This document shows positions 1-64,000 of a stretch of 64,000 bases of DNA, in pieces. The notes under the pieces are model-generated. The model had not been told where the DNA came from and searched no databases. It worked only from the letters and a program-made list of their open reading frames with translations. The stretch comes from Flavobacteriales bacterium (GTDB lineage Bacteria; Bacteroidota; Bacteroidia; Flavobacteriales_D; Crocinitomicaceae). Position numbers and translations under genes: made by a program. The DNA is taken from contig CANGJM010000011.1 of NCBI GenBank assembly GCA_947454525.1, positions 59,619 to 123,618 of the forward strand, written 5' to 3'. How positions within the stretch are numbered: position 1 is the first letter of the stretch; each line of letters opens with the position of its first letter.

Positions 1-1859
1 GTGTAAATGCGTGTATCGTAACTATCGGTATCAAACAAAGCAAAACGCAGCGACAAATCAAATGGACTACTTTTCGGTTTGAAAATTAAATCCTGCGAAA
101 ACAACATTCCTTTCTCCGGGGTATTGCTCGCTCGGTGAACCGTTACGTATTCCAAACGCGTTTTGAGTGAGATGAATTCGTTTAAGACACAGGACATGTT
201 CAAACGGTAATTGCGCTGCATGACATCTTCGATTTCCGTGACGGTTCCATCGCTATCTCGGCTGTTTTTCTGACGCATTTGTTGACGAAAACGTCCGTAA
301 ATCTCAAAGGTTTTAGATGGCCTGTATACCGGCTGTAGCAAAATTTCATGTCCGTAGGATGGTGAATCGACGCCGTATTTCATCCAGGGAAATTTAAATA
401 AATCGACGTACGCGTTTAAGGACCAAGCGGAAGCAAGTTTCCATTTGACCGCTGCATACGTTCCCTCCTCGTTTTGTGTGTTACTTCCTTCAGAGAATCC
501 AGCATTGTACAAGGTTTGATAATCCTTTTGGTAGTTGCGGTACAAAACACCAAAGCTGAATCTTGGATCCAGGGACATCATCGCGGCATGCACCATTGCC
601 CATCCGTTTTGAGCAGCAACATCCGGACGCAGGACTTTGGAAACCTCTCCAAAGACATTCATGTTTCTAAATACATAACTGTAATCGGAGCTCAATGAAG
701 TGAAGGTTGTTCCACGGAAATCAAATTGATTGTAGTACTGAATATCCTTCGAATACGGCTTATCGTATCCCTGATGAACCAGTGCTCCACCCCAGCGAAA
801 AGCACCATTGACATACCGGACATTCGCTCCCAATATTCGTTCGTTCAGTCCGTTCTTTTTCGCAATTTCATTCGTCGTTCGGTGCAAACCAGTTAAGTCA
901 ATCGTCGAAACGAATTCCAACTCATCGTAAGTCGAATCTGACAAAGTAACACCGTCCATTTTCTTTTGTGAAGCGAACACAAGCAAGGACCAATTTCGGT
1001 ATCCAAAATCCGCAGCGGCACCACGTAAAAAACGAGATTCATCCACAGAGGTATAAGCGCGAATGGGAATCACTGTGCGCTTCATGGTTGTTAAATCGGC
1101 TGTTTTACCAAAAGCGTAACTGGACCAAAGATTTAGTCCTTGTCCAACTTGAATCTGGTAATCACCGATAACCGCCGACTTCAAATACTTTCCACCTTTA
1201 AAAAACGCATGAGCGGAATAAAAATCGAAACCTTGTTTTTGTGTTCCACGAAAAAACTGTTCTCCTGCGTCCTTTTCGGCGGTTATTCCCACGGAAATAT
1301 TAGTCTTGTAGGTATAGCGAAAACGGGAATAGTAGCGGTCGCCATTTCCGTAATAGTACTTATTCGAAGCTTGTTGAACAGAATCACTGACATCCAGATA
1401 TCCTGCTTTGGATTCCATCATGGGTTGGTAACGGATGTATTCCTCGAATTGTCCCTGCTTCATCGCTTCCTTCCACGTAATGTGCAATTGATCGAGACGG
1501 TCATCCACGTGAACGAACGGAAGAACCAACTGAATCACTTGAGCATCCCAATAGTTCAAACTTTGCAATTCATAAATAGAGATAAATTTACCAAAGGCCT
1601 TTCGGTGCAAGAGCACATCGTTGATTTGAACACCCGTGAGCAAATACAATTCCTCCAGTTCTTCACCGGTGGTTGTGTTGAGATTGATGGGATGATCGAA
1701 ATAATAATTCAGCTGTTCGATGATGTTGGTTAAGTCCATGTTTTCGGACTGCACTTGTTCAGAGATAAATTCGATGCGTTGCTGAATAATTTCACTGCGG
1801 TCTTGCGCAAAAACGTTCCCAAAGGACAGCAGAAGCAAGCAGCAGCAAAGGAATCTCAT
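1..1859 (-). CDS. Helix-hairpin-helix (ComEA-like N-terminus) envelope protein, 3' end cut off
   Basis: Reading the minus strand from ATG at 1859 gives an open frame of 619 codons running off the window at base 1, so the C-terminus is missing. The N-terminus is a signal peptide (MRFLCCCLLLLSFGNVFAQ). At about residues 50-90 there is a helix-hairpin-helix-like stretch with PINLNTTTGEELEEL and the LLTGVQINDVLLHRKAFG pattern, as in ComEA-type DNA-binding repeats. The rest is rich in aromatic and beta-type sequence; the last visible part includes RFALFDTDSYDTRIY, which suggests a beta-barrel or surface-exposed body. Large proteins of this make-up are common in Bacteroidota and usually have no assigned function. 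The start is 1 bp after the stop of the upstream barrel gene, so the two are probably co-transcribed. DNA binding is inferred only from the HhH resemblance. Confidence 0.8.
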   Translation of the reverse strand, partial: MRFLCCCLLLLSFGNVFAQDRSEIIQQRIEFISEQVQSENMDLTNIIEQLNYYFDHPINLNTTTGEELEELYLLTGVQINDVLLHRKAFGKFISIYELQSLNYWDAQVIQLVLPFVHVDDRLDQLHITWKEAMKQGQFEEYIRYQPMMESKAGYLDVSDSVQQASNKYYYGNGDRYYSRFRYTYKTNISVGITAEKDAGEQFFRGTQKQGFDFYSAHAFFKGGKYLKSAVIGDYQIQVGQGLNLWSSYAFGKTADLTTMKRTVIPIRAYTSVDESRFLRGAAADFGYRNWSLLVFASQKKMDGVTLSDSTYDELEFVSTIDLTGLHRTTNEIAKKNGLNERILGANVRYVNGAFRWGGALVHQGYDKPYSKDIQYYNQFDFRGTTFTSLSSDYSYVFRNMNVFGEVSKVLRPDVAAQNGWAMVHAAMMSLDPRFSFGVLYRNYQKDYQTLYNAGFSEGSNTQNEEGTYAAVKWKLASAWSLNAYVDLFKFPWMKYGVDSPSYGHEILLQPVYRPSKTFEIYGRFRQQMRQKNSRDSDGTVTEIEDVMQRNYRLNMSCVLNEFISLKTRLEYVTVHRASNTPEKGMLFSQDLIFKPKSSPFDLSLRFALFDTDSYDTRIY

Positions 1860-1860
1860 C

Positions 1861-2703
1861 TTACTTTACATCAAATTGAAAAGACACATGTGGCGACCAA
1901 CCGAGTAGTTGATGGTAGGCTGTTCCAAAATCTAACTGAAACTGATCTTTGAATCGTCCACCAACCCCAAAGGCGAAGGACAACGGAGCCGTTGAGATTC
2001 CCCCACGAAAATACCATTTCTCACTTGGCTTGTATTCCGTGGCAAATTTGACTTGAAGTGGCGAAATGACATTTTTTTCAAGTTCAACTAATACAATTAA
2101 CTGTTCCGACAAACGGTAGTTCATTCCCAACCGCAAGGCACTTGGTAAGCGTTCATTGAGATTTGGAGAAACCTTGGAACGACCAAGATTGACCGCCGCG
2201 AATCCGAAATGGATGCGTTCATTGAACTTTACTAATAATCCAAGATCCGCACTAAAGGAAACCGAAGTTCCGTAATTTTCATTTAATCGAAGCAGGTGAT
2301 GGTTTAACTTTACGCCCATGGAGACCTTTTCTGATAGGGCCATAGAAACACCTAGCCCACTTTTCATCGTCCGGTATTGCTGATAACCATAAAGTTGACT
2401 TCCAGCCGAAAGAACTACTTTTTTCACAGGAATGGCATACACCACGCCTTGGGACTGTAATTCTTTTAATCCAAATCGATTTTGGTAACTGATTCCGAAT
2501 GCTTGTTTTTTGATTCCCACAAGCGCCGCAGGATTATTCACGTGCGCCCAAACATCGTTGAGTGTCACGCTGGCATTCGCCAAGGACAAGGAACGAGCTC
2601 CATTGGTTAAATTCGTTTGACCCAAAGCGGATAAGGACAAAGAAATAGAGAATAAAATGACGAGTTGTTTCACAATCACTGAATTGAAGCAACTAAAATA
2701 CAT
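1861..2703 (-). CDS. PorV/PorQ-like outer-membrane beta-barrel protein
   Basis: 280 residues with an N-terminal signal peptide (VILFSISLSLSALGQ) followed by GARSLSLANASVTLNDVWAH and NNPAAL. This 'small residues, then NNPA(A/G)L' opening is typical of the PorV/PorQ/FadL-like barrel families in Bacteroidota. The remainder alternates short beta-strands and turns up to a terminal aromatic strand (SPHVSFQFDVK), as expected for an outer-membrane barrel. The ATG at 2703 leaves ten residues ahead of the signal peptide; GTG at 2673 (VKQLVILF) would give a cleaner signal peptide and is a real alternative. It lies directly upstream of the HhH gene in what looks like a two-gene unit. A role in type IX secretion is possible from family resemblance but unproven. 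Confidence 0.75.
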   Translation of the reverse strand: MYFSCFNSVIVKQLVILFSISLSLSALGQTNLTNGARSLSLANASVTLNDVWAHVNNPAALVGIKKQAFGISYQNRFGLKELQSQGVVYAIPVKKVVLSAGSQLYGYQQYRTMKSGLGVSMALSEKVSMGVKLNHHLLRLNENYGTSVSFSADLGLLVKFNERIHFGFAAVNLGRSKVSPNLNERLPSALRLGMNYRLSEQLIVLVELEKNVISPLQVKFATEYKPSEKWYFRGGISTAPLSFAFGVGGRFKDQFQLDFGTAYHQLLGWSPHVSFQFDVK

Positions 2704-2774
2704 TTTTCGATTGAATCAAGCCATAAGTTGTCGATTGTAATCGTTTAGTCGAAGTTCAATTCAAACTTCTGTCG

Positions 2775-2782
2775 TATATTTG
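2775..2782 (+). promoter_or_regulatory. Putative -7 box (TATATTTG) for mutAB
   Basis: TATATTTG matches the Bacteroidota -7 consensus TAnnTTTG and lies 22 bp ahead of the mutA ATG. No convincing -33 TTG is visible at the expected spacing, so this is a motif match only. Confidence 0.4.
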
Positions 2783-2804
2783 AAAAAAGAAACTTTAGAC
2801 AGCT

Positions 2805-4025
2805 ATGTCCAATTTAAACTACCCATTTGAACCCGTTGCTCATGAAGATTGGGTACTCCAAATTCACAAAGAATTACGCGGTCAAACGGAACAAATTGAA
2901 TTCAAAGACTCGATTGAAGAGTTGGAATTAAACATCACAGAAGTCCCGACAAACTTGCTCACCATTTCTTCTCCATCGGAATCGAATGAAGTAAACAGCG
3001 TGCATTTCGAGCGCATCGTGGATGAAAAAGAAAGTAACCGACGAATCCTCCTTGCTCTCATGCAAGGCGCGAATGCCTTATTCATCCGCATCGAAAAGGA
3101 AGAAGTAGATTGGAAGTTGGTGTTTGATCAAATTGAATTGGCGTACATCCGCACAGAGATACTCATGCAAGGAGAAGCACAGATCAGCCACTTAACGACA
3201 CAGTTAACGAAGGAACAACTTTCGCACATTGTGTTACTTTCTGACGAATTAAGAGACCAAAATCGCTCCACTTGCATTCCATATTTCAATGGATTCGAGT
3301 TACAGCAAATCGGAGCGAATGCGCAACAAGAATTAAGTTTAATCGCGACAGCTTACCACCACTATTTATCCGAAGGAAATCGTTCGGAAGTTGTATTTAG
3401 TGTAGGAGTCGGATCACAGTATTTTGTCCAAATGGCAAAAATACGCGCACTTCATTATTTGATTCAAAAAATTGCCGCGTTACATGGTGTCGCTCATCCA
3501 GCATACCGAATTCAAGCACACATCGGATGGACGAATAAATCCTTGAAGGATCCATACACAAATTTACTGCGTCAAACGAGTGAGGCGATGTCCGCTTATG
3601 CTGGCGGAGTTCAAGGACTTGTAATTCATCCGTGGGATGAATATGCGCAAGAAGGTAAAGAGGATTTTACGTTGCGTATGTCCTTGAATGTTTACAACTT
3701 ACTCAACGATGAAGCGCATTTTGACTGGGTACAAGATCCCATGAAAGGAAGTCGGATTGTGGAGGCGTTGACCGTTCAGATTGTCGAGAAAACATGGGGA
3801 CGCATTCAATCCTTATCCGAAGTTCATGGAAAAGAATTGATTGATACCTGTCTTTCGGACATCGCTCAAACCAGACTGAAACGTGAAGACGCATGGTTGA
3901 GCGGAAAAGAAAAACTCATTGGCGTGCATACATTCCTGAACAATGATGAAAGCAAAGCCAAATCATGGGGAACCATGCCCAACTATTTAGGAAAAGAATA
4001 TTTAACCGTTGAAAGAACACATTGA
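2805..4025 (+). CDS. mutA: Methylmalonyl-CoA mutase small subunit (MutA)
   Basis: 406 residues of the acyl-CoA mutase TIM-barrel family; with the adjacent large subunit it would form the heterodimer interconverting (R)-methylmalonyl-CoA and succinyl-CoA. Recognisable blocks are [45 protein letters not shown] and [22 protein letters not shown]. The protein ends soon after the barrel, so the degenerate cobalamin-like C-terminal domain of longer small subunits (around 600 residues in actinobacteria) is absent. No B12-binding DxHxxG motif is present, as expected of the non-catalytic chain. ATG at 2805 gives [16 protein letters not shown]. The stop is 1 bp before the preferred mutB ATG, so the pair is co-transcribed and perhaps translationally coupled. 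Confidence 0.93.
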
Positions 4026-4026
4026 G

Positions 4027-6159
4027 ATGAATAAAATCGATTTAAAAACGATTCCAGCTTTCGAAGTAGCGCATTCAACGGAACAGATGGACGTTGTTGA
4101 ACGAATGACGAACGAAGGATTTAGCGTGAAGTCCACATATACGTTGACAGATGTGGCGAACATCGAGCACACGCAATTCACTTCCGGATTCGCGCCATAC
4201 CTTGGTGGACCATACGCTTCTATGTATGTGTCCAAACCTTGGACCATTCGTCAATACGCCGGATTTTCCACAGCGGAAGAGTCCAATGCATTCTACCGTA
4301 GAAATTTAGCTGCCGGACAAAAAGGATTATCCGTAGCCTTCGATTTAGCAACACACCGCGGTTACGATTCCGATCATGAGCGCGTGAAAGGCGATGTTGG
4401 AAAAGCAGGTGTTGCGATTGATTCCATCGAGGACATGAAACGCTTATTCGACCAAATTCCATTGGGAGAAATGTCCGTTTCCATGACCATGAACGGAGCC
4501 GTTTTGCCCATCATGGCTTTTTACATTGCTAGTGCATTGGAACAAGGCGTGAGTTTAGCCGAATTAAGCGGAACCATTCAGAACGATATCCTGAAGGAAT
4601 TCATGGTGCGAAACACCTACATTTATCCACCTACCCCATCGATGCGCATCATCGCGGATATCTTTTCATACACTTCGCAAAACATGCCAAAATTTAATTC
4701 CATCAGTATTTCTGGCTACCACATGCACGAAGCTGGAGCAACAGCCGCATTGGAATTAGCCTATACACTAGCCGATGGAATCGAGTACGTGCGAACAGGA
4801 CTCAACGCTGGACTAAAAATTGATGAATTTGCACCGAGATTAAGTTTCTTTTGGGCAATTGGCATGAATCACCATGTTGAGGTAGCAAAATTGCGTGCTG
4901 GGCGACTGTTGTGGGCGAAATTGATCAAAGAATTCAATCCATCTTCTGCGAAGTCCTTGGCCTTACGAACACATTGTCAAACATCTGGATGGTCACTAAC
5001 CGAACAAGATCCATTTAACAATGTGGCGCGAACGTGTATTGAAGCACTTTCTGCTGTTTTGGGTGGGACACAATCCTTACACACCAATGCCTTAGATGAA
5101 GCCATCGCTTTACCGACTGACTTTTCCGCACGCATTGCTCGAAACACGCAAATCTACTTGCAAACGGAAACAGGAATCACCTCGTTTATCGATCCAAGTG
5201 CTGGAAGTTACTACATTGAATCACTGACGAATGAATTGGTCAATCAAGCATGGACACTCATTCAAGAAGTAGAGGAATTAGGTGGAATGGCAAAAGCCAT
5301 CGAAACAGGCATTCCGAAAATGCGCATTGAAGAAGCGGCAGCAAAAAAACAAGCGCGCATTGATTCCAATCAAGAAATCATTGTCGGGGTAAATCGCTAC
5401 CAGAACGAAGACAAGTCTGACTTTGACATTCTAGAAATCGACAATTCAAAAGTGCGCGATGCACAAATTGAGGGATTGAATGCACTGAAATCAAAAAGAG
5501 ATGAGGATCTTGTTCAGAAACTTTTAATCGAATTAGAACAAGCCGCGAAAGACGAAAACGGAAATTTATTGGAAATTGCCATCAGAGCAGCGCAGGCGCG
5601 TTGTACGTTGGGAGAAATTTCCGATGCCTTGGAACGAGTTTACGGACGCTACCAAGCAGTGATTCGATCCATTAGCGGTGTCTATTCCAAAGAAATTATG
5701 AAAGATGAAGACTTTATTCAAGCCAAAGAACTCGTTGAGCGCTTTGCGAAATTGGAAGGAAGACGACCAAGAATCATGATTGCGAAAATGGGGCAAGATG
5801 GTCATGACCGTGGCGCAAAAGTGATTGCGACATCCTTTGCTGATATTGGCTTTGATGTGGACATTGGACCACTTTTCCAAACACCTGGAGAAGCTGCCAA
5901 GCAAGCGATCGAAAATGATGTGCACATTTTAGGCGTTTCCTCTCTTGCTGCTGGACATAAAACCTTGGTTCCAGAAGTCATTGCAGCGTTGAAAAAACTG
6001 AACAGATCAGACATCATGGTCGTTGCTGGAGGAGTTATTCCGCAACAAGACTACGACTTTTTATATGATGCAGGTGTATTTGGAATTTACGGTCCCGGGA
6101 CTAAAATTGCCAAAGCTGCGCAGGAGATATTAAAGCTCCTCATTAAAAGTCATGAATAA
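4027..6159 (+). CDS. mutB: Methylmalonyl-CoA mutase large (catalytic, B12-binding) subunit (MutB)
   Basis: About 710 residues. The N-terminal TIM barrel binds the CoA substrate ([69 protein letters not shown]). The C-terminal Rossmann domain binds adenosylcobalamin: [19 protein letters not shown] carries the DxHxxG motif, with the cobalt-ligating histidine near residue 593, followed by [17 protein letters not shown]. The enzyme links propionate and odd-chain/branched substrate breakdown to the TCA cycle, or runs in reverse. A TTG at 4009 extends the frame 18 bp into mutA, but the ATG at 4027 just after the mutA stop is the more plausible start. No MeaB/ArgK chaperone gene follows; the next gene is unrelated. 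Confidence 0.96.
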
Positions 6160-6213
6160 TTTTTTGTAAATTCGGCACAATAATTGAAAAGCCTCAATAA
6201 AAGAACAAAGCTT

Positions 6214-7359
6214 ATGTTTTCAAAAAAAATAATTTTTACGGGTTTACTTAGCCTACTTTGGATGAGTAGTCAACTTTTTGCACAACAACCAAGTTTGCAA
6301 TTAAAGGAATCCAAAAGAGTGATTACCCTTGACGACGAGGGAAGTAAAACGAACCGCATCGAGATGAAATCTGTTTTCACTCCAGCAGGAACAAAGAAAG
6401 TAGCGACACTTTGGACAATCTCCGGAACGAAGGACAAAGATTGGTCTTTTACAAAAGGAGATGAGAAGGCAGATATTATCGAAGTTGAATTCAAAAAAGT
6501 CGGTAATTACAGCGTTTCATTGTCCGTAACGTATTCCAAATCAAAAAAACTGAAAAACGGAGAAGTTGAGGAAGAAGAATTTGACATCTCTGAGGATCGT
6601 GACAACTTTATCACCGTAACGAACAACTTGGATGAATTAACACAAATTCATGCAGATAGTAACTTCGTTAAATTGGTGAAAAGAGCTTCTGACTACGTAG
6701 TTAAACCAAAGTACGCTGGTGATCCAACACCATACATTTTCTTAGCGAAAGGATTTTACGGAATGTACCGCAAGGATTTAAAAGATCCAGCTATTCAAGA
6801 TCCATTTGACGAGGCAGTTACGGCAACAGCAACAGCGATTGAAAAAGATGATAATGGAATCTTCCGTATGCCTATTCACGAAATGTGGTTAAACAACTTC
6901 CAAAGTGAATTATTAGACAATGGAATCATATACCGTTTAGAGGACGAAGATGGATATCCTGTTCTTTATTCAAACGCGAATAAAGAGAAACTAACAGAAG
7001 TAACTGTAGAAATGCTAGATGCGGCGGAACAATATTCTACCATTACTAAAAATCCAATGGCGATTAAATTTGTTGAAGCAGCGATTCGTTTTCAAAACAA
7101 AGATGCGAAAACAGCAAACCTTATTTGGAAAACGGAAATTCCAAACCTGATGAAGTTAACAGACTTAGAGAACTTCACAGATGCTGACAAAGATGCCCTA
7201 AGAACTGGAGTTATTTTAAGTGCACAACAAATGATCAAACGCGATGGAAATACAGCGAATGCACGAGCGATGTTGAAGCATGTATCGAAATGGTTTGAAT
7301 ACGACAAAGACTTTATTGCTTTTTACGAAAAGAAATACAATAGCTTCGAAACGGAATAA
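6214..7359 (+). CDS. Secreted protein of unknown function with Ig/PKD-like N-terminal region
   Basis: I do not recognise a named family. From ATG 6214 the protein starts MFSKKIIFTGLLSLLWMSSQLFAQ, a clear signal peptide; an upstream TTG at 6184 would place ten residues ahead of it and is rejected. Residues about 30-120 are beta-rich with TLWTISGTKDKDWSF and VEFKKVGNYSVSLSVTYSK, the pattern of a PKD/Ig-like fold. The following 250 residues look mainly helical, with a tail resembling a repeat-type helical domain. The length is 381 residues. It stands 54 bp after mutB and ends at a strong hairpin terminator, so it may be read through from mutB or be its own unit. Periplasmic location is likely. 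Function unknown. Confidence 0.75.
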   Translation: MFSKKIIFTGLLSLLWMSSQLFAQQPSLQLKESKRVITLDDEGSKTNRIEMKSVFTPAGTKKVATLWTISGTKDKDWSFTKGDEKADIIEVEFKKVGNYSVSLSVTYSKSKKLKNGEVEEEEFDISEDRDNFITVTNNLDELTQIHADSNFVKLVKRASDYVVKPKYAGDPTPYIFLAKGFYGMYRKDLKDPAIQDPFDEAVTATATAIEKDDNGIFRMPIHEMWLNNFQSELLDNGIIYRLEDEDGYPVLYSNANKEKLTEVTVEMLDAAEQYSTITKNPMAIKFVEAAIRFQNKDAKTANLIWKTEIPNLMKLTDLENFTDADKDALRTGVILSAQQMIKRDGNTANARAMLKHVSKWFEYDKDFIAFYEKKYNSFETE

Positions 7360-7383
7360 ATGAACATTCGAATCTTAAAAACT

Positions 7384-7413
7384 AAAAAAGGAAGTGAACG
7401 CTTCCTTTTTTTT
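7384..7413 (+). terminator. Rho-independent terminator
   Basis: An 11-bp stem (AAAAAAGGAAG pairing with CTTCCTTTTTT) with a 6-nt loop TGAACG, followed by further Ts. It lies 24 bp downstream of the unknown secreted protein and just ahead of the next promoter box. The A-run on the left arm lets it work for either strand. Confidence 0.85.
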
Positions 7414-7420
7414 ATGCACG

Positions 7421-7428
7421 TATATTTG
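7421..7428 (+). promoter_or_regulatory. -7 box TATATTTG, four bases from the ATG
   Basis: An exact TAnnTTTG match ending 4 bp before the ATG at 7433. If this box is used, transcription would begin at or very close to the start codon, giving a leaderless or near-leaderless mRNA. Confidence 0.45.
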
Positions 7429-7432
7429 ATGT

Positions 7433-7720
7433 ATGAAAATTCAAATCCCTACTTACCTCAGAAATAAATACATCCTAACCGGGATTGTTTTCATGATCTA
7501 CTTTCTGTTTTTAGATGATTGGGATGTTTTCACACTGATCTCACAACAACGTAAAGTCAATCAGCTGACGGAACAAAACATGGAAATGTCTAAGCAGCTC
7601 AAAGAAACGAAGCAAATACTTCGCCGCTTGAAAAATCCAGACTATTTGGAAGCGTATGCACGTTCAGAGAAATTCTTTAAACGTGATGATGAAGAGATTT
7701 TTGTGATTACTTATAAATAA
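7433..7720 (+). CDS. Septum formation initiator family protein (FtsB/DivIC-like)
   Basis: 95 residues with the layout of FtsB/DivIC: a short cytoplasmic N-terminus, one membrane segment (about residues 14-28, LTGIVFMIYFLFLDDWD), a periplasmic coiled coil (about 36-70, QQRKVNQLTEQNMEMSKQLKETKQ) and the family's C-terminal block (NPDYLEAYARSEKFFKRDDEEIFVI). Members bridge FtsQ/DivIB and FtsL in the divisome and help to activate septal peptidoglycan synthesis. The gene is single, preceded by a terminator and a promoter box, and its last 14 bp overlap the convergent SpoIID-like gene. The length and motif order fit the family well. Confidence 0.88.
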   Translation: MKIQIPTYLRNKYILTGIVFMIYFLFLDDWDVFTLISQQRKVNQLTEQNMEMSKQLKETKQILRRLKNPDYLEAYARSEKFFKRDDEEIFVITYK

Positions 7721-8855
7721 GGATCGTTCGGTCAATCAACCTCATTTCTGGATAATAATACCCAAGAATCTGATCGAAAGAATAGCCTTTTTTGGCCATA
7801 TTCATTGCTCCTTCCTGACATAGTCCAACACCGTGACCGAAACCTCGTCCGTGAAGCACCATATCCTCACCTTCCATATCCACATCGAAAAACGTTGATT
7901 TTAATTTGAACTGCTCACGCAAGTCACGAAGTGGAATGCCATAAACGGGGTGAATGTAAAACGCAGATCGTTGTTCTTGGACAAAATGCTGCAGCAAAGC
8001 ATAACTAACCGAATCCGCAATTGGAAAACTGTATTTGTCCACCAAAAATTTTGTCCATTGTTCTTTCGGAATTCTTTTCTCCCATTTCGCCTGCTGTGTA
8101 TGAATGCAAAAAGTATCCTTGAAGGAACATAAGTTGGGAATTTCTTCATTCCATACATAGTGTGGTTCAGACGTTTGTCCACCACAATTCGCATGAAAAT
8201 ACGTTGGATACAATTCTCCACCTTGATCAATCATGACGAGTCCACGAGTTTGATGCACGGCTGAATCAATCGTCACCGTTGCACTGCGATGGTGTAAATA
8301 CGCTTGACAATGAACACGGTCACAGAGGTTGTATCCATTGTCCTTGTGTTTACTCCAATATTTCATCGCGTATGTTCGGCTAATCACCGCTTGCGCTTTG
8401 TAGTAATTCAACCTTTGACCAGGACCACCTTCCGATTCCACCACACCTTCTAGATAGGTTTCCATATCGAGGTTATTGACCAAGTTCAATGCTTCTTTTC
8501 TGATTTCGATATCAAAATCTCCTTCATACGAACGTTGTTTCGCCGCGGGAAGGATCAAGCGCACTTGTAAATAATCTTCTTGCTTATCCTGAATCAAGCG
8601 AATGGACTTCCCTCTCCCCTTTTCAACTCCGTTCACGAGCACTCGGACTACCCCTCCGGTATAGGTTGCTTTGAAAATATCTGCAGGACCTAATTTTGCT
8701 AATTGGATCGTATCCTTGAACACGAAATACGTTCCTTTCCCTACAATCCCCTCTATTTCCTTGATGGATTTATCCGAAAATAATCCCACGCGGATATTTT
8801 GAGCATTTAAGAATGCCGGACAAAACACAAGGAGGAAAAGTAGGATTCTGAGCAT
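7707..8855 (-). CDS. SpoIID/LytB domain protein
   Basis: 382 residues with a signal peptide (MLRILLFLLVFCPAFLNAQ). The SpoIID core occupies roughly residues 115-375: MEAYLEGVV-type block (DMETYLEGVVESEGG), then YYKAQAVISRTYAMKY, the HCQAYLHH stretch, YPTYFHANCGGQTSEP, and near the end LHGRGFGHGVGLCQEGAMNMAKKG followed by ILGYYYPE. In Bacillus, SpoIID is a lytic transglycosylase acting on denuded glycan; LytB family members modulate amidases. Here it is probably a periplasmic peptidoglycan enzyme or amidase modulator in a non-sporulating bacterium. The start ATG abuts the lpxB stop with no gap, making it the last gene of the surE-small protein-lpxB run. Confidence 0.9.
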   Translation of the reverse strand: MLRILLFLLVFCPAFLNAQNIRVGLFSDKSIKEIEGIVGKGTYFVFKDTIQLAKLGPADIFKATYTGGVVRVLVNGVEKGRGKSIRLIQDKQEDYLQVRLILPAAKQRSYEGDFDIEIRKEALNLVNNLDMETYLEGVVESEGGPGQRLNYYKAQAVISRTYAMKYWSKHKDNGYNLCDRVHCQAYLHHRSATVTIDSAVHQTRGLVMIDQGGELYPTYFHANCGGQTSEPHYVWNEEIPNLCSFKDTFCIHTQQAKWEKRIPKEQWTKFLVDKYSFPIADSVSYALLQHFVQEQRSAFYIHPVYGIPLRDLREQFKLKSTFFDVDMEGEDMVLHGRGFGHGVGLCQEGAMNMAKKGYSFDQILGYYYPEMRLIDRTILIYK

Positions 8856-9971
8856 TTAGTTCAAGTATTGAATTAAATCCACAGCCATCTTTTCACTGCA
8901 TCCGTCTGTACCAAGCAAGGCAATTAGCTGATCATAGGATTTCAACATTTCTGTTCGTTGTTCCTTTCCTTGAAGCAATTTTCGCAACTCCTCAATCATC
9001 AACTCACTTTGACAGTCCTGTTGAATCAATTCACGAACAACTTCTTTGTCCATGATTAAATTCACCAGAGAAATAAATTTAATCTTCACGAGTGCTTTTG
9101 CAATACGGTAAGAGATGGCTGAACTTTTATAACAGACAACTTGAGGAACTCTGAACAAGGCAGTTTCCAAGGTTGCAGTCCCAGAAGTCACCAACGCCAT
9201 GTCCGCTTGACTCAATAATGGATACGTTTGATTTTGAATCAAAGTCACATTTTCGTCCAATTGAAATTCCTGGTAAAACGACACCGGTAAATTTGGTGCG
9301 CCAGCAATTACGATTTGATGCGTTTCTTGGAAAGCTTTCGCCGCTGTCAACATCAACGGAAGTTTTTTCTTTAATTCTTGTTTACGGCTTCCAGGCAATA
9401 AGGCTAGAACAGGTTTCGAAGTTGGAAGTGCTAATGTTGTTTTTTCCTGTTGATAAAAACGTTCAATTTCATCCAACAGCGGATGTCCAAAATACTGAAC
9501 CTCCATCTCGAATTTACGATAAAACGCAGGTTCAAAAGGCAGGATCGTATACATGCGATCAACATCTCTTTTGATTTGATGAATGCGGTTTTCTTTCCAC
9601 GCCCAAACCGTTGGAGAAATATAGTAAATCACTTTCATTCCTTTCGACTTTGCCCATTTTGCCATGCGCAAATTAAATCCCGGATAATCGACGAGTAGCA
9701 ATACATCTGTTTGAAAATCGGTGATTTGTTGCTTACATAACTTGAAATTTCTCAGAATCGTTGGCAGGTTTTGCAATACTTCCACGAAGCCCATAAACGC
9801 GAGGTCACGAATGTGTTTTTTCAATTCAACTCCTTCTGCCGAAAGTCGGTCGCCACCCCAAGCTTGAAATTCAAAGTCCGAACTGTTTTTTTTCCAAGCG
9901 CGAACGAGGTTTGCTGCATGCAAGTCTCCTGATGCTTCGCCACTGAGAATAAAAACCTTTTTCTTGGACAT
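8856..9971 (-). CDS. lpxB: Lipid-A-disaccharide synthase (LpxB)
   Basis: 371 residues, family GT19 length. LpxB transfers 2,3-diacylglucosamine-1-phosphate from UDP-diacylglucosamine onto lipid X at the inner membrane's cytoplasmic face, giving the lipid A disaccharide. Visible family blocks are FILSGEASGDLHAANLVRAWK at the N-terminus, LAFMGFVEVL, LLVDYPGFNLRMAKWAK, YYISPTVWAWKENRIHQIKRDVDRMYTILPFE, FYGHPLLD-type (YFGHPLLDEI), LALLPGSRKQE and the donor-site segment ALVTSGTATLETALFRVPQVVCYK. It begins 1 bp after the small membrane protein stop. The gene indicates an LPS-bearing outer membrane. Confidence 0.97.
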   Translation of the reverse strand: MSKKKVFILSGEASGDLHAANLVRAWKKNSSDFEFQAWGGDRLSAEGVELKKHIRDLAFMGFVEVLQNLPTILRNFKLCKQQITDFQTDVLLLVDYPGFNLRMAKWAKSKGMKVIYYISPTVWAWKENRIHQIKRDVDRMYTILPFEPAFYRKFEMEVQYFGHPLLDEIERFYQQEKTTLALPTSKPVLALLPGSRKQELKKKLPLMLTAAKAFQETHQIVIAGAPNLPVSFYQEFQLDENVTLIQNQTYPLLSQADMALVTSGTATLETALFRVPQVVCYKSSAISYRIAKALVKIKFISLVNLIMDKEVVRELIQQDCQSELMIEELRKLLQGKEQRTEMLKSYDQLIALLGTDGCSEKMAVDLIQYLN

Positions 9972-9972
9972 C

Positions 9973-10275
9973 TTACTTGATCAAATTCACGTAAACCATG
10001 AACGGTGCGTAAATAAGCATGCCAAAGATAATTCCTCTGGTATACGCATACTTCTCTCTGTTTAAAAACAAATAAAACCAAAATACATTTGGAATCAATC
10101 CAAGGGACAAATAGCGACTCAGGTATTCCACTGAATCATTCACTTGACCCCACAAATAGGAGAATTCTGAATGACGTGATTGCGCCAACACAAAGACGAT
10201 CACCGGTAAAAAAATGATCGGCGTGAAGACGCCAATCAAGAAACCAAGTACATGCACTTTTGATATTTTTCTCAT
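9973..10275 (-). CDS. Small membrane protein between surE and lpxB
   Basis: 100 residues from ATG 10275 (MRKISKVHVLGFLIG). It shows membrane segments at about residues 8-30 (VLGFLIGVFTPIIFLPVIVFVLA) and about 75-98 (IIFGMLIYAPFMVYVNLI), with a middle amphipathic or third hydrophobic stretch LSLGLIPNVFWFYLFLN. The ATG overlaps the surE stop in an ATGA arrangement; a TTG at 10284 is the upstream alternative. Small proteins in this slot between surE and lpxB are seen in other Bacteroidota, but I know no function for them. Tight packing suggests translational coupling with surE and lpxB. Confidence 0.72.
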   Translation of the reverse strand: MRKISKVHVLGFLIGVFTPIIFLPVIVFVLAQSRHSEFSYLWGQVNDSVEYLSRYLSLGLIPNVFWFYLFLNREKYAYTRGIIFGMLIYAPFMVYVNLIK

Positions 10276-11039
10276 ATTTTCCAATTTTTCATTTGTTGTA
10301 ACGTTTCGTATGCTGTTAAGTCAAAATGTGTGGGAACCACACTGACGAATCCATTTTTGAGTGCTTGTAAATCTGTATCTGGACGTTGGTCAACATCGGC
10401 GAATTCACCGGATAACCAAAAATATTCCCTATCAAATTGATCTTTTCTTCGTTCAAATCGATCCGCCCAATACGCGTGCGCTTGCTTGCACACTTGAATT
10501 CCTTGTATTTCTGAAATCTTCAATTTAGGAACGTTCACATTGAGGCAAACGCTTGGTGATATTGGACTCTGGATGAACTGTGTCAAAAGTTGTGCACCAA
10601 AGTATTGACAGGCCTCAAAATCCGAATCCGGAGCAAAATCAGCCAAAGAGAATCCAATGGACGGTATTCCCTCCATCGCGCCTTCAATTGCCGCAGACAT
10701 CGTTCCAGAATACAGCACATTTGTGGAGGAATTTTCACCGTGATTAATGCCCGAAAGAATGAAATCTGGTTTTCGATGAAGCACTTCCGAAATGGCTAAT
10801 TTCACGCAGTCAACGGGTGTTCCTGAACATGCATACGCCTCCACTTGACCAAAGAGATCCGAAGGGAAAAGCCGAAGTGGATGATTGATCGTAATCGCAT
10901 GTCCCATCCCTGATTGCGGTTTATCTGGCGCAACGACAACGACACGTCCAAATTGCTGAGCCATTTCAACAAGTGCATGGATGCCTTTCGCATTTACACT
11001 ATCATCATTGGTCACTAAAATGAGTCGTTCGTTTTCCAT
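10272..11039 (-). CDS. surE: 5'/3'-nucleotidase SurE
   Basis: 255 residues of the SurE acid phosphatase family, which hydrolyses nucleoside 5'- and 3'-monophosphates with a divalent metal. The metal-binding N-terminus ILVTNDDSVNAKGIHAL carries the paired Asp residues, followed by VVVVAPDKPQSGMGHAIT, then CSGTPVDCVKLAI, ILSGINHGENSSTNVLYSGTMSAAIEGAMEGIPSIGFS. These are the family's signature blocks in the right order. It is the first gene of the minus-strand surE / membrane protein / lpxB / SpoIID run and is divergent from the NlpC/P60 gene. Confidence 0.96.
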   Translation of the reverse strand: MENERLILVTNDDSVNAKGIHALVEMAQQFGRVVVVAPDKPQSGMGHAITINHPLRLFPSDLFGQVEAYACSGTPVDCVKLAISEVLHRKPDFILSGINHGENSSTNVLYSGTMSAAIEGAMEGIPSIGFSLADFAPDSDFEACQYFGAQLLTQFIQSPISPSVCLNVNVPKLKISEIQGIQVCKQAHAYWADRFERRKDQFDREYFWLSGEFADVDQRPDTDLQALKNGFVSVVPTHFDLTAYETLQQMKNWKI

Positions 11040-11083
11040 GGATTACTTCAGGTAAAATTAGGCATTAATCAGTTTTAATTTTC

Positions 11084-11091
11084 TACTTTTG
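11084..11091 (+). promoter_or_regulatory. -7 box TACTTTTG
   Basis: An exact TAnnTTTG match ending 9 bp before the ATG at 11101. It sits in the divergent region shared with surE. Confidence 0.4.
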
Positions 11092-11100
11092 ATAGACGAT

Positions 11101-11874
11101 ATGAACAATTTAAAATTAATAAGTCCAAGTCAAACAAAAGCTTTCTGCTTCGTTTCTGTCGCACCCATTCGAAAAGAAGCGAGTGACGCCTCCGAAATGG
11201 TTTCTCAACTTTTATTTGGCGAACCGATTGAAGTCATAGCACACGGACAACCATGGATAAAAATTCGAACGGTCCTAGATGGATACGAGGGATACATGGA
11301 CATCAAACAAGTCTTACCCTTGACGGATAAAGAATTTCGTCGATGGATGGATTCATTTACCTATCAAAAAGTGGAAATTCTTCAACTAAAAACCCCTTTC
11401 GGTTCGATTTTCACCTCAAAAGGAAGCTTTATCGGTGAGGACACGTCTTTTCAAGTTGGAGATGTGAACGTTCAACGTGAAAAAAAATCATTGGATTTGA
11501 AAATGTCCATTTGGGAGGACGCAACAGCATACCTCAACGCTCCGTACTTATGGGGTGGAAAGTCCATTTGGGGCATCGATTGTTCTGGATTTGTCCAAGC
11601 GGTTTTTCGTCTTCATGGATACAATTTACCTAGGGACGCCTACGAACAAGCTGAAATCGGGACAGACATCTCCTTCGAAGACTGCCAGGAGAATGACCTC
11701 GCTTATTTCGCGAATGCCTCTGGGAAAATCATTCACGTTGGAATCGTTGGGAAACAAGGTCAAATCATTCATGCTTCCGGAAGAATTCGCATCGATGAAT
11801 TGAAAGAGCAAGGAATTTGGAGCGAAGAATATGAAAAATTCAGCCACACATTAGCGCACATAAAAAGACTTTAA
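11101..11874 (+). CDS. C40 family cysteine peptidase (NlpC/P60) with SH3-like N-terminal domains
   Basis: 257 residues from ATG 11101; an upstream TTG at 11089 is rejected. The first ~130 residues resemble bacterial SH3 cell-wall-binding domains (SVAPIRKEASDASEMVSQLLFGEPIEV, GYEGYMDIKQVLP). The C-terminal half is an NlpC/P60 domain: YLWGGKSIWGIDCSGFVQAVFRLHGYNLPRDAYEQA carries the catalytic Cys, ENDLAYFANASGKIIHVGIV the catalytic His. Such enzymes cleave gamma-D-Glu-diaminopimelate or related bonds in peptidoglycan stems and resemble YkfC. No clear signal peptide is visible, so it may act in the cytoplasm on recycled peptides or be exported without one. It lies 30 bp before glyA. Confidence 0.9.
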   Translation: MNNLKLISPSQTKAFCFVSVAPIRKEASDASEMVSQLLFGEPIEVIAHGQPWIKIRTVLDGYEGYMDIKQVLPLTDKEFRRWMDSFTYQKVEILQLKTPFGSIFTSKGSFIGEDTSFQVGDVNVQREKKSLDLKMSIWEDATAYLNAPYLWGGKSIWGIDCSGFVQAVFRLHGYNLPRDAYEQAEIGTDISFEDCQENDLAYFANASGKIIHVGIVGKQGQIIHASGRIRIDELKEQGIWSEEYEKFSHTLAHIKRL

Positions 11875-11904
11875 TTACGATATTTGCACTCATAAAACAG
11901 AAAA

Positions 11905-13176
11905 ATGAAAGATCAAGTTATTTTCGATTTAATTAACGAAGAAAAAAACCGCCAATTACATGGAATTGAACTGATTGCTTCCGAGAATTTCGTGAGTGAT
12001 GAAGTGATGTTATCCATGGGAAGTGTTCTAACCAACAAATACGCAGAAGGACTTCCCGGAAAACGTTATTATGGAGGTTGTGAAGTCGTTGATAAAGTCG
12101 AGCAACTAGCGATCGATCGTTTGTGTCAACTTTTTGGTGCGACTTGGGCGAATGTTCAACCACACTCTGGAGCACAAGCCAATGCAGCCGTATTTCTTGC
12201 GTGTTTAAATCCAGGCGACAAAATTCTAGGTTTTGACTTATCGCACGGTGGACATTTAACGCATGGATCACCGGTTAACTTTTCTGGTAAATTATACAAG
12301 CCATTTTTCTATGGAGTGACGAAAGAAACCGGAATGGTTGATTACGACCTTATGGAAGAAACGGCGCGCCGTGAGAAACCAAAAATGATTATCTGTGGAG
12401 CTTCCGCATATGCTCGTGATTGGGACTACGCACGCATTCGTAAAGTTGCGGATGAAATTGGCGCCTTGGTTTTAGCAGATATTTCACATCCAGCTGGAAT
12501 GATTGCCGCTAAATTATTGAACGATCCACTTGACCATTGTCACATCGTGACTTCTACGACACACAAAACACTTCGTGGACCACGTGGTGGAATCATTATG
12601 ATGCGTCACAATTTCGAGAATCCATTTGGAATTAAATGGAACAACGGAAACCTTCGTTCGATGGGCGCATTGCTTGACGCCGCTGTTTTCCCAGGAATTC
12701 AAGGGGGACCATTGGAGCACGTTATTGCCGCAAAAGCAGTTGCCTTTGGTGAAGCATTAGATCCGTCCTACACGACCTACATGAAACAAGTTCAAAAAAA
12801 CGCAGCAGTTTTCGCACAAGAATTGATGAATTTGGATTACACCATTATTTCCGGCGGAACAGACAACCACAGCATGTTGGTTGATTTACGTTCGAAAGGA
12901 ATCACAGGAAAGGATGCAGAGAATGCATTAGTTGTTGCTGACATCACCGTGAACAAAAACATGGTTCCTTACGATACAGAATCTCCATTCGTTACTTCTG
13001 GTATCCGCATAGGTACTCCAGCAATTACGACACGTGGTGTGAAAGAAGATGAAATCAAATTGATCGTTTCACTTATCGACCGTGCCTTAATGAATCGCAG
13101 CGATGCAAATGCGATCGCACAAGTGAGAAAAGAAGTGAATGAGTTGATGTCTCATCGTCCACTTTTCGCTTGGTAA
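11905..13176 (+). CDS. glyA: Serine hydroxymethyltransferase (GlyA)
   Basis: 423 residues, full length. The PLP enzyme interconverts serine plus tetrahydrofolate with glycine plus 5,10-methylene-tetrahydrofolate and is the main source of one-carbon units. Blocks seen: [79 protein letters not shown], and the PLP-lysine motif [13 protein letters not shown] with Lys at about residue 221, then [19 protein letters not shown]. The reading frame is intact. A PH-like gene begins 1 bp after its stop. Confidence 0.98.
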
Positions 13177-13177
13177 A

Positions 13178-13606
13178 ATGAGGTTCGCAGGAAAACGCGA
13201 TCGATTTATTTTTTATATCTGGCTTGCTATCCTCGTACCATATGGGGGAATCTGCACATTGATTTATTCGCAGGAAAACGATTTGTCACCCACTTATGTG
13301 CTTGGTGCAGTTTGGTTTTTGCTTGGGCTTCTCTTTTACTTCATTGTCAAAAGCACGTATTACACGTTTATCGACGACAGAACATTGGTATGTCAAACCA
13401 TGTACTTTTTCAAGAAAACCATTCCCGTTTCATCGATCCGTAGATTCGAAAAATCCAATGGTTTCTATGCTGGATGGAAGATGAGCACTTCCTGGGACTG
13501 TATAATTATGCATTATAATACATACGAAGAGCTCCTCATTTCACCTGAAAACGAGGAGCTCTTTATTGCTGAAGTTGAACGCAGAAAAGCGTTAGTCAAC
13601 CCATAG
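13178..13606 (+). CDS. PH-like domain membrane protein
   Basis: 142 residues. Two hydrophobic segments (about residues 10-29, FIFYIWLAILVPYGGICTLI, and 42-62, VLGAVWFLLGLLFYFIVKS) are followed by a compact beta domain: YYTFIDDRTLVCQTMYFFKKTIPVSSIRRFEKSN, then SWDCIIMHYN and EELLISPENEELFIAEVERRK. This is the pattern of the bacterial PH-like (DUF1200-type) domain. Function unknown. It starts 1 bp after glyA and its last 15 bp overlap the convergent CxxCH lipoprotein gene. An inverted repeat sits inside its 3' coding region (13527-13563). Confidence 0.78.
   Translation: MRFAGKRDRFIFYIWLAILVPYGGICTLIYSQENDLSPTYVLGAVWFLLGLLFYFIVKSTYYTFIDDRTLVCQTMYFFKKTIPVSSIRRFEKSNGFYAGWKMSTSWDCIIMHYNTYEELLISPENEELFIAEVERRKALVNP
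13527..13563 (+). repeat. Perfect 11-bp inverted repeat inside the PH-like gene
   Basis: AAGAGCTCCTC and GAGGAGCTCTT, separated by 15 nt, close to the 3' end of the coding region. It arises partly because two EEL peptides are encoded with self-complementary codons. A T-run follows only weakly, so terminator function is uncertain. Confidence 0.55.
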
Positions 13607-14062
13607 TTTATCAGTAGAACTTCCGTGACACGAATTACATGCTCCCGTACTTAAGGCAGAGCCCATCATTTTTTTGTTTCCTGTTGGACCTGTTACAACT
13701 GGATACAATCCTTCTGGACTAAACTTTGCTGTTGTGTAGAAGTTTCCTTTTCCATCAATCAATACCGTTTGTTTTAAGGTTCCAGTTTCGTTTGGACCCG
13801 TGTAAAAATCTACTTTACCACTTGAAACGGTATTCGTCATGTTCATATCATAAACAGTTCCCGCTGCAATAAAACATCCCTCACCTTCACCTTTTGCTTG
13901 GTGACAAACCATACAGTTTTGACCTTTGTTGTGGCTTTTGTTCGATCCAGCAGCACTGATATTGTCCTCATGACAAGCAAAAGTACCTTCACATGAATTC
14001 AAGCTCAACACGATGGTTGACCCTACGAATAGTAGTCCTAGGAATGCATTTACTTTTTTCAT
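13592..14062 (-). CDS. Lipoprotein with two CxxCH heme-type motifs
   Basis: 156 residues from ATG 14062 (MKKVNAFLGLLFVGSTIV), followed by a lipobox-like LNSC at about residue 24, so likely a lipoprotein. It contains CMVCH and, near the C-terminus, CNSCH, the c-type heme attachment motif, plus a middle beta domain (VYDMNMTNTVSSGKVDFYTGPNETG) that recalls small beta-sandwich carriers. It could be a diheme cytochrome or a zinc/copper-binding relative; heme attachment is inferred from motif only. The upstream TTG start at 14107 would overlap the efflux adaptor and is rejected. The ATG is 1 bp after the adaptor stop, so it is the last gene of the metal-efflux operon. Confidence 0.78.
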   Translation of the reverse strand: MKKVNAFLGLLFVGSTIVLSLNSCEGTFACHEDNISAAGSNKSHNKGQNCMVCHQAKGEGEGCFIAAGTVYDMNMTNTVSSGKVDFYTGPNETGTLKQTVLIDGKGNFYTTAKFSPEGLYPVVTGPTGNKKMMGSALSTGACNSCHGSSTDKLWVD

Positions 14063-14063
14063 C

Positions 14064-15209
14064 TTACTCTTCTTTATTTTGTGTTGATAATAATTCGTAA
14101 GCTCCATTGCTTACATATTTACGGTTTAAAAAATCTAATTCGTTGATTGCTTGAATTGCGGTAAAATCTCCCTGAGTGGAAAGGATTTCAATTTCTACAG
14201 GAATAAAATGACGATTGTCGGTAGTCACATAAATCATATCTTTCGCTCCCAAGTTTACAATGGCATCTGTCGGAACAACATAGTGTTCCATTTCATCCAC
14301 ATTGATTTCTGCTTTTAAATAAGATCCTGGAACGATTTCCTTTGGTAAGCGATCGAAATGACAATGAACTTTCACGGTGCGATCTGGACCAATTTCTCTT
14401 CCAATCAAAAAGACTTTCGCGGTCGTTTTTTCATCGGAATCCACGAAATTCAAGCTTACTAACTGATTTAATTTCAGTAATTTAAGATACTTCTCGTAGA
14501 CTGTTAATTCAGCATGCGCATGTTGCAAATCAATCACTTCGAGCAAATTATCCTTTGGATCAGCAAAGGAACCAACGTTTGTATTGACTTTCGTCACGAC
14601 CCCAGCAAAGGGTGATTTGATTCTTTGTTCACGTTGAATGACTCCGTTTTTCAGACTCGCAACATTGACATTCGCCATTTCCAATTTCACACTTAATCCA
14701 GAAAGTTTCGCTTGTGCTACTTGCCAGTTACTTTTCGCTTGTTGGTAGTTTTTCGCGCTTCCTGCTTCTTTATCCAGCAACGCTTTTTGACGGTCCATTT
14801 CGGCTTTCAAATACTCCATGTTTCCTTGAACTTCCAAATAATCCTGTTGCAATTGGATGATTTCTGGATGTTCTACAACGAGCAACACTTGACCTTTCGT
14901 AACGCGCATTCCATCAAGCACCTTGATGTCGCGAATATATCCACCGAATGGAACAGAGATAAACGATTTGTTTTGTGGTGGAACATCGATCATGCCATTG
15001 GCAAAAATGCTCATGCCCATTAGCGACTTCGTTAGCTTGCTGCTTTTAACTCCGAGGGATGCAATCTGTTTTGACGTTAATGTCAACAAACTGCTTTTTG
15101 GCGCTGTTTTTTCGCTTTGGGTATTTTCAGAACTTTTACTCGTGCAAGACATCATCGTTGTTAGGACGATTGTAGCGGTAAAAAGTTGGAAAGAGATTGA
15201 TTTTTTCAT
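14064..15209 (-). CDS. RND efflux periplasmic adaptor (CusB/CzcB-like membrane fusion protein)
   Basis: 381 residues from ATG 15209, with a lipoprotein signal ending TTMMSCTS. The membrane-fusion layout is clear: a first barrel/lipoyl half (VPFGGYIRDIKVLDGMRVTKGQVLLVVEHPE), a helical hairpin (about residues 105-175, LQQDYLEVQGNMEYLKAEMDRQKALLDKEAGSAKNYQQAKSNW), the returning lipoyl half (IKSPFAGVVTKVNTNVGSFADPKDNLLEVIDLQHAHAELTVYE) and a membrane-proximal domain. It links the inner-membrane RND pump to the outer-membrane channel. It follows the CusA-TolC fusion by 14 bp. The TTG at 15236 overlaps that gene and is not preferred. Substrate is likely Cu+/Ag+ or a divalent metal by association. 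Confidence 0.9.
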   Translation of the reverse strand: MKKSISFQLFTATIVLTTMMSCTSKSSENTQSEKTAPKSSLLTLTSKQIASLGVKSSKLTKSLMGMSIFANGMIDVPPQNKSFISVPFGGYIRDIKVLDGMRVTKGQVLLVVEHPEIIQLQQDYLEVQGNMEYLKAEMDRQKALLDKEAGSAKNYQQAKSNWQVAQAKLSGLSVKLEMANVNVASLKNGVIQREQRIKSPFAGVVTKVNTNVGSFADPKDNLLEVIDLQHAHAELTVYEKYLKLLKLNQLVSLNFVDSDEKTTAKVFLIGREIGPDRTVKVHCHFDRLPKEIVPGSYLKAEINVDEMEHYVVPTDAIVNLGAKDMIYVTTDNRHFIPVEIEILSTQGDFTAIQAINELDFLNRKYVSNGAYELLSTQNKEE

Positions 15210-15223
15210 GGTATTATTATTTT

Positions 15224-18200
15224 CTAGCGGTACCAATTTAATTGGATGCTGGTTTGATTATATTGATTAATTAAGTGCAAATAGGAAAGTTCCAATTCAC
15301 TTCGCTGTTGTTGGATTTGAAGAAATTCGATAAATGAAATCTCCCCTACTTCGAATTTCGCTTTGGCGTCATCTGTCAAAAATCGCAATTCATTCGTTAG
15401 TTGTCCACCGAGTTTATCGATGCTTCCCGACAATAAATTCAAGCGATCGGCTAACTGCGTAAACTCTCGCTGCATGGCTTGAGTCGTTTGTTCTTTTTCC
15501 AGATTGTTTTGTTGCATGGAAGCCGCTGTTACTTCATTTCTATTTTTATAAGCTCCCCAGAATAATGGAACATTCGCTCCGACCATGTATCCTTGAAAAC
15601 GATTTGCTTGCGTGAATTTCGTGTCGACACCGTTCACGTTTTGAATACCAACCAAGGTTTGATTGAAATAACCAAGATTGATTTCGGGTAATTGATGAGC
15701 AAAATTCACTTTCTTTTCTTGTAGATAAACACCTTCATTCTGCTTGTACCATAGCATCATCGGGTGATTCTCCGTTACTCCAGTTTGGAAGATATTCAGC
15801 TGCTTTTGATAGACCGTTTGTTCAATCACGAAGGAATTTTCATCCAACTTCAACAACGAGGCAATCTTTCTCTTTTCTCCCAAAAGATCCGATTCCAGTA
15901 AGGAGATATCGTTTGAAAGCCTCATGCGTTTTGTTTGAATCAATGAATAATCCAAACGACTAATGTCTTGGAGTTCAAACCTAATTTTGGATTTTTCCTC
16001 CAAGATATTCAAGGAACTATCCAGACTTTTCAAGTATTGAATTTCCGCTTGAACAAAACCATATTGATCGAAGGCAAGTGCTAATTTCTGCGACAAATCA
16101 CGAATTAATAACTCGGATTCAATTTGGGACAACTTTCCTTTTTCCATCCCAAGATTCTTTTCCTCCTTGAATGAAGTGGGAAACGGAATGCTTTGATTGA
16201 TGGTGATATTATTGTCCTTCTTGTAATACGAATTGTATTGCCCCATCATTCCATTTATGGTTGTAGATGGAATTCCGGAATTAGATTTACCTATTAATTC
16301 TTGCTTATTCTGTTCCAATTTGGACGCTGCAATTTGTCCGTTTTGGTTCAACATTAATTCATATGCCTTTTGATAATTCAAGGTATTTTGAGCAAAGACA
16401 TCCGTCATTCCGAAAAGGAACAAAATCATCAAACTAACATGTTTCGTTTTCATTCGTTTCATTGGTTTTTCAAAGATCAAGTAAAGAATTGGTAAGATAA
16501 ACAAGGTCAATAGCGTTGCACTAATGAGTCCACCAATGACCACCGTAGCCAATGGTTTCTGAACTTCTGCACCACTGCCATGAGATAGCGCCATTGGAAG
16601 GAATCCAAGTGATGCAACTGCTGCCGTTAATAAAACCGGACGCAATCGCGACGCTGTCCCTCGGATCACTACAAGCATAATTGGCATTCCGCTTTTCCGC
16701 AAGGTATTAAACTCCGCAATGAGAACAATTCCATTCAATACAGCGACTCCAAATAAGGCAATGAATCCAACGCCAGCAGAAATGGAAAATGGCATGTCTC
16801 TCAAGTATAAGGCATAAATTCCACCAATGGAAGCCAACGGAATAGCTGAGAAGATTAACGCTGCTTGTTTCACGGACTGAAACGTCAAGTATAGCAAGAA
16901 GAAAATAAGAAGCAAGGACAAAGGAACGACAATCATCAAGCGGTCTCTAGCATGAATTAAGTTCTCAAAGGTTCCACCGATTTTCGGAAAGTATCCCGTA
17001 TCAAATTTTACTTTCGATTTCATTTCACCTTCCAATTCCTTCACGATACTTTCGACATCTCTTCCGCGCACGTTGAATCCGACAAGAATTCTTCGTTTTG
17101 CATCGTCCCGTTGTATTTGATTAGGACCATTTTTAATCGAAATGTTTGCCAACTCCGAAATGGGAATTTCTTCTCCATCCTCATTGCTCACAAACAATTG
17201 ACTTAAGTCAGTGATGTTATCTCTGAATTCTGGCTTCAATTTCACGACGAGTTCAAAGCGTTTTTCTCCTTCGAAAACAAAGCCCGAAGCTTGTCCAGCG
17301 AATCCTAAATTGACCACTCGATTCACTTCATCCAAAGAAACATTGTAGCGCGCTAATGCTTCGCGGTCATATTGAACAATCATTTGAGGCAATCCACTCA
17401 TTTCTTCGACATAGACATCTTGGACACCTTTAATTTTCGAAGCAATGGACCCAATCTGTTTGGAGTACAACGCTAATTTCTCAAAATCCTCTCCGTAAAT
17501 TTTCACCACCACATCTTGTTTTGCACCAGTCATTAATTCATTGAAGCGCATTTGAATGGGTTGTTGAAATCCAAAGGAAACGTTTGGCAAACTCTCCTCT
17601 AACTTCGCCTGCATTTTACTCGCGAGTTCTTCTTTGGAGGAGGCAGAGGTCCACTCTTCCTTGTCTTTCAAAATGATCATTAAATCACAGGCTTCCATTG
17701 GCATTGGATCGGTAGGAATCTCCGCCGTACCAATTTTCCCCACAACCTTTTTAACTTCAGGAAAATTCGCCAGTAAAATTTGAGACGCTTTTCCCGTTGC
17801 TTCGATGGTCTTGGTGAGACTTGTTCCGGTCATCAAACGAGTTTCAACCGCGAAATCACCTTCGTCCAGCGAAGGAATAAATTCAGCACCAAGTTGTTTG
17901 AAGGCAAAGATGCTCAACACAAACAATGCCGCAATGACAGTCATCACCAACTTTTGACGACGGAGCAATGCTTTCAACATTGGCGTATATTTCGATCGAA
18001 TGGCATTCACCATTTTATCGCTAATGGTTTCCTTCGTGGAAATCTTCTTTGACAAGAACATCGAAGAAATCATCGGGACATACGTCAACGAAAGCACCAA
18101 CGCACCAAGAATAGCAAAGATCACCGTTTGTGCCATGGGTTTAAACATTTTGCCTTCGATGCCAACTAGCGCTAAAATCGGAAGATACACCACCAGGATG

Positions 18201-19561
18201 ATGATTTGTCCAAAAACGGCACTTTTACTGAATTTTGATGCCGATTCATACACTTGATGATTCATCTGTTCTTTCGACAGAATGCTATTCCCACGTTTAT
18301 TCAGTAAGTGCAGCGTTGATTCTACAATAATTACTGCTCCATCGATAATCAGACCGAAGTCCAATGCTCCCAAGCTCATTAAGTTTCCGGAAACCCCGAA
18401 TACATTCATGAGCGAAATGGCTATCAACATCGCTAATGGAATGACGGATGCAACGATGAGTCCGGCACGTAAATTTCCTAGCAAAAGAACCAAAACGAAG
18501 ATGACAATTAAGGCTCCTTCAATCAAGTTTTTAGTCACCGTTGAAATCGCTCGGTCAACGAGATCTGTTCGGTCTAAGTAAACATTTAATTCAACTCCTT
18601 CAGGTAAATTTGACTCAATTTGAGCCATTTTTTCCTTCACAAGATGGATCACTTCCGAGGAATTCGCTCCTTTTAACATCAAAACGATTCCACCAACTGC
18701 TTCACCATCTGTATTGTAGGTTAATGCTCCATAGCGAACCGCTTTTCCAAATTCAACTTTTGCAACATCTCGAATGTACACCGGCATGGCGGATTCCGAA
18801 TGCTTCACTTGAATATTCTCGATATCCGTTAAACTTTGAATGAGTCCCTCGGTACGAATGTACGTGGTCATGGAATTCCGTTCAATGTACGCTCCTCCCG
18901 TATTTTGATTGTTTCGTTCAATCGCCTGAAAAACATCGCTTAAGGTAATTCCGTTAGACTTTAGTAAAAACGGATCAATGGCGATTTCATAGGTTTTTAG
19001 GTTTCCACCAAATCCACTTACATCAGCAACACCCTTCACACCTAACAGTTGGCGACGAATGATCCAATCCTGAATCGTTCGGAGTTCTGTAGGTGTAAAT
19101 TTCTTGCTAAATCCGGGTTTAGCTTTCAGCGTATACTGATAAATCTCACCCAAACCAGTACTGAGTGGCGCCAAGAATGGATCACCGTATCCCGGTGGAA
19201 TGGAAGCTTTCGCATCTGATAAGCGTTCCAAGACTTGTTGACGCGCCCAGTAAATGTCAGTTTCCTCCGTAAAAACAATGGTTACAACGCTGAGTCCAAA
19301 GCGGCTAAACGAACGAATCTCTTCGATTCCGGGTGTTGTGGCCATCGATTGCTCGACTGGAAACGTAACAAAACGCTCAATATCCTCCGCTCCTGAAGAA
19401 GGAGAAACGGTTACGATTTGCACTTGGTTATTGGTGATGTCCGGTACGGCATCAATAGGTAATTTGGAAAGGGAAAAAAGTCCCCAAACAATAATTCCCA
19501 ACGTCAAAACAGCAACAATTAACTTGTTCTGAATCGACCAATGAATGATTCGATTTAACAT
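15224..19561 (-). CDS. Heavy-metal RND efflux pump (CusA/CzcA) fused to a TolC-like outer-membrane factor
   Basis: 1445 residues. Residues 1-1033 are a complete HME-RND pump: LPIDAVPDITNNQVQI near the N-terminus, GLGEIYQYTL, LMSLGALDFGLIIDGAVIIVE (proton-relay Asp in TM4), AEFIPSLDEGDFAVETRL, and a last TM block FILPILYLIFE. Residue 1034 is a Met that opens a second, apparently intact module: MKRMKTK, a hydrophobic stretch and VFAQ, exactly like a signal peptide, then about 385 residues of TolC-type coiled-coil repeats (ISRLDYSLIQTKRMRLSNDISLLES; VGEISFIEFLQIQQQRSELELSYL). The frame is continuous. Fusions of this type are known in Bacteroidota. The pump drives metal ions out across the envelope; copper, silver, zinc and cobalt are all possible. 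Confidence 0.93.
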   Translation of the reverse strand: MLNRIIHWSIQNKLIVAVLTLGIIVWGLFSLSKLPIDAVPDITNNQVQIVTVSPSSGAEDIERFVTFPVEQSMATTPGIEEIRSFSRFGLSVVTIVFTEETDIYWARQQVLERLSDAKASIPPGYGDPFLAPLSTGLGEIYQYTLKAKPGFSKKFTPTELRTIQDWIIRRQLLGVKGVADVSGFGGNLKTYEIAIDPFLLKSNGITLSDVFQAIERNNQNTGGAYIERNSMTTYIRTEGLIQSLTDIENIQVKHSESAMPVYIRDVAKVEFGKAVRYGALTYNTDGEAVGGIVLMLKGANSSEVIHLVKEKMAQIESNLPEGVELNVYLDRTDLVDRAISTVTKNLIEGALIVIFVLVLLLGNLRAGLIVASVIPLAMLIAISLMNVFGVSGNLMSLGALDFGLIIDGAVIIVESTLHLLNKRGNSILSKEQMNHQVYESASKFSKSAVFGQIIILVVYLPILALVGIEGKMFKPMAQTVIFAILGALVLSLTYVPMISSMFLSKKISTKETISDKMVNAIRSKYTPMLKALLRRQKLVMTVIAALFVLSIFAFKQLGAEFIPSLDEGDFAVETRLMTGTSLTKTIEATGKASQILLANFPEVKKVVGKIGTAEIPTDPMPMEACDLMIILKDKEEWTSASSKEELASKMQAKLEESLPNVSFGFQQPIQMRFNELMTGAKQDVVVKIYGEDFEKLALYSKQIGSIASKIKGVQDVYVEEMSGLPQMIVQYDREALARYNVSLDEVNRVVNLGFAGQASGFVFEGEKRFELVVKLKPEFRDNITDLSQLFVSNEDGEEIPISELANISIKNGPNQIQRDDAKRRILVGFNVRGRDVESIVKELEGEMKSKVKFDTGYFPKIGGTFENLIHARDRLMIVVPLSLLLIFFLLYLTFQSVKQAALIFSAIPLASIGGIYALYLRDMPFSISAGVGFIALFGVAVLNGIVLIAEFNTLRKSGMPIMLVVIRGTASRLRPVLLTAAVASLGFLPMALSHGSGAEVQKPLATVVIGGLISATLLTLFILPILYLIFEKPMKRMKTKHVSLMILFLFGMTDVFAQNTLNYQKAYELMLNQNGQIAASKLEQNKQELIGKSNSGIPSTTINGMMGQYNSYYKKDNNITINQSIPFPTSFKEEKNLGMEKGKLSQIESELLIRDLSQKLALAFDQYGFVQAEIQYLKSLDSSLNILEEKSKIRFELQDISRLDYSLIQTKRMRLSNDISLLESDLLGEKRKIASLLKLDENSFVIEQTVYQKQLNIFQTGVTENHPMMLWYKQNEGVYLQEKKVNFAHQLPEINLGYFNQTLVGIQNVNGVDTKFTQANRFQGYMVGANVPLFWGAYKNRNEVTAASMQQNNLEKEQTTQAMQREFTQLADRLNLLSGSIDKLGGQLTNELRFLTDDAKAKFEVGEISFIEFLQIQQQRSELELSYLHLINQYNQTSIQLNWYR

Positions 19562-19616
19562 AAAAATAGATTGAATGAACTAATTGAAAGAGCGTGCAGT
19601 AGAACTGCGTGATCAA

Positions 19617-20006
19617 TTAACCCAATTGAGGCGGATGCCAGATAGAATGAAAATCATTTGCAATAAATGAAATGACTTTACTATTGTTTTGATTTTGCTC
19701 CACAAACACTTCTTCGTGTGTTTGAACAACCGGAATGGGAGTCTCGAAATGCTCCGTAAAATAAATCGCAGCGACTTGAACCGTCGTTTTTAAAGGAAGC
19801 TCTTTGTGTTCCTTATCGAAATCGGCTAATTTATTGAAATAGTGTTCTTGGATAAACGAAGAAAGCGTTGCCTCCTTGGTTTCAGCTTGATATTCTTGGT
19901 AGTGCTCAATGAATGCAGAAGCATTTAACAGTTGAATTCCTTGCCAATTTGGTGCAAGAGACAACAACGAAAAATACAGCATTAACAGAAAACTAATGAA
20001 TCTCAT
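19617..20006 (-). CDS. Small exported protein leading the metal-efflux operon
   Basis: 129 residues with a signal peptide-like start (MRFISFLLMLYFSLLSLAP). The mature part is acidic, ending in FHSIWHPPQLG. A terminal (F/W)HPP-type tail is typical of short Bacteroidota proteins found beside copper/zinc transport genes; a second example with a CFHPPC tail lies at 52265-52660. The role may be periplasmic metal handling, but that is inference from position and tail. It lies 55 bp upstream of the pump gene, and a -7 box sits four bases before its ATG. Confidence 0.7.
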   Translation of the reverse strand: MRFISFLLMLYFSLLSLAPNWQGIQLLNASAFIEHYQEYQAETKEATLSSFIQEHYFNKLADFDKEHKELPLKTTVQVAAIYFTEHFETPIPVVQTHEEVFVEQNQNNSKVISFIANDFHSIWHPPQLG

Positions 20007-20010
20007 AATT

Positions 20011-20018
20011 CAAATGTA
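20011..20018 (-). promoter_or_regulatory. -7 box TACATTTG for the metal-efflux operon
   Basis: On the minus strand TACATTTG matches TAnnTTTG and ends 4 nt from the ATG at 20006. No clear operator for a MerR or ArsR type regulator was seen. Confidence 0.4.
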
Positions 20019-20154
20019 CATCAATTTGAAGTGAATGATTCTTTCTTCTTTGGATTTAACACCTATTTAACAGAGGAAGCATCCTAAAAGCTGCGAAGAA
20101 ATCTTGATTCGAGATAACCGACTTAGCGAATTTCGATTAATTTTAGTGAAAATT

Positions 20155-22131
20155 ATGAAAATGAAACGAAGCACGTTGTTACTGCCAATCCTTATTCTCC
20201 TGAGCAGTATTTCCTTTGGACAAGAGTCCGCCATACATTGCGCAAAAAGAGACCATCGAACTCATCAGGTGAAGAGTGCTACATTGAATGTTGGTCAAAT
20301 TGCTGAAACGGAAAAATACGATGTCCATTTTTACCAATTGGACCTCAGTATGACGAATATTTCCACAAGTTTAAGTGGGACAGGAAGCATTCACGCGAAG
20401 GCCAAACAACCATTGGATAGCGCCTTATTTGAATTATTCTCTACGTTAAACATTAGCCAAATTCGTCTGAACGGACAGCCAGTTAGTTATTCTCGAGTAG
20501 CGAGCGCGGTGAAAGTCCCAGTGAATGCATTGGCGAACCAATCCTTTGTCATTGAAGTAGATTACAACGGAACTCCACCAACTGCACAAACGAATCCACT
20601 AGGAGGAAGCGGAATGACAGCGGCGGCGTCACCATCCTGGGGAAACAAAGTGGTGTGGTCCTTGTCTGAACCCTTTTCTGCATTTGAATGGTTTCCATGT
20701 AAACAAAGTTTAACAGATAAAGCGGACTCTTGCGCGGTTTCCATCACCGTTCCGGACACCTGTAAAGCGGGATCAAATGGAATCTTGGAGCATGTTACTC
20801 AACTCGGGAATGGTCAAACACGCTACGATTGGAAACACAGACATCCCATCGATTATTACTTGATTTCTGTATCCGTGGCGAAGTATGTAGAATACAATGT
20901 TTACGCCAATCCAGTTGGAGCACCAAATCCAATTTTGATTCAAAATTACATTTACGATAATCCTGGAACCCTACCGAATTTTCAAGCGGAGATCGATGAA
21001 ACAGCAGACTTTATCGAATTGTACTATGATTTGTATGGACCATATCCGTTTGAAGATGAGAAATATGGACATTGCATGGCGCCGATTTCCGGTGGAATGG
21101 AGCACCAAACGATGACCACACAAGGTTTTTTTGAAAAATCACTCACATCTCATGAACTCGCTCACCAGTGGTGGGGAGATAACGTAACCTGTGCCTCATG
21201 GTGCGATATTTGGCTCAATGAAGGATTTGCGTCCTACAGCGAATATTTAATGTTGGAGCATTTGTATCCCGGTCAGGAAGGACCAAAAATGCAACAAGTT
21301 CACAACAGTGTCATGAATCAAGCTGGTGGAAGCGTTTGGGTCCTAGACAGCCTTAATGAAAGTCGTATTTTTGATGGACGTTTGACTTATGACAAAGGAT
21401 CTGGAATTATTCACTCCTTGCGTTATGAAGTCAATAACGACCAACTTTTCTTTGATGGCTTGCGCGCTTTCCAAGTAGCATTCAAGGACAGCACAGCGAC
21501 CGGAATTGCCTTCAAAAATTTCATGGAGAATTTTACGGGAATGGATTTCACTCCATTTTTCAATCAATGGTATTTTGGTGAAGGCTATCCCACATACTCC
21601 GTTAAATGGAATCAGTCTGGGAATGACGTAGCCATCGAAATCTCACATACTACTTCCATGTCGCAAGTGACGCCAACCTTTACCAACGACATCGATTTAC
21701 GTTTCATTCGTCAAGGACAAGCGGACACTATCATTCGTTTTAACATCAACTCAAATACCGAGCAATTTAGCATTTACAACATTGGAACCTTGACCGGTTC
21801 CATTGGTATTGACCCTAAAAACTGGATCATCAATAAAGTGGGCAGCATTACCGAGGATCCCAATCTAAACGTTGGCATGCAGTCAAGCATGGAAGTAAAA
21901 AACATGCACATTTACCCGAATCCAAGCAATGGAGAATTTACCGTTCAAAACATTCCTGCAAATGCCCGTTCTTTCGAGCTTTTTGATCAAGCAGGAAGAT
22001 TTATTTTAGCACAAAAGGTAACAAAAGAAGGGCTGATTCGTCTAAATGATTTGTCCGACGGAACCTATATTTTTAGTGTTGTTCTTACGGATGGACAAAG
22101 AAAAACGTCCCTGATTCAAATAAAAAAATAA
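20155..22131 (+). CDS. M1 family metallopeptidase with T9SS C-terminal sorting domain
   Basis: 658 residues from ATG 20155 (MKMKRSTLLLPILILLSSISFGQ signal peptide); the TTG at 20104 is rejected. The M1 catalytic site is intact: the substrate-binding GGMEHQTM block and HELAHQWWGD, His333-Glu334...His337, with the third zinc ligand Glu356 in LNEGFASYSEY, the standard HExxH-x18-E spacing. The proton-donor Tyr lies in LTYDKGSGII. The last ~80 residues are a type A T9SS sorting domain (IYPNPSNGEFTVQNI ... LNDLSDGTYIFSVVLTDGQRKTSLIQIKK), so the enzyme is secreted or surface-anchored. It is a putative aminopeptidase involved in extracellular peptide use. Confidence 0.95.
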   Translation: MKMKRSTLLLPILILLSSISFGQESAIHCAKRDHRTHQVKSATLNVGQIAETEKYDVHFYQLDLSMTNISTSLSGTGSIHAKAKQPLDSALFELFSTLNISQIRLNGQPVSYSRVASAVKVPVNALANQSFVIEVDYNGTPPTAQTNPLGGSGMTAAASPSWGNKVVWSLSEPFSAFEWFPCKQSLTDKADSCAVSITVPDTCKAGSNGILEHVTQLGNGQTRYDWKHRHPIDYYLISVSVAKYVEYNVYANPVGAPNPILIQNYIYDNPGTLPNFQAEIDETADFIELYYDLYGPYPFEDEKYGHCMAPISGGMEHQTMTTQGFFEKSLTSHELAHQWWGDNVTCASWCDIWLNEGFASYSEYLMLEHLYPGQEGPKMQQVHNSVMNQAGGSVWVLDSLNESRIFDGRLTYDKGSGIIHSLRYEVNNDQLFFDGLRAFQVAFKDSTATGIAFKNFMENFTGMDFTPFFNQWYFGEGYPTYSVKWNQSGNDVAIEISHTTSMSQVTPTFTNDIDLRFIRQGQADTIIRFNINSNTEQFSIYNIGTLTGSIGIDPKNWIINKVGSITEDPNLNVGMQSSMEVKNMHIYPNPSNGEFTVQNIPANARSFELFDQAGRFILAQKVTKEGLIRLNDLSDGTYIFSVVLTDGQRKTSLIQIKK

Positions 22132-22167
22132 AAAATACGTTTTAGACGTAAATTTAAACAACAACAA

Positions 22168-23022
22168 ATGAAAAAAGCGACCCTATTTGCAGCATTAGTT
22201 CTAAGCACAGCTGCCTTTTCACAAAAAATCAAGATCAGTGAAATTCATATTTCCAGTGGAAATGGTTCATTGGGAACACAAGACGGAACCTTGAGTGACT
22301 TTGCTAAACTAGCTCCAAATTCAGCTATTTTAGGAATGGACTTAAGTCAGTTAACACCTTACAGCTACATGTATTCCAATGGATTTGGATTGTATTCAGG
22401 TTCAAACTCCACTAGTCTACAATTAGGCTTGCAATGTGCTAAAATGCCCAAAATCACCTTTCGTGTGGGCTTGACGCATGTGAACAACTACGGATTATTG
22501 TCCGCGCATGGTTCATTTTACGAATCTGCTCCTTATGACACTTTGACTTCGTCACAAACCGGCGAACAAACGTTTATTGATTCGAGCCATACAAAGTCCT
22601 ATGATATGAATTATTCGAATAAACAAATCCGTTTAGACGGTGCGATGATTTTCCGAATGTTTCCGGAAAAACGTTGGTCGTTGCATGCAGGACTAGGCGC
22701 CTCCATTGGAATGAGTTACCGAGCAAACACATACATCAATTATTGGGAAAATTCTAGTGTGAACTATGACTACCAAGGCTCAGGATATTACGGCTCAGGA
22801 ACAGGAATGAACGAATCGTTTAAAAACAAAAATTCCTTAGCTGCTTCGTTATATATTCCATTAGGAGTTGACTTTTGTATTGGTAAAAAACGTGAGTTTT
22901 GGATGCCTTTCCATTTATATGCGGAAACGAGAGCTAGTTTGAACATAAATTCTATCAATGGAATTGGTACAACTTTTAGTCCAGGAATGAGTTCAGCCCT
23001 TGGACTGCGCGTAAAATTATAG
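22168..23022 (+). CDS. Secreted/outer-membrane protein of unknown function
   Basis: 284 residues with a signal peptide (MKKATLFAALVLSTAAFSQ). The mature sequence alternates beta-strands with Ser/Tyr/Gly-rich turns (SYMYSNGFGLYSGSNSTSLQLGLQ, DYQGSGYYGSGTGMNESF) and ends in LGLRVKL, consistent with an outer-membrane beta-barrel. I do not recognise the family. It follows the M1 peptidase by 36 bp and ends before a good terminator, so the two may form a unit. Confidence 0.75.
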   Translation: MKKATLFAALVLSTAAFSQKIKISEIHISSGNGSLGTQDGTLSDFAKLAPNSAILGMDLSQLTPYSYMYSNGFGLYSGSNSTSLQLGLQCAKMPKITFRVGLTHVNNYGLLSAHGSFYESAPYDTLTSSQTGEQTFIDSSHTKSYDMNYSNKQIRLDGAMIFRMFPEKRWSLHAGLGASIGMSYRANTYINYWENSSVNYDYQGSGYYGSGTGMNESFKNKNSLAASLYIPLGVDFCIGKKREFWMPFHLYAETRASLNINSINGIGTTFSPGMSSALGLRVKL

Positions 23023-23050
23023 TCAGAATAAGTTATAATGATTCTAAATT

Positions 23051-23083
23051 AGAGCCTTCTTCAAACAGAGGCTCTTTTTTTTT
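23051..23083 (+). terminator. Rho-independent terminator before the nuo operon
   Basis: Stem AGAGCCT / AGGCTCT with an 11-nt loop followed by a run of eight or more Ts. It separates the preceding unit from nuo. Confidence 0.88.
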
Positions 23084-23130
23084 GCCTTTTTATCCACATT
23101 TTCATTGGGGAATTGAAATGAAAAGGTAAA

Positions 23131-23159
23131 TTTGTGTCGCTTTACCAAACCTATTTTTG
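23131..23159 (+). promoter_or_regulatory. Putative nuo promoter
   Basis: TTTG at 23131-23134 and TATTTTTG at 23152-23159 resemble the Bacteroidota -33/-7 pair with a 17-nt spacer (19 is usual). The TAAATTTG at 23127-23134 is an alternative -7 box. This lies between the terminator and nuoA. Confidence 0.45.
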
Positions 23160-23202
23160 ATATGGTTGTTGGTAAACACAGAACCGGACAAAAACAGTTC
23201 CT

Positions 23203-23577
23203 ATGCAAGAAATTTCAACAAGCGCTAATTACATTCCGCTTTTATTACAAATAGTGGTAGCTGCCGCATTTGTGATTTTCACGTTAGTGGTAACACACAA
23301 ATTAACACCTCGTATCAATTCTGACCGAAAAGATGAAAACTTCGAATGTGGTATTGAAGCAGAGGGAAATGCACGTTTTCCGGTATCGGTAAGGTATTTT
23401 ATGACAGCCATCCTCTTTGTATTATTCGATGTGGAGGTCATATTCTTTTATCCGTACGCGGTTAATTTTTACGAATTAAAAATGGAGGGCTTACTCGCAT
23501 TGATCATGTTTGTTGGGTTCTTCCTAGTTGGATTCTTATACATTAGACTTAAAGGTGCTTTAGAATGGGAAAAATAG
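23203..23577 (+). CDS. nuoA: NADH-quinone oxidoreductase subunit A
   Basis: 124 residues with three membrane segments (about 8-32, 68-88, 95-118). The conserved loop [42 protein letters not shown] is diagnostic for NuoA: the ECG and the membrane-embedded acidic FDVEV motif line the quinone-site junction of complex I. First gene of a 14-gene operon; overlaps nuoB by 13 bp. Confidence 0.96.
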
Positions 23578-24119
23578 ACGACGTAGAAGTCATCAACGGT
23601 GAAGGTTATCAGTTGACGACATTGGACAAAGCCATTGGACTTGCGCGAGCGAATTCAGTATGGCCACTTCCATTTGCAACATCTTGTTGTGGAATTGAAT
23701 TCATGGCAACGATGGGTAGTGCTTATGACTTATCTCGTTTCGGAATGGAACGAATGTCCTTCTCTCCGCGTCAAGCGGATTTATTGATTGTAGCAGGTAC
23801 CATTTCAAAGAAATTAGGTCCAGTTTTGAAAAAAGTATACGAACAAATGTCCGAGCCGAAATGGGTTCTATCTGTTGGTGCGTGTGCTTGTTCAGGAGGA
23901 ATCTTTGATACTTACAGCGTTTTACAAGGAATTGATCGCATCATTCCTGTAGATGTTTACGTACCTGGATGTCCACCAAGACCAGAACAAATCATTGATG
24001 GTGTGATGAACATTCACGAATTAGTGAAAAATGAATCGAATCGTCGTCGTTACAGTGACGAATACAAACACTTGATGCAAAACTATAACATAGAAATCGA
24101 AGATGGAAAAGCTGAATAA
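23565..24119 (+). CDS. nuoB: NADH-quinone oxidoreductase subunit B (N2 cluster)
   Basis: 184 residues. The four Cys ligands of the N2 [4Fe-4S] cluster are visible in [15 protein letters not shown] (tandem Cys), [10 protein letters not shown] and [14 protein letters not shown]. This subunit passes electrons to ubiquinone/menaquinone at the end of the peripheral arm. The start overlaps nuoA by 13 bp, and the 3' end overlaps nuoC by 17 bp. Confidence 0.97.
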
Positions 24120-24618
24120 TGAAGCCATCTTGAACTTGATTCAAGGAGCTTTCCCTAACGATGTGTTGTTTCACGAAGAACCTTATGGATTATTGACCAT
24201 AGAAGTTACTGCAGCGAAGGGACATGAAATCATCGAATGGTTAAAAAACCATGAGACATTAAGTGTAAACTACTTAACAAATATCGCAGCCGTTCATTAT
24301 CCAGAAGATGCTGGACGTGAGTTCGCTGTCGTATATCAATTGCACAGTTGGAAGAACTTATTTAGACTTCGAATCAAATGCTATTTACCGAAAGAAAATG
24401 TATCCATCGCTTCTTTGGTGGACATTTTTCCAGGAGCGAATTGGATGGAAAGAGAATCCTACGACTTTTTTGGAGTCGAGTTTATCGGACATCCGGACAT
24501 GCGTCGCATTTTGAACGAAGACAGCATGGACTATTTCCCAATGCGTAAAGAATACGCTTTAGAGGATGATACCCGTGAAGATAAAGATGATCGCTATTTT
24601 GGACGTAATAACCAATAA
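24103..24618 (+). CDS. nuoC: NADH-quinone oxidoreductase subunit C
   Basis: 171 residues of the 30-kDa subunit family. The signature [38 protein letters not shown] is present near the C-terminus. It is separate from nuoD, unlike the fused nuoCD of enterobacteria. The stop overlaps the nuoD ATG by 1 bp. Confidence 0.96.
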
Positions 24619-25838
24619 TGATGAGTGAACTAAAAACAAAAGAAGCTTTCGCACAATCGTCGGAAACGATTGACGGAAACATTGCAACCATTAACTTTGG
24701 TCCAACTCACCCTTCAACACACGGTATCTTTCAAAACGTACTAAAGGTTGACGGGGAGAAAATTATCTCATCGGAACAAACAGTTGGATACATCCACCGT
24801 GCATTCGAAAAACTTTCAGAACGTCGTCCATACAATCAAATTACACCGATTACGGACCGATTAAACTATTGCTCCTCTCCTATCAACAACATGGGATGGG
24901 AAATGACTGTTGAGAAATTAATTGGTGCAGAGATTCCAAAACGTGTGCAGTACATGCGTGTCATCATCATGGAATTAGCGCGAATTGCGGATCACTTGAT
25001 TTGTAACTCCGTTATTGGTGTTGATGCTGGAGCTTTAACGAGTTTCTTCTATCCATTTACGGAACGTGAGAAAATTTACGAGTTGTACGAAGAAATTTGT
25101 GGTGCTCGTTTAACGACAAACATTGGACGCATTGGTGGATTCGAACGTGATTTCACTCCTGCTTTTCATACGAAATTACAGTCCTTCTTGAAAACGTTTC
25201 CAAAAGCATTCGAGGAATTCGACTCGATGTTGGCGCGTAACCGAATCTTCATGGATCGTACAAAAGGAGCTGGACCAATTTCAGCAGAACGAGCGCTTGC
25301 GTATTCATTCTCTGGTCCAAACTTAAGAGCAACCGGTGTTGATTACGATGTTCGTGCGATGCATCCATACTCTTCCTACGAAGATTTCGACTTCATTATT
25401 CCCGTTGGAGTAAATGGAGATACGTATGATCGTTTCATGGTACGTCAAGAAGAAATTCGTCAGAGTGTTCGCATCATTGAACAAGCTTACAAAAACCTTC
25501 CCGAAGGATCGTACAAAGCAGATTTACCTGACTTTTACCTTCCAGAAAAAGCGGATGTATACAACAACATGGAAGCCTTAATCTACCATTTCAAAATTGT
25601 CATGGGAGAAACAGAAATTCCTCCAGGTGAGGTTTATCACTCTGTTGAAGGTGGAAATGGCGAGTTAGGATTTTACCTGATTAGCGATGGTGGAAGAACG
25701 CCATATCGTTTACAATTTAGAAGACCTTGTTTTATTTATTACCAAGCATACCCTGAAATGATTTCCGGTATGTCCATTAGTGATGCCGTTCTTACGTTAA
25801 GTAGCATGAACGTTATTGCAGGTGAATTAGATGCATAA
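24618..25838 (+). CDS. nuoD: NADH-quinone oxidoreductase subunit D
   Basis: 406 residues of the 49-kDa subunit, related to the large subunit of NiFe hydrogenases without metal-site Cys. Blocks: NFGPTHPSTHGIFQNVL (quinone-site His region), GYIHRAFEKLSERRPYNQITPITDRLNYCS, RGGFERDF-like IGRIGGFERD, GVDYDVRAMHPYSSYEDFDF and VEGGNGELGFYLISDGGRTPYRL. Two adjacent ATGs at 24618 and 24621 are equally good starts. It forms the quinone cavity with NuoB. Confidence 0.97.
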   Translation: MMSELKTKEAFAQSSETIDGNIATINFGPTHPSTHGIFQNVLKVDGEKIISSEQTVGYIHRAFEKLSERRPYNQITPITDRLNYCSSPINNMGWEMTVEKLIGAEIPKRVQYMRVIIMELARIADHLICNSVIGVDAGALTSFFYPFTEREKIYELYEEICGARLTTNIGRIGGFERDFTPAFHTKLQSFLKTFPKAFEEFDSMLARNRIFMDRTKGAGPISAERALAYSFSGPNLRATGVDYDVRAMHPYSSYEDFDFIIPVGVNGDTYDRFMVRQEEIRQSVRIIEQAYKNLPEGSYKADLPDFYLPEKADVYNNMEALIYHFKIVMGETEIPPGEVYHSVEGGNGELGFYLISDGGRTPYRLQFRRPCFIYYQAYPEMISGMSISDAVLTLSSMNVIAGELDA

Positions 25839-26370
25839 TATGAAGATAGAAAGTCCAATTACTCAAGACTCCACTCCTATTGTTTTCAGTGCAGAAATGA
25901 TGACTGAAATCAATGCAGTAATCGCTATGTTTCCTGAAGGAAAATCAAAAAGTGCGTTGATCCGAATTTTGCACATTGTTCAAACACATTACGGGTGGAC
26001 AAGTGTCCCTGCAATGAATACCGTTGCAGAAATTTTAAACATTCAACCAATTGAAGTATACGAGGTTGCATCGTTCTACACGATGTTTCACTTGAATCCA
26101 GTTGGGAATTACGTATTTGAAGTTTGTCGAACTGGACCATGTATGATTGTTGGAAGTGATGACATCATTGCGTACATCGAGGAGAAATTAAACGTGAAAG
26201 TTGGTGGAACAACCGCTGATGGAATGTTTACCCTAAAAACTGCTGAATGTCTTGGAGCATGTGGTTATGCACCGGTATTGCAATGTCAATATAAGTTTCA
26301 TGAACATTTGACAAAAGAAAAAGTGGACGAAATCATTGAGGCTTATCGTGCAGCTCAATTTGTAAATTAA
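25831..26370 (+). CDS. nuoE: NADH-quinone oxidoreductase subunit E (2Fe-2S)
   Basis: 179 residues of the 24-kDa family with a thioredoxin-like [2Fe-2S] domain. Ligand Cys residues lie in CRTGPCMIVG and CLGACGYAPVLQC. HYGWTSVPAMNTVAEILNI and VYEVASFYTMF mark the N-terminal helical part. ATG 25831 overlaps nuoD by 8 bp; ATG 25840 (MKIESPITQ), 1 bp after the nuoD stop, is an equally plausible start. Confidence 0.95.
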   Translation: MHNMKIESPITQDSTPIVFSAEMMTEINAVIAMFPEGKSKSALIRILHIVQTHYGWTSVPAMNTVAEILNIQPIEVYEVASFYTMFHLNPVGNYVFEVCRTGPCMIVGSDDIIAYIEEKLNVKVGGTTADGMFTLKTAECLGACGYAPVLQCQYKFHEHLTKEKVDEIIEAYRAAQFVN

Positions 26371-26376
26371 GGAATT

Positions 26377-27732
26377 ATGGCAGGTAGAAAGTTACTTATC
26401 GAAAACGTACATATTCCAGGCATCGAAACATTTGATGTCTACCGCAAAAATGGTGGATACGCATCTGTAGAGAAAGCTTTGAAAAAAATGACTCCGGACG
26501 AGGTAGTCGAAGAAGTAAAGAAATCAGGACTTCGTGGTCGCGGTGGCGCTGGATTCCCAACGGGGATGAAATGGTCATTTTTGGCGAAACCAGAAGGAGT
26601 TCCAAGATATTTAGTGTGTAATGCAGATGAGTCCGAACCTGGAACATTCAAGGATCGTTACCTCATGGAAAAAATTCCTCACTTATTGATTGAGGGAATG
26701 ATTACATCTAGTTACGCATTGGGTGCAAATGTTTCCTACATCTACATTAGAGGGGAATTCATGTACATCCTTCACATACTAGAGAAAGCAATCGCTGAAG
26801 CTAGAGCAAATGGAATGCTAGGTAAAAACATTATGGGATCAGGTTACGACTTGGACCTTGTTGTTGCTCCCGGTGGTGGTGCCTACATCTGTGGTGAAGA
26901 AACTGCACTTTTAGAATCATTGGAAGGAAAACGTGGAAATCCACGCATGAAACCACCATTCCCAGCAGTTAAAGGACTTTGGGGTTGTCCAACGGTTGTC
27001 AATAACGTAGAAACAATTGCTGCAGTTGTTCCGATTGTGAATAACGGTGGCGAAGAATACGCGAAAATCGGTATCGAACGTAGTACAGGAACCAAATTGA
27101 TTTCAGCGAGTGGAAACTTGGTTCGTCCAGGTGTTTACGAAATTGAAATGGGTGTTTCTGTGGAGGAATTCATTTATGGCGATGATTATTGCCAAGGAAT
27201 TGCTAATGGAAAACAACTGAAAGCATGCATTCCTGGTGGTTCATCCGTTCCAATTTTACCAGCACATTTGGTGACAAAAACGGCTGCAGGTGAAAATCGT
27301 TTAATGACGTACGAAAGTTTGGCTGACGGTGGATTTGCTTCTGGATCCATGTTAGGATCCGGTGGATTCATTGTGTTTGATGAAGATCAATGCATCGTTC
27401 GCAATACGTATACATTCGCTCGTTTTTATGCGCATGAATCATGTGGACAATGTTCACCATGTCGCGAAGGAACAGGATGGATGGAGAAAGTATTGCACCG
27501 TTTAGAAAATGGACACGGGACAATGGAGGACATTACCCTATTGGAAGAAATCAATAAAAAAATTGAAGGAAATACCATTTGTCCATTAGGTGATGCTGCT
27601 GCATGGCCAGTTGCTGCTGCGATTCGTCATTTCCGTGAGGAATTCGAATGGCACGTGACGCATCCTTCGGAAGCACAAACAAGAAATTATGGTTTAATCC
27701 AACCTCGTGTTGAAGAGATAAAAGCGCTATGA
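26377..27732 (+). CDS. nuoF: NADH-quinone oxidoreductase subunit F (NADH/FMN)
   Basis: 451 residues. GLRGRGGAGFPTGMKW is the NADH/FMN glycine-rich loop; NADESEPGTFKDR is the second FMN block; ICGEETALLESLEGKRGNPRMKPPFPA follows. The [4Fe-4S] N3 ligands are in ESCGQCSPCREGTGWM with a later CPLGDAAAW. This subunit oxidises NADH and hands electrons to the cluster chain. Its TGA overlaps the nuoG ATG (ATGA). Confidence 0.97.
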   Translation: MAGRKLLIENVHIPGIETFDVYRKNGGYASVEKALKKMTPDEVVEEVKKSGLRGRGGAGFPTGMKWSFLAKPEGVPRYLVCNADESEPGTFKDRYLMEKIPHLLIEGMITSSYALGANVSYIYIRGEFMYILHILEKAIAEARANGMLGKNIMGSGYDLDLVVAPGGGAYICGEETALLESLEGKRGNPRMKPPFPAVKGLWGCPTVVNNVETIAAVVPIVNNGGEEYAKIGIERSTGTKLISASGNLVRPGVYEIEMGVSVEEFIYGDDYCQGIANGKQLKACIPGGSSVPILPAHLVTKTAAGENRLMTYESLADGGFASGSMLGSGGFIVFDEDQCIVRNTYTFARFYAHESCGQCSPCREGTGWMEKVLHRLENGHGTMEDITLLEEINKKIEGNTICPLGDAAAWPVAAAIRHFREEFEWHVTHPSEAQTRNYGLIQPRVEEIKAL

Positions 27733-28691
27733 TTAAAGTAACGATTGACGATATTGAAGTAGAAGTAGAACCGGGTACATCGATTCTGAATGCCGCTCGT
27801 CAAATTGGTGGCGAAGTTGTTCCACCTGCAATGTGTTATTACAGTAAACTTCCAGGAACTGGAGGAAAATGTAGAACATGTTTGGTAGAGGTTGCAGCGG
27901 GATCTACTGCTGACCCACGTCCAATGCCGAAGTTAATGGCTTCTTGCTCGACAACGGTTATGGATGGAATGATTGTAAAAAACAAAACAAGTCAACGTGT
28001 TCACGATAACCGTGGAGGTGTTGTTGAGTTTTTATTAATCAATCATCCTTTAGATTGTCCGATTTGTGACCAAGCTGGTGAATGTCACCTTCAGGATTTA
28101 GGTTACGAACATGGTTCAGCAAAAACACGCTACCGCGAGGAAAGAAGAACCTTTGATCCAATCGATATCGGTAACAAAATCAAATTGCACATGAATCGTT
28201 GCATTTTGTGTTACCGTTGTGTGCATGTAGCCAATCAGTTGACCGATTCGCGTGTTCATGGTGTGATGCACCGTGGTGAACACGCAGAAATCAGTACATA
28301 CATTGAAAATGCTGTGGACAATGATTTCTCTGGAAACATGATTGATGTTTGTCCAGTTGGAGCTTTGACGGACAAAACGTTCCGTTTCAAAAGCCGTGTT
28401 TGGTTCTTGAAACCTATGGAAGCAGAATGTTCTTGTACAAAATGTTCAGGAAAAGCAGTTGTTTGGATGTTCGGAAACGAAATTTACCGTGTGACTGCCC
28501 GCAAGGACAAATACGGAGAAGTAGAAGACATCGAAGATAAAACAGCATGGATTTGTAACGAATGTCGTTTTGATAAAAAAGATCCGGGTGCATGGAACAT
28601 CACTGGTCCACGTAAAATCGATCGTCACTCGGTAATTTCTCAAGGGAAATACGCTACAAAAATTGATAAAGGACTAAATAAAATTGGATAA
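27729..28691 (+). CDS. nuoG: NADH-quinone oxidoreductase subunit G, short form
   Basis: 320 residues only. It has the [2Fe-2S] ferredoxin-like domain (MCYYSKLPGTGGKCRTCLVEV, MASCSTT), the His/Cys-ligated cluster region HPLDCPICDQAGECHLQDLG, and the [4Fe-4S] region NRCILCYRCVHVANQ with a distal DVCPVGALTDK. After that come CSCTKCSG and WICNECRFD and then a stop. The large molybdopterin-oxidoreductase-like domain of E. coli NuoG (about 900 residues in all) is missing. Short NuoG proteins are usual in Flavobacteriia, so this is family-typical rather than a truncation. Overlaps nuoH by 1 bp. Confidence 0.95.
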   Translation: MIKVTIDDIEVEVEPGTSILNAARQIGGEVVPPAMCYYSKLPGTGGKCRTCLVEVAAGSTADPRPMPKLMASCSTTVMDGMIVKNKTSQRVHDNRGGVVEFLLINHPLDCPICDQAGECHLQDLGYEHGSAKTRYREERRTFDPIDIGNKIKLHMNRCILCYRCVHVANQLTDSRVHGVMHRGEHAEISTYIENAVDNDFSGNMIDVCPVGALTDKTFRFKSRVWFLKPMEAECSCTKCSGKAVVWMFGNEIYRVTARKDKYGEVEDIEDKTAWICNECRFDKKDPGAWNITGPRKIDRHSVISQGKYATKIDKGLNKIG

Positions 28692-29719
28692 TGGATACAG
28701 CAATGCTCATAGAAAAATCAGCTTTGGTATTATTGCTTTTCCTCATTTCACTTGGAGTAGCAGCATATCAAACGTATTTTGAACGAAAATTAGCGGCTTG
28801 GATTCAAGACCGTGTAGGTCCGGATCGTGCTGGACCCTTCGGAATCCTTCAACCGATTGCCGACGGAACAAAAATGTTCTTGAAAGAGGATTTTATTCCC
28901 GCGAAAGCAGATAAATGGTTATTCATCATTGGACCTGGAATCTCGATGTTCACCGCACTTATCACTAGTTCTGTGATTCCTTGGGGAACAAATTTGAACC
29001 TATTTGGACGTGACATCAGCTTGCAAGTGGCGGACTTCAACATTGGAATCCTCTTTGTTTTTGGCGTAGTTTCCATTGGAGTTTACGGAATCATGATCGG
29101 TGGTTGGGCATCGAATAACAAGTACTCGCTTTACGGAGCGATTCGTGCATCCTCACAAATGATTTCTTACGAATTAGCGATGGGAATCTCCGCAATTACG
29201 ATTGTGATGTTAACGGGAAGTTTAAGTTTGAATGATATCGTTCAAAGTCAACATGGAATGAATTGGAACATTTTTTACCAACCATTAGCGTTCTTCATCT
29301 TCTTCATCACTTCACTTGCAGAATTGAACCGTGCACCTTTCGACTTACCGGAATGTGAATCAGAGTTGATTGGTGGTTACCACACAGAATACAGCTCGAT
29401 GAAATTAGGATTGTACTTATTCTCTGAATATACATCCATGTTCGTTTCTTCTGCCATTATGGCTGTCTTATTCTTCGGAGGATATAACTTCCCAGGAATG
29501 GATGCCTTCTCCGGAAACACTTTAGCGATTTTGAGTATCGCAGCATTTGCATTGAAAATATTCTTGTTCATCTTTGTGATCATGTGGATTCGTTGGACCA
29601 TTCCTCGCTTCCGATTTGATCAATTGATGCACCTTGGATGGAAAGTATTAATTCCTGTTGCGATTGTCAACATGTTGATTACCGGCTTAGTAGTAGCTTG
29701 GAATCAAGGATGGATGTAA
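28691..29719 (+). CDS. nuoH: NADH-quinone oxidoreductase subunit H
   Basis: 342 residues, about eight membrane segments. Family motifs: ERKLAAWIQDRVGPDRAGPFGILQPIADGTKMFLKED near the N-terminus, YALYGAIR-type YSLYGAIRASSQMISYELAMG, LAELNRAPFDLPECESELIGGYHTEYSSMK and RWTIPRFRFDQLMHLGWK. It anchors the peripheral arm and contributes to the quinone entry channel. Confidence 0.97.
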   Translation: MDTAMLIEKSALVLLLFLISLGVAAYQTYFERKLAAWIQDRVGPDRAGPFGILQPIADGTKMFLKEDFIPAKADKWLFIIGPGISMFTALITSSVIPWGTNLNLFGRDISLQVADFNIGILFVFGVVSIGVYGIMIGGWASNNKYSLYGAIRASSQMISYELAMGISAITIVMLTGSLSLNDIVQSQHGMNWNIFYQPLAFFIFFITSLAELNRAPFDLPECESELIGGYHTEYSSMKLGLYLFSEYTSMFVSSAIMAVLFFGGYNFPGMDAFSGNTLAILSIAAFALKIFLFIFVIMWIRWTIPRFRFDQLMHLGWKVLIPVAIVNMLITGLVVAWNQGWM

Positions 29720-29731
29720 AAGAACGAAAAA

Positions 29732-30274
29732 ATGGAAAGTTTAACAAATAGAAAGAAAGTCGTTTCCGACAAGCCAATGACCTTGTGGGAGAAAATCTAC
29801 ATTCCAGCGATTGTTGGTGGTATGATGACAACGATGAAACACATGCTTCGTCGACGTAAAACGATTAAATACCCTGAAGAAACGCGTGTATTCGCACCAG
29901 TTTACCGTGGACAACACGTATTAAAAAGAGATGAGCAAGGTCGTGAAAACTGCACTGCATGTGGACTATGTGCTGTTGCTTGTCCAGCGGAAGCAATTAC
30001 CATGACCTCTGCTGAACGCGTGAAAGGTGAAGAACATTTATACCGCGAAGAGAAATATGCTTCAAGTTACGAAATCAACATGTTGCGCTGCATCTTCTGC
30101 GGACTTTGTGAGGAAGCTTGTCCGAAAGAGGCGATTTTCTTAACGGACCGCATCGTTACAACCGAATTTGAACGTGACGAATTCATTTATGCGAAAGACA
30201 AGTTAGTCGAAGCAATGGATGACCGCATCGATATTACAAAAAGACAATTCACCGGAAAAAGAACTGACAAATGA
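29732..30274 (+). CDS. nuoI: NADH-quinone oxidoreductase subunit I (2x 4Fe-4S)
   Basis: 180 residues with two CxxCxxCxxxCP ferredoxin motifs, CTACGLCAVACP and CIFCGLCEEACP, which bind clusters N6a and N6b. It relays electrons between NuoG and NuoB. Its TGA overlaps the nuoJ ATG by 4 bp. Confidence 0.97.
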   Translation: MESLTNRKKVVSDKPMTLWEKIYIPAIVGGMMTTMKHMLRRRKTIKYPEETRVFAPVYRGQHVLKRDEQGRENCTACGLCAVACPAEAITMTSAERVKGEEHLYREEKYASSYEINMLRCIFCGLCEEACPKEAIFLTDRIVTTEFERDEFIYAKDKLVEAMDDRIDITKRQFTGKRTDK

Positions 30275-30786
30275 GTTTACAAATGATCTCCGTGATATTG
30301 GGAAGTTTAACGATTGCATCAGGATTGATGGTCGTTTTAAGTAAACACCCAATTCGAAGTGTAATTTACTTAGTAATTACCTTCTTTTTTATCTCTGCTA
30401 TGTACATTTTGATGAATGCACAGTTTTTAGCAATCGTGAACATGATTGTTTATGCAGGAGCAATTATGGTCCTTTTCTTATTCGTTTTAATGTTATTAAA
30501 CTTGAACAAGGAAATGGAACCCGAGACTACACGAATGAGTCTCTTCACGGCTGTGATTGCAGGTGGAACACTGTTTCTTGTGATGATTACCGCATTAAGA
30601 GACACTTTCCAATATGGAAAAGGCTACGTTCAAGTTCCAGTGCAGGACGCTGGACTCGTAGAACAGTTGGGTAAATTACTATTTTCCAAATACCTCGTGC
30701 CATTTGAAATCTCTTCTATCCTATTCATCGCTGCGATGGTGGGAGCTGTATTACTAGCGAAAAGAGAAAAACAAATCATCGATTAA
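30271..30786 (+). CDS. nuoJ: NADH-quinone oxidoreductase subunit J
   Basis: 171 residues with five hydrophobic segments. The NuoJ marker NPIRSV/HPIRSVIYLVITFFFISAMYILMNAQFLAIVNMIVYAGAIMVLFLFVLMLL is present and includes the pi-bulge helix Tyr-Ala-Gly-Ala region. Membrane arm, near the quinone chamber. Confidence 0.95.
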   Translation: MSLQMISVILGSLTIASGLMVVLSKHPIRSVIYLVITFFFISAMYILMNAQFLAIVNMIVYAGAIMVLFLFVLMLLNLNKEMEPETTRMSLFTAVIAGGTLFLVMITALRDTFQYGKGYVQVPVQDAGLVEQLGKLLFSKYLVPFEISSILFIAAMVGAVLLAKREKQIID

Positions 30787-30796
30787 GAACTTAAAT

Positions 30797-31120
30797 ATGG
30801 AACAGTTAAACAACATAGGGGCATCCTTAGATTTTTACATTTTCGTATCCATTGCTTTGTTTAGCATTGGAGCGATTGGTGTGCTCACAAGAAAAAACAT
30901 GATTGTCTTATTGATGTGCATCGAATTAATGCTGAATGCCGTGAATTTGCTTTTGGTAACATTCTCCACCTTCTTTGGAAACGGTGAAGCGCAAATCTTT
31001 GTCTTCTTCATCGTCGTCGTTGCTGCGGCAGAAGCGACTATCGGATTATCCATTCTAATTATGGCATACCGTAACAGCAAATCCATCGACATCGAAATGT
31101 TCAACAAATTAAACGGTTAA
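30797..31120 (+). CDS. nuoK: NADH-quinone oxidoreductase subunit K
   Basis: 107 residues with three membrane helices. The conserved membrane Glu lies in VLLMCIELMLNAVNLLLV, and EATIGLSILIMAYRN is the second conserved Glu block. Homolog of MrpC; part of the proton path of the membrane arm. Confidence 0.96.
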   Translation: MEQLNNIGASLDFYIFVSIALFSIGAIGVLTRKNMIVLLMCIELMLNAVNLLLVTFSTFFGNGEAQIFVFFIVVVAAAEATIGLSILIMAYRNSKSIDIEMFNKLNG

Positions 31121-31124
31121 GAAA

Positions 31125-33053
31125 ATGGGAAAAGATCTATTATTATTGACCTTGATTTCTTTGCCTTTAATCGGTGCGGCAATCAATGGCGTTCTCGGAA
31201 AGAAGATGCCGAAATTAATCGTTGGTTCGCTAGCGACTATCATGGTTTTCGTTTCTTTCCTCATCGGTCTGACCTTATTTTCAGGTTTAGATAAAACGAC
31301 CATCGTTCATTTGTTTCAAGTAGCGAAATTTGATGATTTCACGTTAGATGCAAACTTTCAAATTGATTCCTTATCCATTTGGATGACTTTAATCATCACG
31401 GGAATTGGATCATTGATTCACTTGTTCTCGATGGGATACATGAGTCATGACGAAGGATACCACAAATTCTTCACGTATTTGAACTTGTTTATTTTCTCGA
31501 TGCTCTTATTGGTATTGGGAAGTAACTACTTCGTATTGTTCTTCGGTTGGGAAGGTGTTGGTATTTGTTCGTATTTATTGATCGGATTCCACTACAACGA
31601 TGCTGAAAAAGGAATTGCCAACAGTTTAGCTGCGCGTAAAGCCTTTATCATGAACCGTATTGGTGACGCTGGATTGTTGTTCGCACTCTTCATGATGTTG
31701 AACAAATTCCACACACTCGAGTTTGTCGAAATCGGAAAAATGATTACTGCTAGTCCAGAATTGTATACGGGAATTGCCTGTGCCATTACCTTGTGTTTAT
31801 TCCTAGCAGCGACTGGAAAAAGTGCACAAATTCCATTGTTTACTTGGTTACCAGATGCGATGGCGGGACCAACTCCGGTATCTGCTTTGATTCACGCGGC
31901 AACCATGGTAACTGCCGGAATTTACTTAACTGTTCGTTCGAATTTCTTGTTCGAATTAGCACCAACAACGAAAGACATTATTTTGGTGATTGGAATCGCT
32001 ACGACGGTTGTCGCTGCGTTTATTGCCATGCGTCAAAACGACATTAAAAAAGTATTGGCTTACTCCACCGTTTCTCAACTTGGATTGATGTTCGTCGCAT
32101 TAGGAATGGGAGCATATACCGTTGCTTTATTCCACGTAACGACACATGCATTCTTCAAAGCCTTATTGTTCTTAGGTTCTGGTAGCGTGATTCATGCGAT
32201 GTCCGACGAGCAAGACATCCGTAAAATGGGTGGATTGTCGAAGTTAACACCAATCACACACATCACTTTCTTAATTGGAACACTTGCCATTGCTGGATTC
32301 CCCTTCCTTTCTGGATTCTTTTCCAAAGATGAAATCTTGGCACATGCGTGGATGTCAAGTCCAATCGTGTATGGCATCTTGATGATTGCTGTTACCATGA
32401 CAGCCATCTACATGTTCCGCCTGTATTTCTTGGTATTCCACGGAAGTTTTAGAGGTGGAGAGAAATTAAAATCACACGTGCACGAAAGCGGCTTATCTAT
32501 GACGATTCCATTGATGGTTCTTGCCGTATTATCTGTTTTTGGTGGAATCTTGAATTTACCGGGAATTGTTTTTCACAACGCCGGACATTGGATGTCGCAC
32601 TTTTTAGAAAGCACCACCTACGGATTGAATCAAATTGAAACGGAACACATGGATGGAAAACAATCCATCATTTTGATGTGCATTGCGAGTGTTGTTGCAT
32701 TATCCGTGATGACATGGGCATACATCACTTACGTGAAGAAGCAAGCTGTTGCAAAAGAAGATGCAGACATGAATGCTTGGGAGAAATTATCGAGCAACAA
32801 GTTGTACATCGATGAATTGTACCAAACGATTTTTGTTCAACCGATCTTGTGGTTATCCACTACCCTAGGAAGTCAATTCGAGCAACGCGTATTGAACAAT
32901 GGAATTTTCCGTTTGACGAGCGCCATCGAAGCAAGTGGAAATTACACACGCAAATGGCAATCAGGATTCTTGTCAAGTTATCTATTCTGGATGGTTATGG
33001 GTATCATCGGATTTATTAGTTATTACATCATAAAATCTACATTTTGGAACTAA
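31125..33053 (+). CDS. nuoL: NADH-quinone oxidoreductase subunit L (antiporter-like)
   Basis: 642 residues. Family signatures: FFGWEGVGICSYLLIGF with the key Glu, the TWLPDAMAGPTPVSALIHAATMVTAGIYL block, KKVLAYSTVSQLGLMFVALG and FFSKDEILAHAW. The C-terminal extension carries the long lateral helix (around residue 560, DELYQTIFVQPILWL). It is one of three proton-pumping subunits. Its 3' end overlaps nuoM by 10 bp. Confidence 0.97.
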   Translation: MGKDLLLLTLISLPLIGAAINGVLGKKMPKLIVGSLATIMVFVSFLIGLTLFSGLDKTTIVHLFQVAKFDDFTLDANFQIDSLSIWMTLIITGIGSLIHLFSMGYMSHDEGYHKFFTYLNLFIFSMLLLVLGSNYFVLFFGWEGVGICSYLLIGFHYNDAEKGIANSLAARKAFIMNRIGDAGLLFALFMMLNKFHTLEFVEIGKMITASPELYTGIACAITLCLFLAATGKSAQIPLFTWLPDAMAGPTPVSALIHAATMVTAGIYLTVRSNFLFELAPTTKDIILVIGIATTVVAAFIAMRQNDIKKVLAYSTVSQLGLMFVALGMGAYTVALFHVTTHAFFKALLFLGSGSVIHAMSDEQDIRKMGGLSKLTPITHITFLIGTLAIAGFPFLSGFFSKDEILAHAWMSSPIVYGILMIAVTMTAIYMFRLYFLVFHGSFRGGEKLKSHVHESGLSMTIPLMVLAVLSVFGGILNLPGIVFHNAGHWMSHFLESTTYGLNQIETEHMDGKQSIILMCIASVVALSVMTWAYITYVKKQAVAKEDADMNAWEKLSSNKLYIDELYQTIFVQPILWLSTTLGSQFEQRVLNNGIFRLTSAIEASGNYTRKWQSGFLSSYLFWMVMGIIGFISYYIIKSTFWN

Positions 33054-34492
33054 TCATTTTACCACTTATTCTTGGAATCATTGCTTTCTTTCTTCCGACT
33101 AATTGGGTTCGTCCATTTGGATTATTAGCAAGCCTTAGTGTTCTAGCAGTTTCCATTGTTCATTTGATGAACTTTGATCCAGCGAACTATGTACTCATCT
33201 TGAATCCAGCGGAAGTTTTTCCATTGGGATTAACCTTTAAAATGGGTTACGATGGATTGGCTTTAGTCATGGTCTTGTTAACGAATGCGGTCATCAGCAT
33301 TATTTTGTTAGCGAATTGGAACAGAGAAATTTCTTCCAATGCCCGTTTTACCGGATTGGTTCTTTTGATGCAATGTGCTTTGTTGGGCTTGTTCACATCA
33401 CTTGATGGAATTTTGTTTTACACCTTCTGGGAATTAACCTTGATTCCAATTTTCCTTATTCTTTACTGGTTTGGAAAACAGGACAACAACCGCGCATTGT
33501 TCAAATTCTTCTTGTATACCTTACTTGGATCGTTGATGATGTTATTGTCCTTTATCGGATTGGCTTACTTCTCACCAAACTTCTCTTATTTCCAATTAGT
33601 TCAAGCGAACTTCGACGGAAAAGCTGTGGAAGCAGCAATGATCATGGGAGGAATTCTCTTTGCATTTGCTGTGAAGATTCCATTATTTCCTTTCCACACA
33701 TGGCAGGCGCCGACGTATACGAATGCACCGATGGCTGGAACGATGTTGCTTTCAGCATTGATGTTGAAAATGGCCTTGTACGGAATGATCAAATGGATGA
33801 TTCCAATTGGATTTGAAGGATTGGTTTATTTGAAATGGCCTGTGATCACACTTGGTGGAATTGGAATCGTTTATGGTGCAATTATCGCCATGAAACAAAA
33901 AGATTTGAAAACCTTGTTCGCTTATGCTTCTATTAGTCACCTTGGATTAATTGCAGCTGGCATCATGTTGTTTACCGTTTCAGCGATTGAAGCATCAATG
34001 GTTCAAATCATCAACCACAGCATCGTTGCAGTAGCTTTGTTCCTTTGTGCTGGAATCATTGAAGACCGTTTGAATACACGAAACATCGATGATTTAGGTG
34101 GAATTGCGAAAGTAGCTCCTCACTTTGGATTTTGGTTTGCAGTAATGACGTTTATTTCCGTTTCTGTTCCTTTTACAGCTGGATTCATCGGAGAGTTTGT
34201 ATTGATCAAAGAATTGTTCACCGCTCATTGGGTGATTGGAATTACCGCAGCATCGACTTTAGTTTTCGGAGCAGTGTACATGCTACGTGCCTACCAAGGA
34301 TCTATGTTTGGTCCAACAAAGGTGACCGTATTTAAAGATTTAACGTGGAACGAATACGCGGTATTCGGGATTTTAACATTGGCAGCAGTTGGATTTGGAT
34401 TATATCCACAAATAATCATCGATTTCATTAAACCTAGCATCAAATTCACACAAGAATTGATGGCGGGAGACTTAACATTTACAAAAAAATAA
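33044..34492 (+). CDS. nuoM: NADH-quinone oxidoreductase subunit M (antiporter-like), TTG start
   Basis: 482 residues. LFYTFWELTLIPIFLILYWFG carries the conserved Glu; VKIPLFPFHTWQAPTYTNAPMAGTMLLSALMLKM and KTLFAYASISHLGLIAAGI are the antiporter-family blocks. I see no ATG between the in-frame TAG at 33017 and the family-typical N-terminus, so TTG at 33044 (giving MELIILPLILGIIAFF) is the best start. It overlaps nuoL by 10 bp, which suggests coupled translation. Confidence 0.95.
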   Translation: MELIILPLILGIIAFFLPTNWVRPFGLLASLSVLAVSIVHLMNFDPANYVLILNPAEVFPLGLTFKMGYDGLALVMVLLTNAVISIILLANWNREISSNARFTGLVLLMQCALLGLFTSLDGILFYTFWELTLIPIFLILYWFGKQDNNRALFKFFLYTLLGSLMMLLSFIGLAYFSPNFSYFQLVQANFDGKAVEAAMIMGGILFAFAVKIPLFPFHTWQAPTYTNAPMAGTMLLSALMLKMALYGMIKWMIPIGFEGLVYLKWPVITLGGIGIVYGAIIAMKQKDLKTLFAYASISHLGLIAAGIMLFTVSAIEASMVQIINHSIVAVALFLCAGIIEDRLNTRNIDDLGGIAKVAPHFGFWFAVMTFISVSVPFTAGFIGEFVLIKELFTAHWVIGITAASTLVFGAVYMLRAYQGSMFGPTKVTVFKDLTWNEYAVFGILTLAAVGFGLYPQIIIDFIKPSIKFTQELMAGDLTFTKK

Positions 34493-34493
34493 G

Positions 34494-35846
34494 ATGGACG
34501 CAGTAATTATCATATTTATCACAGGACTAATTGGACTGTTTGTTGGAATGTTAAAAAAGAGTGAATTGACACTTGCTGTCACTTCTATCGGATTAATCGG
34601 CGGATTTATTTCCATGTTCTTGATTAACGATTACGAATCGATTTTCAGCACGTATGCTGGACTTACCTTCTCTCGAACGCAGCAAATGTTTGCTTTGTTA
34701 GCAATAGGACTGACCTTATTAGCCGTGTTGATGGGTTACGTTTACTACAAAGAAGAAGACGAGCACACAGCAGATTACTACGGATTGATTCTCTTCTCAT
34801 TAACAGGAGCTTTGTGTTTAATCGGATTCAGTAACATGTTTATGTTCTTCTTAGGTTTAGAGATTTTATCCATTCCGATTTACGTACTTGTTGGAATTCA
34901 AAAAGGAAATTCATTGGCATCTGAAGCATCCGTAAAATACTTCTTTACTGGATCATTTGCTACAGCCATCATGTTGTTTGGTATTGCGTTGATCTATGGT
35001 TCAACAGGATCTTTCGATTTAAATGAAATCCGCATGGCAATTGACATGGGAATGTCACATTCACCGATGTTAAACATTGGCGTATTGATGATGATGGCAG
35101 CCTTCATGTTCAAAGTTGGAGCTGTTCCTTTCCATTTCTGGGGTCCAGACGTGTACCAAGGATCTTCAAACGCAGTGATGGCTTATATGGCTTCCGTCGT
35201 GAAATTAGCTGCCTTATTTGCGTTTGTTCATTTGTTTAATTTCACTTTCAATCAATTAACGCCATTTGTTTCTGGATTGGTGCTTTTCGCAATCATTGTT
35301 TCCCTGTTCCTAGGATACATTTCCGCATTGAAACAAACATCTTTCCGAAGAATGATGGCCTACTCGAGTATTGCCAATACTGGATTCGCATTGTTCGCTG
35401 TTTTAAACCAACAATTTGGTGAAGCTTCCTTGTGGATCTTCATGATTGGATACGCATGTTCAACAGTTGCATTGGTAACCATCAATATGATTGTCGAAAA
35501 AGACACGGACGAACTGACAAACTGGAAAGGAATTGGCTATTCAAATCCACTGATCGGAATCACCTTGGTTATTTCCCTTTTATCCATGTCTGGAATTCCT
35601 CCTTTCACTGGATTCTTCGGTAAATACTTATTGTTATCCAGTGCCTTTGCGAATTACTTACCGTTCGTTGTCTTGGCAATCATCGCTTCATTGATCGGAG
35701 CATACCTTTACCTGCGTTTAATGGTCATTTCGCTATCTCGCGAGGGAGAAGGGCAGAAAATCAAAATGACAGCCATTCAAGCGCTTGTTTTGGTTCTTTG
35801 TTTAGCAGGAGTTCTTGGTGGATGGTTGGTTTTATTGATAAAATAA
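34494..35846 (+). CDS. nuoN: NADH-quinone oxidoreductase subunit N (antiporter-like)
   Basis: 450 residues. FLGLEILSIPIYVLVGIQKGN holds the conserved Glu; MFKVGAVPFHFWGPDVYQGSSNAVMAYMASVVKLAAL and SFRRMMAYSSIANTGFALFAV follow. It closes the operon 1 bp after nuoM. All 14 subunits are present in canonical order, so the genome has a complete proton-pumping complex I in a single transcription unit. Confidence 0.97.
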   Translation: MDAVIIIFITGLIGLFVGMLKKSELTLAVTSIGLIGGFISMFLINDYESIFSTYAGLTFSRTQQMFALLAIGLTLLAVLMGYVYYKEEDEHTADYYGLILFSLTGALCLIGFSNMFMFFLGLEILSIPIYVLVGIQKGNSLASEASVKYFFTGSFATAIMLFGIALIYGSTGSFDLNEIRMAIDMGMSHSPMLNIGVLMMMAAFMFKVGAVPFHFWGPDVYQGSSNAVMAYMASVVKLAALFAFVHLFNFTFNQLTPFVSGLVLFAIIVSLFLGYISALKQTSFRRMMAYSSIANTGFALFAVLNQQFGEASLWIFMIGYACSTVALVTINMIVEKDTDELTNWKGIGYSNPLIGITLVISLLSMSGIPPFTGFFGKYLLLSSAFANYLPFVVLAIIASLIGAYLYLRLMVISLSREGEGQKIKMTAIQALVLVLCLAGVLGGWLVLLIK

Positions 35847-35901
35847 GATCCTTCTTCTATTTTCTACCAACCTAATTACATATTCAAACGTCTTTAGGTC
35901 A

Positions 35902-36468
35902 ATGCATAAAGAAGTTCAAATTTTCGAGGCACTCATCGATCGTTGTATTCAACGAGACGAAAAGGCACGAAAAGAACTTTATGATTTATTTTCTGCTCAA
36001 ATGTTTAATGTCTGTTTGCGCTATGCGAAAAACAGAAGTCAAGCAGAAGATATTTTTCAGGATGCATTTATTAAGGTATTTGAGAACTTACCCAAACTAT
36101 CGAACAAAAATCAATTTCCAGGTTGGATCAAACGCGTGTTCGTTAATACAGCAATTGATAATATTCGTTTGAACAACAAATATGAATCAAACGAACATCT
36201 ACATGTCATTGAACATTTTTCGGATGTTGAACCATCCATTATTGATGAAATGGCTCACGAAGATTTACTCGCACTGGTGCAAGAATTACCACCACGAGCA
36301 AAAATTGTCTTCAACTTATTTGTCATTGAGGGATATTCACATAAAGAAATAGCGGAGGAATTAGGTATAAACATTGGGACATCAAAGTCACACCTATTCG
36401 ATGCGAAAAACATATTAAAATCGAAATTATTAATCAAAGAAGCCAAATTATTTAGTATTGTCAGCTAA
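35902..36468 (+). CDS. RNA polymerase ECF sigma factor
   Basis: 188 residues. Region 2 spans about residues 10-85 with FNVCLRYAKNRSQAEDIFQDAFIKVFENLPKL and FPGWIKRVFVNTAIDNIR; region 4 spans about 125-180 with LVQELPPRAKIVFNLFVIEGYSHKEIAEELGINIGTSKSHLFDAKNILK, an HTH for the -35-type element. There is no region 1 or 3, so it is extracytoplasmic-function type. It is followed 3 bp later by a gene whose short cytoplasmic N-terminus and single membrane segment could be the anti-sigma. It stands 55 bp after nuoN with no clear terminator between them. Confidence 0.93.
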   Translation: MHKEVQIFEALIDRCIQRDEKARKELYDLFSAQMFNVCLRYAKNRSQAEDIFQDAFIKVFENLPKLSNKNQFPGWIKRVFVNTAIDNIRLNNKYESNEHLHVIEHFSDVEPSIIDEMAHEDLLALVQELPPRAKIVFNLFVIEGYSHKEIAEELGINIGTSKSHLFDAKNILKSKLLIKEAKLFSIVS

Positions 36469-36471
36469 GCA

Positions 36472-37872
36472 ATGAAAAGAGAACTAGATCCATTCGAGTC
36501 CAAACTAAAGGAAAAACTTCAGGGAAAAGCACAGTTCCCGGAGGACATCCTATGGAAAAGATTGAACGATGAACTCCTTCGTTCGGATCAACAAGTCGCG
36601 TCAAAAAATCGCTACTGGATTCTTGGTGCAGCGTTACTTGTGTTCATTTCTCTTGGGACAGGTTATTTCATCGGTGTTCGTCAAGAAGCTTCCAGAAATC
36701 TTGCTGTAAATACGGCATCTTCTGCTTCTAAACTTCCTATAAGACTTCATTCGGTTTCACCTTCGAAACAATCAACTGGTATCAAAGCTCTGCAAAAAAA
36801 GGAAACGGTTAATTATCTTCAAAGAAAACAAACCAGCACCTTTGTACCGCTTTCCAAGAATGAGCTGAACAGAAATAGCTCCTTAACAATTGTCAAGAAT
36901 CAGGATGAATTTTACACTATTGATCTAGCTCAAGTAAATACCAAAGAAAATATCCGAACACTTCCGTCATCGAATGTGATTGAAAATGCGAATATGAACG
37001 CTGAATCATCCGTCATTCCGTCAACACAACAACATGACCTATTCGATGATTTTTCATTGGAAAAACTTGCACTCCGTAAATCTCCACCTTTACTTTCCTC
37101 GAATACCACGATGGCAAAAGGGTCGCCCTATAAAAAACATTTCCCTACGTTTTTGTCCGCTAGCATAGGATTTCAACCAACTGAAAACAATCGCTTTCAA
37201 ATCGATCGGATTTACGGTACTGGATCCAAATTCTCGGGCAACGAAATAGGACTATCCACACTCAATGTAAAACTTGGATTACAGGCACAATTGGGCCGTC
37301 ATTTCGAACTTGGGACAGGCTTCGGAACTTACTCCTATTTAACGCAACAAACGGTTCAAAATCAAATCGTGGAAATAGATCCACTCATAAATCAGTTGAA
37401 TTTTGAATCCTCCATCAGTTCTTTTGAAATACACGAAGATCATTTGCACGATGACCCTGAGGATCAAGAAGAAAACGAATTGAATTTTGAAGATTCGACT
37501 TCGTTCCATTTGAACTATCAACTTTCAAATACAATAAAAAGCATTCAAGTACCAGTGACAGCTGGCTTTGTTTTTCAAGTCAACAAATACACGTTCACAT
37601 TGAAAACCGGATTCATCTTCAACCACATTACGCAAGCGAATCAAGTGCTAAACATCAGTGGATTCAATGCCATTCGAACAAATGTACAATCACAACTTGT
37701 TTCTAATTCCTTTTATCAACTTTTTCAGGTCGGGGCTGAATTCCCTGTGTCATCTCATGTCTCTTTGATGCTTTCGCCATCCTATAGCCATGCCTTAAAA
37801 TCGATTTCTAAATCATCTACGCTTCGTCCAAATTCACTGGGACTTGAATGTGCATTGAAATTCTATTTTTAA
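36472..37872 (+). CDS. Probable sigma-partner: inner-membrane anchor joined to an outer-membrane-type barrel
   Basis: 466 residues in three parts. Residues 1-47 are charged and cytoplasmic-looking (DPFESKLKEKLQGKAQFPEDILWKRLNDELLRSD). Residues 48-68 are one membrane helix (YWILGAALLVFISLGTGYFIG). Residues about 70-215 are a low-complexity Ser/Lys/Gln linker. The last ~240 residues look like an outer-membrane beta-barrel (FLSASIGFQPTENNRFQ ... VKLGLQAQLGRHFELGTGFGTYS ... LGLECALKFYF). An acidic/His stretch (HEDHLHDDPEDQEENE) at about 321-336 breaks the barrel and might bind cations. It starts 3 bp after the sigma gene, the position of an anti-sigma factor. Anti-sigma activity is inferred from position and topology. 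Confidence 0.75.
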   Translation: MKRELDPFESKLKEKLQGKAQFPEDILWKRLNDELLRSDQQVASKNRYWILGAALLVFISLGTGYFIGVRQEASRNLAVNTASSASKLPIRLHSVSPSKQSTGIKALQKKETVNYLQRKQTSTFVPLSKNELNRNSSLTIVKNQDEFYTIDLAQVNTKENIRTLPSSNVIENANMNAESSVIPSTQQHDLFDDFSLEKLALRKSPPLLSSNTTMAKGSPYKKHFPTFLSASIGFQPTENNRFQIDRIYGTGSKFSGNEIGLSTLNVKLGLQAQLGRHFELGTGFGTYSYLTQQTVQNQIVEIDPLINQLNFESSISSFEIHEDHLHDDPEDQEENELNFEDSTSFHLNYQLSNTIKSIQVPVTAGFVFQVNKYTFTLKTGFIFNHITQANQVLNISGFNAIRTNVQSQLVSNSFYQLFQVGAEFPVSSHVSLMLSPSYSHALKSISKSSTLRPNSLGLECALKFYF

Positions 37873-37970
37873 TTTTCCTCGTTAGAAATTTACATTCTTT
37901 ACGTTTTTTTTGTCGGCCGATGAACCAAGTCTTAACTTAGTTGTACAGAGGCTCACTAAACGTCTACTTT

Positions 37971-40900
37971 ATGAATATTTCTTTCCCAAGCGTATCAAAA
38001 AAACACATCCGTTTTGGCCTCATCTTATTGATTGCCCTTATCGCTGGATTTCTTTTCAATTACTTGAATCGACCAGAAACACCGACAAACAAGAAAGATC
38101 CCTACGCTGGACTATTCAATCGTAAATCAGACGGATTGATTCAGGAACAAACCTTACTGGCAAACAAGGCGGTTCCCGTATTGAAAATCTCGAACGAACG
38201 AGAAAAAACCGTCCAACTTTCCAAATTATCGATTTCCTCCACAATTGAAAATGGTGTCGCTCGCACGCGCTACGACATGTATTTCTACAATGAGCAAAAC
38301 CGAGATTTGGAAGCAGAATTGCAATTTCCACTCGCCGACGGACAAACGATCTCCTATTTCGCGATGGACGTCAATGGTGAAATGAGATCCGGAGTAGCTG
38401 TTGAGAAAGTAAAAGCACGCATGGCATACGAGGCAACGGTTCGACAAGGAATCGATCCTGGATTAATCGAAAAAACCCAAGGAAATAATTTCAAATTACG
38501 CGTCTTCCCTGTTCCTTCAAAAGGGACAAAGCACATCATCATCGAGTACATGCATGAACTTGCGATGGATGTCAAACATGCCTATTACTATCTCCCGCTT
38601 TTCTTTAAAGAAAAAATTCCTGTTTTCTCCTACCACCTTTCCATCGTTGGCGAAGCAGAAAACCCAAATATTCTTCGTTCGTGTTCCGATGATTTCAAGC
38701 TTTCTGAAGTATCGAAAATTTACCAAGCATCTGTGCGTAAAAAACAATTTTTAGCGAACAAACCCATTGTGATTCGCCTACCGAATCGTCAATCTGAAGC
38801 AGTGGCTGCTTGCGAACAAAAGTCAAACGGAATCTTCTTCCATACGAATCTCAAACTTCCTCAAAAGTACGCACGCAAAAAGCAGCCTAAAAAAATAACG
38901 GTCATGTGGGACGTTTCTAGTTCTCGATTCCTATCCCAAATTCCAAAGGAAATCAGCTTGTTGAGGAAGTATTTAAGCACCATGAAAAAAGGAGAAGTGG
39001 AATTCATTCCTTTTGGATTCAAAGCGCTACCTAGTCAAACCTTTCGCATCAAAAATGGACAAAGCACCGAATTGCTTCAAGCCATTCAGAAACTTGAGTA
39101 CGATGGTGGAACGACCCTAAATCAACTTCCTTGGAATTCCTGCAAAGGCGAAGAAATCTTGTTGTTTACCGACGGACTTCAAAACCTAGGGAGCTCAAAG
39201 AGTCCCTTAACCTCGAAAGAAATCTACTGCATTCAAAGCGCCATTAAATCCGATAATGGATTCCTGAAAAATCTCTCACGGACTTCTCACGGTGAATTCA
39301 TCGACCTTTGTTCATTGAGTGAAAAGGAAGCCTTGGAGCGCTTGAATTCAAAATCGCTTCACTTTATGGGATTTGAACCGGATTCCGCATTGGAAAATTA
39401 TTATCCAAGTACCGGATTGGGGAACAACGGCATTCTTTCTGTTTCTGGAAGGTTAACGAAAGTGCGTCCTTTTGTCACAGCGAAATTCGGAATCGGAACG
39501 AAAGTCCTTTTAAAAACACGTATTCCGCTAGAGCTTAACAAGCAAAAAGCACATGCCAACCTAGAAAAAATGTGGGCGATTCACAAGCTCAACGAACTTC
39601 AAGAAAATTCCAAACAAAACGAAGAACAAATTCTAGAGACCGGATTAACATACCGGTTGGTTTCTGATTTCTCTTCCTTATTGATTCTCGACCGAGTGGA
39701 GGACTATGTTCAACACCGTATTCTTCCTCCAAAAAGTTTGCAAAAAGAATACTTCCAACAAGTGAAGGCTGCAGAAAAAGAAGAGAAAGAGAGCAGTTAT
39801 AACCACATGCGTGCCATCAAAAAGGAATGGAAAACGCAACAAGCCTGGTGGAAATCACATCGAAAAGAACCGAAGAAAAAAAGAAATCGACACAATACAC
39901 AACGTGCTCCCATGCCAGGTGATGATGTAGAAACGCGAAGTATGATTGTTGAAGGTTCTAATTTTGAATCTTCTCCACCTCCACCTACTTCGTGTGTTTC
40001 AGCTAATTCAACGGAACAAAGTACTGCTTTCCTTCCTCCCGTTGTAGAAAACGATGTAGTGGCGAATGAACCATTAGACACTTTAAGACAAGGAGCAGAA
40101 ATTCAATTATCAGCTGGATATGGTTTAGGTAATTCCGTTGGCGCGGTAAGTTATTCATGGGCTAGCGGTATTAGTTCCAATTTTATGGCCAGTACGATGG
40201 CTTCAGCAGGAACCTACACGATAAGCGTTTCGGATTTGAATGGTGTCAGCACCACAAATGTTGTAACGCGTGGTTCATTAAAGGTGAAAGCATGGGATCC
40301 GAAATCTCCGTATATGAAACGCATCAAAACCGTTCCGCTATCAAAAGCCTATCGTGTTTATTTGGAAGAACGTAAAAAGTTCGCTAGTCAACCATCGTTT
40401 TATTTGGACGTGAGCGATTACTTAATTTTCAAAAAACATTACGCCGAGGGAATTCGTGTCCTATCGAACATTGCCGAATTGGACATGGAAAATCACAGTT
40501 TACTGCGCATTGTCGCACAACGATTCCTGCAATTAGGTGAAAAGAAATTGGCTTTAGCGCTTTTCAAACACTTGATCGAACTTCGTCCGGAGGAACCACA
40601 GTCCTACCGTGACCTTGGACTCGCGTTCGAACAAACCGGCAATTACAACGAAGCCATTCGTTATTTATACAAAGTGGTCAAAGAACCATACGATGGACGC
40701 TTTGCTGGAATTCACTGCATTGCTTTGAATGAAATCAACAACATCATTGCCAGTCATCCGAGAAACTTGAAGTATGACTACATCGACAAAGTGTTTATTC
40801 GCAAAATGCCAGTGGACATTCGCATCGTCTTGAATTGGGATACTGATGATACCGATGTCGATCTATGGATCACGGAACCTGATGGCGAAAAATGCATGTA

Positions 40901-41174
40901 TTCGTACCCGCTGACCGCAAATGGTGGACGCATTTCCAATGACTTTACCCAAGGTTATGGTCCAGAAGAATACATGATTCACGTTGCACAGCACGGAACA
41001 TACCGCATTCAAGCGCATTATTACGGTGATCATCGTCCGACGGTAAATGGCAAAGCGACCTTAAGTATCCAATTGTTCAAGCAGTATGGAACTAGTTTGC
41101 AGTACAAACGAGAAATTACGCGCAGATTAAACGTCACAGACGACGTGGTTGACCTTGGAGAATTTGAGTTTTAA
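37971..41174 (+). CDS. VIT / von Willebrand A / TPR / DUF2135 membrane-anchored protein
   Basis: 1067 residues from ATG 37971; a TTG at 37941 is rejected. A membrane anchor lies at about residues 13-32 (FGLILLIALIAGFLFNYL). A VIT domain occupies about 80-190 (TRYDMYFYNEQNRDLEAELQFPL, MAYEATVRQGIDPGLIEKTQGN, FPVPSKGTKHIIIEYMHEL). A vWA-like fold follows from about 310 (ITVMWDVSSSRFL, LFTDGLQNLG), with an incomplete MIDAS. There is then a basic/proline-rich linker, a short SprB/PKD-like segment (about 710-765, YSWASGISSNF, AGTYTISVSDLNG), TPR-like helices (about 820-915) and a DUF2135 domain (VLNWDTDDTDVDLWITEPDGEKC). Such multi-domain proteins are envelope proteins with unclear roles. It lies 98 bp after the sigma-partner gene. 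Confidence 0.85.
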   Translation: MNISFPSVSKKHIRFGLILLIALIAGFLFNYLNRPETPTNKKDPYAGLFNRKSDGLIQEQTLLANKAVPVLKISNEREKTVQLSKLSISSTIENGVARTRYDMYFYNEQNRDLEAELQFPLADGQTISYFAMDVNGEMRSGVAVEKVKARMAYEATVRQGIDPGLIEKTQGNNFKLRVFPVPSKGTKHIIIEYMHELAMDVKHAYYYLPLFFKEKIPVFSYHLSIVGEAENPNILRSCSDDFKLSEVSKIYQASVRKKQFLANKPIVIRLPNRQSEAVAACEQKSNGIFFHTNLKLPQKYARKKQPKKITVMWDVSSSRFLSQIPKEISLLRKYLSTMKKGEVEFIPFGFKALPSQTFRIKNGQSTELLQAIQKLEYDGGTTLNQLPWNSCKGEEILLFTDGLQNLGSSKSPLTSKEIYCIQSAIKSDNGFLKNLSRTSHGEFIDLCSLSEKEALERLNSKSLHFMGFEPDSALENYYPSTGLGNNGILSVSGRLTKVRPFVTAKFGIGTKVLLKTRIPLELNKQKAHANLEKMWAIHKLNELQENSKQNEEQILETGLTYRLVSDFSSLLILDRVEDYVQHRILPPKSLQKEYFQQVKAAEKEEKESSYNHMRAIKKEWKTQQAWWKSHRKEPKKKRNRHNTQRAPMPGDDVETRSMIVEGSNFESSPPPPTSCVSANSTEQSTAFLPPVVENDVVANEPLDTLRQGAEIQLSAGYGLGNSVGAVSYSWASGISSNFMASTMASAGTYTISVSDLNGVSTTNVVTRGSLKVKAWDPKSPYMKRIKTVPLSKAYRVYLEERKKFASQPSFYLDVSDYLIFKKHYAEGIRVLSNIAELDMENHSLLRIVAQRFLQLGEKKLALALFKHLIELRPEEPQSYRDLGLAFEQTGNYNEAIRYLYKVVKEPYDGRFAGIHCIALNEINNIIASHPRNLKYDYIDKVFIRKMPVDIRIVLNWDTDDTDVDLWITEPDGEKCMYSYPLTANGGRISNDFTQGYGPEEYMIHVAQHGTYRIQAHYYGDHRPTVNGKATLSIQLFKQYGTSLQYKREITRRLNVTDDVVDLGEFEF

Positions 41175-41191
41175 CGAAAGTAATTCTTGTG
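41168..41191 (+). repeat. Left direct repeat of RAYT unit
   Basis: A 24-bp sequence beginning GTTTTAAC and including GAAAGTAATTCTTGTG, matching 41994-42017 except for C versus G at the eighth base. It covers the TAA stop (41172-41174) of the upstream gene. Confidence 0.9.
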
Positions 41192-41203
41192 TTTTTCAAC
41201 CCC

Positions 41204-41231
41204 GCTCCGCTGCAGTTGCACTGCTGCGGAA
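41204..41231 (+). repeat. Left inverted-repeat hairpin of RAYT unit
   Basis: 28 nt folding as TCCGC-T-GCAG / CTGC-T-GCGGA around a TTGCA loop. It is 26/28 identical to the reverse complement of 41961-41988; the two differences form one base pair (C-G here, T-A there), so the hairpin is preserved. Confidence 0.9.
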
Positions 41232-41314
41232 CATTTGCAGTTGCATTGCAACGGTACAATTCAAGCTGCATTGCCACGGTACAATTCAAGCTGCACTGCT
41301 GCAGAACAATTTTC
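41215..41314 (+). repeat. Four contiguous 25-bp tandem repeats
   Basis: Copies at 41215-41239, 41240-41264, 41265-41289 and 41290-41314, all exactly 25 bp. They share G(T/C)TGCA(C/T)TGC and GAACA or GTACA cores. Copies 2 and 3 share ACGGTACAATTCAA. The first copy overlaps the left hairpin, so the array looks like an expansion of it. There is no spacer between copies, so it is not a CRISPR array. Confidence 0.85.
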
Positions 41315-41329
41315 AACACAATCACTGTT

Positions 41330-41354
41330 TAAGATAAGATTTTTTCTTATCTTA
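41330..41354 (+). promoter_or_regulatory. Perfect 10-bp stem-loop just ahead of the RAYT start codon
   Basis: TAAGATAAGA pairs with TCTTATCTTA around a five-T loop, ending 5 bp before the ATG. In RNA it would occlude the ribosome-binding region, which could keep transposase translation low. It has no trailing T-run of its own, so it is not a good terminator. Confidence 0.6.
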
Positions 41355-41359
41355 AATCT

Positions 41360-41935
41360 ATGCAACAAGGTGTCAAACACAACATTAAGAAAAATACAAG
41401 CTATTACTTAACACTAACTGTCGTTGGTTGGGTAGATGTATTTACGCGACATAGTCATAAAGATGCTATTATCGAATCCCTAAGGTATTGTATAAAAAAT
41501 AAAGGACTAAATGTTTACGCATATTGTCTGATGACTAACCACTTACACATGGTGCTAAACTGTAATGAGCCTTTTCAACTTAAAGATGTGATTAGAGATT
41601 TTAAAAGACATACGGTAAAGACAATCATCGATCAGATAATCAATAAGCCCGAAAGTCGAAGAGAGTGGATGATTAGAGAATTTGAAGCAGCAGCAGATAA
41701 AACTGACCGAAATAAAACGTACAAATTTTGGAAAAGTGGTAATCATGCAATAGAACTATTCACTGAAAAATTTGTGTGGGAAAAGATAAATTATATCCAC
41801 AATAACCCGGTTAAAGAAAAATATGTGAAAAATCCACAGGAGTGGTTATACTCCTCAGCTTCAAATTATTGGTACGGTGAAGGTTTGTTGGAAGAGGTGC
41901 AATGTTTGACTCCACGATTAAAAAAGGTAAGATGA
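41360..41935 (+). CDS. REP-associated tyrosine transposase (RAYT, Y1_Tnp/HUH family)
   Basis: 191 residues of the IS200/IS605-like Y1 transposase family in its RAYT branch. The metal-binding HUH motif is HLH at residues 61-63 in YCLMTNHLHMVLNC. The RAYT-specific C-terminal block INYIHNNPVKEKYVKNPQEWLYSSASNYW is present; Tyr145 in that block is the likely nucleophile. The length and motif order suggest an active-site-intact protein. RAYTs cut and rejoin single-stranded DNA at REP hairpins. Its AT content and codon use look richer in A/T than the nuo genes, which fits horizontal origin. It is bounded by matching hairpins (41204-41231, 41961-41988), presumably its own substrates. Confidence 0.93.
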   Translation: MQQGVKHNIKKNTSYYLTLTVVGWVDVFTRHSHKDAIIESLRYCIKNKGLNVYAYCLMTNHLHMVLNCNEPFQLKDVIRDFKRHTVKTIIDQIINKPESRREWMIREFEAAADKTDRNKTYKFWKSGNHAIELFTEKFVWEKINYIHNNPVKEKYVKNPQEWLYSSASNYWYGEGLLEEVQCLTPRLKKVR

Positions 41936-41960
41936 TTTTTTTACTTTAAAAAAAAGATGG

Positions 41961-41988
41961 TTTCGCAGCAGTGCAACTGCAGCGAAGC
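41961..41988 (-). repeat. Right inverted-repeat hairpin of RAYT unit
   Basis: TTCGC-A-GCAG / CTGC-A-GCGAA around a TGCAA loop; inverted relative to 41204-41231 with one compensatory base-pair change. Confidence 0.9.
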
Positions 41989-41993
41989 AAAGT

Positions 41994-42017
41994 GTTTTAA
42001 GGAAAGTAATTCTTGTG
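41994..42017 (+). repeat. Right direct repeat of RAYT unit
   Basis: Second copy of the 24-bp sequence at 41168-41191, with one mismatch. It lies 61 bp before the next start codon. Confidence 0.9.
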
Positions 42018-42078
42018 ATATCCAATTAAAAGTGCATTTAGAAAAATAATTATTGTACTTTTAACCAAAACATACATC

Positions 42079-43392
42079 ATGCGTAAATTACTATTTTCCT
42101 GCTTTTTATTGAATTCACTCTTCTCTATCGCTCAAAATGTTCCCATTACTTTTGAACCAGGAGAGTTCGGTTCAACATGGTCTTGGACAGTTTTTGAAAA
42201 CGTAGGTAATCCACCATTGGAAATTGTGGTTAATCCAGATGTCACTGGACTCAACACATCTTCAAACGTAGCAAAGTTCACCGCTCTTCAAGGAGGAATG
42301 CCTTATGCAGGAGTGGAATGTGCGCATGGCGAAGTAGGAACGTTTACTTTAACTCCCGCGAATTGCATCGTGAAAATCATGGTCAACAAACCAGTTATCA
42401 GTAACGTAGGAATTAAATTTGCGACAGGATCTGGTGCGTCAACAGGCGAATTACTGGTTGCAAATACGCAAATCAACAAATGGGAGGAATTAACCTTCGA
42501 TTTCACACCGATTCTTGGTTTACCAACATCTAGTGGCATCAACCAAGTGATTGTTTTCCCTGATTTTCAAAACCGTACATCTACGAACATCTGTTATATC
42601 GACAACATCACCTTTGGAACTCCTGGTCCACCATTGGCAACTCCAATGACACCTGCTCCAGATCCAACATTCGCTGCAGTGGATGTGATTTCGATGTTCA
42701 GCAATGTGTACTCAGATGTTCCCGTGAACACATGGCAAACTGCATGGTCACAAGGAACCTTGAACGACATCCAAATTCAAGGAAACGACACAAAAAAATA
42801 TGCTGGATTGAACTTCGTTGGAGTTGAAACAACCGGAAGCAATATTTTGAATGTTTCCAATATGACGCATTTGTACCTGAACGTTTGGACAGCCAACATG
42901 ACGGAATTCCGTGTTAAACTTGTCGACTTTGGCAATGATTTATCCTATGCTGGTGGCGACGACACAGAACATGAATTGACCTTTACGCCTATTTTAGAAA
43001 GCTGGATGACTTTGGATATTCCTTTAACGAACTTCCTGAACCTGGCTTCCAACAATCACATTGCCCAATTGATTTTTTCTGGCAATCCAAGTGGAAGTGG
43101 TGTCGTTTATGTAGACAATGTATTGTTTCACAATGTTGTCACAGGAATCGAAACGATACAGGCAAACGAAATGAAACTTTACCCGAATCCTGTTCAAAAC
43201 GAATTATCGATAGCGCATCCAGAGAATTTGTCCTCCCTTCAAATTTATTCATTGACAGGTGAGAACATGCTTGTTCAAACGGATATGACAGCTGCAAACA
43301 TGGACGTTTCACCATTAGAAAGTGGCATGTACCTTTGTGTCATGGAAACCATCAGTGGAGAAATTCTTCAAGCGAAGTTCATTAAGGAATAA
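42079..43392 (+). CDS. Secreted T9SS cargo with two carbohydrate-binding-like beta domains
   Basis: 437 residues: signal peptide (MRKLLFSCFLLNSLFSIAQ), a first beta-sandwich-like domain (about 20-185, ITFEPGEFGSTWSWTVFENVGNP ... CYIDNITFGTPG), a Pro-rich linker (PPLATPMTPAPDPTF), a second similar domain (about 205-350, ISMFSNVYSDVPVNTWQTAWSQG ... VVYVDNVLFHN) and a type A T9SS sorting domain (LYPNPVQNELSIAHPENLSSLQIYSLTGE ... LESGMYLCVMETISGEILQAKFIKE). The domain endings YIDNITF and YVDNVLF are usual in CBM-like jelly rolls next to glycan-degrading genes. No catalytic domain is visible. Probably a surface-bound glycan-binding protein. Confidence 0.85.
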   Translation: MRKLLFSCFLLNSLFSIAQNVPITFEPGEFGSTWSWTVFENVGNPPLEIVVNPDVTGLNTSSNVAKFTALQGGMPYAGVECAHGEVGTFTLTPANCIVKIMVNKPVISNVGIKFATGSGASTGELLVANTQINKWEELTFDFTPILGLPTSSGINQVIVFPDFQNRTSTNICYIDNITFGTPGPPLATPMTPAPDPTFAAVDVISMFSNVYSDVPVNTWQTAWSQGTLNDIQIQGNDTKKYAGLNFVGVETTGSNILNVSNMTHLYLNVWTANMTEFRVKLVDFGNDLSYAGGDDTEHELTFTPILESWMTLDIPLTNFLNLASNNHIAQLIFSGNPSGSGVVYVDNVLFHNVVTGIETIQANEMKLYPNPVQNELSIAHPENLSSLQIYSLTGENMLVQTDMTAANMDVSPLESGMYLCVMETISGEILQAKFIKE

Positions 43393-43465
43393 GTACAAAA
43401 GAGCGATTCTTCATTGAATGAAGGACTTTCGGAGGCATTCGCTAAATATTTCTTAATTTTCAGCC

Positions 43466-44623
43466 ATGAAAAAATGGCTTGTATTTCTTTTAACTTGCAT
43501 TTTAGGCCAACATGTTTTTGGTCAGCACGGCAGATTTCACCTTCACAAGGACACATCAGATTTAACCTTTAGTGGAACAAAAATCAACCCTTATCAGCAA
43601 GAATTTGATTCCACAGGAAAATGGCAAGTGAATGGCTACGTCGATTCCTATTATTCGCACTATAGTGATTCCTGTAATTTAAATAGCTTCCAGAAATTCC
43701 CAACGATAAGTCCACGAAACCAGCAATTTGGCTTGAACATGATTCAAGTATCCGCGAAATATACTTCCGCGAAATTTCGTTCAACCATTACCTTGTTTGG
43801 TGGAGATTGTCCAAAAGCTGCTTGGTCCAACGATTACAATTACATTCAAGAAGCAAATCTCGGATTTAACGTGTATCAGAAACTTTGGTTGGACATGGGC
43901 TTTTTTCGTACGCACATCGGACTAGAATCCATTCAACCACGTGAAAACATGACCATGAGTTTAGCGACGACAACGTATTTCGAACCTTATTACTTAAGTG
44001 GTGCAAAATTGACATGGCAACATTCTGATCGATTGACCTTTCAGTTAAACGCTTTTAATTCATTCAATCAATTTGTAGAAACCAATAAAAATAAAGCACT
44101 TGGATTTTCCTTGAGCTTTGCTCCGACGAAAAAAGTGTTCATCACCTATTCAAATCTATTATGTGACGAGTCAACTGTTTCATCAAATCCAAAACAAACG
44201 AGATTTTACAATAACCTTTGCTTGACCTTTAAATCCACCAAATGGATCGTCGGATTTGAAGCAAATTATGGAATCCAAACACATTCTTGTTTAGTGTATC
44301 CATTACAAACCGCGACGATGTTCAGTTCTTTACTCGCGACAAAATACCGTTTCACACCAAAAACAGCCTGTTATGTTCGAGGTGAATTATTTCACGATCC
44401 AAATGAAATCCTTACAGGTCCTGTATTAAATGAAAACCATGCCATTGTTGGATTAGAAATCGTTGGATGCACCGCTGGATTTGAATTTAAACCAATTCCA
44501 AATAGTTACCTTCGATTAGAAGCAAGAGCATTATCCAATTATAATCAACATATTTTTTCCTATCAAGATCAAATGTCAAAAGTGCGAACTGAAATTAACT
44601 TTGGTATTGGGGTTTGGTTTTAA
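43466..44623 (+). CDS. Outer-membrane beta-barrel porin-like protein
   Basis: 385 residues with a signal peptide (MKKWLVFLLTCILGQHVFGQ). The mature N-terminus is followed by GKWQVNGYVDSYYSHYSD, the typical opening of the Bacteroidota 'beta-barrel porin' (BBP2/Gcw_chp-like) family, then many alternating strands (LGFNVYQKLWLDMGFFRTHIGLES, ALGFSLSFAPTKKVFITYSN) and a terminal strand VRTEINFGIGVWF ending in Phe. Likely passive transport of small solutes. It stands alone between the T9SS cargo and the helicase. Confidence 0.82.
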   Translation: MKKWLVFLLTCILGQHVFGQHGRFHLHKDTSDLTFSGTKINPYQQEFDSTGKWQVNGYVDSYYSHYSDSCNLNSFQKFPTISPRNQQFGLNMIQVSAKYTSAKFRSTITLFGGDCPKAAWSNDYNYIQEANLGFNVYQKLWLDMGFFRTHIGLESIQPRENMTMSLATTTYFEPYYLSGAKLTWQHSDRLTFQLNAFNSFNQFVETNKNKALGFSLSFAPTKKVFITYSNLLCDESTVSSNPKQTRFYNNLCLTFKSTKWIVGFEANYGIQTHSCLVYPLQTATMFSSLLATKYRFTPKTACYVRGELFHDPNEILTGPVLNENHAIVGLEIVGCTAGFEFKPIPNSYLRLEARALSNYNQHIFSYQDQMSKVRTEINFGIGVWF

Positions 44624-44646
44624 GAACCAAATCAAACGAGTAGACG

Positions 44647-44654
44647 TATCTTTG
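44647..44654 (+). promoter_or_regulatory. -7 box TATCTTTG, four bases from the helicase ATG
   Basis: A perfect match to the favoured form of the Bacteroidota -7 box, ending 4 bp before the ATG at 44659, which implies a leaderless or nearly leaderless transcript. Confidence 0.5.
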
Positions 44655-44658
44655 TAAC

Positions 44659-45981
44659 ATGAACGAACATCAAATTAAGATTTCCAAGGTACTTTCGTCC
44701 ATTGGATTTGACTCATTAAATTCCTTACAAGAAGAAACCCTAGAAAAAAGTGTCACATCCAAAAATGTACTCATCCTTTCACAAACGGGTTCCGGTAAAA
44801 CCTTTGCCTTTCTTTTGCCCTTGTTTTTAAATTTAGATCCAGAAGCGAAGCACATTCAAGCCTTGGTTTTGGCTCCATCACGAGAGTTAGCTTTGCAGAT
44901 TGAGGATGTTTGGCGTTCGATGAAAACCAATTTCAAAGTATTGAGTTGTTACGGTGGACATTCCATCTCGACAGAAAAGAAGAGTTTAACAGAGGCTCCT
45001 GCCCTATTAATTGGGACACCTGGAAGAATTTGTGATCACATTTCGCGAGGAACCATTGACTTATCCATGGTGGAACAATTTGTTGTGGATGAATACGATA
45101 AATGCTTAGAATTCGGATTTGATGACCAAATCAGCTACATCAACGAAGAATTCCGTTGTTTAGAAAAAGTGACCTTGGTATCTGCTACGGAGCACAAAGA
45201 ATTCCCTAATTACTTATCCTTCGAGCATCCATCTGTGATTAATCAGTTGCATTTATCCGAGGATCCAGACATCACCTTTTGGAAATTTCCTGTTCGCAAT
45301 CAAAATAAGTTTGAGCGATTGTTTGATTTACTCTGTTCCTTTCGAGGTGAGTTAAGCATCGTTTTCTGTAATTTCCGTGAAGCGACAGAAAGTGTGTGCA
45401 CTTATTTAGAAGAAAACGGTTATGACGCTATCGTATATCACGGTGGAATGGAGCAGGACGAAAGAGAACGTGCGTTAATCAAATTCAGAAACGGAAGTTT
45501 TCACACCTTGATTTGTACCGACTTAGGTTCCCGTGGATTAGATATTCCGGAGATTCAACACGTCGTTCATTTTCAATTTCCCCAAAGTGAGGAAGCGTTT
45601 ATTCATCGCAATGGTCGAACAGCGCGTATGAAAGCGAATGGCTCCTCCTACTTATTCATGAATCCAGATGAACGCACACCGGATTATGTAAACGTTCCAC
45701 GCGAGGAGTTCAAACTACCCAAGCAAATGGACGCTCCAGTTGAGAGTCCATGGATCACTTTGTACTTTAGCGGTGGAAAAAAAGACAAAATCAATAAAAT
45801 CGACATTGTTGGATTCCTAGGTCAAAAAGGCGGTATAGCCAAAGAAGAAATTGGACTCATCACCGTTCAGGATTTCAGTTCGTATGTTGCAGTAAAACGT
45901 CACAATGTTCGTGATTTGCTAGCAAAGATTCGTCCAGAAAAAATCAAAGGAAAAAAGTTGAAGATTGAGGTGTCGAAGTAG
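44659..45981 (+). CDS. DEAD-box RNA helicase with DbpA-type C-terminal RNA-binding domain
   Basis: 440 residues. RecA-1: Q motif FDSLNSLQEETLEKSV, motif I SQTGSGKT, Ia APSRELALQI, Ib GTPGRI, motif II DEYD in place of DEAD, motif III SAT. RecA-2: IVFCNFREATE (IV), TDLGSRGLDIP (V), HRNGRTAR (VI). Residues about 365-440 (PWITLYFSGGKKDKINKIDIVGFLGQKGGI ... SYVAVKRHNVRDLLAKIRP) are a DbpA/CsdA-like RNA-binding domain, suggesting a role in ribosome assembly. The last 16 codons recur at 47213-47263. A small minus-strand ORF ends 22 bp from its stop. Confidence 0.95.
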   Translation: MNEHQIKISKVLSSIGFDSLNSLQEETLEKSVTSKNVLILSQTGSGKTFAFLLPLFLNLDPEAKHIQALVLAPSRELALQIEDVWRSMKTNFKVLSCYGGHSISTEKKSLTEAPALLIGTPGRICDHISRGTIDLSMVEQFVVDEYDKCLEFGFDDQISYINEEFRCLEKVTLVSATEHKEFPNYLSFEHPSVINQLHLSEDPDITFWKFPVRNQNKFERLFDLLCSFRGELSIVFCNFREATESVCTYLEENGYDAIVYHGGMEQDERERALIKFRNGSFHTLICTDLGSRGLDIPEIQHVVHFQFPQSEEAFIHRNGRTARMKANGSSYLFMNPDERTPDYVNVPREEFKLPKQMDAPVESPWITLYFSGGKKDKINKIDIVGFLGQKGGIAKEEIGLITVQDFSSYVAVKRHNVRDLLAKIRPEKIKGKKLKIEVSK

Positions 45982-46003
45982 TGAGATCCTGTTCATTTAC
46001 CAT

Positions 46004-46096
46004 CTAGATATCGCCAAAAAGTGCAATCAGGATAATGCATAAATGAATGAACAGAAAAATACCTAAGGTGAAATTGGATTCTTTATCCGGTTGCAT
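46004..46096 (-). CDS. 30-residue hydrophobic small protein (copy 1)
   Basis: A 30-codon minus-strand ORF starting MQPDKESNFTLG and continuing with the membrane stretch IFLFIHLCIILIALF, then GDI and TAG. It is homologous and equal in length to the ORF at 47287-47379: about 14 of 30 residues match, and nearly all identical residues use different third-position codons, the sign of selection on protein sequence. Its C-terminal stretch also resembles the end of the WecA-like protein (VLFFIHLTIIILALVFL). A GTG upstream would give a 45-residue form. The stop is 22 bp from the helicase stop. Predicted single-pass membrane peptide; function unknown. Confidence 0.5.
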   Translation of the reverse strand: MQPDKESNFTLGIFLFIHLCIILIALFGDI

Positions 46097-46180
46097 GAAT
46101 ACCGCTATTTCTTTTGTAATACTTCGTTTGACTTTAACCACTTTGATTTTTTGAATCTAGAAAATAGACTGTTCATGACA

Positions 46181-46684
46181 TTATTCAATTGGAACGCTTC
46201 TCATTTCAAGTAGCTCTAAAATTTCCTTTTTGTTTTGTTTTGACACAAAAAACCATGAAAAAGCTTGAAGTTTAGGGACAAATCCACTTGGATGAATAAA
46301 CGTACATTGATCACCACTCCACTCATACCTAGGAACGAACATGGTGTAGAATGTATTATTTGCAATCCTTACATATTTTATATTTTTATAAAGGATCTTT
46401 ACTTGCACTTTCTCACCACCTTGAATTGGAAGATTTTCAAAAAGAAGACACTCTTCTAAAAAAGTAACCGTTTGAAACTGTCTTTTCGCTTTATCCAGGT
46501 GTGAAATCGCATGGAAAAAGCTCCATGGAACTAAGAAACTTGAAATACCTATTCCTATAATCAATGTGGATAATTGACCGTAAATCAAAAGATAAATTCC
46601 AACTGCACAACACAGAACGATGGCTGCAAACAAGGCAAGCCTTTTATAAAAATTCTGATAGCTAACGAATAAAGTTCTATTCAT
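46181..46684 (-). CDS. Two-TM protein with PH-like domain, paralog A
   Basis: 167 residues from ATG 46684 (MNRTLFVSYQNFYKRL); a TTG at 46714 is rejected because the paralog aligns from this Met. Two membrane segments (about 16-34 and 38-62, ending SSFLVPWSFFHAIS) precede a compact beta domain: QFQTVTFLEECLLFENLPIQGGEKVQVKILYKNIKYVRI, FVPRYEWSGDQCTFIHPSGFVPKLQAFSW. PSGFVPKLQ, RYEW and LPIQGG are shared with the protein at 48407-48916. The beta domain resembles a bacterial PH-like fold, as in the protein at 13178-13606. Divergent from an XRE regulator. Function unknown. Confidence 0.7.
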   Translation of the reverse strand: MNRTLFVSYQNFYKRLALFAAIVLCCAVGIYLLIYGQLSTLIIGIGISSFLVPWSFFHAISHLDKAKRQFQTVTFLEECLLFENLPIQGGEKVQVKILYKNIKYVRIANNTFYTMFVPRYEWSGDQCTFIHPSGFVPKLQAFSWFFVSKQNKKEILELLEMRSVPIE

Positions 46685-46890
46685 AATATTTGTTTTTACT
46701 ATTGCGGTTAACAACCAAGCGTCACTTACTATCTTGTAAATTTTTCACATCTCAACTTCTAACTAGAAAAAAGTGTGAAACGAGTCAAAAACTACAACAC
46801 AATGCTCCTTTAACCGCTCGCAATCGTGTATTTCTAACGTTTTGCTGTTTTTGATAACTATTTACTAGTTTTTTTTGATGTAAATATACA

Positions 46891-46914
46891 AATAATGACA
46901 TATTCGTCATTATT
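46891..46914. promoter_or_regulatory. Palindromic operator candidate upstream of the XRE regulator
   Basis: AATAATGAC and GTCATTATT form a perfect 9-bp inverted repeat with a 6-bp AT-rich centre (ATATTC). It lies in the divergent gap between paralog A and the XRE gene, 30 bp before the GTG start, the usual place for an XRE auto-operator. Confidence 0.65.
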
Positions 46915-46944
46915 ATTCACCTTACATTTTTGTGCATTTGTAAA

Positions 46945-47175
46945 GTGGGCTCACAGCAACTAAAAGATCAAGAATTAATCAATCAAATCGTTTCATTTTT
47001 GAAACTGTTAAGGGAGGAGAATGGCTTAACGCAAGAAGATGTATACAACGATACAGGAATACATATTGCACGAATAGAAACAAGAAGAGTCAATATTTCC
47101 ATAAGTACATTAGCGGCTTTGTCCAAGTATTTCAATCTGACACTTGAAGATTTTTTCAAACGCCTAAATGATTAA
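46945..47175 (+). CDS. XRE-type helix-turn-helix regulator
   Basis: About 76 residues from GTG 46945 (VGSQQLKDQELINQIVSFLKLLREENGLTQEDV); an upstream TTG at 46930 gives 81 residues, and no ATG is available. The HTH is standard: LTQEDVYNDTGIHIARIETRRVNISISTLAALSKYFNLTLEDFFKRL. It resembles small Xre/Cro regulators that control a divergent neighbour. The palindrome at 46891-46914 is its likely binding site and would cover the promoters of both this gene and paralog A. It is in the segment bounded by the two copies of the helicase 3' end. Confidence 0.85.
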   Translation: MGSQQLKDQELINQIVSFLKLLREENGLTQEDVYNDTGIHIARIETRRVNISISTLAALSKYFNLTLEDFFKRLND

Positions 47176-47212
47176 TGCAAGGAAAACAAAACAGGTAAAA
47201 TGTTTTCTGACA

Positions 47213-47263
47213 TGTCCAGAAAAAATCAAAGGAAAGAAATTGAAGATTGAGGTATCGAAATAA
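47213..47263 (+). pseudogene. Duplicate of the last 16 codons of the DEAD-box helicase
   Basis: In the helicase frame it reads CPEKIKGKKLKIEVSK then TAA, against RPEKIKGKKLKIEVSK then TAG at 45931-45981. Of six base differences, one changes an amino acid (Arg to Cys at the boundary), four are silent third-position changes and the last swaps one stop codon for another. The rest of the helicase is absent. The silent pattern means this tail diverged while part of a working gene, so it is more likely a recombination scar from a related chromosome or an integrated element than a decayed local copy. Confidence 0.8.
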
Positions 47264-47286
47264 ATGAATTGATTAATCTGTTCTCT

Positions 47287-47379
47287 TTAAATTGGTGAGA
47301 ATAGCGCTATCAAAATAATACTCAAATGAATCAAGAGAAGCATGATTACTTTGAAATCGGATGTATTTTCTGGTTTCAT
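47287..47379 (-). CDS. 30-residue hydrophobic small protein (copy 2)
   Basis: A 30-codon ORF starting MKPENTSDFKVIM with the membrane stretch LLLIHLSIILIALF, then SPI and TAA. It is homologous to 46004-46096, has the same length and lies 23 bp from the duplicated helicase tail, just as copy 1 lies 22 bp from the helicase. It starts 46 bp downstream of the WecA-like stop, so it may be co-transcribed with that gene. Predicted single-pass membrane peptide with no known family. Confidence 0.5.
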   Translation of the reverse strand: MKPENTSDFKVIMLLLIHLSIILIALFSPI

Positions 47380-47425
47380 TCTTTTATAGGTGAAAAAACA
47401 AAGTAATTAGATTGCATTGAATCAT

Positions 47426-48406
47426 TCATGACAAAAACACAAGCGCTAGAATGATGATGGTTAAATGAATAAAAAACAAGACCGTAGCTGCAAACAAGTG
47501 TGTTTTACCCTTTTTATCGATTAAAATGTGATGAATATGATTTCTATCCGCATGAAAAATAGATTTACCCTTTGCTACACGTAAAATAATAACACGAAAG
47601 ATATCAATAATGGGTAGGCTAAATAATGCCGCAAACACATATGTTAATTGGTTACCTGAAAGTTGATCCATGGCAGGATCACAGCAAGAAGACGCCATGA
47701 GTTGTAAAGCAAAACAGCACATTAAAAATCCCATTAACAAGGAACCACAGTCCCCCATGAAGATTTTGAACTTCCTGGAAAAATTGAAAAACAAGAAGGC
47801 CATTAATGACCCAATGATTACCAAACTTAAAATAGAAAAATGATGGTGGTTAGAACGAAAAAAAATGATAGCCATCACAGAGAAAAAATTGATGGAAACC
47901 AAAGCAGCCAGTCCATCAATGCCATCCATTAAATTAACAGCATTAATTAGGACTAAGAAAAAACAAAATACGAGAATGTTAAACAGATCAGCAGAGATGA
48001 ATTCAAAGTTGGTGTGAAGTCTAAAACGTTCGATGGCATCATGATAAAAATAAACCATTCCTAGTAGTGCAAGCATTTGAGAAAGCAGTTTTAAAATAGG
48101 TTTAACGGAACGCAGGTCATCATACAAACCAACAACAAACAAAAAAGTAGCACCAAAAAGCATGAAGTACAATAGCCAAGGATCAAAATCGTTATTTGCA
48201 TACGTTACATAAACAGTGAATGCCGTAAAAAAAACAATTCCTCCAATACGCGGCACAAGCAAGACATGTGAACTTCGCTTATTCGGAATGTCGTATAACT
48301 GATTTCGTTGGGCAAATAAAAGAAGGAGCGGCATCACTAGCACGGACCCCACCAAGCTCATGGAGAAAGAGAATATAAGGTATATATGACTTTCGGATAA
48401 CAACAT
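47426..48406 (-). CDS. WecA/MraY-family polyprenyl-phosphate glycosyl-1-phosphate transferase
   Basis: 326 residues with about ten membrane segments. Motifs of the family: the early DIPNKRSSHVLLVPRIGGI, the Asp pair GLYDDLRSVKP, the NLMDGIDGLA active-site region, FMGDCGSLLMGF and the HADRNHIHH (C-terminal His motif) typical of WecA-like enzymes. It would move a sugar phosphate, probably GlcNAc- or related, from a UDP-sugar onto undecaprenyl phosphate to start O-antigen, teichoic-type or other polysaccharide synthesis. It is in the second copy of the duplicated segment but absent from the first. The ATG abuts the stop of paralog A' without a gap. Surrounding polysaccharide genes are absent. 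Confidence 0.9.
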   Translation of the reverse strand: MLLSESHIYLIFSFSMSLVGSVLVMPLLLLFAQRNQLYDIPNKRSSHVLLVPRIGGIVFFTAFTVYVTYANNDFDPWLLYFMLFGATFLFVVGLYDDLRSVKPILKLLSQMLALLGMVYFYHDAIERFRLHTNFEFISADLFNILVFCFFLVLINAVNLMDGIDGLAALVSINFFSVMAIIFFRSNHHHFSILSLVIIGSLMAFLFFNFSRKFKIFMGDCGSLLMGFLMCCFALQLMASSCCDPAMDQLSGNQLTYVFAALFSLPIIDIFRVIILRVAKGKSIFHADRNHIHHILIDKKGKTHLFAATVLFFIHLTIIILALVFLS

Positions 48407-48916
48407 TTAACTTTTTCCCTTTAATCTGATTCCTTTGGATTTCAACAAATCAAGTATTTCTCGTCTATTTCGTTTATTCATCGCTAGGGAAAAGATTTGT
48501 AATTTGGGCACAAACCCACTGGGTGTGATAAATTCGCATTGCGCACCTTCCCATTCGTATCGACGAACAAATAAAATATGAATGCTTGTCATTTTAATTT
48601 GGACACTTTCAATATTCTTGAAATCTATCTGCGCACTTGCTGCTGTTCCTCCTTGAATTGGAAGATGTGCAAAAAGCAGATGATCTTTTTCGATAGTTAA
48701 AAGTTGAAATTGTTTTTTCGATTTATCCCATTCGCTCAAAGCAGAAAAGAAACTCCACGGTAAAATAAAGCTGGCCAAACCGACCTCAATAAATAAACTC
48801 GGCGAATCTCGAAGATAAGACACATACAAACTAAAAATGAATCCTACACTCGCTAAAACGAAAACGGATAACCTTAAATAAAAAATAGTTCTACTGACTT
48901 TTAACAGATTGTTCAT
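48407..48916 (-). CDS. Two-TM protein with PH-like domain, paralog A'
   Basis: 169 residues from ATG 48916 (MNNLLKVSRTIFYLRL), matching the paralog's start; an ATG at 48946 would add ten residues. Shared with 46181-46684: LPWSFF/VPWSFF, K(R/K)QFQ, LPIQGG, RYEW, QC.FI.PSGFVPKLQ. Two membrane segments precede a compact beta domain. It directly precedes the WecA-like gene and is divergent from an AraC-type regulator. It might be an accessory or regulator of the transferase, but the other copy has no transferase, so it must also work alone. Function unknown. Confidence 0.72.
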   Translation of the reverse strand: MNNLLKVSRTIFYLRLSVFVLASVGFIFSLYVSYLRDSPSLFIEVGLASFILPWSFFSALSEWDKSKKQFQLLTIEKDHLLFAHLPIQGGTAASAQIDFKNIESVQIKMTSIHILFVRRYEWEGAQCEFITPSGFVPKLQIFSLAMNKRNRREILDLLKSKGIRLKGKS

Positions 48917-49051
48917 AGCAAAGGATAAAGAATGATTGAAAAACATGATTAATTCAATGACCTAAGACAAATGTGCAGAAATAAACGAGAAGGGAAAAAG
49001 ACTTATGGTCCTTACAACTAAAAGTGCGTCTTTTTGAGCTATTTTTAACAA

Positions 49052-49080
49052 ATATGAAACACATTTTTCATGTTTCATAT
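49052..49080. promoter_or_regulatory. 10-bp inverted repeat upstream of the AraC-type regulator
   Basis: ATATGAAACA and TGTTTCATAT separated by CATTTTTCA, 35 bp before the ATG of the regulator. The spacing is compatible with a dimeric repressor/activator site; it could also form an RNA hairpin in the leader. Confidence 0.5.
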
Positions 49081-49115
49081 CTTGAATATTTTAATCGTTT
49101 TAAGTATATTTGATT

Positions 49116-50231
49116 ATGATTATCAACCTTTTCAACCTACTTATTGGATTTAGTTTAATCTTAATTTCATTTTCAATTATATTGAACTATTTTAAAATTA
49201 ATAAAATCAATTTTTTCTTTTTTTTACTAATATTTATTGCGGGTATTTCACGATTTCAGTTTGGTTTGGTTTCGCTTGGATTTATTCACGAATCCAAGCC
49301 CGTGATTTTAAGGGTTTTTATTTTTCTGTTTATTTTTCCTCCAACCTATTTTCTCTGTCTCAAATCCTTTATTTACGGAAAAGCGAGTTGGAAAACCATT
49401 CTAAAACACTTTTCATTTTTCATCATTATCCTTACCGTTCGACTTTTCACTGGAGAAATTGACCTTAAGATAATTGGCGTTTTGTTTTTTACCTACACAC
49501 TCTTTTATTACTACTTACTGACGAAAATCTCCTTGGTATATTTAAGGCAGCATCAATCCATTTACACAAAACAACAATTATTTAAAGTGAAACAGTTGAT
49601 TGTGTGGATTTTTGCATTATCCATCAATAATTTCATTTTCAGCACCTATTTTATTTTCTTTAGTGACTCCAACAAGCACGACGCAATACAAGGCATGTTT
49701 CACAGCACCATCATTGTATGGATATTATTCGTAACTTATTTATTCTTCAACCCTTCCATCCTATTTAATGAGGTATTCAAGAAGAAAGATCCCAAGAGAG
49801 ATTTCCTGAAAGAATTTAGCATTTGGAATTCTAAACCATTGCAAAAATTAGACACGCGAGATGTAGCTATTGAATTAATCATTCGAAAAAACGTAGAGAA
49901 ACTCATTGAAGATTTAAGGAATCTGAAACCAGAGTTAATCATTCAATCCAATAGCACGAACTTGATTCATGAAATGGCGCTTCATTTAAACCATCCCAAA
50001 AGCCACTTGAAATTTGCGATGAAATACCACTGTCGATTCTCTCAAAGTGACTACCTGAATCTCATGAGGGTTATTTATGCATTGACTTTATTAAATAACG
50101 GATATCTTGAAAATTACACCATCGAAACTCTTGGGGAAAAATGCCACTTTAACTCACGAACATCCTTCTACCGACACTTTAAAAAGCATATGGGAGTTTC
50201 CCCAGCAAAATACAAAACACTGATTGAATAA
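49116..50231 (+). CDS. Membrane-embedded AraC-family regulator
   Basis: 371 residues from ATG 49116 (TTG at 49110 rejected). The N-terminal ~215 residues contain about seven hydrophobic segments (NLLIGFSLILISFSIILNYF, FFFFLLIFIAGISRFQFGLV, ILRVFIFLFIFPPTYFLC and others). The C-terminal ~100 residues are an AraC/XylS DNA-binding domain with two HTH motifs; the second is YTIETLGEKCHFNSRTSFYRHFKKHMGVSPAKYKTL. Bacteroidota often have such membrane-linked AraC proteins, probably sensing an envelope signal. It is AT-rich and divergent from paralog A'. The IR at 49052-49080 is a candidate site. Confidence 0.85.
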   Translation: MIINLFNLLIGFSLILISFSIILNYFKINKINFFFFLLIFIAGISRFQFGLVSLGFIHESKPVILRVFIFLFIFPPTYFLCLKSFIYGKASWKTILKHFSFFIIILTVRLFTGEIDLKIIGVLFFTYTLFYYYLLTKISLVYLRQHQSIYTKQQLFKVKQLIVWIFALSINNFIFSTYFIFFSDSNKHDAIQGMFHSTIIVWILFVTYLFFNPSILFNEVFKKKDPKRDFLKEFSIWNSKPLQKLDTRDVAIELIIRKNVEKLIEDLRNLKPELIIQSNSTNLIHEMALHLNHPKSHLKFAMKYHCRFSQSDYLNLMRVIYALTLLNNGYLENYTIETLGEKCHFNSRTSFYRHFKKHMGVSPAKYKTLIE

Positions 50232-50242
50232 GTTAGTTCTAC

Positions 50243-50860
50243 TTATAGTTTGACTTTTTGCTTTGTACGCGCACTTATTTTGCGTTGTAGGTAATGTGAC
50301 AGAACAGCCGAACCCGCACCTACAATTGCTCCTGCGAGCACATCGCTCGGATAATGAACTCCTAGATGCATACGCGAATATCCGGTAGCACAAGCGTACA
50401 CATACGATGGGATCACCACATACCATTTTGGATAAGCCATGCTCAAAGAAGTCGCTAACGTAAACGCAGTGGAAGTATGTCCAGATGGAAAAGAATACGA
50501 TCCCGCTTCTGCCTGTTTATCCAAAAACGGATACGTCACAAACGGACGATCACGCTTAAATGCTAATTTCAAAGCTGTCGTCGTGAAGGCATTCACGCAA
50601 AAGGCTTCCACCATGAAGATCCCTTTGCTTTTCAAACTGCTGTCCTTTTGTATGATTCCAATACCCAAGACAGCAATGGGCGCTCCAATACTCATTGGAC
50701 TCACACTATTCGTAATGAACTTGAAACTTGGATCCAAGGATTTATTTCGTTCTAAATTGATTTCCTTCAATAAATCGATGTCCCAGTTTTGGGCAGAAAC
50801 AAGAGTGGGGAAAAAAATAAAAAAACTAAAAAGTATCTTGAGGCAATTGTTAAACATCAT
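50243..50860 (-). CDS. PAP2 family phosphatase
   Basis: 205 residues from ATG 50860 (MMFNNCLKILFSFFIFFPTLVSAQ, signal peptide-like). The tripartite acid phosphatase signature is complete: KLAFKRDRPFV (KX6RP), PSGHTSTA and SRMHLGVHYPSDVLAG (SRX5HX3D). Family members dephosphorylate phosphatidic acid, undecaprenyl pyrophosphate or phosphatidylglycerol phosphate; with a periplasmic/outer-membrane-type leader it could be an LpxE/LpxF- or UppP-like enzyme. Convergent with the AraC gene, 11 bp between the stops. Confidence 0.9.
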   Translation of the reverse strand: MMFNNCLKILFSFFIFFPTLVSAQNWDIDLLKEINLERNKSLDPSFKFITNSVSPMSIGAPIAVLGIGIIQKDSSLKSKGIFMVEAFCVNAFTTTALKLAFKRDRPFVTYPFLDKQAEAGSYSFPSGHTSTAFTLATSLSMAYPKWYVVIPSYVYACATGYSRMHLGVHYPSDVLAGAIVGAGSAVLSHYLQRKISARTKQKVKL

Positions 50861-50871
50861 CAGTGATTGAT

Positions 50872-50879
50872 CAAATATA
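50872..50879 (-). promoter_or_regulatory. -7 box TATATTTG for PAP2 gene
   Basis: Exact TAnnTTTG on the minus strand, 11 nt before the ATG at 50860. Confidence 0.4.
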
Positions 50880-50890
50880 CTGTTCAAAGA

Positions 50891-50922
50891 TAAAAAAAGC
50901 GTCAATGGAATTCCATTGACGC
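50891..50922 (-). terminator. Terminator with a 24-bp perfect palindrome
   Basis: GCGTCAATGGAA followed immediately by its reverse complement (50899-50922), with a seven-A tract at 50892-50898 that gives a U-run on the minus-strand transcript. It ends the 51329-50940 transcription unit. Confidence 0.85.
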
Positions 50923-50939
50923 CTAGTTTTAACATTTAC

Positions 50940-51329
50940 TTATTGAGGCAAACACAATACATAAAGGTACTTTTCTGTTTTTAATCCTTTATGATTTAAC
51001 GTTGCTTCCACTTTGACAGTAACCATGGTTGTATCGGTCACTTGATTGTGCCAATGTTCATGAAAAGCGTACGATTTTGCTTTTTCTTCTGATTCCATTT
51101 TCAAGTATTCGTCACCCGTGAAGGCATTCGCATACGTTAGTTGATACCCGTACATCGTACCATCTCCAACAATTGTTCCTTCAAAATGTAAAGAATCATC
51201 ATAAGAAATGGTATCATTTGCAATGGGCTCCATAATGTCAATTGTGGCCATTGTTGCATCGCCTTTATGGCAAGAAGCAGAAGTGAATAAAATGGCAAAA
51301 ACAGCCATATTAAGCATTGTTTTTTTCAT
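50940..51329 (-). CDS. Small lipoprotein, unknown function
   Basis: 129 residues. A lipoprotein signal (MKKTMLNMAVFAILFTSASC) ends in Cys at 20. The mature domain of ~110 residues is beta-type (IDIMEPIANDTISYDDSLHFEGTIVGDGTMYGYQLTYAN) and includes a HEHWHN motif that could bind a metal, then TTMVTVKVEATLNHKGLKTEKYLYVLC. It resembles small immunoglobulin-like lipoproteins such as DUF4625 members, a weak impression. It overlaps the 3' end of the upstream gene by 20 bp, so they are co-transcribed. Confidence 0.7.
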   Translation of the reverse strand: MKKTMLNMAVFAILFTSASCHKGDATMATIDIMEPIANDTISYDDSLHFEGTIVGDGTMYGYQLTYANAFTGDEYLKMESEEKAKSYAFHEHWHNQVTDTTMVTVKVEATLNHKGLKTEKYLYVLCLPQ

Positions 51330-52224
51330 GTTGTTTTTTTTGAATTAAATAATTTAAACTAAGTCCGAAGACGATTTTTTGTTGAATAGAACCTTGATTC
51401 AATTCTTGTTTGATTGGAGCTTGCACCTGAGCTGAAAAGAGGAATCGATTCGTCAGGAGATTGACACTTGCTTTCATTGCTAGAATGTATCCACGATTCG
51501 TCTGACCGACCATTTGGACACCATTTAATCGACTAGCTTGATACTCATCAAATTGCAATCCAAGGGAAGAAATCAATCGATAACCTTGAATTTTTCGGTT
51601 GTAAATCATCGAACTAGAAAGTTGTGATGAATTTCCAAATTGATATCCTTCGCGATCTTTGCCCTTGAGCGCATGACTTGCCTCCCCTTGAAACGACCAT
51701 CCTTTTTGGAAACGATGGGTATAATTTGCGAGAATCAATCCATCAAATGATCCCGTACCAGGAGCAAGGTTTTTCAAATCATTTTGATAGGAAAGAAATT
51801 TACCAAATGGGAATTTAGCACCTAATCCGATGTTCAGAAAGTCATGCGTCACATTCAAGGAATCTTTTTTATCGATCAAAGAATACGTGAACAGTACATT
51901 TGGATCTGAAAAACCCGACACGAAACTTGTAGTAAAATCGGTTTTTTGTCGAGCTACTTGAATTGGAATAGCTCCATAAACTTGAATCCTTTTTCCAAGC
52001 TGTGTACGAAAATTAAGGTCCGACTGCCAGATTGCTTCAGACGAATGTTTGATGCCATACAAGTACGAATCAAACAAACGATATGTTTGACGCCAACCAA
52101 CCAAATGAAAGCGATTGGAAGCAAAAATACCTATAGAGGCATTGCTTCCGACACCGCCACAAAGGTCACATGCCGACATTTGGACACAACTTAAAAGCAT
52201 GCCCAATAAAATGATGTATTTCAT
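51310..52224 (-). CDS. Outer-membrane protein with CxxC N-terminus (transporter-like)
   Basis: 304 residues. Signal peptide MKYIILLGMLLSCVQMSA, then CDLCGGVGSNASIGIFASNRF: an N-terminal Cys-X2-Cys right after processing, which recurs in Bacteroidota outer-membrane proteins near copper genes. The rest is beta-strand-rich (FRTQLGKRIQVYGAIPIQVARQ, LGAKFPFGKFLSY, KIVFGLSLNYLI) and fits a barrel. Likely metal or small-molecule transport across the outer membrane; substrate inferred only from neighbours. Confidence 0.72.
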   Translation of the reverse strand: MKYIILLGMLLSCVQMSACDLCGGVGSNASIGIFASNRFHLVGWRQTYRLFDSYLYGIKHSSEAIWQSDLNFRTQLGKRIQVYGAIPIQVARQKTDFTTSFVSGFSDPNVLFTYSLIDKKDSLNVTHDFLNIGLGAKFPFGKFLSYQNDLKNLAPGTGSFDGLILANYTHRFQKGWSFQGEASHALKGKDREGYQFGNSSQLSSSMIYNRKIQGYRLISSLGLQFDEYQASRLNGVQMVGQTNRGYILAMKASVNLLTNRFLFSAQVQAPIKQELNQGSIQQKIVFGLSLNYLIQKKQHEKNNA

Positions 52225-52264
52225 TGATTTATTGTTAATTAAACGTAACTAAGAAAGTATTCGT

Positions 52265-52660
52265 TTAACTACAGGGAGGATGAAAACAGCCTAAGTCATT
52301 TTCATAACGATAGAAATTAACCTTTTGAAAATGATGTTTTTCTTTTTTAGAAAGAAAAGCTAATTCCATGTTGATAAGCATTTTTTCCGGACAAGCAAAC
52401 AAACATGTTTCCATCCATTTCAAGTTTTCCAAGGAGCGAGAAGATGCTTGTTTTTTATCATCCAATTGCTCCTCTGCCTTTTGCAATTGTTTGGCTAAAT
52501 AACATTTTCCATTACAGTGCATTTCTGGACGATTCTTGTTCTCACATTCCATCCGAATAATTTCGCGCTGGTTTATACGGAAATTCACTTGCCAGAAAAT
52601 TCCATAAGCCGTTTTACTCAGCAAAACAAGTACGAGAAGAATGGAACTAAGGATACGCAT
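52265..52660 (-). CDS. Small exported Cys-rich protein, metal-linked family
   Basis: 131 residues with an N-terminal hydrophobic leader (MRILSSILLVLVLLSKTAYG). Conserved block MECENKNRPEMHCNGKCYLAKQLQKAEEQ, a Lys/Gln-rich helix, a later CLFACPEK and an end in CFHPPC. This family is recurrent in Bacteroidota in front of outer-membrane transport genes; the Cys and His residues suggest copper or iron handling. It is 40 bp upstream of the CxxC outer-membrane protein. Compare the HPPQ tail of the protein at 19617-20006. Confidence 0.72.
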   Translation of the reverse strand: MRILSSILLVLVLLSKTAYGIFWQVNFRINQREIIRMECENKNRPEMHCNGKCYLAKQLQKAEEQLDDKKQASSRSLENLKWMETCLFACPEKMLINMELAFLSKKEKHHFQKVNFYRYENDLGCFHPPCS

Positions 52661-52717
52661 TTCAAGTGCGAAATTAACGATTATTTTTACTCCAAATAGC
52701 TTAAAGGTAGGAAAGTA

Positions 52718-53851
52718 CTACGTCCTAAACACCGAAGCTGGCTCCAATTTCGTAATGCGACGAATTGCGAACAAGGTACCTGAAATAGAGATGACAGCTG
52801 TGATGACGAAGAATCCAACCTTGATCATTGGAGAGAAGGTAAATAAAGTTCCTGCGTTCGCAATTCCATTTCTAAATCCTTCAATCAACGCGTAGCCAAT
52901 GATAAAGCCAATGATGGAATAGATGATCGCTTGCATAAGAATAAGCCTCCGTATGTATCCGTTTGTTGCTCCAATCGCTTTTAAAGTTCCATAGTCTTTG
53001 ATTCGGTCAATTGCTGCGGAATAAAGTGTCAAACCGATGATCACGAAGCCCGACAACAAGGCAAAGATGATCAATGTTCCAAAGGAAAAGGCAATTCCAC
53101 TGGACTTCAAGACGGTTAGTATGGTTTGATTTTTGAATTCCGTCGGCATCCATGCTTTGACACCAGGAATGTTGGTATTGATGTAATTGACCACATCTTC
53201 CATATGTTTGTCATCATCCACTTTTACCAAAAATGCGGACGTTCTGCTCACCGGAACATTTCCTAAAAATCTCGCTCGTGCAATCGTTGTATACGAAATG
53301 AGTCCACCACCGAATGAGCGCGCTCCTTTCGTTACCGCAGCAATGTACACTTGCTTTCCGTTGATTTCAAAGTAATTTCCTTTCTCTGGATTCCCAAGCG
53401 CCTTCGCATCAAAAAAGTCCACGGAAACCGCTCCATCTGGAATAAGGTCCGCATGTTTACCGTCAAAAATGATTCCATCTTGTATACCGTTAAACTCCGG
53501 CAACTCCACTCCCACGACACTCATTCCCGCTGATGTACCATCCGTGAAACGAGCAGCACCGTTAGAAATCACCAATTGGTGCGCTTTTTCTACATAGGGC
53601 AAACTTTCAATTTCAAATCCAAGACGCACATCAATCGGTGCTAATGCATTTACGTTTTCCGTTTTGTTATCTGTCACCCAAACATATCCATCGTTTACTC
53701 GAACGTAATAACACATGGCATTCGTTAAGAAAGTAAAGATTCCGGTTTGTTGTCCCACTAAAAAGATGGAAATAATGACACCAAAAAGCGCTCCCACACT
53801 TTTAGGTTTATCAAACTTCATAAATTTTAGGGCGGTGTAAAACAGTTGCAT
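52718..53851 (-). CDS. ABC transporter permease (DevC/MacB-like)
   Basis: 377 residues from ATG 53851 (MQLFYTALKFMKFDKPKS), 1 bp after the adaptor's TAG; a TTG at 53887 is rejected. One N-terminal membrane helix (about 19-42, SVGALFGVIISIFLVGQQTGIFTFL) is followed by a large periplasmic domain (about 45-255) and three C-terminal helices (ALLSGFVIIGLTLYSAAIDRIKDYGTLKAIGATNGYIRRLILMQAIIYSIIGFIIG and VGFFVITAVISISGTLFAIRRITKLEPASVFR). This matches the FtsX-like DevC permease used for heterocyst glycolipid export in cyanobacteria and related lipid/small-molecule exporters. Substrate unknown. Confidence 0.9.
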   Translation of the reverse strand: MQLFYTALKFMKFDKPKSVGALFGVIISIFLVGQQTGIFTFLTNAMCYYVRVNDGYVWVTDNKTENVNALAPIDVRLGFEIESLPYVEKAHQLVISNGAARFTDGTSAGMSVVGVELPEFNGIQDGIIFDGKHADLIPDGAVSVDFFDAKALGNPEKGNYFEINGKQVYIAAVTKGARSFGGGLISYTTIARARFLGNVPVSRTSAFLVKVDDDKHMEDVVNYINTNIPGVKAWMPTEFKNQTILTVLKSSGIAFSFGTLIIFALLSGFVIIGLTLYSAAIDRIKDYGTLKAIGATNGYIRRLILMQAIIYSIIGFIIGYALIEGFRNGIANAGTLFTFSPMIKVGFFVITAVISISGTLFAIRRITKLEPASVFRT

Positions 53852-53852
53852 C

Positions 53853-54785
53853 CTACAAAGAAATAATGCATTCAACACGACTTCCAATCAATACCGCTTT
53901 TGGATTGTCCACGCGCACATGAACTTCTCTTACACGTCGATCTTCTAGATTGTCCGCTCTATCACTAAAAATAGATTTTTTCGATAAGTAAGGTGCACAG
54001 TAAATAACCGTTCCACTCGACAATTTATCGTTCGTTCCCTGCAAATTGATCGATACTTTTTGTCCCGTTTTAACTTTTAACGCATACAATTCGTCGATTT
54101 CAGTAATGGCCATTAAATTACCAGCTGGTGCGAAGTCACCTAATTTTGTTCCAGCTGCAATAGCTTGTCCCAATTTCACATCCCAGTTTAACATCATACC
54201 ATCTTCTGGCGCATAGACACGTTTTTTATCTTTCAGTTGCGTCAAGTAATTCGATTCCGCATTTACTTCCTTCACGCTTGCAATAGCTTCATCCAAGTCA
54301 GCTTTGGCAATGATCAAATCAGCTTCCAAGTTTTTAAAGATTGTTTCGGAATCCGTCGCCGCTTTCTCTGTCCCAGCTTTGGCATCTGCTAACGAACGAT
54401 CACGCTTGCGGTCTGCATCTGCAGCTTTCAATTTAATTCCCAAAGCAGCAATTTTAGCCTCCAAACTTTTCACGCGTTGTTGACGCGTGTTTATTTTCGT
54501 TGAACTTTGTTGAACTTGCGCTGCCTCCGAACTTTCATCCAATAACATGATGAGTTGACCTTTCTTCACCGCTTGTCCTTCGGTAACTAAAATCGAAACG
54601 ATACGACCTGGAATTTCAGAACCAATTGGGCAAATTTTACTTTCTGGTTCGATGCGTGCGATACCAACTAATTGATCAATCTTACTCAATTTATAATCTG
54701 TTTTCTTCTTTTTTGTCTCTTCTGTTTTTCCACCACAAGCAGAAAGAACGGAGATGAGCAATAAAAATAGTGCGGTATTTTTCAT
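53853..54785 (-). CDS. Membrane-fusion lipoprotein of an ABC exporter (DevB/HlyD-like)
   Basis: 310 residues with a lipobox (LLISVLSACGG). Biotinyl-lipoyl halves flank a coiled coil: GSEIPGRIVSILVTEGQAVKKGQLIMLLDESSEAAQVQ, then helices from about residue 80 to 170 (INTRQQRVKSLEAKIAALGIKLKAADADRKRDRSLADA, ...), then KKRVYAPEDGMMLNWDVKLGQAIAAGTKLGDFAPAG. It connects the permease with an outer-membrane channel (none encoded nearby). Lies 2 bp after the ATPase stop. Confidence 0.9.
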   Translation of the reverse strand: MKNTALFLLLISVLSACGGKTEETKKKKTDYKLSKIDQLVGIARIEPESKICPIGSEIPGRIVSILVTEGQAVKKGQLIMLLDESSEAAQVQQSSTKINTRQQRVKSLEAKIAALGIKLKAADADRKRDRSLADAKAGTEKAATDSETIFKNLEADLIIAKADLDEAIASVKEVNAESNYLTQLKDKKRVYAPEDGMMLNWDVKLGQAIAAGTKLGDFAPAGNLMAITEIDELYALKVKTGQKVSINLQGTNDKLSSGTVIYCAPYLSKKSIFSDRADNLEDRRVREVHVRVDNPKAVLIGSRVECIISL

Positions 54786-54787
54786 AA

Positions 54788-55498
54788 TTAATGTACTGAA
54801 AACGTATTCGTTAAACCTTCTTTTGAAATTTCTGTGGCTTGACCACCATCGACCTTAATGACACGGTCTGCATAGGCAATCAACCTCGGGTCATGTGTTA
54901 CCACACACACTCCTTTTCCACTTCTCGCTAATGACACAAGTTCGTTCATAACTGTTGAAATGGATGATGCGTCCAAGGATGCGGTTGGTTCATCACACAA
55001 AATTAATTTTGGATCAGTCACCAAGGCACGTGCAATAGCAACGCGCTGTTGTTGTCCACCAGATAATTGTTTCGGTAAACTTTTCTTTCGATCGAGCATC
55101 CCAACTAAATCTAGTGCGGCTTCTGCTTTCTTCTTTGCAATGGCACTTGGAATCCCTTTCAATTGCAAGGGCATGAGCACATTATCAAACGCGTTCAGTG
55201 GTGCGATTAAATTAAAACTTTGAAAGACAAATCCAATGGAATTCAAGCGAAGTGCGGCTAATTGTTTTTGGGACATCTCGTTTACCAACAGCTCATTGAC
55301 AAACAATTCACCATAACTTGGATAGATGACGCAACCAATTAACGAAAGCAAGGTCGTTTTACCTGATCCTGAAGGACCAATAATCAACACTAATTCACCT
55401 TCGTTGATTTCTAAATCAACAGGTTTCAAAGCAACAATGGTTTGATCTCCCACTTGATACTCTTTTCCAACACCTGTTAATCTTGCTATCATAGTCAT
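54788..55498 (-). CDS. ABC transporter ATP-binding protein (DevA/LolD-like)
   Basis: 236 residues. Walker A GPSGSGKTT, Q-loop FVFQSFNLIAPL, signature LSGGQQQRVAIARAL, Walker B LILCDEPTASLD, H-loop VTHDPRL. It has the LolD/MacB/DevA subfamily pattern. First gene of the three-gene DevABC-like operon. ATG at 55498 is used; the third codon is also ATG (55492), so the start is uncertain by two residues. A TACCTTTG -7 box ends 4 nt before the first ATG. Confidence 0.93.
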   Translation of the reverse strand: MTMIARLTGVGKEYQVGDQTIVALKPVDLEINEGELVLIIGPSGSGKTTLLSLIGCVIYPSYGELFVNELLVNEMSQKQLAALRLNSIGFVFQSFNLIAPLNAFDNVLMPLQLKGIPSAIAKKKAEAALDLVGMLDRKKSLPKQLSGGQQQRVAIARALVTDPKLILCDEPTASLDASSISTVMNELVSLARSGKGVCVVTHDPRLIAYADRVIKVDGGQATEISKEGLTNTFSVH

Positions 55499-55502
55499 TA
55501 AA

Positions 55503-55510
55503 CAAAGGTA
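55503..55510 (-). promoter_or_regulatory. -7 box TACCTTTG for the DevABC-like operon
   Basis: Exact TAnnTTTG on the minus strand, four bases before the ATG at 55498. Confidence 0.45.
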
Positions 55511-55808
55511 GGTAGAATTTGTTTGTTCGACGGATATGTATTTTAGAATTTAACAGGGTCAAAAATGCTACAAGAAAAACACCTCACTAAACTTCCGACT
55601 TAACAAAAGTATTATAACAGGAAAAATTTGGCTTTGGTGTAAACGAAAGGTCTATAAAAAACAAAACCCTGAAGTTTGCTTTCGCAGGGACGACAGGGTA
55701 TTACCTTACAAAAATAGGTATTTTATTTTAATCAAAACACAAACTCAAAAAAAAAAAAAAAAAAAAACACGACAAACAATAATATCAGCAAAGTTTGGTT
55801 ATGGTACT
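55511..55808. other. Gene-free gap with REP-like hairpin and poly-A tract
   Basis: No ORF of note. It contains a small hairpin region at 55666-55699 (CCCTG with two possible partners CAGGG, around GAAGTTTGCTTTCG), which looks like a degenerate REP element, and the A22 homopolymer listed separately. The Abi-like gene starts at its end. Confidence 0.6.
55747..55768 (+). repeat. Homopolymer of 22 adenines
   Basis: An uninterrupted run of 22 A, 40 bp upstream of the Abi-like ORF. Runs this long are prone to slippage and to sequencing error. Confidence 0.9.
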
Positions 55809-56486
55809 ATGAAGTATCAAGAGTTTGAACAACTATTGTCCCCAGCAAGAATTGGTCGCTTTGCGCGAGCAATGAACCATGATCGACAAAAAACTATTTT
55901 ACTGTATCGTTATAACATCTATTTATCACAACGGATGTTTGGCGTCATGCACATTTTTGAAATTGCTCTGCGTAATAAAATTGATGCCCATTACAGAGCA
56001 CACTTCCAACAAACTGATTGGCTTTTGCAACAAAGCCGAGCTGGTGGTGCCTTTCATGGATTAAGAAGCGCTTCCATTATAGAAGCACATTATCAAAAAC
56101 TCCTAGCAAAAAATCAGTACACACACGATCGACTAATCTCCGAATTATCCTTCGGGTTTTGGACAACCTTATTTGACCGGTCTCCTTTTCGCGCTGGTGG
56201 ACAAAAGATTCATACGATTTTTACCGATCGTCCAGTTGGTATAAATCAGAGAAGGATTAACAATGAATTGGATAAAATCCGACAGTTTCGAAATCGCATT
56301 GCCCACCACCAACCTTTGTGTTTTAATGCGAATGACGAAGTGGATTTAAGTTATCCTGAAGAAAGGTATCGATTGATCCTTCAGTACACGCATTGGCTCG
56401 GCTATGGACAATCAACGATTTATCACGGATTGGATCAACTACACCCAATTTTCACCAAAATTGAAAAATTAACTCGTCGATTTTAG
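55809..56486 (+). CDS. Abi-family protein (Abi_2/HEPN-like)
   Basis: 225 residues, mostly helical. Shared Abi-family features: [54 protein letters not shown] at the N-terminus, [12 protein letters not shown] in the middle, and the HEPN-type RNase motif Arg-Asn-Arg-Ile-Ala-His-His ([10 protein letters not shown]) at about residues 165-172. Such proteins are abortive-infection or toxin-like RNases of phage defence. No antitoxin partner is visible next to it; the VF530 gene follows 60 bp later. Defence function is inferred from the family only. Confidence 0.78.
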
Positions 56487-56545
56487 AAACTATTTCTATC
56501 CAACAATCTGTAACATTCGTACCTTTATCCAACCAAAAAGCAAGA

Positions 56546-56785
56546 ATGACCGAACAAAACCCTATCCCCCAGCCCAATAATCCGTTGCATGGAGTGAAAC
56601 TCGCAAACATTTTGGAGGAATTGGTGGAGAATTATGGATGGGAACATTTAGCGTTCAAAGTAAACATCAACTGCTTTAAACACGATCCATCCATTAAATC
56701 TAGTTTGGTTTTTCTCCGCAGAACGCCTTGGGCGCGTGAAAAAGTAGAGCAACTCTATGTGCACCATTTGAAAAAAAGAAAGTAA
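56546..56785 (+). CDS. VF530-type small DNA-binding protein (DUF2132)
   Basis: 79 residues. [66 protein letters not shown] is the family's full core. VF530 proteins are small, likely DNA-binding, and of unknown physiological role. A TACCTTTA near-consensus -7 element is at 56520-56527. Confidence 0.93.
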
Positions 56786-56875
56786 AATCTTATTTACAAC
56801 TTTTTCCCCTACTTCTTTCGGATAAACTTCTGAACTTTTTTGGTTTCTTCGTGTTAGATAACAAACATCCATTCC

Positions 56876-57985
56876 ATGCGAAAATCAGGTTATGTCTTTA
56901 CCCCATTTGAGGCACCAAATCAATCTCCGTTCGAGAAATTGTTTGATGTTTTTAGTGAATTAATTACGCACACTTCGGGTGATGTGGACGAAGCTTTGGA
57001 GTGGCTAGATGTCCTGGACAAAGAATACAAACTGACCACCGAAGAATACACGATGGAGGATTTCATTGAGGACCTCAAGAAAAAAGGTTACCTGCGAGAG
57101 GAAATTCAACCGGATGGAAATGGTCAATTGTCCATCACGGCAAAAACAGAACGTGTCCTTCGTAAAAATGCCATGGACCAAATTTTTGGGAACATCCGAA
57201 AAAATGGTACTGGAAATCACAAATCGAAAAAAAGTGGACAAGGTGATGAGTCCACAGGAGAATTTCGCGACTTTCAATTCGGTGATTCCTTTGAAAACAT
57301 TTCCATTACCGAAAGTTTAAAAAATGCCCAAATCAATAACGGAGTTGGGGAATTTAGACTCACAGAGCAGGACCTTGTTGTTGAGGACACGCACCATAAA
57401 TCTCAAATGAGTACCGTATTGATGATTGACATCAGTCACAGCATGATTTTATACGGTGAGGACCGCATCACGCCGGCGAAAAAAGTCGCAATGGCTTTGG
57501 CGGAACTGATTACAACTTCCTATCCGAAAGACACCTTGGATGTTATTGTTTTCGGAAACGATGCTTGGCCAATTAAAATCAAAGACCTCCCCTATTTGAA
57601 TGTTGGTCCGTATCACACCAATACCGTTGCTGGACTCGAATTAGCCATGGACATTCTTCGTCGAAAACGAAATACGAACAAGCAAATTTTCATGATTACC
57701 GATGGGAAACCGAGTTGTTTGCGCATGCCTGACGGACAATACTACAAAAACAGCAATGGTCTCGATCAAATGATTGTCGAGAAATGCTACACGATGGCCG
57801 CGCAAGCCAGAAAAATGCACATTCCCATTACCACCTTCATGATTGCGCAGGATCCATATTTGCAGTCCTTTGTCGAACAATTTACAGCATCCAATAAAGG
57901 AAAGGCGTTTTTCACTGGTTTGAAAGGACTTGGTGAAATGATTTTTCATGATTACGAAACGAACAGAAAAAAACGAATTAACTAA
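56876..57985 (+). CDS. vWA-domain protein, partner of the downstream AAA+ ATPase
   Basis: 369 residues. Residues 1-150 are helical/acidic. The vWA domain starts at about 180: STVLMIDISHSMILYGEDRITPAKKVAMALAELI with the DxSxS MIDAS motif, then HTNTVAGLELAMDIL (MIDAS Thr) and FMITDGKPSCLRMPDG. It belongs with the CoxE/BatA-type VWA proteins, which act with MoxR/ChlI-type ATPases as metal-chelatase-like or chaperone pairs. It is 6 bp before the ATPase gene, which supports the pairing. Substrate unknown. Confidence 0.85.
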   Translation: MRKSGYVFTPFEAPNQSPFEKLFDVFSELITHTSGDVDEALEWLDVLDKEYKLTTEEYTMEDFIEDLKKKGYLREEIQPDGNGQLSITAKTERVLRKNAMDQIFGNIRKNGTGNHKSKKSGQGDESTGEFRDFQFGDSFENISITESLKNAQINNGVGEFRLTEQDLVVEDTHHKSQMSTVLMIDISHSMILYGEDRITPAKKVAMALAELITTSYPKDTLDVIVFGNDAWPIKIKDLPYLNVGPYHTNTVAGLELAMDILRRKRNTNKQIFMITDGKPSCLRMPDGQYYKNSNGLDQMIVEKCYTMAAQARKMHIPITTFMIAQDPYLQSFVEQFTASNKGKAFFTGLKGLGEMIFHDYETNRKKRIN

Positions 57986-57991
57986 GAAAAA

Positions 57992-59452
57992 ATGAATACA
58001 TCCATCTCCACATTTGGCGCCCTGAAAGCAGCAGGTTACCAATCAAAAAGCATTAAAACCGAATTAAGAGACAACTTAATTGCTGCGCTTCAAGAAGGAA
58101 AAGAAACCTTCCCGGGAATGCATGGTTATGAAAATACGGTGATCCCGCAGTTGGAAAGAGCAATTTTATCCAAGCACAACATCAATTTATTGGGACTGCG
58201 TGGACAAGGGAAAACACGGATTGCTCGATTGATGGTGAATTTATTAGATGAATACATTCCATTTGTGACAGGAAGTGAAATGAACGATGATCCTTTTCAT
58301 CCGATTAGCCGTTTCGCGAGAGACTTGGTTGCTGAACATGGAGACAACACACCGATTTCTTGGTTGCATCGATCGGAACGATTTTTCGAAAAACTTGCGA
58401 CACCAGATGTAACGATTGCCGATTTAATTGGGGACATCGATCCGATTAAAGCTGCTAACCTAAAATTAAGTTATGCCGATGAACGCGTAATCCACTTCGG
58501 AATGATTCCAAGAGCGAATCGTTGTTTATTTGTCATCAATGAGTTACCCGATTTGCAAGCGCGTATCCAAGTAGCATTATTTAACATCCTTGAAGAAGGC
58601 GATGTTCAAATCCGTGGATTCAAATTGCGTTTACCTTTGGATTTACAATTTGTATTCACAGCCAATCCGGAGGATTACACCAATCGTGGAAGCATTGTCA
58701 CACCGCTAAAAGACCGAATCGGATCTCAAATCTTAACGCATTACTCCGCGGATATTCAAACAGCGAAGAAAATCACCCAGCAGGAATCTGAAAAGATGGA
58801 CAATCGTATGTGTCAGGTGCATGTGCCTGAATTGGCGAAAGACATTTTGGAACAAATTGCTTTTGAGGCACGTGAAAGTGAGTACATCGATCACAAAAGT
58901 GGCGTGAGTGCACGTATGAGCATCACCGCATACGAGAATTTGATCAGTACGGCGGAGCGACGCGCGTTGATGAACAACGAAAAAGAAACAACGGTCCGTT
59001 ACAGTGACCTCATTGGAATGATTCCATCCATTACGGGAAAAATGGAACTTGTGTACGAAGGCGAACAAGAAGGAACTTCCTTTGTGGCTCAACACCTGAT
59101 CAGTGAAGCAACAAAAACCTTGTTCCTACAATATTTCCCGAAAGTGGAAAAACTAAAAAAACAAGACCAAGAGACACCATATGACGAAGTACTGAAATGG
59201 TTCTTTGAAGCAGATGCCATCGAATTAACAGATGACGCCAATGAAGAAACGTATGAAACAGCGCTTTTATCCATTCAGCCATTAGTCGCTCTTTTACAGA
59301 AATACCAACCGAAAGTCGCATCGATTGACGCACCGTTTTTGATGGAGTTTATCTTGTGGGCCTTGGTTGAATTCAAGCAACTTTCCAAAAAGCGCACAAC
59401 GGACGGACTTTCCTTTAATGATGCGTACGATAGTTTATTGAGTGGGTTTTAA
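57992..59452 (+). CDS. AAA+ ATPase (magnesium chelatase ChlI / MoxR-like)
   Basis: 486 residues. Walker A GLRGQGKTRIA, then MIPRANRCLFVINELPDLQARIQVALFNILEEGDVQIRGFKLRLPL (Walker B as an NELPDL variant of DExx, with helix-2 insert) and the sensor-1 VFTANPEDYTNRGSIVTPLKDRIGSQI. Residues 280-360 hold the lid region. The C-terminal 130 residues extend beyond usual ChlI length. With the adjacent vWA protein it resembles the BchI-BchD, RavA-ViaA or MoxR-vWA machines, which remodel or load metal into a target. The reading frame is complete. Target unknown. Confidence 0.88.
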   Translation: MNTSISTFGALKAAGYQSKSIKTELRDNLIAALQEGKETFPGMHGYENTVIPQLERAILSKHNINLLGLRGQGKTRIARLMVNLLDEYIPFVTGSEMNDDPFHPISRFARDLVAEHGDNTPISWLHRSERFFEKLATPDVTIADLIGDIDPIKAANLKLSYADERVIHFGMIPRANRCLFVINELPDLQARIQVALFNILEEGDVQIRGFKLRLPLDLQFVFTANPEDYTNRGSIVTPLKDRIGSQILTHYSADIQTAKKITQQESEKMDNRMCQVHVPELAKDILEQIAFEARESEYIDHKSGVSARMSITAYENLISTAERRALMNNEKETTVRYSDLIGMIPSITGKMELVYEGEQEGTSFVAQHLISEATKTLFLQYFPKVEKLKKQDQETPYDEVLKWFFEADAIELTDDANEETYETALLSIQPLVALLQKYQPKVASIDAPFLMEFILWALVEFKQLSKKRTTDGLSFNDAYDSLLSGF

Positions 59453-59486
59453 GTTAAATAGATAGATTCGTACATTCACTGTGATC

Positions 59487-59579
59487 TCAAGACACTAGTG
59501 ACTTTCGCTTTTTCTTTTTTACAAATACAGCTTTGATTTTGTTACGTGCAACAAGCGCAATGATTTTGGCTATCCCCAT
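59487..59579 (-). CDS. Possible 30-residue basic small protein after AlgJ
   Basis: A 30-codon minus-strand ORF, MGIAKIIALVARNKIK..., then AVFVKKKKRKSLVS and TGA. Its ATG overlaps the stop of the AlgJ-like gene by one base (TAATG), exactly the same junction as between the MBOAT gene and the AlgJ-like gene (60628). The hydrophobic, then Lys/Arg-rich sequence could be a membrane-binding peptide. Small and without a homolog I know; support is only the coupling signal. Confidence 0.35.
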   Translation of the reverse strand: MGIAKIIALVARNKIKAVFVKKKKRKSLVS

Positions 59580-60628
59580 TATTTATAAAAATCTGGATGT
59601 ATGTCACCAAACAAAACTCCTTTGTATCGCTCAACGAGTTCAATGATATACACATCAACGTTTTCTCTCAAAAGTATTTCCGGAGATAAAAGTCCATCAG
59701 TAGAATAAGTCTTTGAAGTAATTTTATTAAAGATCTTTTCTAAAGATGGCATCATGGAATGTAAAAACGAATCATGAACAATCATCAAGTTCGGAATTCT
59801 CTGAGTCGGTACTTTTGTGAAAGAAAGATGAACGTCAGACTTTTGAAAATAGCCATTTAATCCAATCATATTGGCCAAATCCATTTCCCTATATTTATTT
59901 ACCTGTATCATTTTTGCTTCGAATGGCTCTATGTAAGGATATTTTTTTTGAAGCCGATGAGTCATTTCTTTCACCGCTAAATATGCCCCGAACTGATTCC
60001 AATGCGTATCCCATCGATAATACAAATCCTTGTTTGATTTTTTACTATCTCTTAGTGTCTTAATTAAGTTTATGATACTAGTATCATGTGAAACAAGCTG
60101 ATTCAACTGACTTTTCTGTTGTTTATTTTGATAAGAATAAGGTAGGTTTTCAGGGTAAACACTATGTTTATTTGGACAAATCAATAATTCAAAATAAATA
60201 TGATTTCTATGACACCAATTTTTAATGGTGTGAATATTTCTGATTATTTTCTTCAGTTCACGATTCGATAACGCTTTGTATCCGAAAGCCTCATTCATCC
60301 CATTCTCGTCATTAATTGTGGCATTATAAAACAACCAGTCATTTTCACCCCAAAGAACTTGATTATTGGCATTGGCTTCATGGAAAACTCCTTTAAATAA
60401 CCAATTCGACTGAGCGATGAATTGGTTTTTGAACGGGAAGTGATCCGAAACATAAGCATCTAAATGTTGATAGACATTTTTATTTTCATGATGCCCCAAA
60501 TTACGGAGTGTGATTTTTTCTCGTTTTAAAATGGAATCTATCTTTTCTTTTTTCAATACAAAGAAAAAGATCAATTGCATTGATAGAAAAAATAGGAATA
60601 TCCACGTGAGTATGTATTTGAACTTCAT
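59579..60628 (-). CDS. AlgJ/AlgX-like O-acetylation protein (SGNH-type)
   Basis: 349 residues. A membrane anchor/signal at about 5-25 (ILTWIFLFFLSMQLIFFFVL). The family block DAYVSDHFPFKNQFIAQSNWL and GENDWLFYN appear early; KDLYYRWDTHWNQFGAYLAVKEM holds the AlgX/J Asp-x-His pair and IVHDSFLHSMMPSL the catalytic Ser. It transfers acetyl groups to a secreted polysaccharide or other cell-surface polymer in the periplasm, using donor supplied by the MBOAT partner. Its ATG overlaps the MBOAT stop by 1 bp. Confidence 0.87.
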   Translation of the reverse strand: MKFKYILTWIFLFFLSMQLIFFFVLKKEKIDSILKREKITLRNLGHHENKNVYQHLDAYVSDHFPFKNQFIAQSNWLFKGVFHEANANNQVLWGENDWLFYNATINDENGMNEAFGYKALSNRELKKIIRNIHTIKNWCHRNHIYFELLICPNKHSVYPENLPYSYQNKQQKSQLNQLVSHDTSIINLIKTLRDSKKSNKDLYYRWDTHWNQFGAYLAVKEMTHRLQKKYPYIEPFEAKMIQVNKYREMDLANMIGLNGYFQKSDVHLSFTKVPTQRIPNLMIVHDSFLHSMMPSLEKIFNKITSKTYSTDGLLSPEILLRENVDVYIIELVERYKGVLFGDIHPDFYK

Positions 60629-62031
60629 TAAAATCTATAATAAATGAACGGATTAAAATGACTCGTCATGATCTGAATAAAACTCAAGTAAAATAAAACG
60701 ATGAGTAAAATTGTTTCAGCGATTCTATAGTGAGCTATTGCCAGTCTACCAGTTCTAAGTAATCGCTTTAGGTTTTTGGAAAAAACACCTATTGAAATCA
60801 AGAACCCTAAACACATGACACACATAAAGTATGGGGAAGTAAATGAGGAGAGGTCTGGAGAGATCGTGTAATGCTCCTTGAACGAAAACATCGTTTGTAA
60901 ATAACTCCATGCCAAATCAATGTTCTCAGCACGAAAAAATACCCAGGATAACAAAAGAACAATCCAAACATATACATGTGAAAGGAAATTCAGAAAGACC
61001 CCCTTTGCAGATTGAAAGGATATGACTCGCTCCAGAATAATAAACAATCCATGAAATAATCCCCAAACTAGAAAAGTGAAGTTAGCCCCATGCCAAAAAC
61101 CGCACAAAATAAATATGGTCATTAAGTTGATACTTGTTTTAAAATTCCCAAAACGATTTCCTCCTAAGGGTATATAAACATAGTCGCGGAACCAAGAAGA
61201 TAAAGAAATATGCCATTTTTGCCAAAATTCACGTATCGATTTTGCATTGTAAGGCAAGTTGAAATTTTGTTTGAATTCAAAACCAAACATTCGTCCAATA
61301 CCAATGGCCATATCGCTGTAACCACTGAAATCAAAATAAATTTGAAGAGTATAAGCCATTGCACCCAACCACGCATAACTAAGAGAAATGTGTCCATACG
61401 TTTGATTGAAACAGCTGTCTGCAAATTCTCCCACAACATTGGCGATCAACATTTTTTTTGCTAAACCATAAATAAACAACTTCACACCATTATGGAAACG
61501 ATGAAAACTGTGTAAACGATGATTCAATTGTTTTTCAACATCATGATAACGAATGATTGGTCCAGCAACTAACTGCGAAAAATTGACAATATAGAGTCCC
61601 ATCGTAAACGGATTTCGCTGAGGCAAGGATTTCATTCGATAGATATCAACTAAGTATGAAATGGAATGAAACGTATAAAATGAAATCCCCAAAGGTAAGA
61701 TCACATTTTTAAAATGATCGGTCTGGATGTTTAACGTATCAACGATAAAGCCAACATATTTGAAATAGATCAATGCAGATAAATTCACTAAAATCCCCAA
61801 CCATAGCAATTGTTTTGATTGTTTTCGGAAATTTGAAATCAACAAAGCGAGCAGGTAATTAATGAAGATCGATATAAAGACAACCCAAAGAAATTTAATT
61901 TCTCCACTGGCATAAAACAAAAAACTAAAAAATAGTAATACCGTATTTCTAATCCATTTTGGACTGATATAATAAACGACCAACGATATTGGTAGAAAGA
62001 AAAAAATAAAAAATTGAGAACTAAAAACCAA
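60628..62031 (-). CDS. MBOAT-family O-acyltransferase (AlgI-like), TTG start
   Basis: 467 residues with about ten membrane segments. Recognisable: LPLGISFYTFHSISYLVDIYR, FSQLVAGPIIRYHDVEKQL, IYFDFSGYSDMAIGIGRMFGF, FWQKWHISLSSWFRDYVYIPLGGN and the catalytic-His block GFWHGANFTFLVWGLFHG. Family members pass an acyl group (acetyl in alginate) across the inner membrane. A TTG at 62031 gives MVFSSQFFIFFFLPISLVVYYIS, the usual N-terminus of this family; an in-frame stop lies just upstream and no ATG is present. Operon with the AlgJ-like gene. The polysaccharide substrate is unknown. Confidence 0.92.
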   Translation of the reverse strand: MVFSSQFFIFFFLPISLVVYYISPKWIRNTVLLFFSFLFYASGEIKFLWVVFISIFINYLLALLISNFRKQSKQLLWLGILVNLSALIYFKYVGFIVDTLNIQTDHFKNVILPLGISFYTFHSISYLVDIYRMKSLPQRNPFTMGLYIVNFSQLVAGPIIRYHDVEKQLNHRLHSFHRFHNGVKLFIYGLAKKMLIANVVGEFADSCFNQTYGHISLSYAWLGAMAYTLQIYFDFSGYSDMAIGIGRMFGFEFKQNFNLPYNAKSIREFWQKWHISLSSWFRDYVYIPLGGNRFGNFKTSINLMTIFILCGFWHGANFTFLVWGLFHGLFIILERVISFQSAKGVFLNFLSHVYVWIVLLLSWVFFRAENIDLAWSYLQTMFSFKEHYTISPDLSSFTSPYFMCVMCLGFLISIGVFSKNLKRLLRTGRLAIAHYRIAETILLIVLFYLSFIQIMTSHFNPFIYYRF

Positions 62032-62134
62032 AATCCGATTTTATACGATTCGTTAGATAGTTAAAAGTATTAAAAAAAATACATTATTAAGCAATACTTG
62101 AAATGTAACAAGTTAAACACAAAATAATTCGTTG

Positions 62135-62142
62135 TATTTTTG
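62135..62142 (+). promoter_or_regulatory. -7 box TATTTTTG
   Basis: Exact TAnnTTTG ending 17 bp before the ATG at 62160. Confidence 0.4.
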
Positions 62143-62159
62143 AGTATCTGACTAGAACG

Positions 62160-63083
62160 ATGAATTTCCTGCGCATTATTTCTCTCCTACTTCTCACGTT
62201 TATCCTGAACGTACATTGTTCGTGGGCGCAATATTCGTTCGAGGATACGGCGAGTATTGGGGCAGAACAAGTGAGAATTCCGGAAATCAATCAGTTTCGC
62301 TTTCACAAAATTGACAAGGATACGATTACACTGGAAACGAACGATATCCTCGTTTGCGATTCTTTTTGCGCACAAGGATTACCTTCCACTTACGACGCCT
62401 TACATTCCTTCAACTACCGCATTGCGGATCGTTTTGGTGGATATTTAAACATCAAAGTCAATCTGGCATTGGAACAAGTTCGCAACAACGGATTTCCGTC
62501 AGATGTAAAAAAACTCTACATTCAAATTGATCCCGTTTTCCTGAAAGTCTATTGGTTCGCGGTGGTGGGTCCAAGTACAGACGGACACTCCTACGTGCGC
62601 ATCGACAGTCGTGGTTCCGCGGGAGGAGGATTGTCCGCTGTGCAGAAACAGCTGCCACGTATGATGAAAAGGCATCCCAATTTCCAAGCACACAAGTTGA
62701 TGGAATTCAATGAAAACGTCAAAGTCTGCTACGACTGGCATGGAAATCAGTTGTGCGATTTTAACGGAACAATTAATATTCGCCAACACTTCTACAAATT
62801 CTCCGCTCCGCCGAATGTGGAAATCCCACCTGTTGAGGACACCGAACTTCTGTCCATGCCTGCACGTCCGATCGCGACAAGAGATTCCACCGTGGTAGTT
62901 TCTCCCCCACCGGTCGTCAAAACGGTTCCAAAACCAAGTTACACGACTTACAGAGTAAAGTCCGGAGATACCCTTTCAGAGATTGCACGGAAACAACACG
63001 TGTCTATCACAACCATCAAGAAAGCCAATCACCTGCGTTCGGATACCATTCAGATCGGACAATTATTAAAAATTCCCAAATAA
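62160..63083 (+). CDS. Secreted protein with C-terminal LysM domain
   Basis: 307 residues with a signal peptide (MNFLRIISLLLLTFILNVHCSWAQ). The central ~200 residues are of unknown fold, with one notable DTITLETNDILVCDSFCAQG and a middle beta domain. A Pro-rich linker (VVVSPPPVVKTVPKPSYT) leads to one LysM repeat (TYRVKSGDTLSEIARKQHVSITTIKKANHLRSDTIQIGQLLKIPK), which binds peptidoglycan. Its stop abuts the next gene's ATG with no gap, so the two are co-transcribed, and the neighbour has a peptidoglycan-hydrolase-like fold. Confidence 0.88.
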   Translation: MNFLRIISLLLLTFILNVHCSWAQYSFEDTASIGAEQVRIPEINQFRFHKIDKDTITLETNDILVCDSFCAQGLPSTYDALHSFNYRIADRFGGYLNIKVNLALEQVRNNGFPSDVKKLYIQIDPVFLKVYWFAVVGPSTDGHSYVRIDSRGSAGGGLSAVQKQLPRMMKRHPNFQAHKLMEFNENVKVCYDWHGNQLCDFNGTINIRQHFYKFSAPPNVEIPPVEDTELLSMPARPIATRDSTVVVSPPPVVKTVPKPSYTTYRVKSGDTLSEIARKQHVSITTIKKANHLRSDTIQIGQLLKIPK

Positions 63084-63743
63084 ATGAAAGGGGTACTTTT
63101 GAGCATCGTTTTGCTTGTCGGGGTGAGTCCATGGATCTTCCCCATCGATAGCGCGGCAATTCATTTTCAAGCAGATCAGCAGGATAGCGACAAACAGTCT
63201 TTATTGGCAAACACCGAAGATTCCCTTCCACTTTCTTCCTCCTGTGCGACATTTGTCCAGCATGTGCTTTGGCAAAGTACGCAAGACGTGAGCTACGATC
63301 CTAGCTATTTCAGTATTCCGTATCCCAATGGAGATGTTCCCGCTAACAAAGGCGTTTGTGTCGACGTGCCCATCCGTGGACTCCGTAAGATCGGCATTGA
63401 TTTGCAGAAATTGGTCCACGAGGACATCCTTTCCGCGCCATCGTCCTACCGCATTACAAAGACGGACAAGAGCATTGATCACCGCAGGTGTTCGAACTTA
63501 ATCGTTTACTTCAAGCGCAAAAACCAATGCGTACCAGTCAGCACAGACGAAACCGACTATCGTCCAGGCGACATCATTTTTTGGGACATTGCCCGCGGAC
63601 ATGTAGGAGTTGTTACGAATGAAAAAGTTCCCGGAACCAATCGGTATTTCCTCGTTCACAACATTTGCTGTGGACCCAGAAAGGAAGATTTTTTGTTCGT
63701 AGCACCGATTGTGTGTCACGTATCTTTTGAGAAGATCAGGTAG
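63084..63743 (+). CDS. DUF1287 family protein (NlpC/P60-related fold)
   Basis: 219 residues with an N-terminal hydrophobic leader (MKGVLLSIVLLVGVSPWIF). Family signatures: DVSYDPSYFSIPYPNGDVPANKGVCVDVPIRGLRKIGIDLQKLVHEDIL (Cys at the nucleophile position), then IDHRRCSNLIVYFKR and YRPGDIIFWDIARGHVGVV with its His. This combination is like a papain-like peptidoglycan amidase. Directly linked to the LysM gene (no gap), which could dock it to the wall. Catalysis is inferred from the conserved Cys/His. Confidence 0.85.
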   Translation: MKGVLLSIVLLVGVSPWIFPIDSAAIHFQADQQDSDKQSLLANTEDSLPLSSSCATFVQHVLWQSTQDVSYDPSYFSIPYPNGDVPANKGVCVDVPIRGLRKIGIDLQKLVHEDILSAPSSYRITKTDKSIDHRRCSNLIVYFKRKNQCVPVSTDETDYRPGDIIFWDIARGHVGVVTNEKVPGTNRYFLVHNICCGPRKEDFLFVAPIVCHVSFEKIR

Positions 63744-63750
63744 AGAAGCA

Positions 63751-63794
63751 GAAAGAGAAAGAGAAAGAGAAAGAGAAAGAGAAAGAGAAAGAGA
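63751..63794 (+). repeat. Hexanucleotide microsatellite (GAAAGA)n
   Basis: Five perfect GAAAGA units, a 2-bp GA insertion, then two more, beginning 8 bp after the DUF1287 stop. Likely variable in length. Confidence 0.9.
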
Positions 63795-63850
63795 GCGAAG
63801 AACTAGTGAATGGATCTCGCTCTTCAATTTGTTATGTATTTCTTGATCTA

Positions 63851-63882
63851 GGCAGGATAACGCTAACGCGTTTTCCTAAGGA
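63851..63882 (+). repeat. 32-bp intergenic repeat, copy 1
   Basis: Starts GGCAGGATAACGCTAACGCG, with a small hairpin (AACGC, TAAC loop, GCGTT). Matches 63969-64000 at 28 of 32 positions. Confidence 0.85.
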
Positions 63883-63902
63883 TTTGTTCATCGCAAGCTC
63901 AA

Positions 63903-63929
63903 ACCCAAACTGCTGCGCAGTTTACGGGT
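63903..63929 (+). terminator. Hairpin followed by T-rich tract
   Basis: ACCC-AAACTG, loop CTGCG, CAGTTT-(AC)-GGGT, a 10-bp stem with a 2-nt bulge, then ATTTTTGTTTTT. It could terminate the LysM/DUF1287 unit, but it lies between the two copies of the 32-bp repeat and may instead be part of that element. Confidence 0.5.
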
Positions 63930-63968
63930 ATTTTTGTTTTTATGCGCTTATCAAAATGAATTTTGAAC

Positions 63969-64000
63969 GGCAGGATTACGCTACCGCGTTTTCCCGAGGA
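63969..64000 (+). repeat. 32-bp intergenic repeat, copy 2 (at window edge)
   Basis: Starts GGCAGGATTACGCTACCGCG, spaced 118 bp from copy 1 (start to start); may continue past the window. Confidence 0.85.

What the first reader, a model, noticed from the sequence alone, without database searches (positions are those of the whole stretch)
41168..42017. Compact RAYT unit bounded by 24-bp direct repeats that contain the host gene's stop codon
The RAYT gene is enclosed by hairpins in inverted orientation and then by direct repeats of 24 bp (one mismatch). The left repeat carries the TAA of the VIT/vWA/TPR gene, so the element sits exactly at that gene's 3' end and a repeat-mediated deletion would leave the gene unchanged. 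HUH/RAYT enzymes are not known to make target duplications, so the direct repeats imply another mechanism (staggered integration, replication slippage, or capture of a pre-existing duplication).
Basis: partly seen in the sequence, partly recalled or inferred. Interest (0 to 1): 0.72.

Follow-up and report, generated by a model that had tools for sequence, protein, structure and literature searches.

The report
RAYT unit that duplicated its target
A small hairpin-flanked gene for a predicted DNA-cutting enzyme (a RAYT) sits at the end of a host gene between two near-identical copies of a 24-32 base sequence that a close relative lacking it carries once, so the unit likely jumped in and duplicated its landing site, which would make this supposedly stationary enzyme family mobile.

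Summary
The RAYT gene (41360-41935) lies between inverted REP hairpins, and these between direct repeats 41168-41191 and 41994-42017 (23/24 identical; 28/32 over 32 bp). The left copy carries the host gene's TAA. The repeat core occurs elsewhere in the genome only at control level. G015, the closest relative over the contig (91% nt), has the empty site with one copy. L093/G126 has the unit and both repeats. G036 has a broken RAYT at the same site, without the right repeat; its RAYT is far less diverged (dS 0.27) than the flanking genes (1.46-1.76), so it came separately or by transfer. The pattern recurs: 19 of 75 RAYT loci in the order have direct repeats of about 20-160 bp, against 1 of 137 control segments. 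At six sites the repeat holds a neighbour's stop codon, and a second empty site (G313 against four relatives) shows a 43-bp duplication between convergent genes with touching stops. Against: 56 of 75 loci show no repeat, and IS200-like genes show repeats as often (6 of 29). Best reading: a mobile RAYT unit with long, variable target duplication; that the RAYT makes the cuts is inferred.

The parts
37941..41174 (+). host gene: VIT / TPR / DUF2135 protein, 1077 aa from the first listed start (orthologues align from about residue 10); its TAA lies in the left repeat
41168..41199 (+). left direct repeat: 24-bp core 41168-41191 (23/24), 32 bp in all (28/32), includes the host TAA
41204..41232 (+). 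left REP hairpin (arm of the inverted pair)
41211..41310 (+). array of four 25-bp REP-derived tandem units
41328..41356 (+). perfect 12-bp hairpin ending 3 nt before the RAYT start codon
   Evidence: z -5.74
41360..41935 (+). RAYT, 191 aa, Y1/HUH transposase; NHLH and YIHNNP motifs intact
41960..41988 (-). right REP hairpin, inverted relative to the left one
41994..42025 (+). right direct repeat: 24-bp core 41994-42017; continues into the flank shared with the empty site of G015
42079..43392 (+). downstream gene, 437 aa, T9SS-sorted protein; marks the right flank in G015, G002, G036 and L093

Best explanation
A REP-RAYT-REP unit of about 0.8 kb lies at the 3' end of the VIT/TPR gene between two copies of a 24-32 bp target sequence that the empty site of a relative carries once, so it most likely inserted as a mobile unit and duplicated its target, with the RAYT predicted to nick and join single-stranded ends at offset positions that host synthesis would then fill in. 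Shown: filled and empty sites, ends set close to the REP pair, and the same arrangement with different repeat lengths (about 20-160 bp) at other RAYT loci. Inferred: that the RAYT itself cut the target, that the nicks were offset by a variable distance on the two strands (or that a strand joined at one end slipped back on its template before the other end closed), and that the length varies because only one end is fixed by the enzyme. The insertion itself need not have happened in the window's own lineage: the filled VIT-RAYT segment may have reached it by recombination from an L093-like donor. Because the repeat carries the gene tail and stop codon, insertion leaves the neighbours' proteins unchanged even where convergent genes leave no space between them; a deletion between the repeats would restore the old sequence.
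For: Empty site with one copy in G015, the closest relative compared over the contig (91.1% over 56.9 kb). L093/G126: same unit and both repeats, 23/23 core. One strong RAYT copy in the genome; REP pattern at 16 places, the two at the RAYT included, control 0. RAYT dS between window and G036 is 0.27 while the flanking genes have 1.76 and 1.46; four-fold sites 7/37 against 181/324, p 2e-5, and against 79/149, p 2e-4: the unit did not descend with its flanks in both. Direct repeats at score 20 or more in 19 of 75 RAYT loci against 1 of 137 pseudo-element segments; with a lighter mask 23 of 75 against 3 of 886 mismatched flank pairs. Repeats lie within about 35 nt of the inverted hairpin pair on both sides at seven of the 23 rows and on one side at others. 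Stop codons of neighbouring ORFs of 100 aa or more lie inside the repeat at six sites (VIT site, L095, L097, L145, L166, L175). Second empty site: G313 has a 43-bp duplication (42/43), and G351, G185, G356 and G291 have one copy, with the two stops touching or overlapping.
Against: 56 of 75 RAYT loci have no repeat at that score. Of the 19, at least three are not plain target repeats: L049 repeats the RAYT's own 3' end, L088 and L091 look REP-derived; L001 and L164 are one site, and L095 counts twice. G036, at the same site, has no right copy, and its RAYT is truncated with an internal TGA. IS200/IS605-type genes (NF033573) of the same order show repeats in 6 of 29, not fewer than RAYTs (p 0.8), and five of these six repeats occur exactly twice in their locus. 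Of 20 repeat queries at RAYT loci, 11 occur exactly twice, 8 three or more times, 1 once. The genealogy is mixed: at the VIT gene the window is closer to filled L093 (92.1%) than to empty G015 (87.0%), at the downstream gene and over the contig closer to G015. The repeat copies of window and of L093 resemble each other within a species more than across at two positions. No biochemistry.
Confidence: 0.48

Rival explanations
1. The unit is a passenger: foreign DNA with the RAYT gene was joined to the chromosome by host illegitimate recombination or template switching, which made the duplication without RAYT catalysis.
For: Repeat length varies widely and some loci show irregular arrays (L095, L128, L175), as microhomology-driven repair would give; IS200/IS605 elements are said to make no larger target duplications.
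Against: The repeats lie close to the hairpin pair at several independent loci, which points to an enzyme that reads REPs; foreign DNA of arbitrary ends would not.
Confidence: 0.27
2. The filled state was present in the common ancestor of window, L093 and G015, and G015 lost the unit by recombination between the repeats.
For: The direct repeats would allow exactly that deletion. G015 is closer to the window over the contig (91.1%) than filled L093 is (87.8%), so the tree alone does not make G015 primitively empty.
Against: G002 is empty too, and at the VIT gene and its last 300 bases the window is closer to L093 than to G015, so transfer of a filled tract explains the pattern. It concerns G015 alone: an original insertion is still needed, and the G313 site has four relatives with one copy.
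Confidence: 0.12
3. The repeats are the scar of tandem duplication: a segment made of gene tail plus RAYT was duplicated locally and the second RAYT was lost.
For: L095 (Brumimicrobium) has two full RAYTs and a third remnant, with copies of the gene tail between and after them; G346:C152 and G196:C6 hold fragment arrays.
Against: It does not explain how the RAYT first came between the gene and its flank; no second RAYT remnant lies after the right copy in the window, and the empty sites of G015 and of four relatives of G313 have one copy.
Confidence: 0.1
4. The 24-bp duplication existed before the RAYT unit arrived between its copies.
Against: No empty site with two copies was found; G015 and G002 have one copy, as do the relatives of G313.
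Confidence: 0.03

Closest known systems
RAYT / TnpAREP (REP-associated tyrosine transposase), REPtron
   Same: Y1 HUH transposase over the NCBIfam cut-off (90.9 against 80), one strong copy, flanked by inverted REP hairpins, REPs elsewhere in the genome
   Different: Described as having no evidence of mobility (PMC8266576, passages; PMC6006769, passages and section 30); here a filled and an empty site differ by the whole unit. The REPs lack the GT(A/G)G head of the gammaproteobacterial REPs (PMC2817692, passages).
TnpAREP subclass 2.6 of Bacteroidetes (PMC6006769)
   Same: NH[LIV]H and YIH[QN]NP motifs as tabulated there are present (NHLH, YIHNNP); Bacteroidota host; structures at the flanks
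   Different: The tabulated WQ, if it is the W124 position, reads WK in the window protein and WQ in five of its 11 aligned relatives; target duplications are not mentioned in the passages that I read (the terms 'target site duplication' and 'direct repeat' occur 0 times)
IS200/IS605 insertion sequences
   Same: Y1 HUH fold, hairpin ends
   Different: Below the NF033573 cut-off (21.5 against 55); IS200/IS605 elements are said to make no larger target duplications (PMC2817692), though NF033573 genes of this order do show flanking repeats in 6 of 29 loci
DDE insertion sequences with fixed target duplications (recalled)
   Same: Unit between direct repeats, one copy in the empty site
   Different: Repeat length is not fixed and is much longer; the only gene in the unit is a Y1 transposase

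Membership tests
RAYT protein family (NF047646) | score above the curated cut-off | tested here: met
   90.9 bits against 80; Pfam Y1_Tnp 31.5 against 23
RAYT protein family (NF047646) | HUH motif and catalytic tyrosine | tested here: met
   N60 H61 x H63 and Y145 invariant in 12 of 12 aligned proteins; model matches ISDra2, IS608 and 4er8, the RAYT-REP complex; model confidence moderate, mean pLDDT 62.4
[quoted passage not shown]
   29-bp arms, 93% complementary
RAYT / REPtron | cognate REPs repeated in the genome | tested here: met
   16 places within 3 mismatches including the two at the RAYT, control 0; fewer than most counts seen in the passages of PMC2817692
canonical gammaproteobacterial REPtron | GT(A/G)G head before the palindrome | tested here: not met
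   the sequence 5' of the left hairpin reads CCCCGC; so it is not filed there
TnpAREP subclass 2.6 (Bacteroidetes) | motifs NH[LIV]H, WQ, YIH[QN]NP | tested here: inconclusive
   first and last met, WQ reads WK; no tree against subclass members was made
IS200/IS605 family (NF033573) | score above the curated cut-off | tested here: not met
   21.5 bits against 55
insertion element with target duplication | empty site with one copy, filled site with two | tested here: met
   G015 against window; four relatives against G313; not met in G036, which has no right copy
insertion element with target duplication | fixed duplication length | tested here: not met
   21 to 161 bp at scored loci
insertion element with target duplication | transposition catalysed by its own enzyme | not testable with these tools
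   needs an assay

The most novel reading that the evidence does not exclude
RAYT units of Bacteroidota are autonomous mobile elements that insert with long, variable target duplications (about 20-160 bp), a mode not described for HUH transposases in the papers I read, and the duplication lets them land on gene ends, even between convergent genes whose stop codons touch, without harm to either gene.
Probability: 0.4. Interest if true: 0.78.

Novelty: new variant of a known kind. Interest (0 to 1): 0.62.

Why it matters
RAYTs are treated as domesticated, stationary enzymes that move REPs, and how the genes spread is open; the passages I read say that there is no evidence of their mobility. Filled and empty sites with target duplications give that question a concrete, testable form: a defined unit, defined ends, a defined product. 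A HUH enzyme with long variable duplications would also differ from the single-strand peel-and-paste of IS200/IS605 elements, which are said to make no larger duplications.

Tried and rejected
Considered and set aside: the repeat as a genome-wide motif (hits equal control); a plasmid or phage carrier (plasmids: 5 records, all under 60% identity; phages: 1 record at 25.5%); an Rfam element (0 matches in the window at gathering scores); a sequence relative in the PDB (best E 0.15), replaced by a fold match.

A control meant to show absence did not: the NF033573 set had repeats in 6 of 29 (7 of 29 with the lighter mask). Four of these loci looked at more closely (L273, L261, L282, L279) have hairpin-rich or array-like flanks, but five of the six repeats occur exactly twice in their locus. 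Ten of the 30 were scanned: all ten pass the IS200 cut-off, and nine also match the RAYT model below its cut-off. Of the five strongest loci (L253-L257) four could be scored and none had a repeat. I suspect that the rest are REP-associated, but did not test it; as it stands the control counts against RAYT specificity.

A comparison of the syntenic contigs of G000, G015 and G126 for further REP-only insertions with duplications gave the RAYT unit and REP-bounded gene differences, but no clean second case; the method saw only gaps of 15 bases or more inside matches and differences of 25 to 2500 between them. Three Cytophagales plasmid loci gave no direct repeat on two and a repeat array on the third.

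For this I lowered the best explanation from 0.50 to 0.48 and raised the 'G015 lost it' rival from 0.08 to 0.12.

Rows dropped: RAYT matches under 140 aligned residues and duplicate records; 8 of 83 loci for flanks under 150 bp; 1 of 30 NF033573 loci.

Full report
What is there. The window lies on contig C11 of a 2.83-Mb genome; the nearest named relatives of the RAYT are MAGs labelled Flavobacteriales and Crocinitomicaceae. The RAYT gene at 41360-41935 codes for 191 aa with a Y1 transposase domain (31.5 bits, cut-off 23) and passes the NCBIfam model of REP-associated tyrosine transposases (90.9, cut-off 80) but not that of IS200/IS605 (21.5, cut-off 55). N60-H61-x-H63 and Y145 are invariant in 12 of 12 aligned proteins. 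A model of moderate confidence (mean pLDDT 62.4) matches ISDra2, IS608 and the RAYT-REP complex 4er8. The gene lies between 29-bp inverted REPs (93% complementary), which lie between the direct repeats 41168-41191 and 41994-42017. The host TAA is at 41172-41174 in the left copy.

Size and rarity of the repeat. Against the empty site the duplicated stretch is best given as 32 bp (41168-41199 / 41994-42025, 28 of 32 identical); past CAA the left copy enters the REP and the right copy enters the flank shared with the empty site. The core is found in the genome only at these two places above the control level. The unit has one strong copy; a weaker RAYT-like match lies at C2:186926 (49.3 bits, below cut-off).

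Filled and empty sites. G015 has the same two neighbour genes with one copy of the 32-bp sequence and no RAYT between them; G002 is also empty but diverged. In the syntenic chain G015 and the window differ at this place by 826 bp. L093 (a contig of the same length as G126:C23) has the unit at the same site with both repeats. Relations are mixed: at the VIT gene the window is 92.1% identical to L093 and 87.0% to G015; at the downstream gene it is 84.7% and 87.8%; over the overlapping contig it is 87.8% and 91.1%. From about 38 to 42 kb of the window L093 is the closer, elsewhere often G015. So G015 may be the nearer organism, and the filled VIT-RAYT segment may have come to the window's lineage by recombination from an L093-like donor. 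This leaves the insertion with duplication as the origin of the filled state but moves it out of the window's own recent past; loss in G015 by recombination between the repeats is not excluded either.

A third filled site. G036 has a RAYT at the same place with an internal TGA, a truncated 3' end and no right copy. Synonymous divergence between window and G036 is 0.27 in the RAYT and 1.76 and 1.46 in the two flanking genes (four-fold sites p 2e-5 and 2e-4). The unit therefore did not descend with its flanks in both: it arrived separately at about the same place, or was carried across by recombination within short conserved flanks. I cannot tell which. Between window and L093 the RAYT is not significantly closer than the VIT gene (p 0.27), so one insertion for these two fits.

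Other RAYT loci. In 399 genomes of the order, 65 had a match at E 1e-30 or better. From the loci fetched, 83 distinct RAYT loci were kept and 75 had flanks of 150 bp or more. With inverted repeats masked, direct repeats at score 20 or more flank 23 of 75, against 3 of 886 mismatched flank pairs and 2 of 157 pseudo-element segments in the same loci, both of the latter lying on RAYT arrays. With hairpins masked as well the counts are 19 of 75 and 1 of 137. Of the 19, L049 repeats the RAYT's own end and L088 and L091 look REP-derived; L001 and L164 are one site and L095 counts twice. Lengths run from 21 to 161 bp. By copy number, 11 of 20 repeat queries occur exactly twice in their locus, 8 three times or more and 1 once.

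Gene ends. In the 23 rows, ORFs of 100 aa or more have their stop codon inside the repeat at six sites: the VIT site (two genomes), L095, L097, L145, L166 and L175. At L097 and L145 both convergent neighbours end in the repeat; at L095 the left gene ends in the longer repeat and the right gene in the outer copy. At L145 (G313) the repeat is 43 bp (42 identical); in G351, G185, G356 and G291 the same two genes end on touching or overlapping stop codons with a single copy. This is the second empty site and the clearest: without a duplication an insertion there would hardly spare both genes. At L097, three relatives (L185, L190, L196) show the two genes convergent and ending within about 25-50 bp of each other, so without a RAYT, and two more (L186, L189) with longer gaps; all are too diverged to align the repeat. 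L095 shows tandem units with repeats of 64 and 127 bp.

A control against me. Genes found with the IS200/IS605 model NF033573 in the same order show repeats in 6 of 29 loci, no fewer than RAYTs, and five of the six occur exactly twice. Four looked at more closely have hairpin-rich flanks, and nine of ten scanned also match the RAYT model below its cut-off, but I cannot claim that the duplications are specific to RAYTs. Four canonical IS200 loci had none, too few to count.

How it most likely works. RAYT binds its REP pair and joins a single-stranded form of the unit to a nicked target; the second strand is nicked, or the first strand slips back, at a variable distance, and host synthesis fills the gap, leaving two copies. 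Only the two states and the ends are shown; the strand events are inferred. The duplication would explain why such units are found on gene ends: those insertions are harmless and survive. Selection on survivors, not target choice, can account for the stop codons in the repeats.

What is known. PMC2817692 (passages) describes RAYTs as flanked by inverted REPs and states that IS200/IS605 elements make no larger target duplications. PMC6006769 (passages and section 30) says that there is no evidence that these genes are mobile, though horizontal transfer is likely, and defines a Bacteroidetes subclass 2.6 that this protein resembles; PMC8266576 (passages) repeats that there is no evidence of mobility. 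PMC3116915 (passages) reports excision of REPINs. PMC3686654 (passages) finds RAYT genes at novel chromosomal sites in three Pseudomonas strains and names duplication or horizontal acquisition. PMC3733652 (passages) has no use of 'duplicat' or 'direct repeat'. The listings, of which several are capped, showed no title or abstract on duplications at RAYT units; the library holds open-licence papers only.

Verdict. Observation confirmed; insertion with target duplication supported by two empty sites; catalysis by the RAYT likely but untested.

Noticed in passing
window 41328-41356: A perfect 12-bp hairpin (z -5.74 as DNA) ends 3 nt before the RAYT start codon; by eye L093 and G036 keep it with one or two mismatches and L095 has a different inverted repeat in the same place, so it may control translation.
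   Followed up: partly
window 35851-37881: About 2 kb with a gene that looks like an ECF sigma factor (recalled, not scanned) and a 466-aa gene just before the VIT gene is absent at this place from G015 and G126 (difference about 1957), while G002 appears to have the 466-aa gene there.
   Followed up: no
window 34001-42000: The window is closer to L093/G126 in most of this stretch and closer to G015 over the contig as a whole, as if a tract with the VIT gene and the RAYT had been exchanged.
   Followed up: partly
L246 (G000:C11 34.8-37.6 kb): Two gene segments of about 0.9 and 1.2 kb lie between same-orientation REPs in G000, while G015 has a single REP at each place: REP-REP recombination or REP-bounded gene gain.
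   Followed up: partly
window 41211-41310: The left REP is a four-unit 25-bp tandem array with a 22-bp stretch that G126 lacks; the array changes in length between species.
   Followed up: no
L162 (G346:C152) and L158 (G196:C6): Tandem arrays with three RAYT 3' fragments each suggest repeated local duplication of RAYT units.
   Followed up: no
L038 (G032:C77 around 1067): A 5'-truncated RAYT, 93% identical to the window's over 201 nt, sits behind a tRNA-Phe gene (899-972) and a terminator-like hairpin.
   Followed up: partly
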